From Nymphaea colorata (taxonomy: Eukaryota; Streptophyta; Magnoliopsida; Nymphaeales; Nymphaeaceae), in assembly GCF_008831285.2 (NCBI RefSeq), contig NC_045138.2, forward strand, positions 3,948,143-4,012,142: DNA of 64,000 bases, given 5' to 3'. A program made the position numbers and the translations under genes. Each line of letters opens with the position of its first letter. Positions within the stretch are counted from its first letter, which is position 1. The notes under the pieces were generated by a model. The model searched no databases. It saw nothing but the letters and a program-made list of their open reading frames with translations, and was not told the origin of the DNA. Below, piece after piece: positions 1 to 64,000 of the stretch.

Positions 1-391
1 TCATCAAACTATGCAAGCATCATGTACTATGCCAAACCACACCCTCCTCTGCCATGACTCAACTCCTCTCAACCAAGGGCTGTTTGACCAGTCTATTGGC
101 AAACATGCCAAGGTGGCATTCAAACACCCACCCTGCCTAAGAGAGGGAGTGAACAAGCCTCACCAGTGGCCAACAGTGCCACCTCACAGCCACGATGACA
201 AACTGGGCTTTTGAAGGCCTACTACAAGTGGCCAGTGGTGGCCAGCAAGGATCGACAACAGTCTGCCATCTCAGCCACAGTTGATAGTGGCTGCCTGAGC
301 TCTCACGATAGATGACTTTTTACTCAAAAGCTAGACATGTTGTCCTCCAATCATGCTACAATCAGCTACTGGGTTTGTTTTTATTATCATC
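1..391. other. No gene seen
   Basis: I see only short open frames without recognisable domains. The sequence is moderately GC-rich compared with the rest of the window and has no obvious repeat structure of its own. Confidence 0.5.
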
Positions 392-1900
392 TATTATCAC
401 TCCAAATTTTTTCAAAAGATTATATTTTATTTGTTCGAACAACATTTCATCATTTTTTCAGCGATTTGGATCTAATTCGGACCCTGGGAGCAAGCTCGCC
501 CCAAAAACAGACTTTTAGGTTTATATCCAAATCCAATTCTCAATCCTAGATTCAAAATAAACCTTTAGATCCATGCTCAAATTCAAATCTCGACCCTAGA
601 TCCAAGACAGACCTTTAGATCCATATCCAGGTCCATTGCAAGATTTAGATACAAAATCCATCTGTAGATCAAGATTTGGACCCAAATCTAACATTGATCC
701 AAAATACAAAGCCAAAGTCCATAATCAAGCCAAACCAGTGAAATCGGTTCCAAATTAGGAAAATGGATCCATAAAGCCTCTCCAAATTAGATCCAAAACC
801 AAAGTTTGGATCCAGGTCAAGAATTCCAACCCAAAATCTAAAGTCGAAGTCAAAATAACAATTTCCAAACACTATTTAGCGCCACCCACGGGCACAAACC
901 TCCATTTTGTTTTGTCTGAAACTTTGAAAAATATGTTGAGCCCAAAAAACTCATCTAACCCTTGATCCGAGCCTTGGGCATCGAATAAAATGCATTCACA
1001 ACCAAACGAGCCTGGCACAACCCAAAACGAAGTTACAGACCCACTTTAACAAAAGGCTACTTTACTTTTTGAAATTTTACTCCTAAAGAAATTATTTTTT
1101 TCAGTTGGGACACAACTCGAGAGGCCAGGAACGTAAATGCCACCCTTGTTGGCTTATTTCTGAGCCAAAATGGGACATTTTTCCTCCGCACAACAGCGGC
1201 AAATGCTGTCACGCATGGTCGTGCGACAGCACCAAAGGCACAGGTGCCCAGGGCGCAGGCCATATTTTGGGTTAAAACCCACTCCTTGGCTTAGTTAGGG
1301 GCCATTAGCCCTACCAGCACCCCCAAAAGGGTGTTTATAGGGCTAAGGGCCAATCCCCTTCAGTTAAGACCTACTCCTAATGCAACGGGAGCAGGAACAA
1401 GGTGAAATAAAATTTTTTTTTTTTTTTTTGCTCAAAATGTGCTTTTTTTCTTCTCTTTGCTCATTGAAGGTGTGCATTATTCATGTTTGAGATAATCTAT
1501 ATGTATAGCTGATTGATTTTTCAATTAATATGTGAATAAATGGTGAGAACGAGTGTTTGGGTGTGATTTCTTTGTTATTATGTTGGTAAAAATTTTATTA
1601 TTGTCTTCCGCGTCAGTACGGAATTGTACACTGATGCGTGTGCTGGGATGTGGGTGATAGTTTTCACCAATATTTTCTTCACCATTGGCCGCATCGAGTC
1701 GGTAAGACTTTTGCCAACCCATTGCTATGTTTTGCCGACGTTTTATGTATCCTTGGTTTTTTGTATTGTCACAGTTATACTCTCATTTTCAGGTTTCTTC
1801 AAAATCAAACTCCAACAACTTTCGATTCAAACATAAACAAAACCAATCCTCTAGTTCCTAAAATTACAATTAATTACTAGGAGTTAAATTACCTGACCAA
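392..1900 (+). repeat. Old, diverged LTR-like relic of the window's Tat/Ogre family
   Basis: The stretch opens with a version of the start shared by the other LTRs (ATTATCACTCCAAATTTTTT near 392). It continues with the same 'gatccaaatc' phrases, then a GC-richer block at about 900-1,330 that parallels 5,480-6,090 in LTR0. Around 1,510-1,570 it has the 'gtgaataaatggtgagaacg' phrase that recurs near 9,440 and 24,070 in the younger LTRs. The order of these blocks is conserved, so I read it as the oldest LTR copy here. The 3' boundary is uncertain and no flanking internal region is recognisable. Confidence 0.5.
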
Positions 1901-1971
1901 AAAAGAGAGTCAGCACCTTCCCAGTACCTGTGTTGGTGTAAACAAGAGTTAGAATTGTTTAATGAATTGTG

Positions 1972-2100
1972 TGCAGCAAAAGGGGGCCCTCCACATGCAA
2001 GCTGAAGCAGGGAGACGCGGCACCTCAAGGTACTAGAAGCAAACCCTATGTTCTAAAGGAAGGGAGAGTTGGGTGGGAGCTTTGGCTCTTTTCTAAGCCA
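1972..2100 (+). repeat. Dispersed SINE-like repeat, copy 1
   Basis: This shares an ordered set of phrases with 4,511-4,690 and 33,515-33,625: 'caagctgaagcaggga', 'ggcacctcaaggtac', 'aagcaaaccct' and 'gagttgggtggga'. The unit is short and non-coding, and its copies lie in unrelated surroundings, which suggests a short interspersed element. Target-site duplications were not found. Confidence 0.4.
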
Positions 2101-2269
2101 TAGGATGAAATACTCCTCCTGGTCACCTAGATTGAGTTTTTGCATTTGCATTGAGCTGGGAGTGCCTTAGAGAAAACTGGAGCCAAGACTTGAAGAATGA
2201 ACCTCAAGCCTACTTGTCAACTACTCATCCATTTGAAGACCTTTTATGCTAACATTATCAGACATGTTA

Positions 2270-2480
2270 TATGTATCATCTCTTTCGATCTTAACCAATT
2301 TTTGTTGAGCCGAAGAGTCAAGTCCTTTTAATTTGTGCTCAACCTGTTTATGCAATTGATTTCATTTCTTAACTTGAACTCGACTCCTCTAATAAGTGAG
2401 TTGAGCTCAAGTCAAGTTTATGAGTAAGTTTGAGTCGAGATTAGGTTAGCTCAACTCGTTGAACAGCCCTGTTTGCATAC
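2270..2480. repeat. MITE-like repeat rich in gagttgag/ctcaactc
   Basis: The segment is dense in GAGTC/GACTC and GAGCTC motifs and ends in CAACTCGTTGAACAGCCCTG. Read backwards that end is CAGGGCTGTTCAACGAG, a terminus seen in common plant non-autonomous DNA elements. The left terminus is not clear. Confidence 0.35.
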
Positions 2481-2706
2481 ATGTGTTCTCTGACAAAGCA
2501 AACTTGTAACTATGAACTTTGTGTTGAAGAACTCAATAATTAACTTAAAGAATGTGATTTTTTATGCATAGATGATAATATAATTATAATAGATTTTTTT
2601 TGCCAAAATCATATTTTTAGTCTTGTCATTTGGAGATAAAGCATTTTACTCAATCAGTTAGTATAGATAGATTTCACAAATTGTTGTTTGCCAGAGGCTT
2701 ACAGCG

Positions 2707-2802
2707 GGGATGTCAACAGATTGGATCTGGATCAGATATACATTGTACCGTATTCTATTCTTCAGATATTTATATATTCGAATTGGAATGGAGATTTGAA
2801 TG

Positions 2803-2864
<62 letters not shown>

Positions 2865-3010
2865 ATCTGAATTAGACTTTTACAATAAAAATCCAATTGG
2901 ATAAAAGCACTAAAAACAAACAAATATTCAATCTGAATTTATATGTCCAAATCCAAATTTAATTATTCGAATGTAGTGCCATAGTCAAAATCGGATTTTG
3001 AATATACGTC
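2707..3010. repeat. GGGATGTCAA-type MITE-like repeat split by an AT microsatellite
   Basis: It begins GGGGATGTCAACAGATTGGATCTGGATCAG, and its interior alternates short 'ggat/atcc', 'gaatt' and 'caaat' words. The start and composition resemble the clearer element at 39,371-39,800. An (AT)n run at about 2,805-2,860 lies inside it. The right end is not defined. Confidence 0.35.
2805..2860. repeat. (AT)n microsatellite
   Basis: An uninterrupted alternating AT run of about 56 bases. The short 'protein' of Tyr-Ile repeats that can be read through it is an artefact. Confidence 0.95.
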
Positions 3011-4500
3011 TATTTCAAGGTTCCTACACTTAAAAGTATTCTCCTCAAACAAAGTTGGTCCAGGCCCGCAACAGGCTTTATGCTGTCCTGATGTAATCCT
3101 CTCTCCCATCTTTTTATATATTTGACTAAATTTATCAACCGTCTGAACACCTGGTGTTGCCTTTCAGCTTACAAAGGAACTAAAGCAACAGAGTACCCAT
3201 GAGCGCTTATTTTATTTATTAATTATTAAGACATGAGAACAACATTTTTCATTTAATAAATTTATTTCCATAGCAATTTAAGATAAACCAAATTTCCTAA
3301 TATTTCATGGCAATTAATCATGTGAGCAAATGGAATTTATAAGAAACAAAGAAAAACATAAATATATTTCAATATTGTTGTTATTGAAAAGGTTTACGTA
3401 AGTTCTTGAGGAACTTAATTCAATTTAACAAATTAAAAGAATAAAAAAAATTAGATATAGAAACTTTATAGTTTGAGTACATAAATAGAGAGAGAAAATG
3501 TTATATTTCAATATTGTTGCGACTTATTCCACTTGTTTTTGCATATTAATTCATGTTATGTTTGTATACTCCATTCTTTAATTTTATAGCTAATTTATTT
3601 TTACAACATTTTACCTTTTTCATATTAATGTTATTTCTGTACTACTCAATATTCATTAAAATGTTATTTCTATACTACTCATTATTCATTATATATAATT
3701 TCAAGTTTCTCAATGAAGTACTTTAATATTATCTTCAAATATTTAATCTTTACCCTTCTTTTCCAGTTCTACATATTTATCTAAGAAAGCTTGCTTCATT
3801 GGGAAATTAGTAAACAGTTCGTGCGTTTTGCATGATACATAAAAATCATTTGTTTGATTGGTTAAGTAAATGATGTGACTTTTTTTTGTTGGTTGACTAA
3901 GTAAAACTTCTATTTTGAATCTTACCTACACGAAACATATTTATAAAGATTTTGAGTCTCAACGGCAATTGAAGGCCAATCACTATTATTATACCTGCAG
4001 TTGAAATATGTTTTGTATCAAATCAACAGGCAGTCATTCAGTCAGTCAACTATTCAGTGATTAATTTGATTTTAATGGGAATCATTAAATCGGTTTTAAA
4101 AAATCACTTTAGTGCACTCGAGTGCACTATTGCTTTATTTTTTTTAGAATAAAATTTAATAAATGACGACTAGAACAAGTGTACATTAGTACTTTGTTGC
4201 TTTTGTCTCTTTGTGCACGGAAAGGCAACACTAGGCATTGAGAGTTTTCATAAATTTAATCTTATATCCAAAGGGTGAGTGGTGAGAGGATGCCGTTTCA
4301 AAAGCATAAAACTGGCTAGTAAATAAAAGCAACTTTACTTGGATTATTGATTTTGATGCAACAAGCAAGAAAAGAAAGGCCATTTACAGACCCAATGTTT
4401 GGATCAATTTGTTTTTCATTTAGTTTTTTCCGTCAGTTGGCTTCTAAAAATATGAATTTGGAATTATACCAATAAAGAGACCCAAAGAACGGCTGAGATA
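3011..4500. other. AT-rich intergenic DNA, no gene seen
   Basis: This is AT-rich with stop codons in all frames. There is no recognisable domain, RNA gene or ordered repeat. A few local word repeats occur near 3,610-3,690 ('atgttatttctatactactca'). Confidence 0.5.
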
Positions 4501-4510
4501 TCCCTAAAGG

Positions 4511-4690
4511 GGTTGGCACAATAGTTAGGCAGCAGGTTTAGTTTCTAATTCACGTGGCATCAACCCTCTCTGCTGCAAAAAAAGGGTCACTAATGTGCAA
4601 GTTGAAGCACAGGGATAATGGCAACTTGAGGTACCGAAAGCAGGCCCTGCACCATAAGAGGATAAAAGGAGTTGGGTGGACACTTCAGCC
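4511..4690 (+). repeat. Dispersed SINE-like repeat, copy 2
   Basis: This is the longest of three related copies. Its left part, 'ggggttggcacaatagttaggcag', resembles the tRNA-like head of plant SINEs (a box-A-like stretch). Its right part, with 'ggcaacttgaggtaccgaaa', 'gcaggccctg' and 'ggagttgggtggac', is shared with copies 1 and 3. The assignment to SINE is inference. Confidence 0.4.
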
Positions 4691-4859
4691 TTCCGTTGGG
4701 CAGTTTGAAACCCTGCTTACTCAAAACAGCTGAGACTAATAGAGAGGTTACTCAAAGAATAAAACTAGGTAAAACAACAAAGAAGAAGAAATACTTAGGC
4801 AAAATATTTACCTCAAGTGCACAAGTGTTTTGGGTGCCTTTTATACATTTCTAGAAGCA

Positions 4860-5136
4860 GTCCCATTGTCTCCCTTACTTTGCATGGCATATGGTCCGCA
4901 AAAGGAAGATACTCCTTCAGATCAGATTTGAATCGAATGTATGCTATTAACATATTCAATTTACCAAAAATTACATTAAATTCAAATTAAGATTTGAATG
5001 CTAATAAAAGAAAAGTTTATGTGAATCCAATTTTTAAATTTACAATCGAGATCCGATCCGATACCTAATTTTCATTTTAACATGATCAAAGTCTGAATCT
5101 AACATTTAAGTGTACAATAAAAAAGGATTGGCCAGC
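4860..5136. other. AT-rich intergenic DNA
   Basis: There is no gene. The interior has 'gatttgaatc' and 'gatccgatccgat' words similar to the GGGATGTCAA-type repeats, so part of it may be another decayed MITE. Confidence 0.35.
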
Positions 5137-6212
5137 TGTTATCACCCCAATTTTTTTTTTTTTAAAGGGGTGTATTTCATTTTCACTCAAATCTCAATTA
5201 TTTCATCTGGATTTAATTCTTGGGCCTTAAGCCCAATAGTAGACCCACAATAAATTCACGATTAGTTGATTCAAAATGAATCTTAGACCTTTTTTTTTAT
5301 CCCAAACACAAAATTCAAATTCAAACCCAACTTTAGATGCAACATTCAAACCCAAAATCCAACTCTTGGATCCAAATTACATCCAAAATCTAAGTTTATA
5401 TCTAAATCGAGAATTTCAAACTCAAAATCCAAAGCCGAGATCAAAACAACAAAATTTGATGCTATCAAGCACTCATGTGCGCACACAAACCTTCCCTTTT
5501 GTTTCATCTATTGTCCTTGCACAAAAAATATGTTTCAAACTTAAACCACTCAATAGAATGCATCGGTGACCGATTAAACCCAATCCGGATTTAATAACAA
5601 ACCCCGAACCGCTCAAAACGGAGTCGGCCACCTATTTTTAATAAAAACAGTCTTTATTCAAAAGAAGATTTTCACATTCTTTTTATTATATTTATTCTTT
5701 GAACGACCCCCGGGAGGCTAGGGAGGCGAAATCCACCCCTTATTGGTCCATACAAGACAATAAGGGGGGCATTTCACCCCCCCCCCCCCCCCATGCAAAC
5801 TCGACGAGGCAGGGCCGTGCTAGTGCACGTGTTCGCATGCCGTGTGGTCGCGTGTGAGCAAGCCTTCGCGCATTGCGTGCAGCAGCGCACAATCTCACGT
5901 CGCGCGCAGCAGCACACATTTACACTGCTGCGTGCAATGTAATGCGTGCCAGGCGTTGTTGTGCCTTGTGTGCTGAAACCTCCCATTTTGATGAAAAATC
6001 GCCACTTGGGAGGCAGTTTTTGCACCTTTGGGTCGCCACTACTCCTGCCCATACCTCAACGGAGTGTTTGCAAGGCTAACGGCCAATCCCACTTGGTCAA
6101 AACCTATTTTATAAAAAATTATTAAAATTATTCAAAAATGTTTGAAATTCGAATGAAAATCTTGTTAAATTAAAAAAATTTCAAATTCTTGAATTTCTGC
6201 TCCAAAACTCTT

Positions 6213-6220
6213 TATAAATA
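6213..6220 (+). promoter_or_regulatory. TATA box of LTR0
   Basis: TATAAATA followed by a C-rich stretch, at the position equivalent to the TATA boxes of the other four LTR copies. Confidence 0.6.
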
Positions 6221-7016
6221 CCCCCACAATCTTCCATCTTAGGCATGGACTATCCCTTGAAAAATTTATAATGCTTCTTCACTTGAAGATTTAGAATTTT
6301 CTTCTCTATTTCTCTCTGTTATTTCTTCTTCTCCTTCTCCAAGTTCCAACTGTTCAAGCGAACATGAGAAGATACTAGAAATATGTAGTTCTTATTTTAT
6401 TTTTCTTTATCCCTTCTTCATCTTCCTATCGACATGTAAGATAGCTCTCAAATCTCCTCTTTAGAGTCAAGAGCTATTTTTGAGTGCATCGGGAGCATGA
6501 AAATGTGAAATATGATTTCATTTTAGGAGAGAAACATGTTTCTCTCTTCTCTTAAATGTTGTTTTACTTTGAAATATTGTTCATGCAAAGTTGATTGATT
6601 TTTCTCATTTATATACAAACGAACGGTTATTATGTTGATTTTTGATGTTGGGATTTATTCAACCCAGAAAAACCCTCATGAATATGTACATGTCATTCTT
6701 ATGTTTAATTTCTTTTTAAATCACCTGATTATGAACCTCAATGTGTGCGTTATTTCATTGCTTTCCATTCCATGTACATTGGATTTTTTTCATGTCCAAT
6801 GGTGAGGGAAATATATTCTCTTTGCAAAACAATTACAATTTTATGTTCATATTTGGAATCAAGTTTTTCAAAAGATTTTTCAAAGCAAATATCATCTCTA
6901 ATGAGGCCTTGGAGACTTACCTTAGGCTCTTGCATTAGTCCAAGTTTCTCTCCGGCTACATAGAAAAATTCAAGCCAGACATTTTCAAGTCGTTTCATGA
7001 TTTTAATACTCATGAA

Positions 7017-7018
<2 letters not shown>

Positions 7019-7075
<57 letters not shown>
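7019..7075. repeat. (TA)n microsatellite
   Basis: An alternating TA run of about 57 bases inside LTR0. Confidence 0.95.
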
Positions 7076-7078
<3 letters not shown>

Positions 7079-7624
7079 ATATACATATATGTGCACATGA
7101 TTATCTCTCTTTATCTTTATCTTTTTATGATTTAACACATTATTTTCCAAATTTTCATATATGTAAATATGAATATATATATGTGTGTATATTTCTCTCT
7201 CTTTCTCTCTTTCTTTTTTTTCTCTCTCTAGAGTTTCCTTTTTCCCTAAAAATCTTTTTCTCTAAAATCACTCAGCTTTTCTCTTTTTCTAAAATTTTCT
7301 TCTTCCTCTACATTCGATTTGATGTTTCCTTTTGATAAAATTTTCATATATGTATACATACAGTAATCACCCCAAATTTTTTTAAAGGACTATGATGTTT
7401 TATCCAAGTGCGAAATTCAAATTTAGGCACAAGATTTCCAAAATACAACTTTCAGATCCAAATTAAATCCAAAATACAACTTTCAGATCCAAATTAAATC
7501 CAAAATACTACTTTCAGATCCAAATGAAATCCAAAATACTACTCTTAGATCCAAATTAAATCTAAAATACTACTTTCAGATCCAAAACCCAAGTTCAGAT
7601 CCAAATCAATCATTTAAGACTAAT

Positions 7625-8180
7625 TTGCCCTTCCTTTTGACCAAAAACCTCCTTTTAGAGGGTGATTTTAGTCTTTTTGGGAAACAAGACCAATTTGTCT
7701 CTCCTTTTGACCAAAAAAACATCATTTTAGAGGGTGATTTTAGTCTTTTTTTTAAACAAGACCGATTTGCCCCTCCTTTTGACCAAAAAACCTCCTTTTA
7801 GAGGGTGATTTTAGTCTTTTTTTTAAACAAGACCGATTTGCCCCCCCCCCCCTTTGACAAAAAAACCTCCTTTTAGAGGTTGATTTTAGTCTTTTTTGCA
7901 AACAAGACCGATTTGCCCCTCCTTTTGACCAAAAAACCTCTTTTTAGATGGTGATTTTCGTCTTTTTTTTAAACAAGACCGATTTGCCCCCCCTCCCCTT
8001 TGACAAAAAAACCTCCTTTTAGAGATTGATTTTAATTTTTTTGGTAAACAAGACCAATTTGCCCCTCTTTTTGACCAAAAAACATCCTTTTAGAAGGTAA
8101 TTTTAGTCTTTTTAGGTGGACAAGACCCATTTGCAACCAAAAAATCTCCTTTTAGAGGGTGATTTTAGTCTTTTTAGGTC
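7625..8180 (+). repeat. U3 tandem repeats of LTR1, about 72 bases x 8
   Basis: Repeated units carry 'cctccttttagagggtgattttagtc' in pieces: 'acctccttttagagg', 'gtgattttagtcttttt', 'aacaagaccgatttgccc'. The shared phrase recurs near 7,661, 7,732, 7,804, 7,880, 7,950, 8,028, 8,096 and 8,158. The array ends about 50 bases upstream of the TATA box, so it lies where LTR enhancers usually are. Confidence 0.85.
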
Positions 8181-8219
8181 AAAAAAATTCAAATTTTGGA
8201 TTTTGACTCTAAAATCCTC

Positions 8220-8227
8220 TATAAATA
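8220..8227 (+). promoter_or_regulatory. TATA box of LTR1
   Basis: TATAAATA followed by CCCCCC. The same element is found at the same place in the other LTR copies (6,213; 23,367; 29,923; reversed at 56,637). Confidence 0.7.
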
Positions 8228-8569
8228 CCCCCCATATCCTCCCTCTTGGGCAAGATTGGTCTTTGCGAGAAACTCTAGTGTATTTTTACTTGAAGACTTA
8301 GAGTTTCTCTTGAGCTCTCTCTCTCTCCCTCTTCCTCTTTTCATTTCCTTCTCCAACTTAGAGCAAGCTAGAACACTCTTGGAGCTTCATTCAAAAGGGG
8401 ATCGTCAAGTAAAGGTGTTCATCTTTCTTAGGTCATTTCCCATTCGATGTATGTAATCTTCATCCCTCTCATTTCTCTCTTCTTTCTTTTCATTAATATT
8501 CTTATTATTATGCTATCTCTTTTTCTTAAACATAGTCTTGTTGTTGTTTTCATTTTCTCTTCTTATCTT

Positions 8570-9310
8570 CATCTCTCCATGGCCAAAGGAGATAGCACTC
8601 AACCTCTTTTTAGAGACAAGAGGCTATGCTCAAGTGCACCGGAAGTATGAGAAGATGAGATAATATTTTATTTTATGATTAAATCATGCTCTTTCAAGTA
8701 TTCTTGTTGTTCTTGTTTTTTCTCTTTATTAATGTCTTCTTGTTTTTTCTTCTCTTCAATATATTCTTGTTGTTCTTTTCTTTAATAAACATATTTTTGT
8801 TGTTATTGTTATTTCATTTTTTTTCAGTATAGTCTTGTTCTTGTTATTTTCTTTTTTTTTCTTCCTCCTCTTTCCATGACCAAAGGAGATAGCCTTCAAT
8901 CTCTTTTTAGAAACAAGAGGTTATGCTCAAGTGCATTGGGAGCATGAAAAGATGAGAGGATCTTTCATTTCTTGATTGAATCATGCTTTCTCTTTTATTA
9001 AATATAACATTGTTTCTCTTTCTACATTTTCTCTTCATCTTCATCTTCCCATGGCTAAAGAAGGTAGCTTTCAATCTTTTTTTAGAGACAAGAGGCTATA
9101 CTCAAAGTACACCTGGAACATGGAAAGATGAGATGATCTTTCATTTTAATCATGTTCTTTCTTTTCATGAATACATTCTTATTGTTCTTTTGTTTCCTCT
9201 TATTTTCCTCTCTTCATTATTTCTCCATGGCCAAAAGAGATAGCTCTCAATCTCTATTTTAGAGTCAAGAGGTTATACTCAAGTGCACTAGGAACATGAG
9301 AAGATGAGGT
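8570..9310 (+). repeat. Four long repeats in the transcribed part of LTR1
   Basis: Units begin near 8,578, 8,874, 9,050 and 9,226 with CCATGGCCAAAGGAGATAGC or a close variant. They continue with 'tagagacaagaggctatgct' and 'gtgcaccgggagcatg', then pyrimidine-rich filler. Filler length varies, so spacing is irregular (about 175-300 bases). Short peptides starting MAKGDS can be read from them but have no stable frame downstream. Confidence 0.75.
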
Positions 9311-10884
9311 GGTATATAAATTTATAGTTACATAATGTCTTCCCTCCTAATTGAACTTTACTTTTTCTATCATCCTCTTTCTTTCTTTCCTTCCTTGAAT
9401 GTTATCTATATATTATGCATGTATAGTTGTTTGGATCTTTACTTACATGTGAATGTATGGCAGGAATGAGAGTGTGGTTTGGGGACTCTTTATTTTCATA
9501 TTAATTTTTGAGGTTGGGACTTGTCCAACCCGGGATAAACCCTCACGAAAATGTACATGTTAATATGCATTTCCATGTCATTTTGCGCTAATTTCCTTTT
9601 TAATCATCACATTAGGAACCCTAACGAGTGCCTCGTTATGTTGCTTGTTTTCTTCCATACCCAACGGTGGAAGAAATATATCTCTTACAACAAACTAAAT
9701 AATAACATTCTATGCTTATATAAATCATATTTTCTAAAACATTTTCAAAAAGAACTTTCTAACATGGCCTTAGGGACTTAGCTTAGACTCTTGCATGAGT
9801 CCAAGCTCCCCTCTAGCCCACATCAAACTTGAAGTTGGTAATTTTAAGTTGTTCTTTGATTTTTCTAATCTTGTGAAGGTATGGATGTATACACATGTTA
9901 TATACATTTATACCAACATAATGACCCTCATCTTTCTCTCTCTATGCTTTCATTTTCTATTTTATAAATTTTCATATGTGCATGAATACGTATGTACATG
10001 TGTTCCATTTCCTCTCTTTCAAATATTTATTTCTCTTTTCAAGACAAATATCTTCTCTTATAAAATTTCTCATACCCATATATGCGTATGATGTTTTTCT
10101 TTTCCTCTAAAATCTCTCTTTCTCTTCGAATCAATACATCTTTTTCTCTTAAACTTTCATATATGTGTATATGTAATGGTATGTATACATGTATGCATGT
10201 CTTTCTCTATATCTCTCTCTTTCCTTTCATAAGAGTGTTTTATCTCTTGTATTCTTTTTAACATTCTCATCTCATGAACTTTCTATATACCAACTTCAAT
10301 AAGACCACAAACCAAGTAATGACCCAATATTAGAATCATGCTTGATGGTCTACAATCTCTATCCCTTTTCAAAAAATTTTTCCTTCTTATATACAATAAT
10401 TATAACAACGAAATCTTAGATGTATGTTGTGGTAGGAATGACATTAGATGAATGTTGTGGTAGAAATGTTTTACATTTTTTTTAATCATATAGGGTAAAT
10501 GCATCCATGCATTCTCACCCACTTTATTTAACTTATGATCACAAGCACCTCTCCAAAAGAAGGGATGGAGCTCTAGGTAGGTGGTAACCGAATTAGAACA
10601 AAATCTCAAACCTACTTAAAGTCTTAAGAGAACACTAAAGTGATTTCAAAATGATTTCACAAGTTTTTCAAATGATATTTACTAGTTCCACTTTTTCCTC
10701 AAAACATTTCACATTTTTAAGCAATTCTTCAAGAACCTTTTCAAAAGTTTGAAACTTCAAACTTTCAGTATTTTCTACACCGCATATAGAATCAAAAAGA
10801 TGTTTAAGTTAAAACGAGACTTCAAAACAAATGAAAATTTTGGGAGAACTCCAAAACAAATGAAAATTTTGGGATGCAAACAAA

Positions 10885-10903
10885 TGGCGACCGTGATGGG
10901 AAC
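10885..10903 (+). other. Primer binding site of element 1
   Basis: TGGCGACCGTGATGGGAAC starts two bases after the LTR end. The TGG start pairs with the universal CCA tail of tRNAs. Ogre elements are known to use tRNA-Arg, and the motif fits that kind of primer, but I have not aligned it to a tRNA. Confidence 0.7.
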
Positions 10904-11691
10904 CGTCATCGTTTGGCTATGATTATAATTGATGCATTTTCACTAATTTGAACATCTCATATATTGTCAATGATAAAGCATGTCCCCTATTTTGGCCTCG
11001 ACTTCATTGGCATTTCATTGCATTGTTTGGTGATTGTGATTATTTTCTTGCATATAGGACTAATTGAGAATGATCAATTATGTTCACACATATCTATGAT
11101 CACATACCACCCTTCTCAATTTAGGAGTTGTTTGAAAATCATGTTTGCTCTTCTATTTTAATCTTCAAACTTAGGCAACATTGCATTAGAGACAACTCAT
11201 TTTATATGATTTCTGATATTTCAAAATTCCTCATACCTATTTGTCCCGGTCATCATGTTGTTGGGCTTGGTCTTTGGCGGTAGAACAAGACTAAGCCTTA
11301 CAACTAGACCACACCTTGGGCGGGAACGCCCCCTCGTTAGTACCATGAGTGGTAATTTATGGTATATCGACGAGTGATCAAGAAGAAGTTGATGAGCTCT
11401 ATCCTTAGTTGCCTAAGGAAGAATCTGTGCTCGTACTAAGCCATTTGGCTAAGGTATATAAGCATAACTTGATATCGGATTATCGTGACACAAAATTATC
11501 TCAATTAGGTTCCTATACCCAATTTTTTTTTTTAAAAAAAAGAAAATTATTTCATGATAGATGTTTATGTGCGTGAAACCTTATGTGATGATTTGCAACC
11601 TCATTCTGCACATCTACCTCATATTGTCTTTGTCAACCTAGTCAATGTTTTCCACTAATTCAATCTTTATCTTTTAGAGTCATCATTCAAG
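10904..11691 (+). other. Untranslated leader of element 1
   Basis: Non-coding leader between primer binding site and ORF1. It is very similar to 57,423-58,203 in element 2, and its first part also to 25,620-26,230 in the non-coding element. Conserved landmarks are 'gcgggaacgccccctcgtt' near 11,320 and the 'ccatgagtggtaatttatgg' phrase. A 64-codon frame from ATG 10,970 to 11,161 is kept at the same length in element 2 (57,486-57,677). Confidence 0.6.
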
Positions 11692-12879
11692 ATGTATTCT
11701 TTCTAACGTGTTGTCACATTCCCTTATGATCACATCCTCTTTGGGGAAGGTCCCGAACGGTCCACCTATATTTCTCTTGAGTCTCAACCTTTGGCTCCCG
11801 AATGGTATCGGACTTGGCATCCCACCTTCTCTCGAATGTTTCCTTCTTACTTTGAAGAATGTGGGTTAGAGACAGTGGCAGCTTGAGGAATGCAGTCAGT
11901 TGATGGAAATTTGGTACATGCAATCGCCGGGCGTTAGAACCCCAGGACCTCCTCTTTTTGGTTTCCATGGGAAGAAATGACAATATTACTAGATGAATTT
12001 GCCGAAATACTAGACCTCCCTACCCCAACTTGTGACCCAAATGATCTATTGGAAAAACAATTCCTTATGAACCCAACCAAGGTCAATGCAAATGACCTCA
12101 TTTCTCACTTTATTGGATGAAAAACTTGGCCTTTAGTAGAAAACCATGAAAATCAAAGCGTCAACATGAAAAATTTGTATGAAGAATTTGGAACCTATGT
12201 TGAACATTCTACCCTACCTCGAAAAGCCATAGGGAGAATTAAATATTGTATGATGCTCTGCACAGTAGGAGTGACCCTTTTTACCGATGGAAGTGACCTT
12301 TTAGATGTCCGTATTGCCCAACTTTTTCGAGTATAGGGACATAGAGGGACCCGACACTTGTCAGTAGCAATGACAGCCTTAACCTTCCTTTACCGAGGAC
12401 TCACCCGTTTACCATTGGAGATATCGACTTCATAGAAGGATGCACATATGCTTTACAATTGTGGTTCCTCAAGCATGCGGGACCCCAAGCCTGTCTATTC
12501 AGAAACACTGATGGATCATTGACAATATTGGAGCAATACCGTCGTTTGATCGAGCAATTGAATGAAGGAAAGATCATTTGGGATTATTGTGATCGTTCAT
12601 GGGCGTACCACACTCTTGGGCCCTTACTTCATAGTCGATTATTGTGCTGATAGATGTATGAGACAGTTCTCTCAAAGGCAGAAGATGGTCTCTGTGCATG
12701 CACCAATTGGAGCTATTTCCGAATTTGACTTTAGTTCTCCTCAATGGATGGCATTGTTTGCAGTAGCTCGACAAGAATGAAAGACACAAATATCATACAC
12801 TTGGTTCATAGGCCCAGTGGTGAAGAAGGAATATGCTGAGTGGTGGGATGCCAACCGACCACCATCCATCCTTCCCTAA
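11692..12879 (+). pseudogene. ORF1 of element 1, plant-mobile-domain-like protein, broken
   Basis: The frame begins at ATG 11,692 and stops four codons later (TAA 11,704). It continues in the same or shifted frames to about 12,879. Further stops are at about 11,884 (TGA), 11,936 (TAG), 12,118 (TGA), 12,335 (TAG) and 12,778 (TGA), with two small deletions near 12,410 and 12,596. The better copy in element 2 reads 'FSWGEMTILLDEFVEILDLP' and 'RWG..TRHLSVAMTALAFLYRGL', the pattern of the plant mobile domain (aminotransferase-like) found in MAIN/MAIL proteins and some plant transposons. Ogre elements are known to carry an ORF of unclear role before gag, and this sits in that place. Function is inferred. 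Confidence 0.7.
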
Positions 12880-13050
12880 AAGTTTTATGTTGTCAACTTT
12901 GTATTCCTTTTGTCGTTGTCATCTTTATTAGTATCTTTGGATGTAACTTTTAAAAACTTGTAATGCAATATGAACCTTCATTTTGTCATCATTTCCGTCC
13001 AATAACTCTATTTTCTTATGTCATAAGGTGAATACTTGAAAGCCAATAAG

Positions 13051-15774
13051 ATGGTTGAAACTAGATCGCAAGCTAAGCAGACTCCTCAAAACGAGGCTTC
13101 ATCCTCTGAACTCCGTCCAGAAACACTTGGCCTCCCAGCAATCAAGCCAGAAGCTTACTATATGTTTCGTTTGTTCATGGAGCGATTCATGAAAGAGCAA
13201 GAAGAGCAAAAGGCCTTGATGGTTACTCCAGAGCCGGATAATGAAAAGACTGCCAAGCAAAAAAGAAAGAAGAAAAATAAGTCTTTTGTTGAAAACCAGG
13301 ATGAAGACTATTTGGGTTCAGATTCGGCAACTAGTAAAGAAGAAAAACCCGAACTGTTTTCTCTCATAAAGAAAAAGACAACAAAGAAAAATAAAAAGGG
13401 AAAAGATGTTATGATAGAAAACAGCCCACCCAAAAGGAAGAGAAAACCTACCAAGAAAGTCAAAAGACAAAGAAATACATCACTAGCAACAGCTCAGACA
13501 GTGAGAGTTCTGAAGAAAAAGTAAAGGAGATCAAGGGCAAGAAGAAAAAGACCAAGCCAGAATTGGTCGAATCAAGTGATGATGAAAGTCCGACTAAGCG
13601 CAGATTCTATGAAATGGAGAAAAGAATGAACAATCTTGAGCTTAGGGGAAGGGGAAACGTTCATACTCATGTGAGGACTACTACCTTGGCATTGAAGGGG
13701 ACGAAGACATGAAAGGCTTGCCCAGAGAATTCATCAGATATGATGGAACCACTTGTCTACACGTTCATCTTTCAACATTTTTCAATGATTGGTACAAAAT
13801 TCAGACAAATAACAGAGCTTTGTTCTGATATTTTTCAAGAAGTCTTGAAGGCATTGCCGCACAATGGTATAAAGAAAATATCAATCCAATCGAGCTGAAG
13901 GAGTTTGACAAGTTGATTAACATGTTTGTTGAAAGATTTGAACAAAATGCTCCCATGGCTCCAACCCTCAGTACCATTTGCAGTCTTCGTCAGAAACAGG
14001 GAGAAAATACTTGAGAATTCATCCAAAAATGGATAATTCAATGCAATAAGATGAAGGAGCCCATTTCTGAGACAAAGCCTTGTCACTCATTAGGAAAAAT
14101 CTTGCCCAACCCTTGAAAAGTCTCATCCGCAATGCCCCGATCAAAACCTTTGCTGAGTTGGTTGAACAGGCAAAATCGATAGAAGAAGGGATTGAGGAAG
14201 GAGATTTTGATGGAATTATTGCTCCTAAGTACAAAGAAGATGGAAAGAAATGAGGAATGACACAACTGCCTGCACAATTCATAGCCAATGCTGGTATTAG
14301 AAAGGACCATGATAATAACTACAAGCATGACAAGGGAGTCAGTTTCAAGAAGAACATAGTTTCTCAAAGGCGACGATGAAAGGAAAAATAAACAACCAGG
14401 TTGGAGCTACGACCGGAAATTCACTCATCTGAGCCAGTCTCGGGAGAAGATCCTGGAATACCTTCTCGCCAAAGGAACTATCGTCTTGCCAAAAGTATCA
14501 GAGCCTCCGAAAATGATGGGAGGAAATAAAGAAAAACTGTGCAAGTTTCATCGTACCCCTGGTCATGACACTGAGGATTGTTTTGTCCTCAAAAATATTA
14601 TTCAAGACTTTATCAACAAAGATCTCAAGATTTGTGATGATAGCACCCCTGAGATACTAAGGAATCCATTCCCTGACCATGGAAAGGCGGCAGTAGCCAT
14701 GATCACTACAGGCACTCCACTTCCGTACCATCCACAAGAGCACATTCAACCTTATATTGGGAGCAGTTCACACAAAGTCATGGTGGTAGACCAATGTAAG
14801 GAACCTCTAGATTTCATTGCTATGATGAATGGCAGGATAGAAAGTTTGCCCAAGAAACTTCCCATGATTCCAAAGACTTTTATCTTACAAGGCGACGAAT
14901 CATCAAATGACTCCTCAGATGAAGATCCCTGCTATTTGGACGTTCTCCCCTTGGAAAAGCGTATGGATGAGGGAGACTCGATTCAAGATTCTAAAAATCA
15001 GTCAATTACCTTCTCAAAAAAAGACCTCTCAAAATGGGGATATTTCCATGAAGATGCTCTTTACATCGTTGTTCAGTTCAATGGGATGACGGTGCCACAT
15101 GTTTTGGTTTATGAAGGAAGTGGTTTGAATATTTGTCCTGATCTCACGGCTAAAACATTGGGGTTTCATGAAAACAAATATCGTTCTGATAATACCAAGA
15201 TCTACGGATACGATGGCCGAGGCATGAACAGCAAAGGTACCCTCGACATGAATGTGATCATTGAAAATACTAGCCATTGCATTGTATTTCATGTGATAGA
15301 TGTACCACCATCATACAACCTGCTTTTGGGACGACCTTGGATCCATCAAGTACGAAGGATCCCATCCACTCTTCATCAATGCCTGAAATGGAATTTTGGT
15401 CCATCAGTCATCACTGTCCGTGCTGAGGATCCGGTCGAGAGGTTGATGCAACCTATGCTCCCTCGGCCAATTGATCTGGTAGATGTACCGAACATAAGAA
15501 CAACAAAGGACAGACCTTTGGAAGAATAGATGCAGAACATGGAGATAAGGGAACCATCCGGGAATGCTTATACTATTTCAAGCAATCATGCAAGTTACCA
15601 AGAACACCTATTGTATGTTCATTTCATGAAAAACCCCAAGGGTTTTCAGTTGCTTCTGAAAGGTGGCTACCGTCCATTCACTGGCCTTGGGAAAATGAAG
15701 ATGGCATCTTGCAACCGATTAGCATCTCTTTTCAGATGAACATGAGAGGACTGGGATATCATGAAGGAATTTGA
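13051..15774 (+). pseudogene. gag-pro polyprotein of element 1, broken
   Basis: I chose ATG 13,051 (MVETRSQAKQTPQN); an upstream TTG in frame is less likely. The order is a Lys/Glu-rich N-terminal stretch, retrotransposon capsid domain ('EGIAAQWY' near 13,850), a Cys-His zinc-knuckle-like motif CKFHRTPGHDTEDC (near 14,540), and the aspartic protease fold with 'LLLGRPWIHQVR' (near 15,325). Compared with element 2 it has a 36-base in-frame deletion at about 13,430 between CCCA repeats, one-base losses near 13,465 and 13,655, and stops near 14,011 and 14,252. It then has an open stretch to 15,529 and a further stop and frameshift. The protease Asp is replaced by Tyr ('VLVYEGSGLN'). Confidence 0.85.
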
Positions 15775-15969
15775 AGAAGATCTTGGGGGCTAATAGTATT
15801 CACTTTTGTTCCAAAATCCTCCCATGAATTTTGTAATTTTAAACATCTTTTTGTCTGGTCTCATGAGAGGACCCATTCTATGAACTAAGAACCTTTTTTT
15901 TATATATGCAAATGCAAGTAATTTTTGTTGTCAATTTCGTCCAACTCTTTCCTTTATCCTCTTTACAGG
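15775..15969 (+). other. Spacer between gag-pro and pol, intron-like
   Basis: About 195 bases, AT-rich, with a run of pyrimidines ending CTCTTTACAG/GATG directly before the pol ATG. That is a textbook plant 3' splice site. Gag-pro and pol lie in different frames. Ogre elements are known to splice an intron here to join gag-pro to pol. The donor site is not obvious: one candidate is AAAG/GTGGCT inside the end of gag-pro. The equivalent spacer is 62,363-62,562. Confidence 0.55.
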
Positions 15970-17790
15970 ATGTCGGAACTCAATATGTCTCAATTTATTT
16001 TTTTTCCACGAAAGTCCCCCCAGAAAGCATTTATCGATCAAGCAGTCGATGAAATGGAACCTATGGCAATACCCGAGTCAGAATTACCAGAATTCACTCA
16101 GATTCAGAAACAAGAACATCTTTCATCTTTGGTGAATGATCCAATTGAAGAAATTAATATTGTAACCATTGAAGATCCTAAAATTCTTCAAATTGGCACC
16201 AGTTTGTCAGTGGATGAGAAGAAAAGATTGATGGACTTTCTTATAAGTAACCAAGAAGCTTTTGCTTGGACTTATGAAGATATGCCAGGCTTAGACCCCC
16301 AATTGGTCGAACATTGTTTGCTCTTAAATCTTAATTACAAGTCGATTAAGCAAAAATTGCGCAAGCTTGACCCTCGACTAGAAGGCCCTGTAAAAGAAGG
16401 ACTAGAGGACTTGCTAAAGGCAAAATTTATTTGTGCCATCGATTACCCCGAATGGTTGGCGAACATCGTGGTGGTCCCCAAGAAAAATGGCAAAGTTAGG
16501 TTGTGCATCGACTTTCGAGACTTGAACAAAGCCACACCGAAGGATGATTATCCTCTTCCAAACATTGATCTGTTGGTAGACAGTACTGCAGGCCATGCAA
16601 TGTTTTCTTTCATGGATGGATATTCGGGATATAATCAAAACAAATTAGCAGTCAAAGATCAACCTAAGACCGCTTTTACTACACGCTGGGGTACTTTTTG
16701 TTACACGGTAATGCCATTCAGGTTGAAGAATGCTGGAGCAACCTATCAAAGAGCCATGACCGCCATCTTCCATGACCAGATGCATAAAATCATGGATGCA
16801 TATATCGATGACATATTGATCAAATCCAAGACAAGAGAAAATCACATTGAAACTCTTGCCCAAGTATTCGAGAGGCTTTTACAATACAAGCTTCGCCTGA
16901 ATCCTCAAAAATGTGTGTTTGGGGTTGAGTCAGGCAAACTGTTGGGTTTCATGGTTAGTAAGAAGGGAATTGAAATGGATCTTACAAAAGCTAAGGCAAT
17001 AATTGATATGCCACCACCTACCAATATCAAGGAGTTGCGAAGCTTGCAAGGACGAATCCAATCCATCAGACGATTCATTTCTAATTTGGCCATGAGATGC
17101 GAGCCATTCAACCAGCTACTGAGGAAAGGTGTTAAGTTTGAATGGGGTTTTGAATGCCAACAGTCATTCGAAAGGATCAAGAAATACCTTCTAAATTCAC
17201 CAATTCTAAAACCGCCAACGTTGGGCAGACCATTGCTGCTTTACATCACAGTGAATGAGTCAGCATGTGGCGGCTTTTTGGCACAATATGAGGAAGGAAG
17301 TCGCATCGAACATGCAATCTATTACATTAGCAAGACTTTTGTTCAGTACGAAAAGAAGTACTCTCCAATAGAGAAAACTTGTCTGGCATTGGTTTGGATG
17401 TGTCAGAAGTTGAGACATTATTTATTAGCTTTTGAGGTCCAGATACTCTCCAAACTAAATCCTCTCAAGTACATCTTGGAACAACCATTCCTTAATGGGC
17501 GTATCGAAAAATGGCAAGTTCTGTTGATGCAATATGATCTTGAATATGTGTCTCAAAAGTCAATCAAAGGACAAGCAATTGCGGATCAGTTAGCAGACTT
17601 CCCTCAGTACGAAGAAATCAGAACAAATGATGAGTTTCCAGATGAACATGTACTAAGATTGAAAATGGGTCCGACATTGAAGATGTACTTTGATGGGTCC
17701 AGAAATATGATGGGAGCAGGCATAGGCATCTTACTCATCACTCCAGAAAGCGAAATGATCTCGTACTCTTTGAAACTTGATTTTCCATGA
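15970..17790 (+). CDS. Reverse transcriptase-RNase H of element 1
   Basis: An uninterrupted frame of 606 codons from ATG 15,970, directly after a splice-acceptor-like sequence. The reverse transcriptase domain covers roughly residues 130-380, with 'RLCIDFRDLNKA', 'SFMDGYSGYNQ' and the catalytic YIDD at 278-281. RNase H follows (about 420-540: 'YYISKTFVQYEKKYSPIE', 'IADQLADFP'). A second, archaeal-type RNase H then begins ('MYFDGS' near 571), the mark of the Tat lineage. The usual MPFGLKNA is MPFRLKNA here (Gly to Arg), while element 2 keeps Gly, so activity is doubtful. The frame ends where a deletion near 17,788 breaks the second RNase H. Confidence 0.9.
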   Translation: MSELNMSQFIFFPRKSPQKAFIDQAVDEMEPMAIPESELPEFTQIQKQEHLSSLVNDPIEEINIVTIEDPKILQIGTSLSVDEKKRLMDFLISNQEAFAWTYEDMPGLDPQLVEHCLLLNLNYKSIKQKLRKLDPRLEGPVKEGLEDLLKAKFICAIDYPEWLANIVVVPKKNGKVRLCIDFRDLNKATPKDDYPLPNIDLLVDSTAGHAMFSFMDGYSGYNQNKLAVKDQPKTAFTTRWGTFCYTVMPFRLKNAGATYQRAMTAIFHDQMHKIMDAYIDDILIKSKTRENHIETLAQVFERLLQYKLRLNPQKCVFGVESGKLLGFMVSKKGIEMDLTKAKAIIDMPPPTNIKELRSLQGRIQSIRRFISNLAMRCEPFNQLLRKGVKFEWGFECQQSFERIKKYLLNSPILKPPTLGRPLLLYITVNESACGGFLAQYEEGSRIEHAIYYISKTFVQYEKKYSPIEKTCLALVWMCQKLRHYLLAFEVQILSKLNPLKYILEQPFLNGRIEKWQVLLMQYDLEYVSQKSIKGQAIADQLADFPQYEEIRTNDEFPDEHVLRLKMGPTLKMYFDGSRNMMGAGIGILLITPESEMISYSLKLDFP

Positions 17791-18962
17791 ACATGGCTGA
17801 ATATGAAGCCCTCATACAAGGACTTTGTTCTTTATTGAGTTTTCAAGTGAAAAGAGTGAATGCCTTCAGCGACTCTCAGCTTATTATAAATCAAGTGAAT
17901 GGAGAATGGCAAGTCAAAGATGAAAAGTTGGTGCCATATCAAGAAATTGCTACCTCCTTAATCTGTCAATTCGAAGAAGTACAATTGGCTCACGTAAAGA
18001 GAGAAGGTAACCCTATTGCGGATGGCCTCGCGAGCTTAGGATCGACCATCACTTTTCGAACCAATGAAGCAATCCGTTCTTTTGAAATTGGAAGATTAGA
18101 ACACCCTGTTTTTAAAACGATGGCGCATGTTCATCATATTCAAGGGGGAAATACGCCTTGGTACCATGACATCAAAAGGTACATTGAAAGCAGAGAATTT
18201 CTGACTGAAATGTCTAAAAATGAACAAAAGCAATACTATGTCAGTGAGGTACTTTATCCTAGCAGGGGTATTATATAGACGTGGATTTAGCACTGAATAC
18301 ATTCGGTGCCTTGATGAAGATGAGGCAAAGAAAGTAATCGAAGAATCACATCGAGGAGATTGTGGAGGCCATGTTGGTTACCAAACCCTCACCAAACAAA
18401 TAATTCGAGCAGGGTATTATTGGCCTACCATGCAAAAAGATTGTCACCAATTTGTCAAAAATGCAAAGAATGCCAACTGCATGCTTCAGTAATTCATGCC
18501 CCAGCCTCTCACTTGCATTCTGTGACATCTCCTTGGCCATTTTCAATGTGGGCCTTTGACGTAGTTGGACCGATATCCCCTGCAGCTTCTAACGGCCATA
18601 AGTATTTTCTTGCTGCAACAGATTATTTTACCAAGTGGGTAGAAGTCGTCACACTCAGAACAGTGGAAGGACGTCATGTAGTGTCCTTCATTCACAAAAA
18701 TTTCTTTGCAGATTTGGAGTCCCTCATGATATAGTATCAGACAACGGAACTCATTTCAAGAATGAAAGATGAGGCAATTGTGCAGCAAGTACCACATCAC
18801 GCACCATTCAGCTCTTATTAGGCAATGGACACGCATCATTTTTCAGCTCCTTATTACCCCCAAGGCAATGGACAAGCAGAGGCTACCAACAAGATCCTGA
18901 TCCGCATCTTGGAACGCGACAGTAGAAACTGGAAGAGATTGGCATGAAAAGATGCACAACGC
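17787..18962 (+). pseudogene. Second RNase H and integrase of element 1, broken and cut by the gap
   Basis: The second RNase H continues ('NMAEYEALIQGL', 'FSDSQLIINQVNGEW', 'NPIADGLASL') to about 18,070. After a frame change near 18,250 the integrase starts with an HHCC zinc finger ('ESHRGDCGGHVGYQTL' at about 18,346; 'CKECQLH' near 18,460 in another frame). The catalytic core has Asp at 18,558 (FDVVGP), Asp at 18,740 (SDNGTHF) and Glu at 18,879 (PQGNGQAEATNK). There are at least three frame changes. The C-terminal part, 3' untranslated region and 3' LTR are missing because the sequence meets the run of N. Confidence 0.85.
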
Positions 18963-19062
18963 NNNNNNNNNNNNNNNNNNNNNNNNNNNNNNNNNNNNNN
19001 NNNNNNNNNNNNNNNNNNNNNNNNNNNNNNNNNNNNNNNNNNNNNNNNNNNNNNNNNNNNNN
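18963..19062. other. Assembly gap, 100 N
   Basis: Exactly 100 unknown bases, the usual placeholder for a gap of unknown length. It separates the integrase of element 1 from NLR-flanking sequence, so the true distance and even the adjacency of the two sides are unproven. Confidence 0.95.
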
Positions 19063-19235
19063 CTCACCACAGTCCAAATTAGGCAGTAGGCTTAGGGATG
19101 TCAATATATCCGATTTGAATCGGATATCCGACCGATCCGATCCGAAAAAACGGATATGGATAAAAATTTAATATCTGATTAAAAAATCGGATCGGATTCG
19201 GATTTAATAAATGACATCCGATCGGATTCGAATTC
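19063..19235. repeat. Left part of a GGGATGTCAA-type MITE in NLR-flanking sequence, truncated
   Basis: It matches 39,346-39,521 almost base for base: 'ctcaccacagtccaaatta', then TTAGGGATGTCAATATATCC and dense CGGAT/ATCCG words. It stops abruptly at 'ggattcgaattc', where NLR coding sequence begins. The right half of the MITE and everything up to the middle of NB-ARC are missing compared with the intact locus. Confidence 0.8.
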
Positions 19236-21366
19236 CTGCGGCCTCATCTTTCCCTCAATATGGTGACATTCTTCCTGTCTCATGCTGAGCTATGTTGACT
19301 TGCCAGCGTCTTTGAAGAGTTGTTTTGTATATTGTTGCATTTATCCAAAGGATTATGAGATAGAAAGGACTTATTGGCCATGCAATGGGTGGCGCATGGA
19401 TTGATTGAGGAAAAGAAAGGCATGGATGTGGAAGTGACAGCAAACCAATGTATTGATGATTTGATAAATAGGTGCATGACTGAAGAAACTGAAGAAGGGG
19501 ATGTAAAACTGCATGACACTTTGCATGACCTTGCCTCATATATAGGTAGAAAGGAATATAGCCATGCCTCTCCTACTGAGCACACCAGCCATCTGTCATT
19601 GCTTGATGTAGATGATGCAGAACGTCCATGCATAATGTTTCATTAGTAGCAAATAAGTTGCGCACATTGTTCTGTGCATTCTTGCCGTCGGAACAATTCA
19701 CCAACATCAAGTGGTTGAGGGTGTTGTCATTGGAGGAATGTGAAATGGATGAGCTGCCAAATTCCATTGAATGTGTTTCACTACTAAAGTATCTCAATCT
19801 AAGCTATTCAGATGTGAAACGGTTGCCCAGTTCAATCGACAGACTTTGGAACTTGCAAACGTTGGATTTAAGTTATAGTAAAATTGAAGAGGTGCCCGAG
19901 GAAATAGGTAAACTATGCAACTTGAGGTATCTGGGCTGGAAGGTACAGAGGAATTGAAAATTGTAGCCGAAGGCTTGGGGAAGCTTACCAATTTGCAGAC
20001 CTTAAAAAGGTTTCTTTTATGCAATGACAAAGAGGATAGAAGAGGATGTAATATAAGGTACTAAAAGACTTGAACAACCTAACGGGAAAATTGCTCCATA
20101 GAAGGTTTGGGGGCTGCTAGAAAGGAAGTCAATTTAGGAGAAGCCCAATGCTTAAGGAGAAGCATCTTCTAACTGGTTTGAAATTTGACTTTGAGGAACA
20201 ACATGATGACAAAGTTGCTGATGCTTCTGAACAGAGTTGTATACTGGAGGCTTTGGAACCTCCACATTGCCTCAAGAACTTGAAGATACGTCATTATAAA
20301 GGAGAGATGCCAAGTTGGTATTTGAAGACCGACTACACCAAGCTGCGGATATTGAAGCTAGAAAATGCCCTTTATCGGAAAAACTAATAAGCATTACTTC
20401 ATTGGAAAAACTAGAGCTCAATAAATGCCCAGCAGTGTGTGAAATAGCGAGCATGCCTTCTCTCAAATCCTTGAAGATTGGGAGCTGTGATGGACTCAAC
20501 ACAATTGGTCATGACATGCCTGCCTTGAGTCATTGGAGGTGGACGGATGTGGTAGACTAGAGCAAGTAGCTGATGATCACATGCCAGCTTTGAAGATGTT
20601 GAATTGACTAATCTGAAGGCTGTGAAGCAGCTTCCTACTCATCTTCCTTCACTTGAGGTACTGACAGTACAGGATTTGCCCAATTGGGAGGGATGGCCAG
20701 CAATTGGATCGAGGGAAACAACAATTTCTATGCCACGCTTAAGAGAGGCGGGTCTTGAAAATTGTCCAAAGATGCAAACACAAGGCTTGCTTTATGCTCT
20801 ATCCGAGCAGGAGCATGACTATGAGCCTCGGCTCCAAGAATTAAGAGTGTGGGATTGCCCAAGTGCAAGATTGGGATGGAAATTGCTCAAGCAATTGCCT
20901 AACCTCACTGACTTGAGATTGGATAGGGAAGCTTTGGAATCTACACTGCCATCGCCATTGCCATCAGAAGTATCAACGTTTCTACCCTCCCTTGAGCATC
21001 TAACTTTGACAGACGCGAATGTTGATAAGCTAAAATGGGGAAGGGTGCCTGAGTGGGTGTGGGGTCTCTCCCAACTAGATTCATTAGGCCTGCAAGGTTT
21101 CACTGAGGAGATCAGCTTGGGAGGCCACTGGCAGTGTCTACAAGAACTGGTGCGTCTGGAGCTTTATGACTTTCCAATCTCAAGTCCCTGGTGGACATCA
21201 ATAATACTACTTCCCTACAAATGATGCAGTAGCCACAACAAGTCCCACGGATGCAAAGGAACAGCTTGCTTGCCTCTTGAATCTTGAAGACCTAGTTGTT
21301 TCCTGCTGCCCCGCAGTCGATCTGCCGCAAGAATTAAGGACTCTCTTGAGGACAGGTTACACATAG
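19236..21366 (+). pseudogene. Decayed NLR (CC-NB-LRR) gene, 3' half only
   Basis: This is a close relative of the intact gene at 42,549-46,103, aligned from the end of NB-ARC onward. Visible parts are the RNBS-D region ('CCIYPKDYEI' near 19,330), the MHD region ('KLHDTLHDLAS' near 19,505) and LRRs to 21,224. The coiled coil, P-loop, kinase-2 and GLPL motifs are absent. There are stops and frameshifts near 19,645, 19,957, 20,060-20,140, 20,387, 20,560 and 21,224. An LRR stretch present in the intact gene is missing near 20,510. It cannot make a functional NLR. Its 3' flank also matches that of the intact gene to about 21,690. Confidence 0.9.
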
Positions 21367-21753
21367 AAACAGAAAGGGCTTGAGGTGCTGTTGTATCATT
21401 TTGAGGTGCTGTTATATCACGTTCCTGAAATTTTTTAGTTCATTTTAATTGTCTGAAATGTGTGTGGTGTTTAAAATTGAAGACAGGTTGTAACTATTGT
21501 TTAGTTAAATATGAATTTTCGCATTTCATCTGCTCTTTTCTCTCTCTCCCTTGTTCGATTTGGATCTTACAAATTTCTTATGTTATGTTTTCCGTGTCCA
21601 AAAGTAGAGAAAATGCGTAAAAATCAATAGATTGCAACTGTTGTCAGCAAATGTGTCTGAAGTTGGAGAGTGTGCTTCTTTGTTTTTTTCTCAGCAATCC
21701 TTAATGATGGATTGGTTAGATGGCTGGATGAGTCCCACAACCGAGAATTACCA

Positions 21754-21816
<63 letters not shown>

Positions 21817-22280
21817 CCAAGTCTGTTGGATCCATATTTAAACCTGGAAGGTAACTAGCATAGAAGATCACTACCTATTGTATTGCCATAAACATTGCTT
21901 TCTAAGAAGGCATGTATTCGATCATACATGATTTGCCAGCCTATGTCTGAATGAAAAATTTTTAATTTATGTCACACCTTTTAATATTGTAATGAGTAAG
22001 GAGATCTCCAGTACATACCAGTACTTACTCTTCATTTGATTATGCCCAATATCTAGATAATTTTCAAACTTGGACATAAATAAGATTGCTCCAAATCTTA
22101 GGATGTTAATGAAGTGTTTGCCTCACAAAATCTAAAAAGGTTCAAGACTTTCCTTTAATTTGGTTACTACACCTAATTAGAGGTTCATCTCATCTTAAAC
22201 TTCTTATATGAGTGTTCAATATAAAAAAAAAAACATGTATTTATTGAAGCATGAAAAAATATGCATCCCTAAAAATTCCT
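21367..22280. other. NLR 3' flank and AT-rich DNA, no further gene
   Basis: The first 320 bases match the sequence after the intact NLR gene (46,104-46,390). After the CT/GT microsatellite (21,753-21,814) I see nothing recognisable. Confidence 0.55.
21753..21814 (+). repeat. (CT)n(GT)n compound microsatellite
   Basis: A CT-rich run to about 21,784 passes directly into a GT run to 21,814. Confidence 0.95.
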
Positions 22281-22289
22281 TTTTTGATG

Positions 22290-22640
22290 TTTATGTCCAA
22301 GTGTCAGTAAAAAGGAAGCTTTACTGATGGATACTGTATCTTTGTCAGTAAAAATTCGTGCCTTTGGGAAGTTCCGAAGAAAGAAGTCTATAGCAGTGAC
22401 CATGGTTTGACAGAAGAAAGAAGTCTACAGTAGTGATAATATCCACCGATATAGGTCTAGAGCGTTGCCTAGAACGAACATTACTGGCGTTTCAAGGAAG
22501 AGTCAATAAAGATGTGTATCTATACGACGGATCTGCGCAAAGTGAATGTTTGGTGGGTTTTTTTTTGGAAGAAATCTATAGCGGGGAAAATGGTCACTGG
22601 TAGAGCTTAAAGTTCCATATAAGTCAATCAGTACCGACGT
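22290..22640. repeat. CACTA-like subterminal repeat region
   Basis: It contains repeated 'gtcagtaaaa' and 'ttactgatgg' words and two copies of 'gaagaaagaagtcta(c/t)ag(c/t)agtga' about 55 bases apart. Such 'ttactgacgg' words fill the ends of many plant CACTA elements. No transposase and no clean CACTA terminus is visible. Confidence 0.35.
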
Positions 22641-23366
22641 GGCTCTTGAAGCACCTTATGTGTATGTGTGTGTGTGTGTAGAGCGCATGCCTGTAATCAC
22701 CCCAATTTTTTTTAAAAAAATAATCCTCTTTTATTAAAAACACAAAACCTAATTTTTGGATTTAAATTGGTCCAAAGCCACAATCCAAATCCAAATTAGA
22801 TCCAAAAACCCAAGTTCAAATCCAAATCAAACATTTGAGAACCATTTGCCCTTCCTTTTAACAAAAAGGCCTCCTTTTAGACGGTGATTTTAGTCTTTTT
22901 GGTAAACAAGACCCATTTGCCCATCCTTTTTTATAAAGAACTTCCTTTTAGAAGGTAATTTTGGTCTTTTTGGTAAACAAGACTCATTTGTCCCTCCTTT
23001 TTAACAAAGAACCTCCTTTTAGAGGGTAATTTTAGTCTTTTTGGTTGGACAAGACCAATTTGCTCTTTCTTTTGACAAAAAGTCTTCTTTTAAAGGGTGA
23101 TTTTAGTCTTTTTGGGTGGACAAGACCAATTTGTCATTTCTTTTGACAAAAAATCTCCTTTTAGTGGGTGATTTTAGTCTTTTTAGGTGGATATGACTCA
23201 TTTGCCCTTCCTTTTGACAAAAAGTCTCATTTTAGAGGGTGATTTTAGTCTTTTTGGGTAAATAAGACTAATTTGCCATTTCTTTTGACAAAAAGTCTTC
23301 TTTTAAGGGTGATTTTAGTTTCTTAGTCAAAAAATTCAAATTTTGGGTTTTGGCTCTAAAATCCTC

Positions 23367-23373
23367 TATAAAT
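23367..23373 (+). promoter_or_regulatory. TATA box of the non-coding element's 5' LTR
   Basis: TATAAAT followed by GCCCCCC, at the conserved place about 60 bases after the U3 repeat array. Confidence 0.65.
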
Positions 23374-24597
23374 GCCCCCCACTTCTCCCTCTTGGGCAAA
23401 AGTTAACCTTAGGAGAAACCGTAGAGTATTCTCACTTGAAGACTTGGGATTTCTCTTGAGCTCTTTGTCTCTCCCTCTTCCTCTTTCACTCCTCTCCAAC
23501 TTGGAGCAAGCCACAACCCTCTTGGAGGCATCATCTTGGAGTTTCACTCAAGGGAATATTCAATATAGGGTGTTCATTTTTCCAAAAGTTATTCTCACTA
23601 GAGGTATGTAATCAATATCTCATCTCTTTCTTTCTTCATTTTCTCTATTCTTCATCCCCCCTTGGCAAAAGGAGATAGCACTTAACCTCTTTTTAGAAAA
23701 AAGAGGCTATGCTCAAGTGCACCGGGAGCATTGAAAGATGAGATAATCTTTCATTTCATGATTGAATCATATTTTCCCTTTTTTTGAATGTAGCATTGTC
23801 TTCCTTTCTTCATTTTCTTCTCATCTTTATCTCCCTATGGCCAAAGGAGATAGCACTTAATCTCTTCTTAGAAACAAGAGGCTATGATCAAGTACACCGG
23901 GAGCACGGAAAGATGAGATGATCTTTTATTTCATAGTTATATTATGCTCTCCTTTCTAGTTGAATCTTTCTCTTCCTATCATTCTCTCTTTCTCTCTCTC
24001 TCTCTTTCCTTCCTTGAATATTGTTCATGTATCATCCATGCATAGTTGTTTGGATTTCCGTCTATATGTGAATGTATGGTGAGAATGAGAGTATGATTTG
24101 GGGATTCTTTATCCTCATATTGATTTTTGAGGTTGGGACTTGTCCAACCCAGAGAAACCCTCACGAATATTTACATGTTAATATGCATTTGCATGACATT
24201 TTACGTTAGTTTCCTTTTAATCATCCCATTTAGAACCCTAATGAGCATCTTATTGTATGATTTGTTTCCTTCCATACCCAACGGTAGAAGAAATATATTC
24301 CTTGTAGCAAATTAAATCATAACATTCTATGTTTTTATATAAATCATATTTTTTAAAACATTTTCAAAAGAAATCTCTCTAATGGGCCTTGGAGACTTAG
24401 CTTAAGCTCTTGTATGAGTTCAAGCTCCCTTCCGGCCTATATCAAAATTTGAAGATTGCTATTTTCAAATCATTCCTTAATTTTCATATTCATGAAAACG
24501 TATGCGTATATACATGTTATATACGTATGCATGCACAAAAATATCTTTATTTGTTGTTTCTCTTTCTATGATTTAACATACATTTATAAACTCTCGT

Positions 24598-24646
<49 letters not shown>
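24598..24646. repeat. (TA)n microsatellite
   Basis: An alternating TA run, with one interruption near 24,610, inside the 5' LTR. Confidence 0.9.
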
Positions 24647-25600
24647 GTGTATTCCATTTTAAAATCTCTCTTTCTGATCTTCTCTTCTCTACTTGATATA
24701 ATATCATTTTCATAAGCTTTTATATATGTATACAAATACATATCTTTCTTTTTCAAAACATGTGATTTTATGATTTTCAAGATCTTTTTCTTTCTCGATA
24801 TCCCTCTTTGGATGTAGTCCTTCATCTTTTTCATTCTTCCAATATCTTACCATTTAAGATTTTAATTTTTAATTTACCGACTTCATTAAGACCACAAACC
24901 AAGTAATGACCCAATATTGGAATCATGCTTGATGGTCTACAATCTCTATCCATTTTAAAAACTTTTCCTTCTTATATACAATAATTATAACAACGAAACT
25001 TAGATGTATGTTGGTAGAATGACTTAGATGTTGTGGTAGGAATGACTTTAGATGAATGTTGTGGTAGAAATGTTTTACATTCTTTCAATCATATAAGGTA
25101 AATGCATTTATGCATTCTCACCAACTTTATTTCACTTATGATCACAAGCACCTCTCCAAAAGAACTTAAGCAAGAAGGGATGAGCTCTAGATAGGTGGTA
25201 ACCAAATTAGAGCAAAATCTCAAACCTACTTAAAGTCTTAAGAGAACACTAAAGTGATTTGAAAATGATTTCACAAGTTTTTCAAATGATATTTACTAGT
25301 TTCACTTTTTCCTTAAAACATTTCACATTTTCAAGCAATACTTCAAGAACTTTTTCAAAAGTTTGAAACTTCAAACTTTCAATATTTTCTACACCGCATA
25401 TAGAATCAAGAAGATGTTTAAGTTAAAACGAAATGCATCAATGATAAACATAGTCCTTGGGTTGATTACCCCCGGTAAAGGTGCTGGGAACGGTCGATCC
25501 TCGTACCAATGGGCAAGTCCCTTTCTTTTCTCTTTCAAAACAAAAACCTCATTTTTCTAGAGCACTCCAAAACCAATGAAAATTTTGGGATGCAAACAGA

Positions 25601-25619
25601 TGGCGACCGTGATGGGACC
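25601..25619 (+). other. Primer binding site of the non-coding element
   Basis: TGGCGACCGTGATGGGACC, two bases after the LTR end. It matches the sites of elements 1 and 2 with at most one or two differences. Confidence 0.75.
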
Positions 25620-26479
25620 CGTCATCGTTTGGCTATGATTATAATTGATGCATTTTTACTATCTTGAACATCCCACATATTGCCAATGATAAAGCATGTC
25701 CCCTATTTTGATATTGACCCCATTGGCACTTCATTGCATTGCTTGGTGATTGTGCTTTCTTTCATTCAAATAAGACTAATTGAGGAGGATTAATCATGTT
25801 CACCTAGATTTAGTATCAAATACAACCCTCCTTAATTTAAGAGTTGTTTGAAGACAATGTTTGTTGTTCTTCTTATTTTAATCATCATCTTAGGTAACAT
25901 TGCATTAGAGACAACTCATTTTACATGATTTCTTATATTTTAAAATTTTTGATACCTATTTTGTCCCGGTTATCGTGTTGTCGGGCTTAGCTTAGGCGGT
26001 AGCACAAGATTAAGCTTTACAACTAGACCACACCTTGGGCGGGAAAACCCCTCATTAGTACCATGAGTGGTAATTTGTGGTATATCAACGAGTGTTCAGG
26101 AAGAAGTTGATAAACCTTACCCTTAGTTGCCAAATGAAGAAGTCTATGCTCGTACTAAGCCTCTTGGCTAAGGTATATTGGCATATCTTATATGAAATAA
26201 TTATACTCAATCAAACCCAATTCAATTAGGGTCCTATGCTCCTTTTCCAAATATATGCATGATAAAGGTGACTTTAAAAAATGTTGGATGTTTATCATTG
26301 TATGATGATTGCATGTGTGTCTTCCATACAATCTTTGATCAATTGAATAATTGTACATTCTATTTTTTTTATTTAAATTAATGTCTTCTTCGATCATCTC
26401 TATATAATTTTCAACATGATCACACCATAAGCTCATGCTTTACCCCTACTACCTAAATGACATTGTTTTTTTCAAATAT

Positions 26480-27850
26480 TGTCATCTGTTTTTCTGAATC
26501 ACTTCAAGACCTACATTTTCAATCTCTCATCTATTCATTTGTCCAACTTCATTTTAAACATGATAGCCAGTTATTGGCTCAATTACGAACTTTGCTTGAC
26601 TTAGGTCATGCATTCTTTTGCTCTCATTTTAGCCAAATATTTTCCAAGTTTCAATACCTATGATGTGTCTTTCCTCACATTTTATTATTTTCATAATTTC
26701 ATTGGATCATCAACTATTCCTTGGCAAGTCTACTTCTCTAGAGTTGCTTCAAAATCTACATTTTACATTGTCTATCCCTTATTTATTTGTCTGACTTCAT
26801 ATTCTTGAACATGATGGCCACCTATTGGCCCAATTATCAACTCACTTGCCTCAAGTCATGCATTATTTTTTTTCCTCATAACTTTCTAGCTTCAATGCAC
26901 ATAGTGTGTCTTTCTTTCCATGGGTCATCAATTATTCTTTGACAAGTCCATCTTTTTGAATTGCTTTAAAATGTACATTTCATCATACTTTGTCAATCTC
27001 TCATTTATTTGTCTTACCTCATGTTTCTCATGTTTTCTAACTCAATTACCAACTTTGGTTGGCTTAGGTCATACATTCTTTTTCTTATCCTTAATACTCA
27101 TAGGGTGTAATTCTTTGTATTTTACTACTCCATAAGTTGGGACATCGATTGCTCTTTGTCAATCCATCAGTTATTTGTCTGGAATTACATTCTTAAGCGT
27201 GACTCTGCTTGACAATTTTCTAGCATCAACACCCATAGTATATCTTTCTCCTTATTTTATTACTTTCAAGATTTCATTGGGCTATTATTTTATTCCCAAT
27301 TGAATGCCAATTTTTGCTTTACTCGATTATACTCTATTTTCAATTGTTAGACATGCATGAATGAAACATCATGTATTGATAAATTGCTCATAATTCTCTT
27401 TATCTTCCTCTATTATCAACTTGATATCTTTCTATGAGAATCACTATTTACCGAGCATATTTCTACAATATATTTCTTTTATACAAGCTTTCTCCCAATT
27501 GCATGTCAAAATTGTTTTATGTTGAAGCTCAGACATGTGATATTACCTTTCACACTTACATATCACTTTTCTTAATCTAATTTTGTCTATTCATTCTATT
27601 GAGGCAACTTCCATTAGTGTCTCCGCCTCAACCTCAGTCAGTGATCAACATGTGCTTGACTCGGGCCATACATTTTTTTGTTTCCACACTTATATTTAGC
27701 ACAATAAGTTTTTGGCTTCAAAACATATGGTGTGTCTTTCTACCATTTTTTTACTTCCATGATTTTATTAGGTCATCATTTACTCCAAGATTTTTACTAA
27801 TGCTCTGATTACATTCTATTTTCAATCGTTGGACATCTAATTTTTGACTC
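26480..27850 (+). repeat. Degenerate long tandem repeats inside the non-coding element
   Basis: A loosely repeated block contains 'ctcaattac(g/c)aactt', 'cttaggtcatgcattctttt', 'tgtgtctttc' and 'ttattttcatgatttcattgg'. It recurs near 26,575, 26,830, 27,035, 27,200 and 27,650. Spacing is irregular, mostly 170-260 bases, and copies are well diverged. There is no coding frame through it. It takes the place of the genes. Confidence 0.55.
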
Positions 27851-28765
27851 ATTCATTCACCTTGGTTCAATCTATATCTTCTTGAGTCAAACCTCATATA
27901 TATATACTCTACTTGAGATTTAATTATTTCGAAATTGAGATGTTCCATTTTCCTATATTATCAACTTGATATCTCGCTATGAAAATTTTCATCTACCGAT
28001 CATATTCTTATAACAAATTTCTCTCCTACAAGCTTTGTCTCAATTTCTTCACCTCAAGACAAAACACAAATTCTTGCATACCAAAGTTCATATATATGTC
28101 ATTACCTTGCACCCTCATTTCCATGTTAAGGGAACATATACCTCATTTTTAAAATTTTGTTCATACTTTATTTGATTGAGGCAATTTTCATTACTTTCTT
28201 CGCCTCAGTCTCAATCCAAGACATCAACCTTTTATCTTCTACCCAGCATTCTATTTTGAATAAGATCCTATCAATCATGGAAATTGTTAATACTGGGACA
28301 TTTTTTTTAATATTTCAAGGATATTTCTAAATATCTTTTGCGACAAATATTTTTCATGAACAATTATCATTGTCCATAGAAAAAGAGATCATATCCCAAT
28401 CAAATCAAGCAGTTGTTAAGGTAAAGATTTGATCAAGCACAATCCGGCCGCTAGGCTCGGAGCTTTCTAAAAGCTAGCTCAACCATGTCACTAGACAAGA
28501 GATTTTTATGGAGCAAGCACAACTTGGCCGTTTGGCTAAGGGCTTTTTCAAATCTAGCTCAACCCAAACGCTAGTTTGGGGAATTTTAACAAGTTCAAAA
28601 TCCAGCCTTGGGTGAAAACAAAAATTTCACCAAAAGGCACTCAAGGTGATAGGAAATTTTCTTGTCACAACCAATGAAGGAACAATAGGGTCTCAGCCAT
28701 TGCTTCAACAAAGGTGTTCGAGGTGATGAAGGTTATTTCCTGTCATTGCCACTTGTTTTTTTACA
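27851..28765 (+). other. Non-coding interior of the element
   Basis: There is no open frame of note. Some internal similarity exists between 28,435-28,480 and 28,510-28,570 ('caagcacaa...ccg...ggct...gctagctcaacc'). Confidence 0.45.
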
Positions 28766-28771
28766 ACACAT

Positions 28772-29140
28772 TCAGGAAAGGGGTTAAACCTGAAACTATG
28801 GACCAAAGAGCAACCCACGCAGGCAAGGGGTTAAACCTGCAATGCAAGCCAAAACAACCCACGCAGGTAAAGGGGTTAAACCTGCACTGCAAGCCAAAGC
28901 AACCCATGTAGGTAAAGGGGTTAAACCTGCACTACAAGTCAATGCAGCCCACACTAGTAAGCTTTTGAACCTGCATGCTAACGCAATGCACACAGGTAAG
29001 GGTTTGAACTTGCAATGCGAGCCAAGGCAACCCATTTCAGGAGGTTAAACCTGTATTCAATATTGGCAAACCCATGCAGGAAAGGGGTTAAACCTGCAAT
29101 ATAAGCTCAAACAACCCATTCAGGTAAGGGGTTAAGCGTG
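28772..29140 (+). repeat. Minisatellite, about 45 bases x 8-9, before the 3' LTR
   Basis: The shared phrase 'aggggttaaacctgca' recurs near 28,780, 28,828, 28,873, 28,918, 28,962, 29,001, 29,042, 29,085 and 29,130. Most units also carry 'aagccaaagcaacccatg'. Spacing is 40-48 bases. It lies in the 3' untranslated part of the element, where Tat/Ogre elements are known to carry variable tandem repeats. The repeats are contiguous and diverged and have no unique spacers, so this is not a CRISPR. Confidence 0.85.
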
Positions 29141-29224
29141 AAACATCTCTCCAAAAATGTTTTGTTTGAAAAATTTGTGGTGCTTATCTTTGTCACTAAG
29201 CACGGTTAGCACCGGCTCAGTAAC

Positions 29225-29233
29225 AAAGAGGGG
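29225..29233 (+). other. Polypurine tract of the non-coding element
   Basis: AAAGAGGGG, four bases before the 3' LTR start. It is the expected plus-strand primer site. Confidence 0.6.
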
Positions 29234-29237
29234 CATC

Positions 29238-30150
29238 TATAATCACCCCAAATTTTTTTTAAAAAAATAATGCCCTCTTTTATTAAAAACACAAAACCTA
29301 ATTTTTGGATCTAAATTGGTCTAAAGCCACAATCCAAATTCAAATTAGATCCTAAAACCCAAGTTCAAATCCAAATCAAACATTTGAGAACCATTTGCCA
29401 TTCCTTTTAACAAAAAGGCCTCCTTTTAGAGGGTGATTTTGGTCTTTTTGGTAAACAAGACCAATTTGCCCCTCTTTTTTTATAAAAAACCTCCTTTTAG
29501 AGGGTAATTTTAGTCTTTTTGGGTGGATAAGACTAATTTGCCATTTTTTTGACCAAAAAACCTCCTTTTAAAGGGTAATTTTAGTCTTTTTGGGTAGACA
29601 AGACCAATTCGCCCTTCTTTTTGATCAAAAAACCTCCTTTTAGAGGGTAATTTTGGTCTTTTTGGTAAACAAAACCAATTTGCTCCTCTTTTTTTATAAA
29701 AGACCTCATTTTAGAGGGTAATTTTAGTCTTTTTGGGTGGATAAGACCCATTTGCGCTTCATTTTGACCAAAAAACCTCCTTTTAAAAGGTAATTTTAAT
29801 CTTTTTAGGTGGACAAGACCGATTTGCCCTTCCTTTTGACCAAAAAAATCTCCTTTTAAAGGGTGATTTTAGTTTTTTTTGGTCAAAAAATTCAAATTTT
29901 GGGTTTTGGCTCCAAAATCCTATATAAATACCTTCGATATCCCACATCTTGGGCAAGATTGGCCCTTGGGAGAAACTCTAGTGTATTCTCACTTGAAGAC
30001 TTAGAATTTCTCTTGAGCTCTCTCTCTTTCTTGCTCTTCTTCTCTCCATTTCCCTCTCCAACTTGGAGCAAGTTACAACTCTCTTGGAGGCATCATCTTG
30101 GAGTTTCACTCAAAGGGGATTTTCAAGTGAACCTCTCTATTTTTCTTAGG
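29238..30150 (+). repeat. 3' LTR of the non-coding element, truncated
   Basis: It starts TATAATCACCCC and follows the 5' LTR closely through seven U3 repeats and a TATA box (29,923-29,930). The family sequence is lost at about 30,150, just after 'tttttcttagg'. About two thirds of the LTR is missing, so no target-site duplication can be read. Confidence 0.75.
29923..29930 (+). promoter_or_regulatory. TATA box of the truncated 3' LTR
   Basis: TATAAATA at the position equivalent to 8,220 and 23,367. A 3' LTR with its promoter facing right could in principle start read-through transcripts toward 30,200-33,000. Confidence 0.5.
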
Positions 30151-30545
30151 AGTGAAACCAGGAGGAGTAGATGAATTCATCTTGTTGGCATTGGCACATA
30201 GCTCCATGTCATCACCCAAACCCGTCGTCATCTTTTCTAGCATAGATTTGATGGGAGTGTGCATTACTTTTTATACTTTGCTTGGTGGTTCAGGGATCCC
30301 CTTGTCATATTGGAGAGTAAAGTAGTTATCTTTAAGTGGTGGAGAAGGGCCAGCGTCTTCTTCATCCACATTACTGTTCGCAGTCTGCAGAAGACCGAAC
30401 TTATTGTGTAATCATTTTCCCACAGCTTTGCTGTTAATCCATGGCTTTCTTTTTGGTAGGTGAAACACTCTAGTAGACATGTGTACCATAGATTCACTCA
30501 AATCCTGAAGCAACCCTTAATGAAGGGGGAGGTCTTCTATTCATG
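30151..30545 (-). pseudogene. Unassigned protein-coding-like fragment
   Basis: Read on the minus strand, one frame runs for about 120 codons with only two or three stops. It contains 'MVHMSTRVFHLPKRKPWINS', 'FGLLQTANSNVDEEDAGP' and 'NYFTLQYDKGIPEPPSKV'. The composition looks like real protein rather than noise. I do not recognise the family; a retroelement polyprotein piece is possible. It begins exactly where the truncated 3' LTR ends. Confidence 0.4.
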
Positions 30546-30710
30546 TCCGGGTTGCTTCCACTCACTTATGTAACCCAATCTCTAGATATCTCACAAAGAC
30601 AACTTCTACAAACGATAAAAATCTATTTAGTAGTACGCTTTCCTATCAAAGAAGTACTTATTGGCGACAAATTGGTAGGGACCATGCCAAACCCGAGCTG
30701 CCCTACAATA

Positions 30711-30713
<3 letters not shown>

Positions 30714-30773
<60 letters not shown>
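30714..30773. repeat. (TA)n microsatellite
   Basis: An uninterrupted alternating run of about 60 bases. Confidence 0.95.
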
Positions 30774-30774
<1 letters not shown>

Positions 30775-30775
<1 letters not shown>

Positions 30776-31404
30776 GATTAGCCCGGCCTTCTTCCTTTTC
30801 CACCCAAACCTTCTTCCTTTTCACCTGACGGCTGACCTTCACCCGACGAGTGATGGCGGGTGGCAGTGATGACTTTCGGCGACGTCCGGTCGTTGCCGGC
30901 AGCAATCGGCGACGGACAGGTAAGTGGGTTTTTTTTCTTGTCAAGTTTAACTGTGTTCTTCATTTTGGGGTTTTTTAAGGTTTCAGATTTTGTAACTCAT
31001 TAACTTTTTGTTGCATGATGCGTGATGTGTGATGGGTTGTTCGTTGATCTTCGTTGGTAACTCTCTAAATAACCATAGATAAAACTGATGATGCTCTTTT
31101 AGACACTTGTAATTTGACAAGAAGCACTTATTGCTGAGAAATTCCAATTTTAAGTGCATTTCAAAAGCTTGTATCTTCTACAGGCGGTGATCTTGCTAAT
31201 CTATCCGCTGCTTGCATCATTCAGTGCTAATCGATTTTCCAACAGTTCAGCGGTTCTACTGCTGAATCTACTGGTTCGACATGGGCCATAACAGAGATGG
31301 TCCTTTAAATTTTGGTGATATAAAAAGTCAAGTTAGTCAACAAACCATCAGGTCCATCACGAAGATCAACGAACAACCCATCACGCTTGCTGTTGTAGTG
31401 TTGT
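30775..31404 (+). other. GC-richer upstream region of the hAT relic, possible spliced leader
   Basis: 30,830-30,920 is unusually GC-rich for this window and ends ACAG/GTAAGTGGG, a good plant 5' splice site. Acceptor-like TTCTACAG/G lies near 31,182 and CCAACAG/T near 31,246. This may be the 5' untranslated part of the hAT gene that follows. A 26-base perfect inverted repeat is embedded in it. Confidence 0.35.
31029..31384. repeat. 26-base perfect inverted repeat with a 304-base interior
   Basis: The arm at 31,029-31,054 (GTGATGGGTTGTTCGTTGAT and six more bases) is the exact reverse complement of 31,359-31,384. It could be the ends of a small foldback element or a hairpin in the leader of the hAT relic. 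Confidence 0.85.
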
Positions 31405-31690
31405 ATGACACTTAGAAATTATAGTTTAATTTCTATACTATATACTATATTTTATGCTAATTGTACACCATTTAATGTAGCTAGAAGTCCATTTTGGAGA
31501 GATTTAGTTACATTTATTGTAAATTCTAACTTGTCTGGTTATGTTCCCCCTAGTTTTGAAAGGCTTCGTACTGTACTACTAGAACAACAAAAGGCTCAAG
31601 TGAATTAATTGTTAGAGTATCCAAAGGTAACTTGGGAGCGACGTGGAGTTTCTATTGTTTCTGATGGCTGGACAGATTTGCAAAGGTGCC

Positions 31691-31792
31691 CTCTTATTAA
31701 TTTCATTGCAACTTTAACAAATTCACCAATTTTCTTATAGATGCTCTCTTATTAATTTCATTGCAACTTTAGCAAATAGACCAATTTTCTTA
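31691..31792 (+). repeat. 55-base tandem duplication inside the hAT relic
   Basis: 'ctcttattaatttcattgca' and the rest of a 47-base block occur at 31,691-31,737 and again at 31,746-31,792 with three differences. The first copy ends in an in-frame TAG, so the duplication belongs to the decay of the gene. Confidence 0.85.
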
Positions 31793-32974
31793 AAAACAAT
31801 AGATGCATCTGGTGAATAATAAATTGCTGAATATTTGAAATGATTGTTTATGGAAATGATTGAAGAAGTGAGAAAAGAGAAGGTTGTTCAAATAATAACA
31901 GACAATGCACTTGTATGTAGAGCAGTTGGAATTGCAATAGAACATGAGTACCCTCATATGTTTTGGACTCCTTGTGCAATCCACAACTTAAATTTGGCTC
32001 TAAAGAGTATATGCAATCCACCAAGTAAAGAGCAAGACCCTCAAGCTTATGAATTATGTTCATGGATTGAAGACTGAGAAAAAGATGTGAGGAACATTAG
32101 AAATTTCATAGTAAATCATCAACGTGCACTTTCCATTTATAACAAACATTCTAATCTAAAATTGTTAAGAGTTGCATAGACACATTTTGCATCCTTAATT
32201 GTTATGGTCAAAAGGATAAAAATGGTTAAAAGTGCATTGATCAGTATGGTGACTGATGATGATTGGAATTTTTATCATGCTGATGATGATGACAATGCTT
32301 AAGCACTCAAAAGACTGATTCTTGAAGACAAGTGGTGGGATAAAATCATTTATTTTCTTGCGTTCACATAGCCTATTTGGGCGATGTTGAGAGTTCTTGA
32401 TTGTGATAATTCAATATTGCACTGTGTTTATGAGATGTGGGACACAATGATTGAAAAAATTCAAGGCGTCATTTTTAAGCATGAGAAAAAAAATATTGCC
32501 ACTTGAAGATTCAACATTTTTTTATCATGTGCATAAAATATTGATTGCAAGATGGGATAAAAGTAGCAATCATCTTCAATGCATGACACATACATTAAAT
32601 CTTAAATATTATGGAAAAAAGTGGCTTGTTGAGGGTATTGGAAGAACCCCAATACATCAAAATCGTCAAGCTAATGATGAGTTTGAAAGGTTTACTACTG
32701 GAATTGGAGAAGATGTATGTGCAACTGCAGATAAAGATGATTATCCATCTATATCTTGGTGGATTAAACATGGATTTACTTCTCCTACTCTTCAATACCT
32801 TGCTTTCATATTACTAGTTCAACCTGCTACATCTTCATGCCGTGAGAGAAATTGGAGTATATATTCACAAATCCATACTATCAAACGAAATAATCTCACA
32901 AGCAAACGTGCGAAAGATTTGGTTTATGTGCATTCTAACCTTCGACTTCTATCACGAAGCAAAAAAGAATACAG

Positions 32975-33071
32975 GTAAATAAGTATATAATTTATCGATT
33001 TAGACGTTTCTCTTCTGAGTTATTATTAGCTAATATCATAATAATTACAATTATTTTTTTTTGTCCTTTAG
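32975..33071 (+). other. Probable intron in the hAT relic
   Basis: Coding sequence reads up to ACAG, then GTAAATAAG, and resumes after a T-rich stretch ending TCCTTTAG at 33,071. The downstream frame continues with an acidic tail. Length is 97 bases, typical of plant introns. Confidence 0.5.
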
Positions 33072-33514
33072 GGAAGGAGAAACTAAATCTTGGGACGTGA
33101 ATGTTGAGGTCTTTAACTTAGAAGACGACAATGAACTTGAAGTTGTTAATTCAAGATTCGAAGAACTTCTATTCCATCAACATGTGAAACTGTGGATGAA
33201 AAAGATGTGTCTGAGGACGATGTGGGCATTGACAATGAGTAGAATGATGATAATCATGATATTGATAAACAATGTTTTGTGATAAAAATCTTTTGTTTAT
33301 TTTTTTTTCAATTTATAATCTTTTGAGAATATTATATTTGTCGTATCCGCGTATCTCGAAATTGTGAAACTTGCCATATCGGCACCCGTATCCGCAACCG
33401 TATTGTACCCGCACCCATGTGACATAGATAAATAGCAAGATGATGTTTCTTGTTTTCTGATATACTACAAAAGAACTACTCATCATGAAGCATGTATCTT
33501 TTGATTAGCCTATA

Positions 33515-33625
33515 AGTTGGAGCATGGCAAGGGAGGCACCTTGAGGCACGAAATGTAGACCCTGTACCCTAAGGGGATAAGAGGTTGAGTGAGGGCTTCA
33601 ACCTCTCTTGGTCGGCGGGTCATCC
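33515..33625 (+). repeat. Dispersed SINE-like repeat, copy 3
   Basis: It shares 'ggcaccttgaggcacgaaa', 'accctgtaccctaaggggat' and 'gagtgagggcttcaac' with the copies at 1,972 and 4,511. It looks truncated at its left side. Confidence 0.4.
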
Positions 33626-33877
33626 CGCTCACCCGAAGTGCATATCTTTTCATGTAGGTTCGCAATGAAAAATGCGGCCATATAACTTGCCAATTGCCAC
33701 ATGTTGGCAGATTCTGGTTAGCAAAACCTTTAAGCTTTTTACTGCCTTGAGGGGGAAAAATTAACTCCCACATGAAAAGCTGTATCCTAACAAGGTCTGT
33801 AACCATTTATTACTAAGACTAGGCACCCTTAGTTTTAGATAAAATATTTCAAGATTACAGGTGTCATGTCCTTAATT
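33626..33877. other. No gene seen
   Basis: Unassigned sequence between a repeat and the laccase exon. If the laccase fragment once had a 3' untranslated region, it would lie here. Confidence 0.4.
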
Positions 33878-34059
33878 TCACTGATCAGATGGGTCATAAC
33901 CGCCACTGTTGTCAATAATCTCCGCATCTGAGCACTTGGGCATATACGGAGGTGGAGGCAACATGCTGTTCTCATTTGTAGGACCATTCTTCACAATAAA
34001 TACCGTTGCCATCCCCCACGTAAAATGGCGTTCAAAGTGGCAATGCAGGAGCCAAACAC
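33878..34059 (-). pseudogene. Laccase, orphan last exon
   Basis: On the minus strand the frame 'GVWLLHCHFERHFTWGMATV' and 'MLPPPPYMPKC' is the C-terminal end of plant laccases. It has the His-Cys-His copper-ligand motif (HCHFERH) and the Leu-Pro-rich tail. A splice acceptor (CGTACAG) sits directly before it, and the split glycine codon gives the phase expected of the laccase last exon. No other laccase exon is visible in the 1.4 kb upstream on the minus strand, nor elsewhere in the window. Laccases oxidise monolignols outside the cell. A lone last exon cannot do so, hence pseudogene. Confidence 0.85.
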
Positions 34060-35484
34060 CTGTACGTTGAGAAAAAATAGAAACAGTCAAGCGATAGATC
34101 ACAAAAAGCCAATACTGGTTTTATGGTTAGTAATCGTTTTTATTATCAAATTCCGATTACTTTTTTAGTTTGTGTAATTGGATAGAACATGCTCGATTTC
34201 GAGTCCCCCAAACAGATGCCGTTCCCTTTGCTTGCACACCAAACAGTCCCAAGGAGGCGGTTGGCTGTGCCTATGTAAGGTAACGGTACGAGTCAACGAC
34301 TGCCTTGACCTGCCGGTGGCATCCACCGAGATTAGCTTAGGTCCACTTGGTGGTTCGAACCACCGTTGGCGGGAATGAATTCTTCAATCATAGTCACAGA
34401 AAACAGTCAAAAACGTTTTCTTTCGACAAAAATGTGAAAAAAATGCGATAAAATAACCAGCTGTTTAAAACTTTAAAGAAAACACACTTTCTTGAAAAAG
34501 GCATTAAAAACAAAAAAAAAAATCGCATTTTTTCAGCTTTTTCTTTTTTCATTTTGCTTAATGTCAAACAGTTTTTTTTTTCATTTTTCATTTTTTATTT
34601 GTTACAAATCTTATCTTTTGATGTTTATGTTATTAGTTTCTCACTTTTTTTTTCCAGTTTTAGTTTTTTTAAATTTTTAAAAATTTACCATATTTTTCTC
34701 GTATTTTTGTTGTCTTTTTTAAGCCCGAGAAAAATCTCACCGTTTAAAACTCCAAAAATAAGAAAAATCTCACCGTTTAAAACTCCAAAAATTTATTTGT
34801 AACTATGCTTCAATGATCAAGCTTGAAGGTGACTCACGCTCGTCATCAATCCAGCTTTTCATCTATCCTATCCCGCCCATACCCAGCACCGACCCTTTAA
34901 TTCCCTGCAAACCATACCTAATTTGGATCTGGATCTAGATCAAAATCTTAGAATGGATCTAGACTAATACATTTGGATTTGGATCTATAATTTGGATATA
35001 AAATTCAGATTTGGATCTGAATGTTAGATTTAGATCTGGGCTGAGATGGAAACATGGAATGGGATCTAAATTTGGGACCAAGGGTTTGAATTCAGACAAA
35101 AAAAATGAGAATTGCATTGTCAAAGAAGGAAATAATAGACTCATAAAAAAATTCAGAATTATGATTCCACTTTGGAAGTGGAATTATAATTTTAGAATTT
35201 TAGAATTTTTTCTGGAAACATGTCATGGAGGCTTTAATTCTCTAATTCAAGAAATTTTTGATTCCTATTAAATCAAGCATGTCATAGGGTTAGGCATGGC
35301 CCAATCTAGTAAGAAGCGCCTGCGCCAAGCAATTGAATAATGACGATGCGGTCGAGTGCAATGCATCCGACTGGTAGGTGCATGGTCTAGAATGGTTTCA
35401 TGATGAATGCCACTAGAATATGGGCCACCTGATGTTAACTTGGAACTCTCGGCTGGTAAAAATGCATTGAAAGGGACAACAGTG
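34060..35484. other. No gene seen; includes 'ggatct'-rich repeat
   Basis: 34,170-34,380 is GC-richer, with a GGTTCGAACC box-B-like word near 34,353 but no tRNA fold around it. 34,400-34,800 is T-rich. 34,920-35,060 is packed with 'tggatctg/agatct' words, similar in style to the decayed MITE-like repeats. No coding domain was recognised. Confidence 0.45.
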
Positions 35485-35668
35485 AAGTAACGTCTCTTGT
35501 TCGAATCTGTGGAGTGTCATGTCCCAACGCACGCTACTCCTGGTCCAACGCAGCTCTGTGAAAACCGTGGGGGGCGGGCACAGAGGGGGGACCGAAGGCC
35601 TCTCTTAAGAGTGGTGGCAATGAACGGCTCACCCCTAAATAATAATAATAATAAAAAAAAGTAACGTC
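35485..35668 (+). mobile_element. SINE-like insertion with a 10-base target-site duplication
   Basis: AAGTAACGTC at 35,485-35,494 is repeated at 35,659-35,668. Between them lies a 164-base body with a box-B-like TGTTCGAATCT near its start and a (TAA)n/poly-A tail at its end. The box-A part is absent, so it appears 5' truncated, as reverse-transcribed insertions often are. Confidence 0.6.
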
Positions 35669-36869
35669 AACGATGGACCATGCATGAACTCTTTTATGGT
35701 GAAATGCACCAAAAAAAACAGCTGGAGAACGTGGCTCTATGATTTCATGCTGAAGTTCGTGGGATATGTTGGAATCGAGGGTGACAGTACCACTGCAAGA
35801 CGTGTAGACTTCTTTATTGCACTTTTATCAGATTTTATATATAAAGAAAAAATCAATGATGTCATACCCCGGCTAGTCGCCACATGTCAGTGAATGGACC
35901 ATATAAACAAGTGTCAAACACGCGCGCGCACACAAGAAAAAGTGGTAGGTACCAAGTCCTTACGAGTCGTAAGGAATTACGTTGCATGTTGGTCTCTATT
36001 AATATTCAACGGTGATGATCATTTATGCGTTGGCTTTAAAGATATATATTTATTGGTGGATCTTCCATTTCCATTTGAAAAATGCGTTAACAAAGATCCC
36101 AAACACGAACTCGCTTATAAGTCCACGAGCAACGAGTGGAGCCACAACATTTCGGGTGAAGCGCATTAGTTATAAAATTTTAAATTTTTAAGGAATACTA
36201 ATATATGAATATGAACAACTTTTACGTCTGTGTGGGCCATTGCCAACACAATGCCCACACCTACTTCCACCCATGTCATGAACCATGCCAAAATTACTCA
36301 TGTGAATCTTTCTAGTGCGGCCTTGTCGGTATTGCATTATTGCCTCTTCAAAAATCATATGCAAGTTCTGTCTCCCTCCTTCCCAAAACCTTCCTTGGCT
36401 GATCTTTTGACAAGGAATAGAGGGCTCGCCATGCTCCTTAGCATCCTACGAAGCGACAAGCAAAGAAGGAGAAGAACACATACCCGAGGAGCGCGATATC
36501 GCCAGAATCGACTGCCGACGATCCCCAAAGTAGTATTATATGCCAAAAACAACTCTACCGTGTATAACGGGAATAAAACACGTTTTTTTTAAAAACGTTT
36601 TTATCATTTTTTATTTTTTATAATTTTTAAGATGTATTAAATGTTTAAAATATTTTAAAATTTTGTCGAATTATTCCCAAAATATATAACTTTGTCGTAT
36701 TATACCCATCGTTTTCTTTGCCGTTTAATACCCATACATGTTTTTTTGTGACAGTACCCCAAACAAAGGATGATGGAAACCACTTTCAAAGAAATTTTTG
36801 GAGTGAAGGAAAGAGAAATCAATTCGGAAAGGAAATCCACAGGATTTTGGAGCGGGGGAGGGGTGTTTA
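35669..36869. other. No recognisable gene
   Basis: Short frames at 35,684-35,893, 35,894-36,169 and 36,230-36,592 (120 codons) have no features I recognise. The longest lacks any conserved motif. I would not call them genes. Confidence 0.4.
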
Positions 36870-37200
36870 TATTAAAAGGTCATCTACACCTGTGATTGGA
36901 CAAACAGTCTACCAGCGAAAACGTTCACCGATGTAGATCTGACTACAGTGGTGATCAACTTCACCGTTACGTTCTAATTCAATGGTATAGACTACTACTA
37001 TACCTTCCTGCCGATTGGTTTACAATTTTAAAAAACTATACCGGTGGATATGGATCACAGTTGTAGGTCATGCCTTCCAATTTTTTGTTCAGGATGATCC
37101 TGGTAAAAATTCACTTATACCGGTGAACAGTGATCACCAGTGTAGTTCCCTGTCTATGCTAGTGAAAATAATCACCGATACAGCCTTGTTTTTTTCTTTT
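36870..37200. repeat. CACTA-like subterminal repeat region
   Basis: Repeated 'taccggtgaa/ggt', 'atcaccgat' and 'gatcac(c)ag' words occur in both orientations, as in the non-coding ends of plant CACTA elements. No terminus or transposase is visible. Confidence 0.35.
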
Positions 37201-37979
37201 TTTTTTCCTACTGTGAGGTAGATTTTGTCTTCTTAAATCAATTATCTTCCAAGTAGTTGACTACTAAATTTTGGCATTAATTATTTCCACCAGAATTCTT
37301 TAATCCACCGGGAGAACTTTCAACGGAATGACTGGCTGAGAATTAAAAAGACCCCACTATATAGCCCACATAGGTCATTTCAAGGAGGTGGTGGTATCTA
37401 CTCCCTCTCTGAGATAAACAAAGTTGTTATGCTTCAGCTCATGGTGTCCTTACCAGTCTTGCGGGATCTCTAGGTCAAAATTAACAGAAGCAAAAACCAC
37501 CATTCTTGGCTTTGTAAGAATATAGTGAAGTATTGAGATGATATCAAAGAAAACAAGTAAAAAGAAGTCTTTCTAAAAGATGACAGATTCAGTTTTGCTT
37601 AGACAAATGGAATGCCACTATTCCAATAAAACTAGTGCATGTTCAGGATCATGGGGAAGTTCTATCCATAGCGTTGGTTGGGTGTCTTCCGCTGGAAACA
37701 TTTTAGCTGTGGATTAGAAAGAAAACAAGAGGGAGAGGTGGAACTCTGCTTTGATCTTAATCTTAATACCATGGCCGCTTGATAGAAGTTTCAAGTATTA
37801 TATTCATATTCCATTATAGAGTCGTATGTAACAAAAAATAGAAGCTATTATCAATAGAGGAGTGATTGAAGTCAGGCTGAAGTGTTACCTTACCTTGAAG
37901 ATCATGTTTTCTTGAAATGAAAATTCTCCCCCACATATATTGATGGAAGAAACAGCGTCACTTAGATAAATACTGATGG
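37201..37979. other. No gene seen
   Basis: Intergenic sequence between two CACTA-like repeat regions. It could be the inside of a decayed element, but no coding trace is left. Confidence 0.35.
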
Positions 37980-38355
37980 CATTGACACGCCGTTTGTAAA
38001 AGTTGTATATTTATATGTGCTCAAGATAACTCAGTAAACAATGGGTTGTCTTACGTCGACTAAGGGAAGACCCACTATTAATGACAGCGGATGCGAACGT
38101 TGGTGATTCAATAAGCACTGATGGTTCTCCTTGAACGTTAGTGATAATCATTTCAATACTGACGGTTCCCATAATAGCTGGTAAATATCTAGTCTTTACA
38201 TATGCCTATGGACATTGACACTCTTTATTGTCACCGTTGTCATGCGTTGGTAAAGGCAGGTCTTCATTGTCACTGTCGGTATCTCTCGTCAATCGACTTT
38301 TACTGATGGGTTTCCTTCTATCCGTCAGTAAAACGTGGGCTTTTTTGTTTTTCAC
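37980..38355. repeat. CACTA-like end with 'actgacgg' repeats
   Basis: Words such as 'tactgacggtt', 'ttactgatggg' and 'ccgtcagtaaaa' repeat, followed by ACGTGGGCTTTTTTG. Read backwards this is CAAAAAAGCCCACGTTTTAC, close to the start of many plant CACTA elements. The exact CACTA end is degraded. Confidence 0.45.
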
Positions 38356-38679
38356 ACGATTAAATATCTGCTCCATATTTGCAACATATATTTGGATTTA
38401 GGCAAGCAGCTTAAAGTATAATAGTATCATTTCAAAAAGAGAAAGATTTGAAAGAGAAAGATTTAAAGAGAGAGACTAAAACAAGAAAAAAAAAAAAAAA
38501 AAAAAAGAGAAATCAGAGCGAGAACAGAAGATAACGAAAGAAGTAAAAGAGAACGAGATGTTGAAATGGGAAAAGGAGAGGCTAAGATGAGAGAGGAAAG
38601 AGAGAGAGGGAAGTCAAGAAGAGAGAGAGAGAAGGCCGGCAAAGAATATGTAGGAGAGAGGAAGAGAGAGTGAAGGCAG

Positions 38680-38800
38680 GCAAAGAACAATGTTGCACAC
38701 ACATTCAGTCTACAGTACAGTATATATACATATATATAGGGAGAGAGAGAGAAGACCCGCAAAGAACAATGTTGCACACACATTCAGTCTACAGTACAGT
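38680..38800 (+). repeat. 42-base exact tandem duplication
   Basis: The block starting GCAAAGAACAATGTTGCACA at 38,680-38,721 recurs exactly at 38,759-38,800. The spacer is tatata and gagaga sequence. Confidence 0.9.
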
Positions 38801-38825
38801 CTTACCTCCTGTATTCTGATTCACA

Positions 38826-38853
38826 ATATATATATATATATATATATATATTA
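38826..38853. repeat. (AT)n microsatellite
   Basis: A short alternating AT run within the purine-rich region. Confidence 0.85.
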
Positions 38854-39370
38854 ATGACATAAAGTGTTGGGTATAAGGGATTGGACTTATTTTGATCTCA
38901 ATTATTAGCTTGGTTTACCTACCAAGTTATCTTAAGATAGAAGAGAGAAATGAGAGATTTTAATAGACAAATAGAAGAGAGAGATATAGTCTAATGAAAG
39001 AGAGGGAAAAAGAGACTATAAGAGAAGGACAAATTGAAGAGTAAGAGATGAATAAAAGAGAGGCAAAATGATTTTTCGAGAGAAAGAGAAAGAGAAAAAA
39101 AAAATTAAAGGAGAGAGATAAATTGAAGAAAATAGAAAGAGATATTTTAAGAGAGAAATTGAAAAGAGATCCACCTGAATAAAAAAAAAAAGAGTGGAGA
39201 TCACCTGCAGGTTGTTTTGGGGATTCTCATTTGAATAAGTATGCTTCATAGGGATCATGCATCCAAACTTGAGAAAGGAGAAGTCTTGGTGATGTAGAAG
39301 ATTAGGGTTGGGGGATTTTTCCAGGCCTGTAGAGCACATGTGCTCACCACAGTCCAAATTAGCAGTGGGC

Positions 39371-39800
39371 TTAGGGATGTCAATATATCCAATTTGAATC
39401 GGATATCCGACCGATCCGATCCGAAAAAAACGGATATGGATAAAAATTTAATATCTGATTGAAAAATCGGATCGGATTCGGATTTAATAAATGACATCCG
39501 ATTGGATTCGGATTCGAATTCGGATATACATGAATATCGGATCGGATTCAGTTTTAGAAAAATATCCTCTATCTAATACTTGAAAAATGGCAAAATTCGG
39601 TTCAAAATTCGGATTCGGATTCAGATATAAAGATAAAAATCGGATTCGGATTGTAAAATCGGATTTCGGATTCGGATTCGGATATGACTTTGCTTTGTTC
39701 GAATTCGAATTCGAATCCGAATCCGAATATATGACTATCCGAAAAAACGGATATGGTTGAAGATGTATCCGATCCGAATCCGATCCGTTGACATCCCTAA
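39371..39800. mobile_element. Palindrome-rich MITE with GGGATGTCAA ends
   Basis: TTAGGGATGTCAA at 39,371-39,383 is the exact reverse complement of 39,788-39,800. The 430-base interior is built almost wholly of CGGAT, ATCCG, CGAAT and ATTCG words, so it can fold on itself in many registers. There is no coding capacity. A 5'-truncated partner is at 19,091-19,235. The target-site duplication may be TA. The transposase family that mobilised it is not known to me. Confidence 0.7.
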
Positions 39801-40205
39801 GTAGGCTGGTTAAACTTTGATGCCAACCAATGGGTCTAGTCTTTCTTATAAAATTAGCAACTAGAAAGCAAAGAAAGGTGAGAGAGAGAGAGAGGGCCAA
39901 GAAAGATGAACCTTATTCACAATAAAAATTATATCACAGATCAACCTTATCTATAATATTAAAAGAGAGAGATCAATCAGAGGGGGAGAAAGTGGGAGAG
40001 CGAATGAGAGGTAGCGGTTGGCAAATCGAGGATAGATAGAGAGAGATTAATAATATAGAGAGGAATTTTAGGGAGAGAAATTAAAGAGAGATTAATAAAA
40101 GAAAGAGAAAATCAGTCTCGAGAGAAATTGCAGAGAGTGAGATGGAAGAGATAGAAAAAGAGATTGTAAAAAAGATATGAAAGAGAGGGGGGGAGAGAGA
40201 GAGAG

Positions 40206-40375
40206 AGACTGATAAAGAGAGAGACTGAGGGATTTTAAGAGACAAATAGAAGAGAGAGAGAGATTGATAAAGAGAGACTGAGGGATTTTAGGAGACACAT
40301 AGAAGAGAGAGAGATTGATAAAGAGAGAGAATGAGAGACTTTAAGAGACAAATAGAAGAGAGAGAGAGATTAATG
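40206..40375 (+). repeat. Tandem repeats of about 51-56 bases x 3
   Basis: 'gattgataaagagaga' recurs near 40,208, 40,262, 40,312 and 40,370 (last one variant), with 'actgagggattttaagagac' and 'aaatagaagagagaga' between. Confidence 0.8.
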
Positions 40376-40619
40376 AAAGAAAAATAAAGAAATTTTAAGA
40401 GAGAAAATTGAAGAGAGACAGCGAGAGTGAAAGTGATACAGAAATGAAATAAATTCAAGAGAGACGAATAAAAGAGAGAGACAGTGATTTTCAGGCGAAA
40501 GAGAGAGACATTTAAAGGTGAGAAATAAATCGAGGAGAAATAGGAAGAGAGATTTTAGGAGAAAGATTGAAAGAGGTGAGAGAGACAGGGAGAATTCATA
40601 AAAGAGAGAAAAAAATAGG

Positions 40620-42461
40620 TTTGTGCACATTGCCTATGTAAGCAGATTCTCATTCCCTACTTTAGAAAGATTGAAGTGCAGTGGTTTTTCTTGTGCTAAC
40701 AGGTTCTTAATGTATAAATGACAAGAGGAAAGTGCATATCACTTTTTTTGGTTTCTTGCACTCTAGCAGTAATGATGTTGACAATGGTCGCTAGGAAGTT
40801 CAAGGAGAGGAGAATTCTCACGGAGACTTGGCTACTGAATTGAAGGCCTGGTTCTACAACAGTGTTAAACGAGTCAAATTACTTTCCACACTGTTATTTG
40901 GTGCCTATGGACTTTCAGGAAATATGTTCATGTTTGGTAAAACTAAAAGGAGCACTTCTGCTGAAGCTGAGATGATTTGGACAAAAGGCTCAGAATAATC
41001 TGTGCTTGCTGAGGAATAAAGAAACATTTTTTATTTGCATAAGATGTGGTTGAAACTGGGTGTTTTTGTAGGGGATTGGCTAGTAGCAAAACCATTGTCA
41101 CAAAAAACGTGTATGTGTATTATATGGCAAGAAATATTTCTCAGGTATAATACAGCAAAGTTTTTTGTGAATTTTTATGTGACGTAGAAGATTGGAATGA
41201 GCAATTTTTCCGATTTATTTAACAGCAATCATATATCTTGCCAGCCTGTGATAACATGGGCTCACCGCAGTCCAAATTAAACAATGGGCACGTTAAACTA
41301 GAAATTAAAGAAAGTGGCAGACCAATAATTTGTACTCACAACCATAATATACTGTTCTTACATAAAAGTGAGGTCATGAAATTGCAAAGGTACTATACTA
41401 TTTGAAAGGTGTTATAATATACTTGATGGAGTGACAAATCCATGGAGCAATCTACTATTTATGGCTGTTCGCCACTGCTGCCACTGTGGTAACCCAGATT
41501 CCAGTAGGATTTTTGAAAATTTTCTTTCACATTTGAACTCCAAAGGTACAACATTATAGGTATGGAAAAAAAAGAAGTAGAGAGTGACTGGATGCATGAA
41601 AATTTAAAACTAGCAGTTTTAATTGTTCTAAGTTTACCAAAAAAAATGTGGGTCATTAAATTCAATTCATGTCCAATAATTGTCATATATATATACATAT
41701 ATATATATTATATACTCAAGAAAAATCTCAATGACATTAGACATGGGGTAAAATGGTTTCAGACTTATTTTGATCTCAATTATTAGCTTGCTTCACCTAC
41801 CAAATTGTTTTAAACATAATATGTGAATGGCTATATTTAAAGAAAAAATGTTTTGTACGTTGGATTTAGACACAAGTAATTGTTGCTTTGGTTCAACCAT
41901 CGGTAGCCAAATGTTTTTGCTAACTTTATAATAATCTTTCTCTCTCTCGCTACGTGCACTCATGTGACTTTATGCCAATCTTAACATTATGACAAAGGTT
42001 GGATCTGGTTTAATGGATTCAATATGTACTTTTACGACCGAGCCCAAATTTGACTCTAAAGTTCAGCAACTTGTTCGCAGGAGCTATTTGGTGATAATAT
42101 CAAAATAAATGTGAGTTGAAGATTGAATATGCATATTAGTTTACGAAATCAGGTAAACAAGAGCATTAACACGAAATCTGACGAACCTGAAAAGAGGAAC
42201 TCTAAGGAGATGTAGAAGGCTTCGGTTGGGGATTCTTTCCATCAGATTTATTTAGCTGCTATTAAATTAAATAATTAAACTTCTTCTTTAGCACAATTTA
42301 GTAAAGAAAAATGTGATTTGAGTATTTCCCTATGTCATATTATTATAAACATAGGCCTGGATGAGTTTTTATATTAAAGCCACTTGGTGCCATATTGCAT
42401 CTACTCTCTACCACTGGCAAGTCAATCATGTGGTGGAGCTAATTGTCAGCAGCATAGTCTT
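40620..42461 (+). other. Upstream region of the NLR gene, no other gene
   Basis: It holds repeated pieces of NLR upstream sequence. A 'gtagaagattggaatgagca ... ccagcctgtgataacatgggctcaccgcag' block lies at 41,175-41,275, with a related shorter piece near 42,210-42,250. Relatives occur at 39,285-39,365 and 53,560-53,660. Another block, 'gacttattttgatctcaatt' at 41,763, repeats 38,886. A TATATA-rich stretch lies near 41,685-41,710. No open frame of note. Confidence 0.55.
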
Positions 42462-42469
42462 TATATTTA
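42462..42469 (+). promoter_or_regulatory. Possible TATA box of the NLR gene
   Basis: TATATTTA lies 80 bases before the chosen ATG, a plausible spacing for a plant promoter with a short leader. No other support. Confidence 0.35.
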
Positions 42470-42548
42470 GCTCTTTGCCTTTCTTCCTCGACACTTGAGA
42501 ATTGCTTCCCTTCCTCTTGCTCTTCTACCTGTTGAGAGACTAGGGAAA

Positions 42549-45500
42549 ATGGCAATAGTAATCGACACACTTGCAGAAACAGCTATTTCGAGTCTGTTGG
42601 GGGCTGTAACCAGTTTGATGAAAGAAAAGATGGACCTCATCTTGAATGCTAAAGACGAACTCAAGTATCTCCAAAGGAAGCTGGAACACTTGCAGAAGGC
42701 CCTCAAAGATGCAGATTGCAAGCCCTTTTTTAGCAATGAGCGCAACAGGGATCTGGAGGGAAAGCTGAAGGACATTGTTTATGATGCCCAGGACATCATC
42801 GAAGAATACCAAACCATAATAGATCTCAGCAAAAGGCAGAGGGGTTCTGTATCTTCGTGGAACAAGGTAAGAAAACCATGGATCACTCTTTGCTCTTGCT
42901 TTAAGGAACATGTATCTGCTTCCTACCAACTTGGAAATGAAATTAAAAACATCAATCAAAGGCTTGATGACATAGAAAAAGATAGTAAAATGGTGGATTT
43001 GCTCAACACAACACCGCAAGAGAGTAGGGGTGAGGGCTCTATTGGTGGTAAACATGACAATCCTCGAGAGACAACCCATCATATAGGTACTGCACAACCA
43101 CTCATAGGCAGGGCAGACGATAAGGAGAAAGTGAAAGCACTCTTGTTTGATGGCTCTATGGAGAGTAGCGTGCTAGGAAAACATGGTGTTTCTATTGTAT
43201 CCATTGTAGGCCAAGGCGGAGTAGGGAAAACTACTCTTGCAAAAATGGTCTTTAAGGAAGTAGAAGAACAATTTGGGAAACACAGGTGGTGGGTTTATGT
43301 TTCAGAGAAGCCAAACCGTACATGTTTGCTGCAAAAAATACTAAAGGAAGTATGCAAGATGTCGGAAAGAGAAGTTGAGGGTATTACTTCCTTGAGTGAG
43401 TTGTGCACACAATTACAGAGTGAACTCTCAAACAGCAAGTTTTTTTTGGTCTTAGATGATGTATGGGAATTAGGTTGGTGGGAGGGAGAGGTAGAGAACA
43501 CCTTGAGGGGAGGTGCAAAGGAGAGCAAAATTTTGATCACCAGTAGAAAGGTAGAAGTCTCTCAAGGGATTGGTGCTAAAATGCATAAATTGCCAGAAAT
43601 GACTTTCGATGAAAGTTGGAGATTGTTTCTGGATGTGTCATTGAAAGAAGAAAATGAGTTGGTAAGTCGCAATTTGAAAGGTATTGGGCAGAGGATAGTG
43701 GGCAAGTGTGGTGGTTTGCCGCTTGTTGTCCGGACCGTAGGGTCCTTAATGCGTACAAAAACAATGACGAAAGATGACTGGAAAAGCGTTGAGAAAAGCG
43801 AGATATGGGAATGGAAGATGCCCGCCTCATCGTCATCCTCTGAAATATGTGGTCGCATTCTTCCTGGTCTCATGTTGAGTTACGATGACTTGCCATATTA
43901 TTTGAAGAATTGTTTTGTATATTGCTGTATTTATCCAAAGGATTGTGAGATAAAAAGAGATAGATTGGTCATGCAATGGATGGCACACGGATTGATTGAT
44001 CAAAAGAAAGGCATTGATGTGGAAGTGACAGCAAATCAATGTATTGATGATTTGATAAATAAGTGCATGATTGAAGAAACTGAAGAAGGGGATGTAAAAA
44101 TGCATGACATTTTGCATGACCTTGCCTCCTATATAGGTGGAAATGAATATAGTCATGCCTCTCCTACTGCACACACCCGCCATTTGTCAATATTTGCTGT
44201 AGACAATGTAGAAGCAACCATGCGTAATGCTTCAGCGGTAGCAAATAAGTCACGGACATTGTTGAGTGGATCCTTGCCTATGGTACAGTTCACCAATTTC
44301 AAGTGGATGAGGGTGTTGTCATTGATGAAATGTCATATACATGAACTACCAAACTCCATTGAAAACCTGTCACTTCTAAAATATCTTGATCTAAGCTTTT
44401 CTGGTGTGAGACAGTTGCCCAATTCAATCGGTAAACTCTGGAACCTGCAAACATTGAATTTAAACCATAGTGAAATTGAAGAGCTGCCCAATGAAATGGG
44501 AGAACTCTCCAACTTGAGGTATCTTGGGCTTGAACATACAACACGTTTGAATTTTATAGCCGAAGGCTTGGGGAAGCTTACCAATTTACGGACCTTAAAA
44601 AGGTTTCTTGTATGTGATGACAAAGGGGACATAAGAGGATGCAATATTAGGGAACTGAAAGACTTGAATAAACTAAAGGGACATTTGTCAGTAGAAGGTT
44701 TGGACGGGGGAAGGGTGAAAGTAATTGATGCAAAGGACGCACATCTTAAGGAGAAGCACGAGCTAACTGGTGTGGAATTAGACTTCAAGGTGGGAAAAAA
44801 TGACGTAGTGGGCAGTGCTTCAGAACAGAAGTGTTTGCTGGAGGCTTTGGAACCTCCACATGGCATAGAGAGCTTGGCAATTTGTGATTATAAAGGTGAA
44901 AGGCCTATGTGGTATTTGGACACCAACTATGTGGAGCTGCAGACATTACGGCTGCAATGTTGCCCATTGTGGGCAACAGTGATAGGAATTAAATCACTGG
45001 AAAAGTTGGAGGTCAACACCTGCCCTACACTGTGCGAATTGCCGAGCATGCCCATGCTAAAGTCCTTGAAAATTCGGAGCTGTGATGGACTCAACACAAT
45101 CGGTGACTTGCCCAACTTGGACTGGTTGCAGGTGGAAGGATGTGGCAGCCTAGAACAATTATCTCATGGCATGCCTGCTCTCAAGTGGTTGGATGTGTAT
45201 GGATGTTATAAGTTGAAGACTCTCGCTAACATGCCTGCCTTGGAGTGGTTGGAGGTGAGATATTGTGAGAGGTTAGAGCAAGTAGCTGATGTTCGCATGC
45301 CAGATTTAAAGAGGCTGTGGTTGTCTAATCTGAACACTCTGAAGCAGCTCCCTGCTCACCTTCCTTCACTCGAGGATCTGAGAGCATGGGATTTGCTCAA
45401 CTGGGAAGGATGGCCAGCAGCTGGATCAAAGGAATTAGCAACAGAAACTTTTATGCCATGCTTAAGAGAGGTGGAATTTCAGAACTGTCCAAAGATGCAG

Positions 45501-46103
45501 ACACAAGGCTTGATTTATGCTCTATCCGAGCTGCCGGGGCATGACGGTCAAGCGACTCGGCTTCGTGCCCTGACAGTATTGAATTGCCCAAATGCAAGAT
45601 TGGAGTGGAAATTGCTTCAGCACCTGCCCAACCTCAATCTGATGCTATTGGATGGGGCAGCTATGGAATCAACGCTGTCATTGCCATCAGATCAGCTATC
45701 AACATTTCTACCCTCCCTCAAGGATCTAACTTTGATAGACTCGAGGGTTGAAGAGCTCAAATGGGGAAGGGTGCCTGAATGGGTGTGGGTTCTCTCCCAA
45801 CTGGAGGAATTGCACCTACAAGGTTTTACCGAGGACATCAGTTTGGGAGGCCACTGGCAATGCCTCCCGAAACTGAGACGATTATCTCTTAAAGGCTTCC
45901 TAAATCTTAAGTCTCTAGTGGACGTCAATGATGTAACTCCCCAACAAAATGATGCAGCAGCAACATTGCCTATGGATGCAAGGCAACAGATTGCCTGCCT
46001 CTCGAAGCTTGAAGATTTGACAATTTACAGATCATGTCCTGCACTCCATGTGCCGCAGCACTTAAAGGACTGCCTCGGGGAAAGGTTAGAGGATAGGAGA
46101 TGA
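42549..46103 (+). CDS. NLR immune receptor, CC-NB-ARC-LRR (CNL/RGA type)
   Basis: One uninterrupted exon of 1,184 codons. I chose ATG 42,549 (MAIVIDTLAETAISSLL) over the in-frame ATG 18 codons upstream because the Rx-type coiled coil starts there and the homologous start is kept at 54,018. The coiled coil is about residues 1-150, with an EDVID-like 'VYDAQDIIEEY' near 77. NB-ARC has P-loop GQGGVGKTT (221-229), kinase-2 'LVLDDVW' (about 300, with the Trp typical of CNLs), RNBS-B 'KILITSR' (about 327), 'GGLPL' (about 387), RNBS-D 'CFVYCCIYPKD' (about 455) and 'MHD' (about 518). LRRs run from about 560 to the end. NLRs sense pathogen effectors inside the cell and trigger defence. All key motifs are present, so it may be functional. 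Its closest relatives here are the pseudogenes at 19,236 and 54,018. Confidence 0.93.
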   Translation: MAIVIDTLAETAISSLLGAVTSLMKEKMDLILNAKDELKYLQRKLEHLQKALKDADCKPFFSNERNRDLEGKLKDIVYDAQDIIEEYQTIIDLSKRQRGSVSSWNKVRKPWITLCSCFKEHVSASYQLGNEIKNINQRLDDIEKDSKMVDLLNTTPQESRGEGSIGGKHDNPRETTHHIGTAQPLIGRADDKEKVKALLFDGSMESSVLGKHGVSIVSIVGQGGVGKTTLAKMVFKEVEEQFGKHRWWVYVSEKPNRTCLLQKILKEVCKMSEREVEGITSLSELCTQLQSELSNSKFFLVLDDVWELGWWEGEVENTLRGGAKESKILITSRKVEVSQGIGAKMHKLPEMTFDESWRLFLDVSLKEENELVSRNLKGIGQRIVGKCGGLPLVVRTVGSLMRTKTMTKDDWKSVEKSEIWEWKMPASSSSSEICGRILPGLMLSYDDLPYYLKNCFVYCCIYPKDCEIKRDRLVMQWMAHGLIDQKKGIDVEVTANQCIDDLINKCMIEETEEGDVKMHDILHDLASYIGGNEYSHASPTAHTRHLSIFAVDNVEATMRNASAVANKSRTLLSGSLPMVQFTNFKWMRVLSLMKCHIHELPNSIENLSLLKYLDLSFSGVRQLPNSIGKLWNLQTLNLNHSEIEELPNEMGELSNLRYLGLEHTTRLNFIAEGLGKLTNLRTLKRFLVCDDKGDIRGCNIRELKDLNKLKGHLSVEGLDGGRVKVIDAKDAHLKEKHELTGVELDFKVGKNDVVGSASEQKCLLEALEPPHGIESLAICDYKGERPMWYLDTNYVELQTLRLQCCPLWATVIGIKSLEKLEVNTCPTLCELPSMPMLKSLKIRSCDGLNTIGDLPNLDWLQVEGCGSLEQLSHGMPALKWLDVYGCYKLKTLANMPALEWLEVRYCERLEQVADVRMPDLKRLWLSNLNTLKQLPAHLPSLEDLRAWDLLNWEGWPAAGSKELATETFMPCLREVEFQNCPKMQTQGLIYALSELPGHDGQATRLRALTVLNCPNARLEWKLLQHLPNLNLMLLDGAAMESTLSLPSDQLSTFLPSLKDLTLIDSRVEELKWGRVPEWVWVLSQLEELHLQGFTEDISLGGHWQCLPKLRRLSLKGFLNLKSLVDVNDVTPQQNDAAATLPMDARQQIACLSKLEDLTIYRSCPALHVPQHLKDCLGERLEDRR

Positions 46104-48624
46104 CTTGTAGTGTTGCTATATCATGCTGCTGAACTTTTTTTTTTATTCATTTTAAATTGTTTGAAATGCGTCTAGTTTTTAAAATCGGTGACAGACTGTA
46201 ACTAATCTTTTTTTTATTATTTGGTTGGCTCTTTTCTCTCTCTCTCTCTCTCTCTCCCCTGTTTGATTTGGTTCTTGCAATTTTTTTTTGTCATGTTTTC
46301 CATCTCAAAGTAGGGAGAATGTGTGAGAGTCAATGGCTTGCAATTGTTTTCACCAAACGTTACACAAGCAGGAGAGCGTTGACATGATTTAGTCATATTG
46401 GCTGAGCTTGGAAGTAGTGATTAATTTCTAATCGGGTATATTAGTATATTAATTCAATTACTAACTTAACGGATGGAAGAGACGATACTTAAAAAGTATA
46501 TGCGGTAAACCCATTGCAGCAAATGAAAATGAAATAACGAGGAATAAGTAGTGTTCACCTTCTTCATTTTTCTTTTTCTTCCACATAAACAATGAGTTGA
46601 ATCTGGTCCATGATCTCAGCCCATCAGATCTTCAACAAGAACATTTTCCAATTAAATTGGTATGTATTTCCTTTTTTTATTTTTTTATGTTTTACATTAA
46701 TTCCATTGTATCTTATGTGCTTGAGGTGGTTGGTGCATATGATTTGATGCTGAGGGGTTGTCTTCTTTTATGTGCATATGAAGTGTTTGCCGAAATTCTT
46801 AAGTGACTTACCTTTGTATTTTAGTTCATCTGGTTCACATTTGGCATCTGTAAACAAATTTACTTTTGCTTCTCTACCTCTTGCGTGAACCTTCACAATG
46901 ACTCTAGATCATTGGCTTCAATCTGCCCAATGTTCATGACAGAGCATTACCAACTCCATCTGATCTTGTTCACCGGCTCATGTCCACTGACAATGTATAT
47001 TAAAAAGGTTGACATTGTATACTGAAAATGATCCGTTTGATATGTATAAAAATTTTGTTTTTTTATTTCAAGTAATACCAATGTGGGGAGTCTTTAGACG
47101 CTTGATGCCTCAGTTTTCCTCTTCTGGTTCCACTTCCTGCATCTACTACAATTGATTGTGCAATATTCAGAATTTGGAGACGTCCAGAAAAGCAGAATAT
47201 GATGGGAATTTTCGTTGGAAAATGAACTGTAGTATCACCTGTTTCATTCTTCTTTTGTGGAAAGTGCATCTAAGTATCTTTCAATTCGATTGATGGCGCC
47301 GTGTACATGAAAGCTTGTGAGTGTTCTGCTTGGGGCATTTAATTTAGAGAGAATTAAGAGTTTGATGACTTGTGTCTCTTTTTCCTGCACGGGACATAAC
47401 ATTAATTAAATTTGTGGACTTTCATCTTTGGTATATAAAGAATTAGGAGGTTGGGACTTGGAGAGCAGTCATATCAATAGTATTTTGCTTTGCATGCATG
47501 GGTCTTGCCCATCCATAATTCAGAATACTAAATTTTTTTTTGTAAAATTAGAAGATATAAAAAATACATGGTAAGTTTATGAGATGGACAGCCAAACCGC
47601 ACACTCTCATATAGCCATGTTCATTAGCAACCATCAATATTTTTAGCAAATTTCAAATAGGATCTCCCTATAATGGCTTTCAATTTGGTAAATCATTGAC
47701 AACGATCTTGAAGTGCATCACAGTTAAATCATGGCAGAAGTTGTATGCAAAAAAAAAAAAAAGAAAAAGAAAAAGAAAAGAACGAAAGAAATCATTCAAT
47801 TTTAGTTTAAACAGTCCAAAGTTTGAAAGCAGAGCATAGTAGATGAGTAATTTTTTTGTCTCATATATTTTTTACATCTTTTATTGTGCATTTCTTTTAT
47901 CGTATCTAGATTTTAGGTTGATTGTATATTTGTATTTATAGAGATAGAAAGACCAAGAGAGGGAGTATTTTTAATTGGGTGGCTGTTTTTTGTTAAGTAT
48001 TTTATTTCATTATATGTTGATTTTTTAAGACTCCCGTGTGTAGAGAGAAAAAAAAAAGTGAATATTTAATTTGCTTATATTTTTAATATGTTTAAAAATT
48101 TATTTTTCTTCACCGTATGTGAAATTTTATATCGAGAAAGAATATTTGTATTAATTCACATGTTTTATCATTTGTTTGAGAGAGAGAGAGAGAGATAAAA
48201 ATATATGTTAAAATGTCACATGTTGAAAATTCTGTCTTTGCAAACAAAAGTTAGACAGAATTACAACTTATTCATATGAACAAAGAACTCTTTGTTCTTA
48301 GGACACTTATTCTAAGGACAAATGTTTCAAGAACAGTTGTTCTAGCAAGCAAACTATACTTTACAAATCGATTTCATAGCCTGCAACAACAATGGACGTT
48401 ACTATCTGCCCCAAGCAAATGTATGTAGATCTCTTAAATTCATCACATGCACATTTGTCTGAGTCAGATAACTGATCGGCTTCTTTTTAAGCTGGTTCCA
48501 ATAAGTGGGGGAGGTGGTGATTAGTTCTATATGTAAGCAGTACTACCAATAGCTTAAAATTAGCTGCTTTCACGCACGACCTGATAAATGTGCACTCCAA
48601 CTATACATATTTCCATGCCGTACG
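46104..48624. other. NLR 3' flank and unassigned DNA
   Basis: 46,104-46,390 matches the 3' flank of the NLR pseudogene, including a CT run near 46,235. A short exon-like stretch at about 46,590-46,660 ('SDLQQEHFPIKL' followed by GTATGT) has no identifiable partner. The rest is AT-rich with poly-A and CT runs. No gene recognised. Confidence 0.5.
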
Positions 48625-48631
48625 GTACATG

Positions 48632-48680
48632 GAATCTGAATTTTATAGTTGAAGGCTTAGAAAAGCTTACCAATTCAAGT
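48632..48680 (+). pseudogene. Scrap of an NLR LRR region
   Basis: 'gaattttatagttgaaggct' and 'aagcttaccaatt' at 48,638-48,676 match 44,550-44,586 of the intact NLR gene with a few changes. The translated piece reads 'LNFIVEGLEKLTN'. Nothing else of the gene is seen around it. A LINE relic begins about 30 bases later. Confidence 0.55.
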
Positions 48681-48699
48681 GATCATCCGGCTTCCTTTT

Positions 48700-49280
48700 T
48701 AGCATTTTATCAACTTAAGTCGCTTGGTATTGATCGGTTTCCTCCTGAACTCTTCCGAGTCTTCTGGCACTGTTGCCAGCCTGATGTCATGGTCTTCTTT
48801 CAAGAGTTTGGTACCAACTACATCCTTCTTGGGGAATTTAACAGAGCTGTCTATGTTCTTATTCCAAAGAGGGCAAACCCCTCCAATGTTTGAGACCTCT
48901 GCCTTATCTCTATCCATAGCACTCATTATAAGATTATTGCTAGGCTTCTTGCTTCCTGTCTCTTATCTTATCATGTCTTCCGTCACCAGTCTGTTCTAAG
49001 TTGCATTCACCCATGGTAGAGGGTTGCATATAGTCTTCTTAGCAAATGACGTTGTTCATTCCATCTACCGTTCCTGCTCTCCATTATTTATCCTTACGCT
49101 TGATATCTCAAAGTCTTTTGATTCGATCAGCTGAGATTTCCTCTTCTGCCTCCTCCATGTGTTCGACTCTGAACCAAACTTTCGTGGTTTGGTTCGAAGT
49201 ATAGTTGCCGGGGCTTCGATGGCCATTTCCTTCTTTACTCGCCAAGCCTTGTTGCTAGAGTTGGGCATTGGGCTGGCATG
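48700..49280 (+). pseudogene. LINE (L1-type) reverse transcriptase fragment
   Basis: Interrupted frames read 'LGIDRFPPELFRVFWHC', 'VYVLIPKRANPSNV', 'LCLISIHSTHYKIIARLLAS' and 'LTLDISKSFDSIS'. These follow the order of plant L1 reverse transcriptases (the PDGFPPEFFR, LIPK, RPISL..YKII.K.LA.RL and DISKAFD motifs). Stops and frame changes (for example after 48,893) show it is dead. The endonuclease, the catalytic YADD-containing part and the 3' tail are not recognisable. Confidence 0.8.
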
Positions 49281-50519
49281 GCTAGTTAAGTCTTGGCTGC
49301 TAGAGTTGCTGGGTTAACTTCTTCCTGAGGCAGATGGACATGCTACAATAAGTGGATGCAGGCAAGTTTTGGGAAGGGCCTAAGCCATACTGAGGTCTGG
49401 GCCATGAGACAGCCTCCTTGAAAAATCCTATGATGGCTTTTGTCAAGTGTGGCAGGTAGCAGCCGGTTCAAGGGTAGAGAGATAGATGCAGATCAAGCCG
49501 GGACGAGTGGGCTTCTCACCATCCAGATCCCAAGTACGTCTTCTTGCCTTGGCTAGAGGAAGGTGCAGAGACACATGAAGGATGCTCAGATGGGGCTTTG
49601 ACCATTACTTCAATCTCGTATGCTTGCTGCTGGTGGTTGAAGCTGCCAACATGTGAGGTGAGAGCTGAATTAAAGTTTTGAAATTTTGTGACAAGTGAAA
49701 TTTTCTACAATTTACATGTTAAATATATATATATTTTTTTGAGTGGATTGTAGGGCCCTTGTGCTTCCCCTCCCTGGCTCTGCCCCTGCATAGGTGAGAG
49801 GAGACTGATGAGCTTGTCATTCGCCTATAAAGGGTTCCTCATAGCCAAGAGATGATGACTGTGTCCATAGATCATTTTGCAAGTGTTCTTGTTTAAACTT
49901 CAGCCTTGGTGGATCATGGAATGGCTCTCCATGATTGTCGCAGCAAGCCAGGGCTGAGGTTTCACGGGTGGCTTGTCTATAGTTGTACCAGTTAAGGTCG
50001 CAGTTAAGCCAAGGTGCGGGCCCCTCAGAGATGCTTGTTTCAAAGGACTGCTTTGGCATGGATCTGGCAAACAGAGAATGGAAGCAACACACAATTTGAG
50101 TTGTTTGTACAGCTGCCACAAGCACATAGTAGTGCACTCTTGGAATGGCTTAATCGTCGGGCTGTGTAGGCTTCCTTTGCTATTAGCCAACCTGAAATTT
50201 TAGAAGAATGTTTTGTTAACCTTAGTATCTTCAATTTGATATATTAATTACATAAAATGTCTACAAAACCCTCAATTTTACCTTAATTTTTGTCACCGCC
50301 AGATTCCATAGCATTGTGGCCGAATTTTGGCATCAAATTTAGACCACGTTTAATTCAAGTACACATATACTTATTCATAGAATATTATTTTGATTACTTG
50401 TCATTTGAATGTTTTTTTGGATGTTTGAATGTTTGCTGTCCTTAGCCTTTTTAGCCACCCATAAATGTTTTGGCTCAATTGTTTAAATGAGTGAAAAGTT
50501 ATATTTTACCGATGAGCTG
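49281..50519. other. Unassigned, no clear gene
   Basis: Some of this may continue the LINE. 49,740-49,790 ('ccctccctggctctgcccct') resembles a phrase near 52,040-52,065. Frames at 49,817-50,137 and 49,973-50,203 show no recognisable domain. Confidence 0.4.
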
Positions 50520-50826
50520 TCCTGGTAGAGTTTTTACCGAAGGTCACTAACATGTTGAAAATAATAGATTATTATCGATGCGAAAGAACGCCGTTAATAG
50601 TCAATGTTCACCTACGTTTAGGTCGTGATACCTTACTTTTCGAACGCCGTTAATGGTCAATGTTTAGGTCGTGATACCTTACATTGATGCTTTGTCCTGT
50701 GTATGGATGATGATTTTTACCGACATTCCCTTTATCACAAAAGAATGAAATTTCGCTCAAACCATTACTGACATGCATTCTATTTTCACCGTGGCTGTCA
50801 GTAATGCTTAGGTTTTTTGTAGTTCT
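50520..50826. repeat. CACTA-like terminus with subterminal repeats
   Basis: 'ttaccga', 'actgacatg' and 'gtcagtaatg' words lead to GGTTTTTTGTAGTT at the right end. Read backwards it is AACTACAAAAAACC, one base from the CACTACAAAAAACC start of many plant CACTA elements. Confidence 0.5.
50586..50682 (+). repeat. Tandem duplication inside the CACTA-like end
   Basis: A block starting 'gaacgccgttaatagtcaat' at 50,586 recurs at 50,642 with a 10-base internal loss. Both copies end 'aggtcgtgataccttac'. Confidence 0.8.
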
Positions 50827-53559
50827 AGCTGAACTCTTGAGCAAGGCATCCCCATCGCAGCTCAAGGCAGTCCCCAGCCCAAGGCGACCCCTACGTCCCC
50901 TGCCCACGGCATTATTTGCTTGGCGTCCCCTTCAAGTCAAGCCCAGCCCGGCCTCCCCTGTTCCGCCCTGTTCTAGGAGCGACGCCAGGTCGACCGCTAT
51001 CATGCCAAATTTCTGGTCACTTGACACTACATAACAAACCCTAGGCAGCATGATTTAAAAGCTGTCCGTTGGGTCACCATGTTAAAAATATACATATTAA
51101 AAGCATATGTGCATCACCATTCTCACAAGTAATCCAAACTAAATTTTCTATTTTTGAAAATTAGGAAATAGCATATTCAAGCTGAGTTTATTCCATAAAC
51201 AAGAATCTAATTTTCAAAGAGTCTTCCTCCTACCTGTGCAAAATTGGAAAGAGAAGACCCTATGGCTTGGAAGAAAATGTTGTTCATTCGTCTATGTTAT
51301 TGAATGTTTTATTGACGTGTGCAAAGAAAAAAAGACGAGTGAAGGCTGAATGGTTTCCTTACTCCTTGGATGAGCAAGGAATCAGACTTCATTATATCAC
51401 CAAATCGATTACACCAAGAATCGGATTCACTTTATGAGTGTTGTCTATATTGTAAAGTTATATTTTCTTCCAATTGTAATAATCAATCAATATAAACTCA
51501 GGAGGTCGGAGTAAAAATCAATTGCAACCAGGAAAAAGAAAACCAAATCCGATTGCAATCACAAAAGCCATTTATAGGAGTGAAGAAATACAGAAATATA
51601 AATTTATGAAAGAAATGCAAAACATTATTCCAAGAAATTCCACATGAGAATCGAATCAATGATGAAGACGGCAAAGAAATGAAGAGTCTCAAGATGATTG
51701 GAAAAGGCAATAAAGGAGGGAAGCCAAAAAAAAAAATCCAGAACTCTCTTCCATGTCTGGAAGTCGACGCAAGGAATATCTTCGAATTTCCAATGGATTC
51801 TTTCCATGTGTTCACTTGTTCGAAACTCGAAGCAAAGGATCGCTGATTTTCCAACGAGTCCAAGGTGAACTTATTCTCCCCAATTTTCTGATCTCCAATC
51901 GCTGGTATCTAGACCTTAAAAGAAATAAAAATAAAAATTTACATGTAAAAAAAATTACAAAATTCATATATCTGAAGTAAAAATTTCAAAAAATTATATT
52001 TTTGCTTTTGTTAAAATTTTAAAACTATAATTCGGCCCCTCATGAAAATTCCTGACTTTGCCCCTGCTTGTTTCTTAGATGGCAACAAAGAAATCAGGGG
52101 AAGACGAATGAAAGAGGAAAAAGCACGGTCGATAAAGTCACAAACAGAGAGCATGAGAAGCAAAAAGTGAAAGGGCGAGAGCGTGCTCAGTGGATAGTTA
52201 AAAGAGTTGTCTTGATTAAAAGTCTGTACCATTGAATAATTTTACCTGTATAGATTTGTCTTTTATGTATAGTTTGATCCTATGGAAACCTTTAATTGCT
52301 AACTTGTTTTCAGAATGCAAAGTGCAAGGTGGACATCGACCTTCACAATGCATTGAATTAAAGCAACACTCGCTGATGTGTTCTTGAACATGCTATTATT
52401 GTGCTCTTCCCAATCTTGCCACCAATAGTAGATGATTCAAGACCACCAAGTAAATTGCCAACCACTGTTGACTGAAGGTGAAGGATAAAAGAGAAGAAGC
52501 TGCTGCGGAGAGAGGGGAGGGTGTGGAGTTGAGAAGGCCAAGCGGTAACAAGCAAGCAATGAAAGAAATGAGAGTCAACAAAAAAAGTAGTATCTCAGGA
52601 TCACAAGGCACTGGAGATGGCCTAAGGTATTGATTTGACAAGCAAAAAAGTGCCAAAAAAAGGACCATGGCATAGGGTGAAGGGCCATCTCAAGTGTAAG
52701 TATATATCCATTGTTATAATAGTTTGTTGTATCTTGTCATGTGACCTTCTGTATCTTTGTAACTTACCGAAGTGTAGAGACACTGAAAACAATGGTAAGT
52801 TTAACCTTTGGATTCTGGTACTCATCAAATTGTGGCTACAACTTATACTGACAGTGTTGCAGTTCTAACTGATGCATTCCTCCCATGGTAAAACTATTGT
52901 TTTTTTTTTGAGTGTTAATCAGGTTTTCCATTGAAAAGAAAAAAAGGAAAAGAATAAAACTGAACCATTAAACTGCCATCTTAGACTTTTTATAACCATT
53001 AAACGACTCCTATAACATAATATTTTGACTTTGCAGTAGGGCAGAATGGTTTCAAACTTACATATCTACATCTCAGCATTCTCTAATTCTATTTGAAGAT
53101 GTATGGATCTAACTCGCAGACACAGGAGTTGGATTTAGTTTGCATTTTTATTTCATTCACATGTTTTATTGTGTCGTGTAAAAATCATATCTATATCCAT
53201 TACTAGAGAAGGAGGTGTGGAAGCATTAGAACGTAAGTACTTACAGTAAACATGGCACAAGCACAATATTTTTGTGTGAACATGCTATCATTTGACTCGA
53301 TTAATTGTTAGCAGATGCTAGTGCCCATTTGACTGTATATGAGTCAGGGAAATCCATACACGTACACATGCACGTATATGTAGACACACACACACATACA
53401 CCAGTCTTTGGCCAGAGTATATGCTTTATGCTCAAACCCAAAATTTTAACAAAGTTTTGGATTTAAAAAAAAAACAACAAAATCATCCATCCAAACTTTT
53501 TTACACAAATACAATCAGATAAAAAAATCAACTTGAGAAAGGGGAAATTTAGGTGAAAC
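50827..53559. other. No gene seen
   Basis: 50,830-51,000 is Pro/Ser-coding and GC-rich in one short frame but without a domain. 51,900-52,070 has an 'ttcggcccctcatgaaaat' phrase common near ends of plant repeats. The remainder is AT-rich without recognisable content. Confidence 0.4.
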
Positions 53560-53971
53560 AGTAGACTGGGGTTGAGGGACTTTTCCTGACTTATTTAGCA
53601 GCAATATGGATCTTACCAGCCTGTGAAGCATATGTGCTCACCACACTCCAAATTAAGCACTCGGCAGTTTAAGCTCCCAATCCGCTCCGGTGCGTTCATT
53701 CTTTCTTGTAAAATGGGCAACTAGAAATGAAAGAAAGCTGAAGGAGGACAATGGCTGTACGTTAAACTTCATGGGATTATCCTTTCTTATAAAATGGGCA
53801 ACTAGAAATTGAAGAAAGAGGGATTATTCTTTCTTATAAAATCGGCAACTAGAAATTAAAGAAAGAGGGATTATTCTTTCTTATAAAATCGGCAACTAGA
53901 AATTAAGGACAGAGGGAGACCTATTGTATTTGTTCTCTTTCTCTCTCTCTCTCTCACACACACACACACTT
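53560..53971 (+). repeat. NLR upstream sequence with expanded 48-base repeats
   Basis: 'gactggggttgagggactttt', 'ttagcagcaatatgg', 'ccagcctgtgaagcatatgtg' and 'ctcaccacactccaaatta' match upstream sequence of the intact NLR locus (39,285-39,365). Three tandem units of 47-48 bases start at 53,774, 53,821 and 53,869 ('ttctttcttataaaatcggc', 'aactagaaattaaagaaaga'). A fourth stands apart at 53,699. The intact locus has one such unit near 39,839. Confidence 0.7.
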
Positions 53972-54056
53972 GAAAATTGCTCCTCTTCCTCTTCCACCTA
54001 CTGAAAAACCAGGGAAGATGGCAATAGTAATCGATGCACTTACAGAAACAACCGAG
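53972..54056 (+). pseudogene. 5' end of a third NLR copy, cut after 13 codons
   Basis: The leader and ATG (54,018) match the intact gene at 42,500-42,600: 'MAIVIDALTETTE' against 'MAIVIDTLAETAISS'. After GAG at 54,056 the homology stops and retrotransposon LTR sequence in reverse orientation begins, giving an immediate TGA. No other part of this copy follows. Confidence 0.8.
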
Positions 54057-54173
54057 TGAGATGAGAGTGTTAAAAAGAATATAAAAGATTGGGTCATTAC
54101 TTGGTTTGTGGTCTTATTGAAGTTGGTATATAGAACTTCATGAGATGAGAGTGTTAAAAAGAATATAAAAGAT
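54057..54173. repeat. 33-base direct repeat at the broken end of the reversed LTR
   Basis: TGAGATGAGAGTGTTAAAAA plus 13 more bases at 54,057-54,089 are repeated exactly at 54,141-54,173. The second copy is in its normal LTR place. The first is an extra copy used as filler between NLR sequence and the LTR. Confidence 0.9.
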
Positions 54174-55379
54174 AAAACACTCTTATGAAAGGAAAGAGAG
54201 AGATATAGAGAAAGACATGCATACATGTGTACATACCATCACATATACACATATATGAAAGTTTAAGAGAAAAAGATGTATTGATTCGAAGAGAAAGAGA
54301 GATTTTAGAGGAAAAGAAAAAATATCATACGCATATATGGGCATGAGAAATTTTATAAGAGAAGATATTTGTCTTGAAAAGAGGAATAAATATTTGAAAG
54401 AGAGGAAATTGAGCACATGTACATACGTATTCATGCACATATGAAAATTTATAAAATAGAAAATGAAAGCATAGAGAGAGAAAGATGGGGGTCATCATGT
54501 TGGCATAAATGTATATAACATGTGTATACATCCATACCTTCACAAGATTAGAAAAATCAAGGAACAACTTAAAATTACCAACTTCAAATTTAATGTGGGC
54601 CGGAGGGGAGCTTGGACTCATGCAAGAGTCTAAGCTAAGTCCCTAAGGCCATGTTAGAAGGTTCTTTTTGAAAATGTTTTGGAAAATATGATTTATATAA
54701 GCATAGAATGTTATTATTTGGTTTGTTGTAAGGGATATATTTCTTCCACCGTTGGGTATAGAAGAAAACAAGCAACATAACGAGGCACTCGTTAGGGTTC
54801 CTAATGTGATGATTAAGAAGGAAACTAGCGCAAAATGATATGGAAATGCATATTAACATGTACATTTTTGTGAGGGTTTATCTCGGGTTGGACAAGTTCC
54901 AACCTCAAAGATTAATATGAAAATAAAGAGTCCCCAAACCACACTCTTATTCCCAACATGCATTCACATGTAAGTAAAGAACCAAGTAACTATGCATGCA
55001 TAATATATAGATAACTTTCAAGGAAGGAAAGAAAGAAAGAGGATGATGAAAAAAGCAAAGTTCAATTAGGAGGGAAGACATGATGTAACTATGAATTGAT
55101 ATACCACCTCATTTTCTCATGTTCTCGGTGCACTTGAGTATAGCCTCTTGACTCTAAAATAGAGATTGAGAGCTATCTCTTTTGGCCATGGAGAAATGAG
55201 GAAGAGAGGAAAATAAGAGGAAACAAAAGAACAATAAGAATGTATTCATGAAAAGAAAGAACATGATTAAAATAAAAGATCATCTCATCTTTCCATGTTC
55301 CCGGTGTACTTGAGCATAGCCTCTTGTCTCTAAAAAGAGATTGATGGCTATCTCCTTTGGTCATGGGAAGAGGAAAAAG

Positions 55380-56115
55380 AGAAAAAAAAAATAACAAGAA
55401 CAAGACTATATTGAAGAAATGAAATAACAATAACAACAAAAATATATTCATTAAGGAAAAGAATAACAACAACAAGACTATATTGAAGAAATGAAATAAC
55501 AATAACAATAAAAATATATTCATTAAGAAAAAGAATAACAAGAACAAGACTATATTGAAGAAATGAAATAACAATAACAACAAAAATATATTCATTAAGG
55601 AAAAGAATAACAACAACAAGAATATATTGAAGAGAAGAAAGAGCAATAAGATATTGATAAAGAGAAAGAACAAGAACAACAAGAATACTTGAAAGAGCAT
55701 GATTTAATCAGGAAACAAAAGAACAATAAGAATGTATTCATGAAAAGAAAAACATGATTAAAATGAAAGATCATCTCATCTTTCCAAGTTCCTGGTGTAC
55801 TTGAGCATAGCCTCTTGTCTCTAAAAAGAGATTGATGGCTATCTCCTTTGGTCATGAGAAGAGAAAAAAAAAATAACAAGAACAAGACTATATTGAAGAA
55901 ATGAAATAACAATAACAACAAAAATATATTCATTAAGGAAAAGAATAACAACAACATGACTATATTGAAGAAATGAAATAACAATAACAACAAAAATATA
56001 TTCATTAAGGAAAAAAATAACAAGAACAAGACTATATTGAAGAAATGAAATAACAATAACAACAAAAATATATTCATTAAGGAAAAGAATAACAACAACA
56101 AGAATATATTGAAGA
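55380..56115 (-). repeat. Expanded AT-rich repeats of about 72 bases in the reversed LTR
   Basis: 'actatattgaagaaatgaaa', 'taacaataacaacaaaaata' and 'tattcattaaggaaaagaat' repeat about four times at 55,385-55,640 and again at 55,875-56,115. They are much less expanded in LTR1 (8,700-8,860). Confidence 0.8.
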
Positions 56116-56636
56116 GAAGAAAGAGTAAGAAGATATTGATAAAGAGAAAAGAACACGAACAACAAAAATACTTGAAAGAGCATGATTTAATCATAAAATA
56201 AAATATAATCTCATCTTCTCATGCTCCCGGTGCATTTGAGCATAGCCTCTTGTCTCTAAAAAGAGGTTGAGTGCTATCTCCTTTGGCCATGGGGAGATGA
56301 AGATGTGAAGAAAAAATGAAAACAACAACAAGACTATATTTAAGAAAAAGAAATAACATAATAATAAGAATATTAATGAAAAGAAAGAAGAGAGAAATGA
56401 GAGGGATGAAGATTACATACCTCTAATGGGAAATGACCTAAGAAAGATGAACGCCTTCACTTGAAGAACCCCTTTTGAATGAAGCTCCAAGAGTGATTGC
56501 TCTAAGGTGGAGAAGGAAATGGAAAGAGGAAGAGGGAGAGAGAGAGAGCTCAAGAGAAACTCTAAGTCTTCAAGTGAGAATACACTAGAGTTTCTCCCAA
56601 TGACCAATCTTGTCCAAGAGGGAGGACATCGGGGGA

Positions 56637-56644
56637 TATTTATA
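56637..56644 (-). promoter_or_regulatory. TATA box of the reversed LTR
   Basis: TATAAATA on the minus strand. Transcription from it would run leftward, toward and antisense to the NLR 5' fragment at 53,972. Confidence 0.6.
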
Positions 56645-57403
56645 GAGGATTTTTGAGCCAAAACCCAAAATTTGAATTTTTTGACCTAAAAAGACTAAAA
56701 TCACTCTCCAAAAGAAGATTTTTTTTGCCAAAAGAAAGGGAAAATGAGTCTTGACCACCCAAAAAGACTAAAACTACCCTCTAAAAGGATGTTTTTTGGT
56801 CAAAAGGAGGGGTAAGTTGGTCTTGTTTACCAAAAAGACTAAAATCACTCTCTAAAAGAAGGTTTTTTGGTAAAAAAGAGGGGCAAATCAGTCTTGTTTA
56901 AAAAAGACTAAAATCACCCTCTAAAAGGAGGTTTTTTGGTCAAAAAGAGGGGCAAATCGGTCTTGTTTAAAAAAAGACTAAAATCACCGTTTAAAAAGAG
57001 GTTTTTGGTCAAAAGGAGGGGCAAATCGGTCTTGTTTGCCCAAAAAGACTAAAATCACCCTCTAAAAGGAGGTTTTTGGTCAAAAGGATGGGCAAATCGG
57101 TCTTGTTTGCCCAAAAAGACTAAAATCATCCTCTAAAAGGAGGTTTTTGATCAAAAGAAAGGGCAAATTAGTCTTAAATGATTGATTTGGATCTGAACTT
57201 GGGTTTTAGATCTAAAAGTAGTATTTTGGATTTAATTTGGATCTGAAAATTTTATTTTGAATTTAATTTGGATCTGAGAGTAGTATTTTGGATTTAATTT
57301 GGATCTGAAAGTAGTATTTTGGAAATCTTGTGTTTAAATTTGAATTTCGCACTTGGATAAAACATCATAGTCCTTTGGAAAAATTTGGGGTGATTATAGA
57401 AGA

Positions 57404-57422
57404 TGGCGACTGTGATGGGACC
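57404..57422 (+). other. Primer binding site of element 2
   Basis: TGGCGACTGTGATGGGACC. It differs at one or two places from the sites at 10,885 and 25,601. Five bases (57,399-57,403) separate it from the reversed LTR. Confidence 0.7.
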
Positions 57423-58203
57423 CGTCATCGTTTGGCTATGATTATTGATGCATTTTCACTAATTTGAACATCTCATGTATTGCCAATGATAAAACATGTC
57501 CCCTATTTTGGTCTCGACCCCATTGGCATTTCATTATATTGTTTGATGATTGTGAATGTTTTCTTGCACATAGGACTAATTGAGAAGGATCAATCATGTT
57601 CACACATATTTATGATCACATACCACCCTTCTCAATTTAGGAGTTGTTTGAAAGCCATGTTTGCTCTTTTATTTTAATCTTCAAACTTAGGCAACATTGC
57701 ATTAGAGACAACTCAATTTATATGATTTCTCATATTTCAAAATTCCTCATACCTATTTGTCCCGGTCATCATGTTGCCGGGCTTGGTCTTTGGCGGTAGC
57801 ACAAGACTAAGCCTTACAACTAGACCACACCTTGGGCGGAAACGCCCCCTCGTTAGTACCATGAGTGGTAATTTATGGTATATCGACGAGTGATCAAGAA
57901 GAAGTTGATGAACTCTACCCTTAGTTGCGTAAGGAAGAATCTATGCTCGTACTAAGCCATTTGGCTAAGGTATATAAGCATAACTTGATATCGGATTACC
58001 GTGACACAAAATTATCTCAATTAGGTTCCTATACCAAATTTTCTAAAAAAAAAGAAAATTATTTCATGATAGATGTTGATGTGCGTGAAACCTTATGTGA
58101 TGATTTGCAACCTCATTCCACACATCTACCTCATATTGTCTTTGTCAACCTAGTCAATGTTTTCCACTAATTCAATTTTTATCTTTTAGAGTCATCATTC
58201 AAG
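57423..58203 (+). other. Untranslated leader of element 2
   Basis: It matches 10,904-11,691. A 64-codon frame from ATG 57,486 is the same length as in element 1. A frame at 57,925-58,170 lies in phase with ORF1 but is closed by TAA at 58,168. Confidence 0.6.
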
Positions 58204-59424
58204 ATATATTCTTTCCAACGTGGTGTCACATTCCCTTATGATCACATCCTCTTTGGGGAAGGTCCCGAACGGTCCACCTACATTTCTCTTGAGTCTCAAC
58301 CTTTGGCTCCCGAATGGTATCGGACTTGGCATCCCACCTTCTCTCGGATGTTTCTTTCTTACTTTGAAGAATGTGGGCTAGAGACAGTGGCAGCTGGAGG
58401 AATGCAGTCAGTTGATAGAAATTTGGTACATGCAATCGCCGAGCATTGGAACCCAAGGACCTCCTTTTTTTGGTTTTCATGGGGAGAAATGACAATATTA
58501 CTAGATGAATTTGTCGAAATACTAGACCTCCCTACCCCAACTTGTGACCCAAATGATCTATTGGAAAAACAATTCCTTATGAACCCAACCAAGGTCAATG
58601 CAAATGACCTCATTGCTCACTTTACTGGACGGAAAACTTGGCCTTTAGTGGAAAACCATGAAAATCAAAGCATTAACATGAAAAATTTGTAAGAAGAATT
58701 TGGAACCTATGTTGAACCTTCTACCCTACCTCGAAAAGCCATAGGGAGAATTAAACATTGTATGATGCTCTGCACAGTAGGAGTGACCCTTTTTACCGAT
58801 GGAAGTGACCTTTTAGATGTCCGTATTGCCCAACTTTTTCGAGTATGGGGGCATAGAGGGACCCGACACTTGTCAGTAGCAATGACAGCCTTAGCCTTCC
58901 TCTACCGAGGACTCACCCGCTTTACCATTGGAGGTATCGACTTCATAGAAGGATGCACATATGCTTTACAATTGTGGTTCCTCAAGCATGCGGGACCCCA
59001 AGCCAGTCTATTTAGAAACACTGATGGATCATTGACAACCTTGGAGCAATACCATCGTTTGATCGAGCAATTGAATGAAGGAGAGATCATTTGGGATTAT
59101 TGTGATCGTCGGCAGAGCCTACCCCGATACACTCACCATCATCATGGGCGTACCACACTCTTGGGCCCTCACTTCATAGTTGATTATTGTGCTGATAGAT
59201 GTATGAGACAGTTCTCTCAAAGGCAGAAGATGGTCTCTGTGCATGCACCAATTGGAGCTATTCCCGAATTTGACCTTAGTTCTCCTCAATGGACAGCATT
59301 GTTTGCAGTAGCTCGACAAGAATGGAAGACACAAATGTCATACACTTGGTTCATAGGCCCAGTGGTGAAGAAGGAATATGCTGAGTGGTGGGATGCCAAC
59401 CGACCACCATCCTTCCTTCCCTAA
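58204..59424 (+). pseudogene. ORF1 of element 2, plant-mobile-domain-like protein, near-intact
   Basis: One frame of about 407 codons, open from 58,171 to the TAA ending at 59,424 apart from one internal TAA at 58,690. Element 1 has TAT at that site. The codon that is ATG in element 1 (11,692) is ATA here (58,204), so the copy also lacks its likely start. Motifs: 'FFWFSWGEMTILLDEFVEIL', 'TGRKTWPL', 'GTRHLSVAMTALAFLYRGL', 'GGIDFIEGCTYALQLWFLKH' and a C-terminal 'EYAEWWDANRPP'. The GE-x-T-x-LD-x3-IL-LP pattern and the Trp-rich helices fit the plant mobile domain. A role in transposition is unknown. Confidence 0.72.
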
Positions 59425-59596
59425 AAAGTTTTATGTTGTCAACTTTGTATTCCTTCTGTCGTTGTCATCTTTATTAGTATCTTTGGATGTAACTTTTAAA
59501 AACTTGTAATGCAATATGAACCTTCATTTTGTCATCATTTCCGTCCAATAACTCTATTTTCTTATGTCATAAGGTGAATACTTGAAAGCCACCAAG

Positions 59597-62362
59597 ATGG
59601 TTGAAACTAGATCGCAAGCTAAGCAGACTCCTCAAAATGAGGCTTCATCCTCTAAACTCCGTCCAGAAACACTTGGCCTCCCAGCAATCGAGCCAGAAGC
59701 TTACTATATGTTCCGTTTGTTCATGGAGCGATTCATGAAAGAGCAAGAAGAGCAAAAGGCCTTGATGGTTACTCCAGAACCTGATAATGAAAAGACTGCC
59801 AAGCAAAAAAGAAAAAAGAAAAACAAGTATTTTGTTGAAAATCAGGATGAAGACTATTTGGGTTCAGATTCGGCAACTAGTAAAGAAGAAAAACCCGAAC
59901 TGTTTTCTCTCAAAAAGAAAAAGACAACAAAGAAAAATAAAAAGGAAAAAGATGTTATGATAGAAAACAGCTCACCCAATCCTATCACCACTGAAAGTTC
60001 GGAAGAGAAGCCCAAAAGGAAGAGAAAACCTAACAAAAAAGTCAAAAAGACAAAGAAATACATCACTAGCAACAGCTCAGACAGTGAGAGTTCTGAAGAA
60101 AAAGTAAAGGAGATCAAGGGCAAGAAGAAAAAGACCAAGCCAGAATTGATCGAATCAAGTGATGATGAAAGTCCGACTAAGCGCAGATTCTATGAAATGG
60201 AGAAAAGAATGAACAATCTTGAGCTTAGGGGAAAGGGAAAACGTTCATACTCATGTGAGGACTACTACCTTGGCATTAAAGGGGACGAAGACGTGAAAGG
60301 CTTGCCCAGAGAATTCATCAGATATGATGGAACCACTTGTCCACACGTTCATCTTTCAACATTTTTCAATGATTGCTACAAAATTCGAACAAATAACAGA
60401 GCTTTGTTCCGATATTTTCCAAGAAGCCTTGAAGGCATTGCCGCACAATGGTATAAAGAAAATATCAATCCGATCGAGCTGAAGGAGTTTGACAAGTTGA
60501 TTAACATGTTTGTTGAAAGATTTGAATAAAATGCTCCCATGGCTCCAACCCTCAGTACCATTTGCAGTCTTCGTCAGAAACAGGGAGAAAAGGCTCGAGA
60601 ATTCATCCAAAAATGGAGAATTCAATGCAATAAGATGAAGGAGCCCATTTCTGAGACACAAGCCTTGTCACTCATTAGGAAAAATCTTGCCCAACCCTTG
60701 AAAAGTCTCATCCGCAATGCCCCGATCAAAACCTTTGCTGAGTTAATTGAATAAGCAAACTCGATAGAAGAAGGGATTGAGGAAGGAGATTTTGATGGAA
60801 TTATTGCTCCTAAGTACAAAGAAGATGAAAAGAAAGGAGGAAGGACACAACTGCCTGCACAATTCATAGCCAATGCTGGCATTAGAAAGGACCATGATAA
60901 TAACTACAAGCATGACAAGGGAGTCAGTTTCAAGAAGAACACACAGTTTCTCAAAGGCGACGACGAAAGGAAAAACAAACACCCAGGTTGGAGCTACGAC
61001 CAGAAATTCACTCCTTTGAGCCAGTCTCGGGAGAAGATCCTTGAATACCTTCTCGCCAAAGGAACTATCGTCTTGTCAAAAATATCAGAGCCTCCGAAAA
61101 TGATGGGAGGAAATAAAGAAAAACTGTGCAAGTTTCATCGTACCCCTGGTCATGACACTAAGGATTGTTTTGTCCTCAAAAATATTATTCAAGACTTCAT
61201 CAACAAAGATCTCAAGATTTGTGATGATAGTACCCCTGAGATATTAAGGAATCCATTCCCTGACCACGGGAAGGCGGCAATAGCCATGATCACTACAGGC
61301 ACTCCACTTCCGTACCACCCACAAGAGCACATTCGACCTTATATTGGGAGCAGCTCACACAAAGTCATGGTGGTAGACCAAGGTAAGGAACCTCTAGATT
61401 TCATTGCTATGATGAATGGCAGGATAGAAAGTTTGCCCAAGAAACTTCTTATGATTCCAAAGACTTTTATCTTACAAGGCGACGAATCATCAAATGACTC
61501 CTCAGATGAAGATCCACGCTATTTGGACGTTCTCCCCTTGGAAGAGCGTATGGATGAGGGAGACTCGATTCAAGCTTCTAAAAATCAGTCAATTACCTTC
61601 TCAGAAAAAGACCTCTCAAAATGGGGATATTTCCATGAAGATGCTCTTTACATCGTCGTTCAGGTCAATGGGATGACGGTGCCACATGTTTTGATTGATG
61701 GAGTAAGTGGTTTGAATATTTGTTCTTATCTCACGGCTAAAACATTGGGGTTTCGTGAAAACAAATATCGTTCTGATAATACCAAGATATACGGATACGA
61801 TGACCGAGGCATGAACAGCAAAGGTACCCTCGACATGAATGTGATCATTGAAAATACTAGCCATTGCATTGTATTTCATGTGGTAGATGTACCACCATCA
61901 TACAACCTGTTTTTGGGACGACCTTGGATCCATCAAGTACGAGGAATCCCATCCACTCTTCATCAATGCCTGAAATGGAATTTTGGTACATCAGTCATCA
62001 CTGTCCGTGCTGAGGATCCGGTCGAGAGGTTGATGCAACCTATGCTCCCTAGGCCAATTGATCCGGTAGATGTATCGAGCATAAGAACAACAAATGACAG
62101 ACCTTTGAAAGAATGGATGCAGAACATGGAGATAGGGGAACCATTCGGGAATGCTTATACTATTTCAAGCAATCGTGCAAGTTATCAAGAACACCTATTG
62201 TATGTTCATTTCATGAAAAACCCCAAGGGTTTTCAGTTACTTCTGAAAGGTGGCTACCGTCCATTCACTGGCCTTGGGAAAAATGAAGATGGCATCTTGC
62301 AACCGATTAGCATCTCTTTTCAAATGAACATGAGAGGACTGGGATATCATGAAGGAATTTGA
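59597..62362 (+). pseudogene. gag-pro polyprotein of element 2, two in-frame stops
   Basis: A single frame of 921 codons from ATG 59,597 to TGA 62,360, broken only by TAA at 60,527 and TAA at 60,752. Element 1 reads CAA and CAG there. The order is a Lys/Glu/Ser-rich N-terminus (residues about 50-220, nuclear-localisation-like 'KPKRKRKP'), capsid domain ('SLEGIAAQWYKENI'), 'SLRQKQGEKAREFIQKWR', zinc-knuckle-like CKFHRTPGHDTKDC, and aspartic protease ('VLIDGVSGLNI', with the Asp kept but the Gly-Ser context altered). 'LFLGRPWIHQVRGIP' and a G-patch-like 'GGYRPFTGLGKNEDGIL' end follow. Capsid and protease of a Ty3/gypsy element. Confidence 0.88.
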
Positions 62363-62562
62363 AGAAGATCTTGGGGGCTAATAGTATTCACTTTTGTTTC
62401 AAAATCCTCCCATGAATTTTGTAATTTTAAACATCTTTTTGTCTGGTTTCATGAGAGGACCCATTCTATGAACTAAGAACTTTTTTTTTTATATGCAAAT
62501 GCAAGTAATTTTTTTTTTTGTTGTCAATTTCGTCCAACTCTTTCCTTTATCCTCTTTACAGG
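62363..62562 (+). other. Spacer between gag-pro and pol, intron-like
   Basis: 200 bases matching 15,775-15,969, ending in a pyrimidine-rich stretch and CTTTACAG/GATG just before the pol start. Gag-pro is in one frame and pol in another. Both copies keep the acceptor exactly. Confidence 0.55.
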
Positions 62563-64000
62563 ATGTCGGAACTCAATATGTCTCAGTTTATTCTTTTTCC
62601 ACGAAAGTCCCCCGAGAAAGCATTTATCGAACAAGCAGTCGGTGAAATGGAACCTATGGCAATACCCGAGTCAGAATTACCAGAATTCACTCAGATTCAG
62701 AAACAAGAACATCCTTCATCTTTGGTGAATGATCCAATTGAAGAAATTAATATTGGAACCAGTGAAGATCCTAAAATTCTTTAAATTGGCACCAGTTTGT
62801 CAATGGATGAGAAGAAAAGATTGGTGGACTTTCTTATAAGAAACCAAGAAGCTTTTGCTTGGACTTATGAAGATATGCAGGCTTAGACCCCCAATTGGTC
62901 GAACATCGTTTGCCCTTAAATCCTAATTGTAAGCCGATTAAGCAAAAATTGCGCAAGCTTGACCCTCGACTAGAAGGCCCTGTAAAAGAAGGACTAGAGG
63001 ACTTGCTAAAGGCAAAATTCATTCGTGCCATCGATTACCCCGAATGGTTGGCGAACATCGTGGTGGTCCCCAAGAAAAATGGCAAAGTTAGGTTGTGCAT
63101 CGACTTTCGAGACTTGAACAAAGCCACACCGAAGGATGATTATCCTCTTCCAAACATTGATCTGTTGGTAGACAGTACTGCAGGCCATGCAATGTTTTCT
63201 TTCATGGATGGATATTCGGGATATAATCAAATCAAATTAGCAGTCAAAGATCAACCTAAGACCACTTTTACTACACCCTGGGGTACTTTTTGTTACACGG
63301 TAATGCCATTCGGGTTGAAGAATGCTGGAGCAACCTATCAAAGAGCCATGGCCGCCATCTTCCATGACCAGATGCATAAAATCATGGATGCATATATCGA
63401 TGACATATTGATCAAATCCAACACAAGAGAAGATCACATTGAAACTCTTGCCCAAGTATTCGAGAGGCTTTTACAGTACAAGCTTCGCCTCAATCCTCAA
63501 AAATGTGTGTTTGGGGTTGAGTCAGGGAAACTGTTGGGTTTCATGGTCAGTAAGAAGAGAATTGAAATGGATCTTACAAAAGCTAAGGCAATAATCGATA
63601 TGCCACCACCTACCAATATCAAGGAGTTGCGAAGCTTGCAAGGACAAATCCAATCCATCAGACGATTCATTTCCAATCTGGCCATGAGATGCGAGCCATT
63701 CAACCAGCTACTGAGGAAAGGTGTCAAGTTTGAATGGGGTTTTGAATGCCAACAGTCATTCGAAAGGATCAAGAAATACCTTCTAAATCCACCAATTCTA
63801 AAACCACCAACGTTGGGCAGACCATTGCTGCTTTACATCACAGTGAATGAGTCAACATGTGGCGGCTTTTTGGCACAATATGAGGAAGGAAGTCGCATCG
63901 AACACACAATCTATTACATTAGCAAGACTTTTGTTCAGTACGAAAAGAAGTACTCTCCAATAGAGAAAACTTGTCTGGCATTGGTTTGGATGTGTCAGAA
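62563..64000 (+). pseudogene. Reverse transcriptase of element 2, broken, runs off the window
   Basis: It starts MSELNMSQFI at ATG 62,563. TAA at 62,782 replaces CAA of element 1, and a one-base loss near 62,878 shifts the frame. Beyond that the RT domain reads well: 'FRDLNKATPKDDYPLP', 'MPFGLKNAGATYQRAM' and YIDD near 63,393. The first part of RNase H ('YYISKTFVQYEKKYSPIE') reaches the window end. The second RNase H and integrase lie outside. Confidence 0.87.

What the first reader, a model, noticed from the sequence alone, without database searches (positions are those of the whole stretch)
54057..57404. A reversed LTR ends five bases from the primer binding site of a forward retroelement
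In a normal element the forward LTR ends two bases before the primer binding site, as at 10,882/10,885 and 25,598/25,601. Here the LTR lies in the opposite orientation, and its U3 start (57,398) stands at the primer binding site (57,404). At its other end about 555 bases of U5 are missing. Such an element could not complete normal reverse transcription. The cause could be an inversion of the LTR, joining of two opposed elements, or misassembly of two similar copies. The near-exact join at a functional boundary is surprising for a random breakpoint.
Basis: partly seen in the sequence, partly recalled or inferred. Interest (0 to 1): 0.7.

Follow-up and report, generated by a model that had tools for sequence, protein, structure and literature searches.

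The report
Retroelement whose first LTR is backwards
A plant mobile element of a known type sits inside a broken disease-resistance gene with its own first terminal repeat turned around and joined to the site where copying normally starts; this looks like a one-off copying or repair accident.

Summary
The junction is real in the assembly: reversed LTR to 57,398, GAAGA at 57,399-57,403, primer binding site (PBS) from 57,404, no gap. An exact-letter pattern scan of the 408-Mb genome found this arrangement only here. All 39 other family places fetched have a forward LTR before the PBS. The forward element continues past the window to a forward 3' LTR (L009:2527-5809). The reversed LTR is most likely the element's own: among the best-scored places only it and that 3' LTR carry one deletion scar, and the two are sisters in a tree (support 0.755), split at about insertion age. 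The spacer reads as GA (reverse complement of the TC between polypurine tract and U3) plus AGA (last U5 base and two bases before the PBS); strict autointegration predicts ACAGA. The left end is a microhomology join (AGAA) at codon 10 of a second NLR gene; about 411 bases of U5 (not 555) and about 1.36 kb of NLR are missing. Best reading: a single defective Ogre-like copy made by mis-joining a U3 end to the PBS at or near insertion. Known class, unusual example.

The parts
53560..54047 (+). Upstream region and first 10 codons of a second NLR gene, cut by the retroelement (ATG at 54,018)
   Evidence: 53966-54050 is 80% identical to the start of the intact NLR; 53560-54053 matches other NLR starts in the genome, best 89%; codon comparison; ATG position
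54044..54047 (.). AGAA: exact microhomology between NLR paralogues and the LTR at the left join (8 of 10 letters over 54044-54053)
54048..54089 (-). Scar of the LTR: short filler (ACAACCGAG on the + strand) and a 33-nt copy of 54141-54173; in the own 3' LTR 50 bases stand where most family copies have about 262
54044..57398 (-). Reversed LTR of the forward element, U3 start at 57,398 (TA where most family copies have TG), last ~411 bases of U5 missing
57399..57403 (+). GAAGA spacer: GA = reverse complement of TC of PPT-TC-TG; AGA = last U5 base plus the two bases before the PBS
57404..57420 (+). Primer binding site of the forward element (Ogre-type; that the sequence fits tRNA-Arg is recalled)
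   Evidence: Ogre PBS type from a passage of PMC9289625
57404..64000 (+). Internal part of the forward Ogre-like element: plant mobile domain ORFs (58171-59421), G-patch (60755-62359), RT/RNase H (62871-); goes on outside the window to the PPT and a forward 3' LTR at L009:2527-5809 (window coordinate = 64000 + L009 position)

Best explanation
Anatomy (shown): one Ogre-like Ty3/gypsy copy inside an NLR gene, with a forward 3' LTR and a second LTR, most likely its own, reversed and joined by its U3 end to the PBS. Mechanism (inferred): the join was made at the cDNA stage or around insertion. The U3 terminus of a linear cDNA, still carrying the two bases next to the polypurine tract, was joined or template-jumped to a minus-strand end copied three bases past the PBS, instead of a correct second strand transfer. 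The product would have U5 at both outer ends. The right LTR end is intact to its last base. The left end lost about 411 bases of U5, and the NLR about 1.36 kb, and these ends were joined through AGAA microhomology, either at insertion or later. The copy has no forward LTR promoter and no forward R-U5 before its PBS, so it should be dead for normal retrotransposition.
For: Spacer: GAAGA is one of 5 of 1024 five-mers that can be written as a prefix of the PPT-side flank plus a suffix of the U5/PBS side. The PPT-side TC precedes the own 3' LTR and 8 of 9 fetched 3' LTR candidates. The U5 side is ACAGA in 37 and ATAGA in 2 of 39 other copies. Own LTR: of 40 scored places (1566 candidates) only the reversed LTR and the own 3' LTR match through the scar; (40 of 1110 scored) again only these two carry it. 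Timing: private substitutions shared 1, reversed-only 7, 3'LTR-only 7 against 44 others, so the two split at about insertion, like ordinary LTR pairs; K2P 0.019-0.023. The 3' LTR ends at its normal last base. The exact arrangement occurs once in the genome, as expected of an accident.
Against: The five-base fit (about 0.5% by chance) was counted after seeing it. A join at integrated-DNA level is not excluded. Sister support of the two LTRs is weak (0.755). The left truncation falls within ~13 bases of the scar, an unexplained coincidence. The right LTR is followed by 46 bases that are not NLR before NLR homology resumes, so a clean integrase insertion into the NLR is not shown; no target site duplication can be shown because the left one is lost. 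A scar in both LTRs and in no other scored place needs it to be born in the same reverse transcription, an unsampled or lost parent, or LTR-to-LTR copying.
Confidence: 0.5

Rival explanations
1. Break repair soon after insertion: the element inserted normally; a double-strand break removed the 5' LTR and ~1.36 kb of NLR; the PBS-side end switched by CATCT microhomology to the PPT/U3 boundary of the own 3' LTR, copied that LTR, and was joined to the NLR through AGAA.
For: Explains the PPT-derived TC, the shared scar and the NLR deletion in one event; CATCTGT is shared by both boundaries; templated insertions and microhomology are usual in polymerase-theta end joining in Arabidopsis (PMC10923293 passages).
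Against: Only 1 shared private substitution against 7 and 7, so the copying would have to follow insertion very soon. A clean microhomology switch would give three bases fewer than seen.
Confidence: 0.18
2. Plain inversion of the own 5' LTR in the chromosome by two or three breaks and end joining.
For: Simple; the reversed LTR behaves as an ordinary LTR partner in the tree; the left side shows microhomology and deletion.
Against: Needs breaks exactly at the LTR start and at the U5/PBS edge; if the 3' flank ACAAC is the target duplication, host bases kept next to the reversed U3 should read GT, not GA.
Confidence: 0.15
3. Integrase-made autointegration: the U3 end attacked the element's own DNA next to the PBS, giving an inverted LTR with a 5-base target duplication.
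For: Inverted two-LTR circles are a described autointegration product (PMC4751563 and PMC2644782 passages); the spacer is 5 bases long.
Against: The target bases should read ACAGA (37 of 39 other copies, ATAGA in 2); GAAGA differs at 2 of 5 from ACAGA, including the C of the terminal CA. In an inverted circle the right end would join the inverted segment, whereas here it is followed by other DNA and NLR.
Confidence: 0.07
4. Two opposed elements: a reverse element inserted at the PBS of a forward one, then deletion.
For: Several LTR elements of both orientations lie in and next to the window.
Against: The nearest scored relative of the reversed LTR is the 3' LTR of the same element and both carry the scar.
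Confidence: 0.05
5. Misassembly of two copies.
For: Repeats 3.3 kb long, and a scaffold gap elsewhere in the window.
Against: The junction has a spacer not seen in the 39 other copies read and no gap; both sides appear to belong to one element.
Confidence: 0.05

Closest known systems
Ogre lineage (Tat group) of plant Ty3/gypsy retrotransposons
   Same: Plant mobile domain ORF, long LTRs, PBS of the Ogre type (recalled), RT/RNase H; PMC6317226 reports the domain in 57% of Ogre elements, and 5-bp target duplications in 93.4% of the elements that its passage covers (passages)
   Different: This copy has its first LTR reversed and truncated
Inverted two-LTR circles from autointegration (retroviruses, Ty1)
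   Same: An LTR turned round and joined by its U3 end to internal DNA (passages of PMC4751563, PMC2644782; the U3 detail is established knowledge)
   Different: Chromosomal and linear here, right end not joined to the inverted part, spacer not a copy of the family target bases
Microhomology end joining and T-DNA capture in plants
   Same: Microhomology join with host deletion on the left (PMC10923293 passages)
   Different: No experimental DNA; the filler first suspected here is part of the LTR, since the 3' LTR has it too

Membership tests
Ogre lineage element | Plant mobile domain in the extra ORF before gag | tested here: met
   PF10536 E 7.3e-8 (32.4 bits, below the curated cut-off 34.9) and 6.9e-9 (35.8 bits, above it) in two adjacent ORFs
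Ogre lineage element | RT phylogeny within Ogre | not tested
   No RT tree was made
Ogre lineage element | PBS complementary to tRNA-Arg | tested here: inconclusive
   Sequence recalled as Ogre type; no tRNA gene was found in the window and none was aligned
Complete LTR element with two direct LTRs | Two LTRs in the same orientation | tested here: not met
   3' LTR forward, the other reversed
Autointegration product | Short duplication of the target at the joined end | tested here: not met
   GAAGA here; ACAGA in 37 and ATAGA in 2 of 39 other copies. The pre-event sequence of this very copy is not known
Autointegration product | Other LTR end joined to the inverted segment | tested here: not met
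   Right end is followed by 46 bases of unknown origin and then NLR
Normal integrase insertion | 5-bp target duplication on both sides | tested here: inconclusive
   Right flank ACAAC; left flank lost. Two other family insertions show matching flanks (CCCAG in L047/L057; CATAT in L053/L054)

The most novel reading that the evidence does not exclude
A fossil of a mis-aimed second strand transfer: reverse transcriptase ran off the PBS end of one template and jumped to the unprocessed U3 terminus of another cDNA, making an element with inverted LTRs and two U5 ends that was still inserted. If so, inverted-LTR copies are a rare but readable record of reverse transcription errors in plants.
Probability: 0.3. 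Interest if true: 0.5.

Novelty: new member of a known kind. Interest (0 to 1): 0.3.

Why it matters
It shows how an LTR copy can be born or made defective by a join that lands exactly at reverse-transcription boundaries, and that these boundaries carry inverted microhomology that may make such joins likely. It also documents the breaking of an NLR resistance gene. Annotation that expects two direct LTRs could misread such a copy (inference). It is one case; no exact recurrence was found in this genome.

Tried and rejected
Filler at the left break: the 33-nt direct copy at 54057-54089 first looked like a templated filler of the break; the own 3' LTR also has it, so it belongs to the LTR. NLR origin of the bases after AGAA was tested with 10 NLR paralogues and the intact gene: the 10 paralogues read AGAAGCAGCC and the intact gene AGAAACAGCT, so AGAA is the stretch that all share exactly with the LTR. 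Mirror arrangement (PPT followed by reversed U5): 8 matches in the genome; 3 were read and none showed this family's LTR or PPT; 5 were not read. Literature: 8 searches listed papers on autointegration but I saw none on a reversed LTR at a PBS; I saw listings and, for six papers, passages only (PMC6317226, PMC9289625, PMC2644782, PMC4751563, PMC10923293, PMC9694575). One search returned nothing. Garfinkel 2006 is not held. Not obtained: a count of normal LTR/PBS joins for the whole genome (and later, 130), head-to-head U3-U3 joins (and later), and the origin of the 46 bases (and later); these did not complete.

Full report
What is there. The window is plant-like DNA: an open CC-NB-LRR resistance gene frame at 42,471-46,100, NLR fragments, and long LTR retroelements whose ORFs carry a plant mobile domain, G-patch, RT and RNase H. 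It lies at C1:3948143-4012142 of a 408-Mb genome in 783 contigs. The junction named in the finding is present as written: reversed U3 start at 57,398, GAAGA, PBS from 57,404. There is no N near it.

The rest of the element. The two stretches right of the window (L009, L010) show that the internal part goes on to a polypurine tract AACAAAGAGGGGCA, the bases TC, and a forward 3' LTR from L009:2527 to 5809 that ends in TAACA. So the element has a forward 3' LTR and a reversed LTR at its other end. After 46 bases of unknown origin (L009:5810-5855) NLR homology resumes at about L009:5856, at the position equivalent to 43,945 of the intact gene. On the left, 53,966-54,050 matches 42,491-42,581 of that gene; the ATG is at 54,018. 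About 1.36 kb of NLR between these points is absent.

Left end. The own 3' LTR shows that the reversed LTR runs to 54,044-54,056, not to 54,085, so about 411-414 bases of U5 are missing (L009:5396-5809), not 555. Ten NLR paralogues read share AGAA exactly and 8 of 10 letters over 54,044-54,053 with the LTR at this place. This is a microhomology join with loss on both sides.

Whose LTR it is. The reversed LTR and the own 3' LTR share a scar: in the 3' LTR 50 bases stand where the element at 7,364 has 252 and most other copies about 262, among them a 33-nt copy of nearby LTR sequence and about 10 further bases. In one search, 4 of 39 copies could not be measured for want of an anchor. Of 40 scored places (1566 candidates), these two matched the query to its end and the other 38 stopped at position 1292 or 1296 of 1337. 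A query centred on the scar gave only these two as carriers, and 38 other places that match from 46 or 47 on (40 of 1110 candidates scored). K2P distance is 0.023 over 2870 sites and 0.019 over 1311 sites, against 0.06-0.09 between either and the element at 7,364. For the tree, 51 candidates were given, 3 were dropped for a short match and 3 as identical duplicates; with the reversed LTR this left 46. The reversed LTR and the own 3' LTR are sisters with weak support (0.755) and branches of about 0.012 and 0.011; private substitutions shared 1, reversed LTR only 7, 3' LTR only 7. So they behave like the two LTRs of one insertion. A late copy of one from the other should have left more shared changes.

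The spacer. The 39 other places were fetched with their LTR side. All 39 have forward U5 before the PBS; the last five bases are ACAGA in 37 and ATAGA in 2 (in L026 one search had picked a second PBS, and the one also reads ACAGA). In the window ACAAA and ACAGA occur. At 3' LTRs the U3 is preceded by TC in 8 of 9 fetched places and in the own copy; the ninth shows another flank. GAAGA is then GA (reverse complement of TC) plus A-GA. Five of 1024 five-mers would fit such a two-sided reading. An integrase target duplication should read ACAGA. The reversed U3 begins TA; a start was found in 32 of the 39 copies and all 32 begin TG, but the LTR at 29,237 of the window also begins TA, so the change may be plain decay. 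That it kept integrase from processing this end is possible and untested.

Why at a functional boundary. The reverse complement of U5/PBS and the PPT/U3 boundary, taken from two family copies, share CATCTGT and 20 of 26 letters; the inner 20 letters match at 14 (shuffle p 0.0007). A cDNA terminus also lies exactly at PPT/U3 (established knowledge). Either fact reduces the need for two random breaks to hit functional points.

How often. Reversed U3 followed within 20 bases by the PBS occurs once in 408 Mb with exact letters. Copies with substitutions in the 19 fixed letters would be missed, and the count of normal joins with a comparable pattern did not complete, so the rate has no denominator beyond the 39 copies read. 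In one search, which scored 40 of 745 candidates, no other place matched the whole query; some matched from 20-odd bases inside the reversed side at 90-92%, which is the shared end similarity described above.

How it most likely works. Shown: anatomy, shared scar, microhomology on the left, spacer letters. Inferred: a mis-join of an unprocessed U3 end to a PBS end during or near reverse transcription or insertion. Rivals are early repair by inverted copying of the 3' LTR, plain chromosomal inversion, autointegration, two elements, and misassembly, with the odds given. Papers, seen as passages, support the existence of inverted-LTR autointegration circles (PMC4751563, PMC2644782), of microhomology and templated end joining in Arabidopsis (PMC10923293) and the Ogre traits (PMC6317226, PMC9289625). 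Against the cDNA view, the abstract of PMC4751563 reports no signs of end joining or autointegration at the junctions of its yeast Ty circles, though one passage mentions a single read consistent with autointegration. That RNase H can leave a few U5 bases and that reverse transcriptases jump end to end is recalled knowledge.

Verdict. A defective Ogre-like copy with a reversed LTR that is most likely its own. It is a good example of retroelement mis-joining, not a new kind of system.

Noticed in passing
window 42471-46100: Open CC-NB-LRR (Rx_N, NB-ARC, LRR) resistance gene frame of 1210 codons; related NLR starts lie at C1:4035408 and other places.
   Followed up: partly
window 18963-19235: A 100-N gap is followed at once by 173 bases 96% like 39343-39515 and then an NLR 3' fragment (19258-21673): a chimeric start that may be gap-edge misassembly.
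   Followed up: no
window 54044-54056 and L009:5386-5398: The truncation of the reversed LTR falls within ~13 bases of the scar shared with the 3' LTR; no model here explains that coincidence.
   Followed up: partly
L009:5810-5855: 46 bases of unknown origin between the 3' LTR end and resumed NLR homology; in the window and loci L001-L074 only matches of up to 13 letters were seen in the part of the answer shown.
   Followed up: partly
window 10819-10874: 29-bp tandem duplication at the U5 end of the element at 7364-10882, whose 5' LTR also lacks the first TG.
   Followed up: no
window 58171-59421: Plant mobile domain region of the forward element is split into two open stretches by a stop.
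   Followed up: no
L048 (G000:C5:8542000-8546800): An LTR with PPT upstream and PBS downstream, as in tandem elements sharing one LTR.
   Followed up: no
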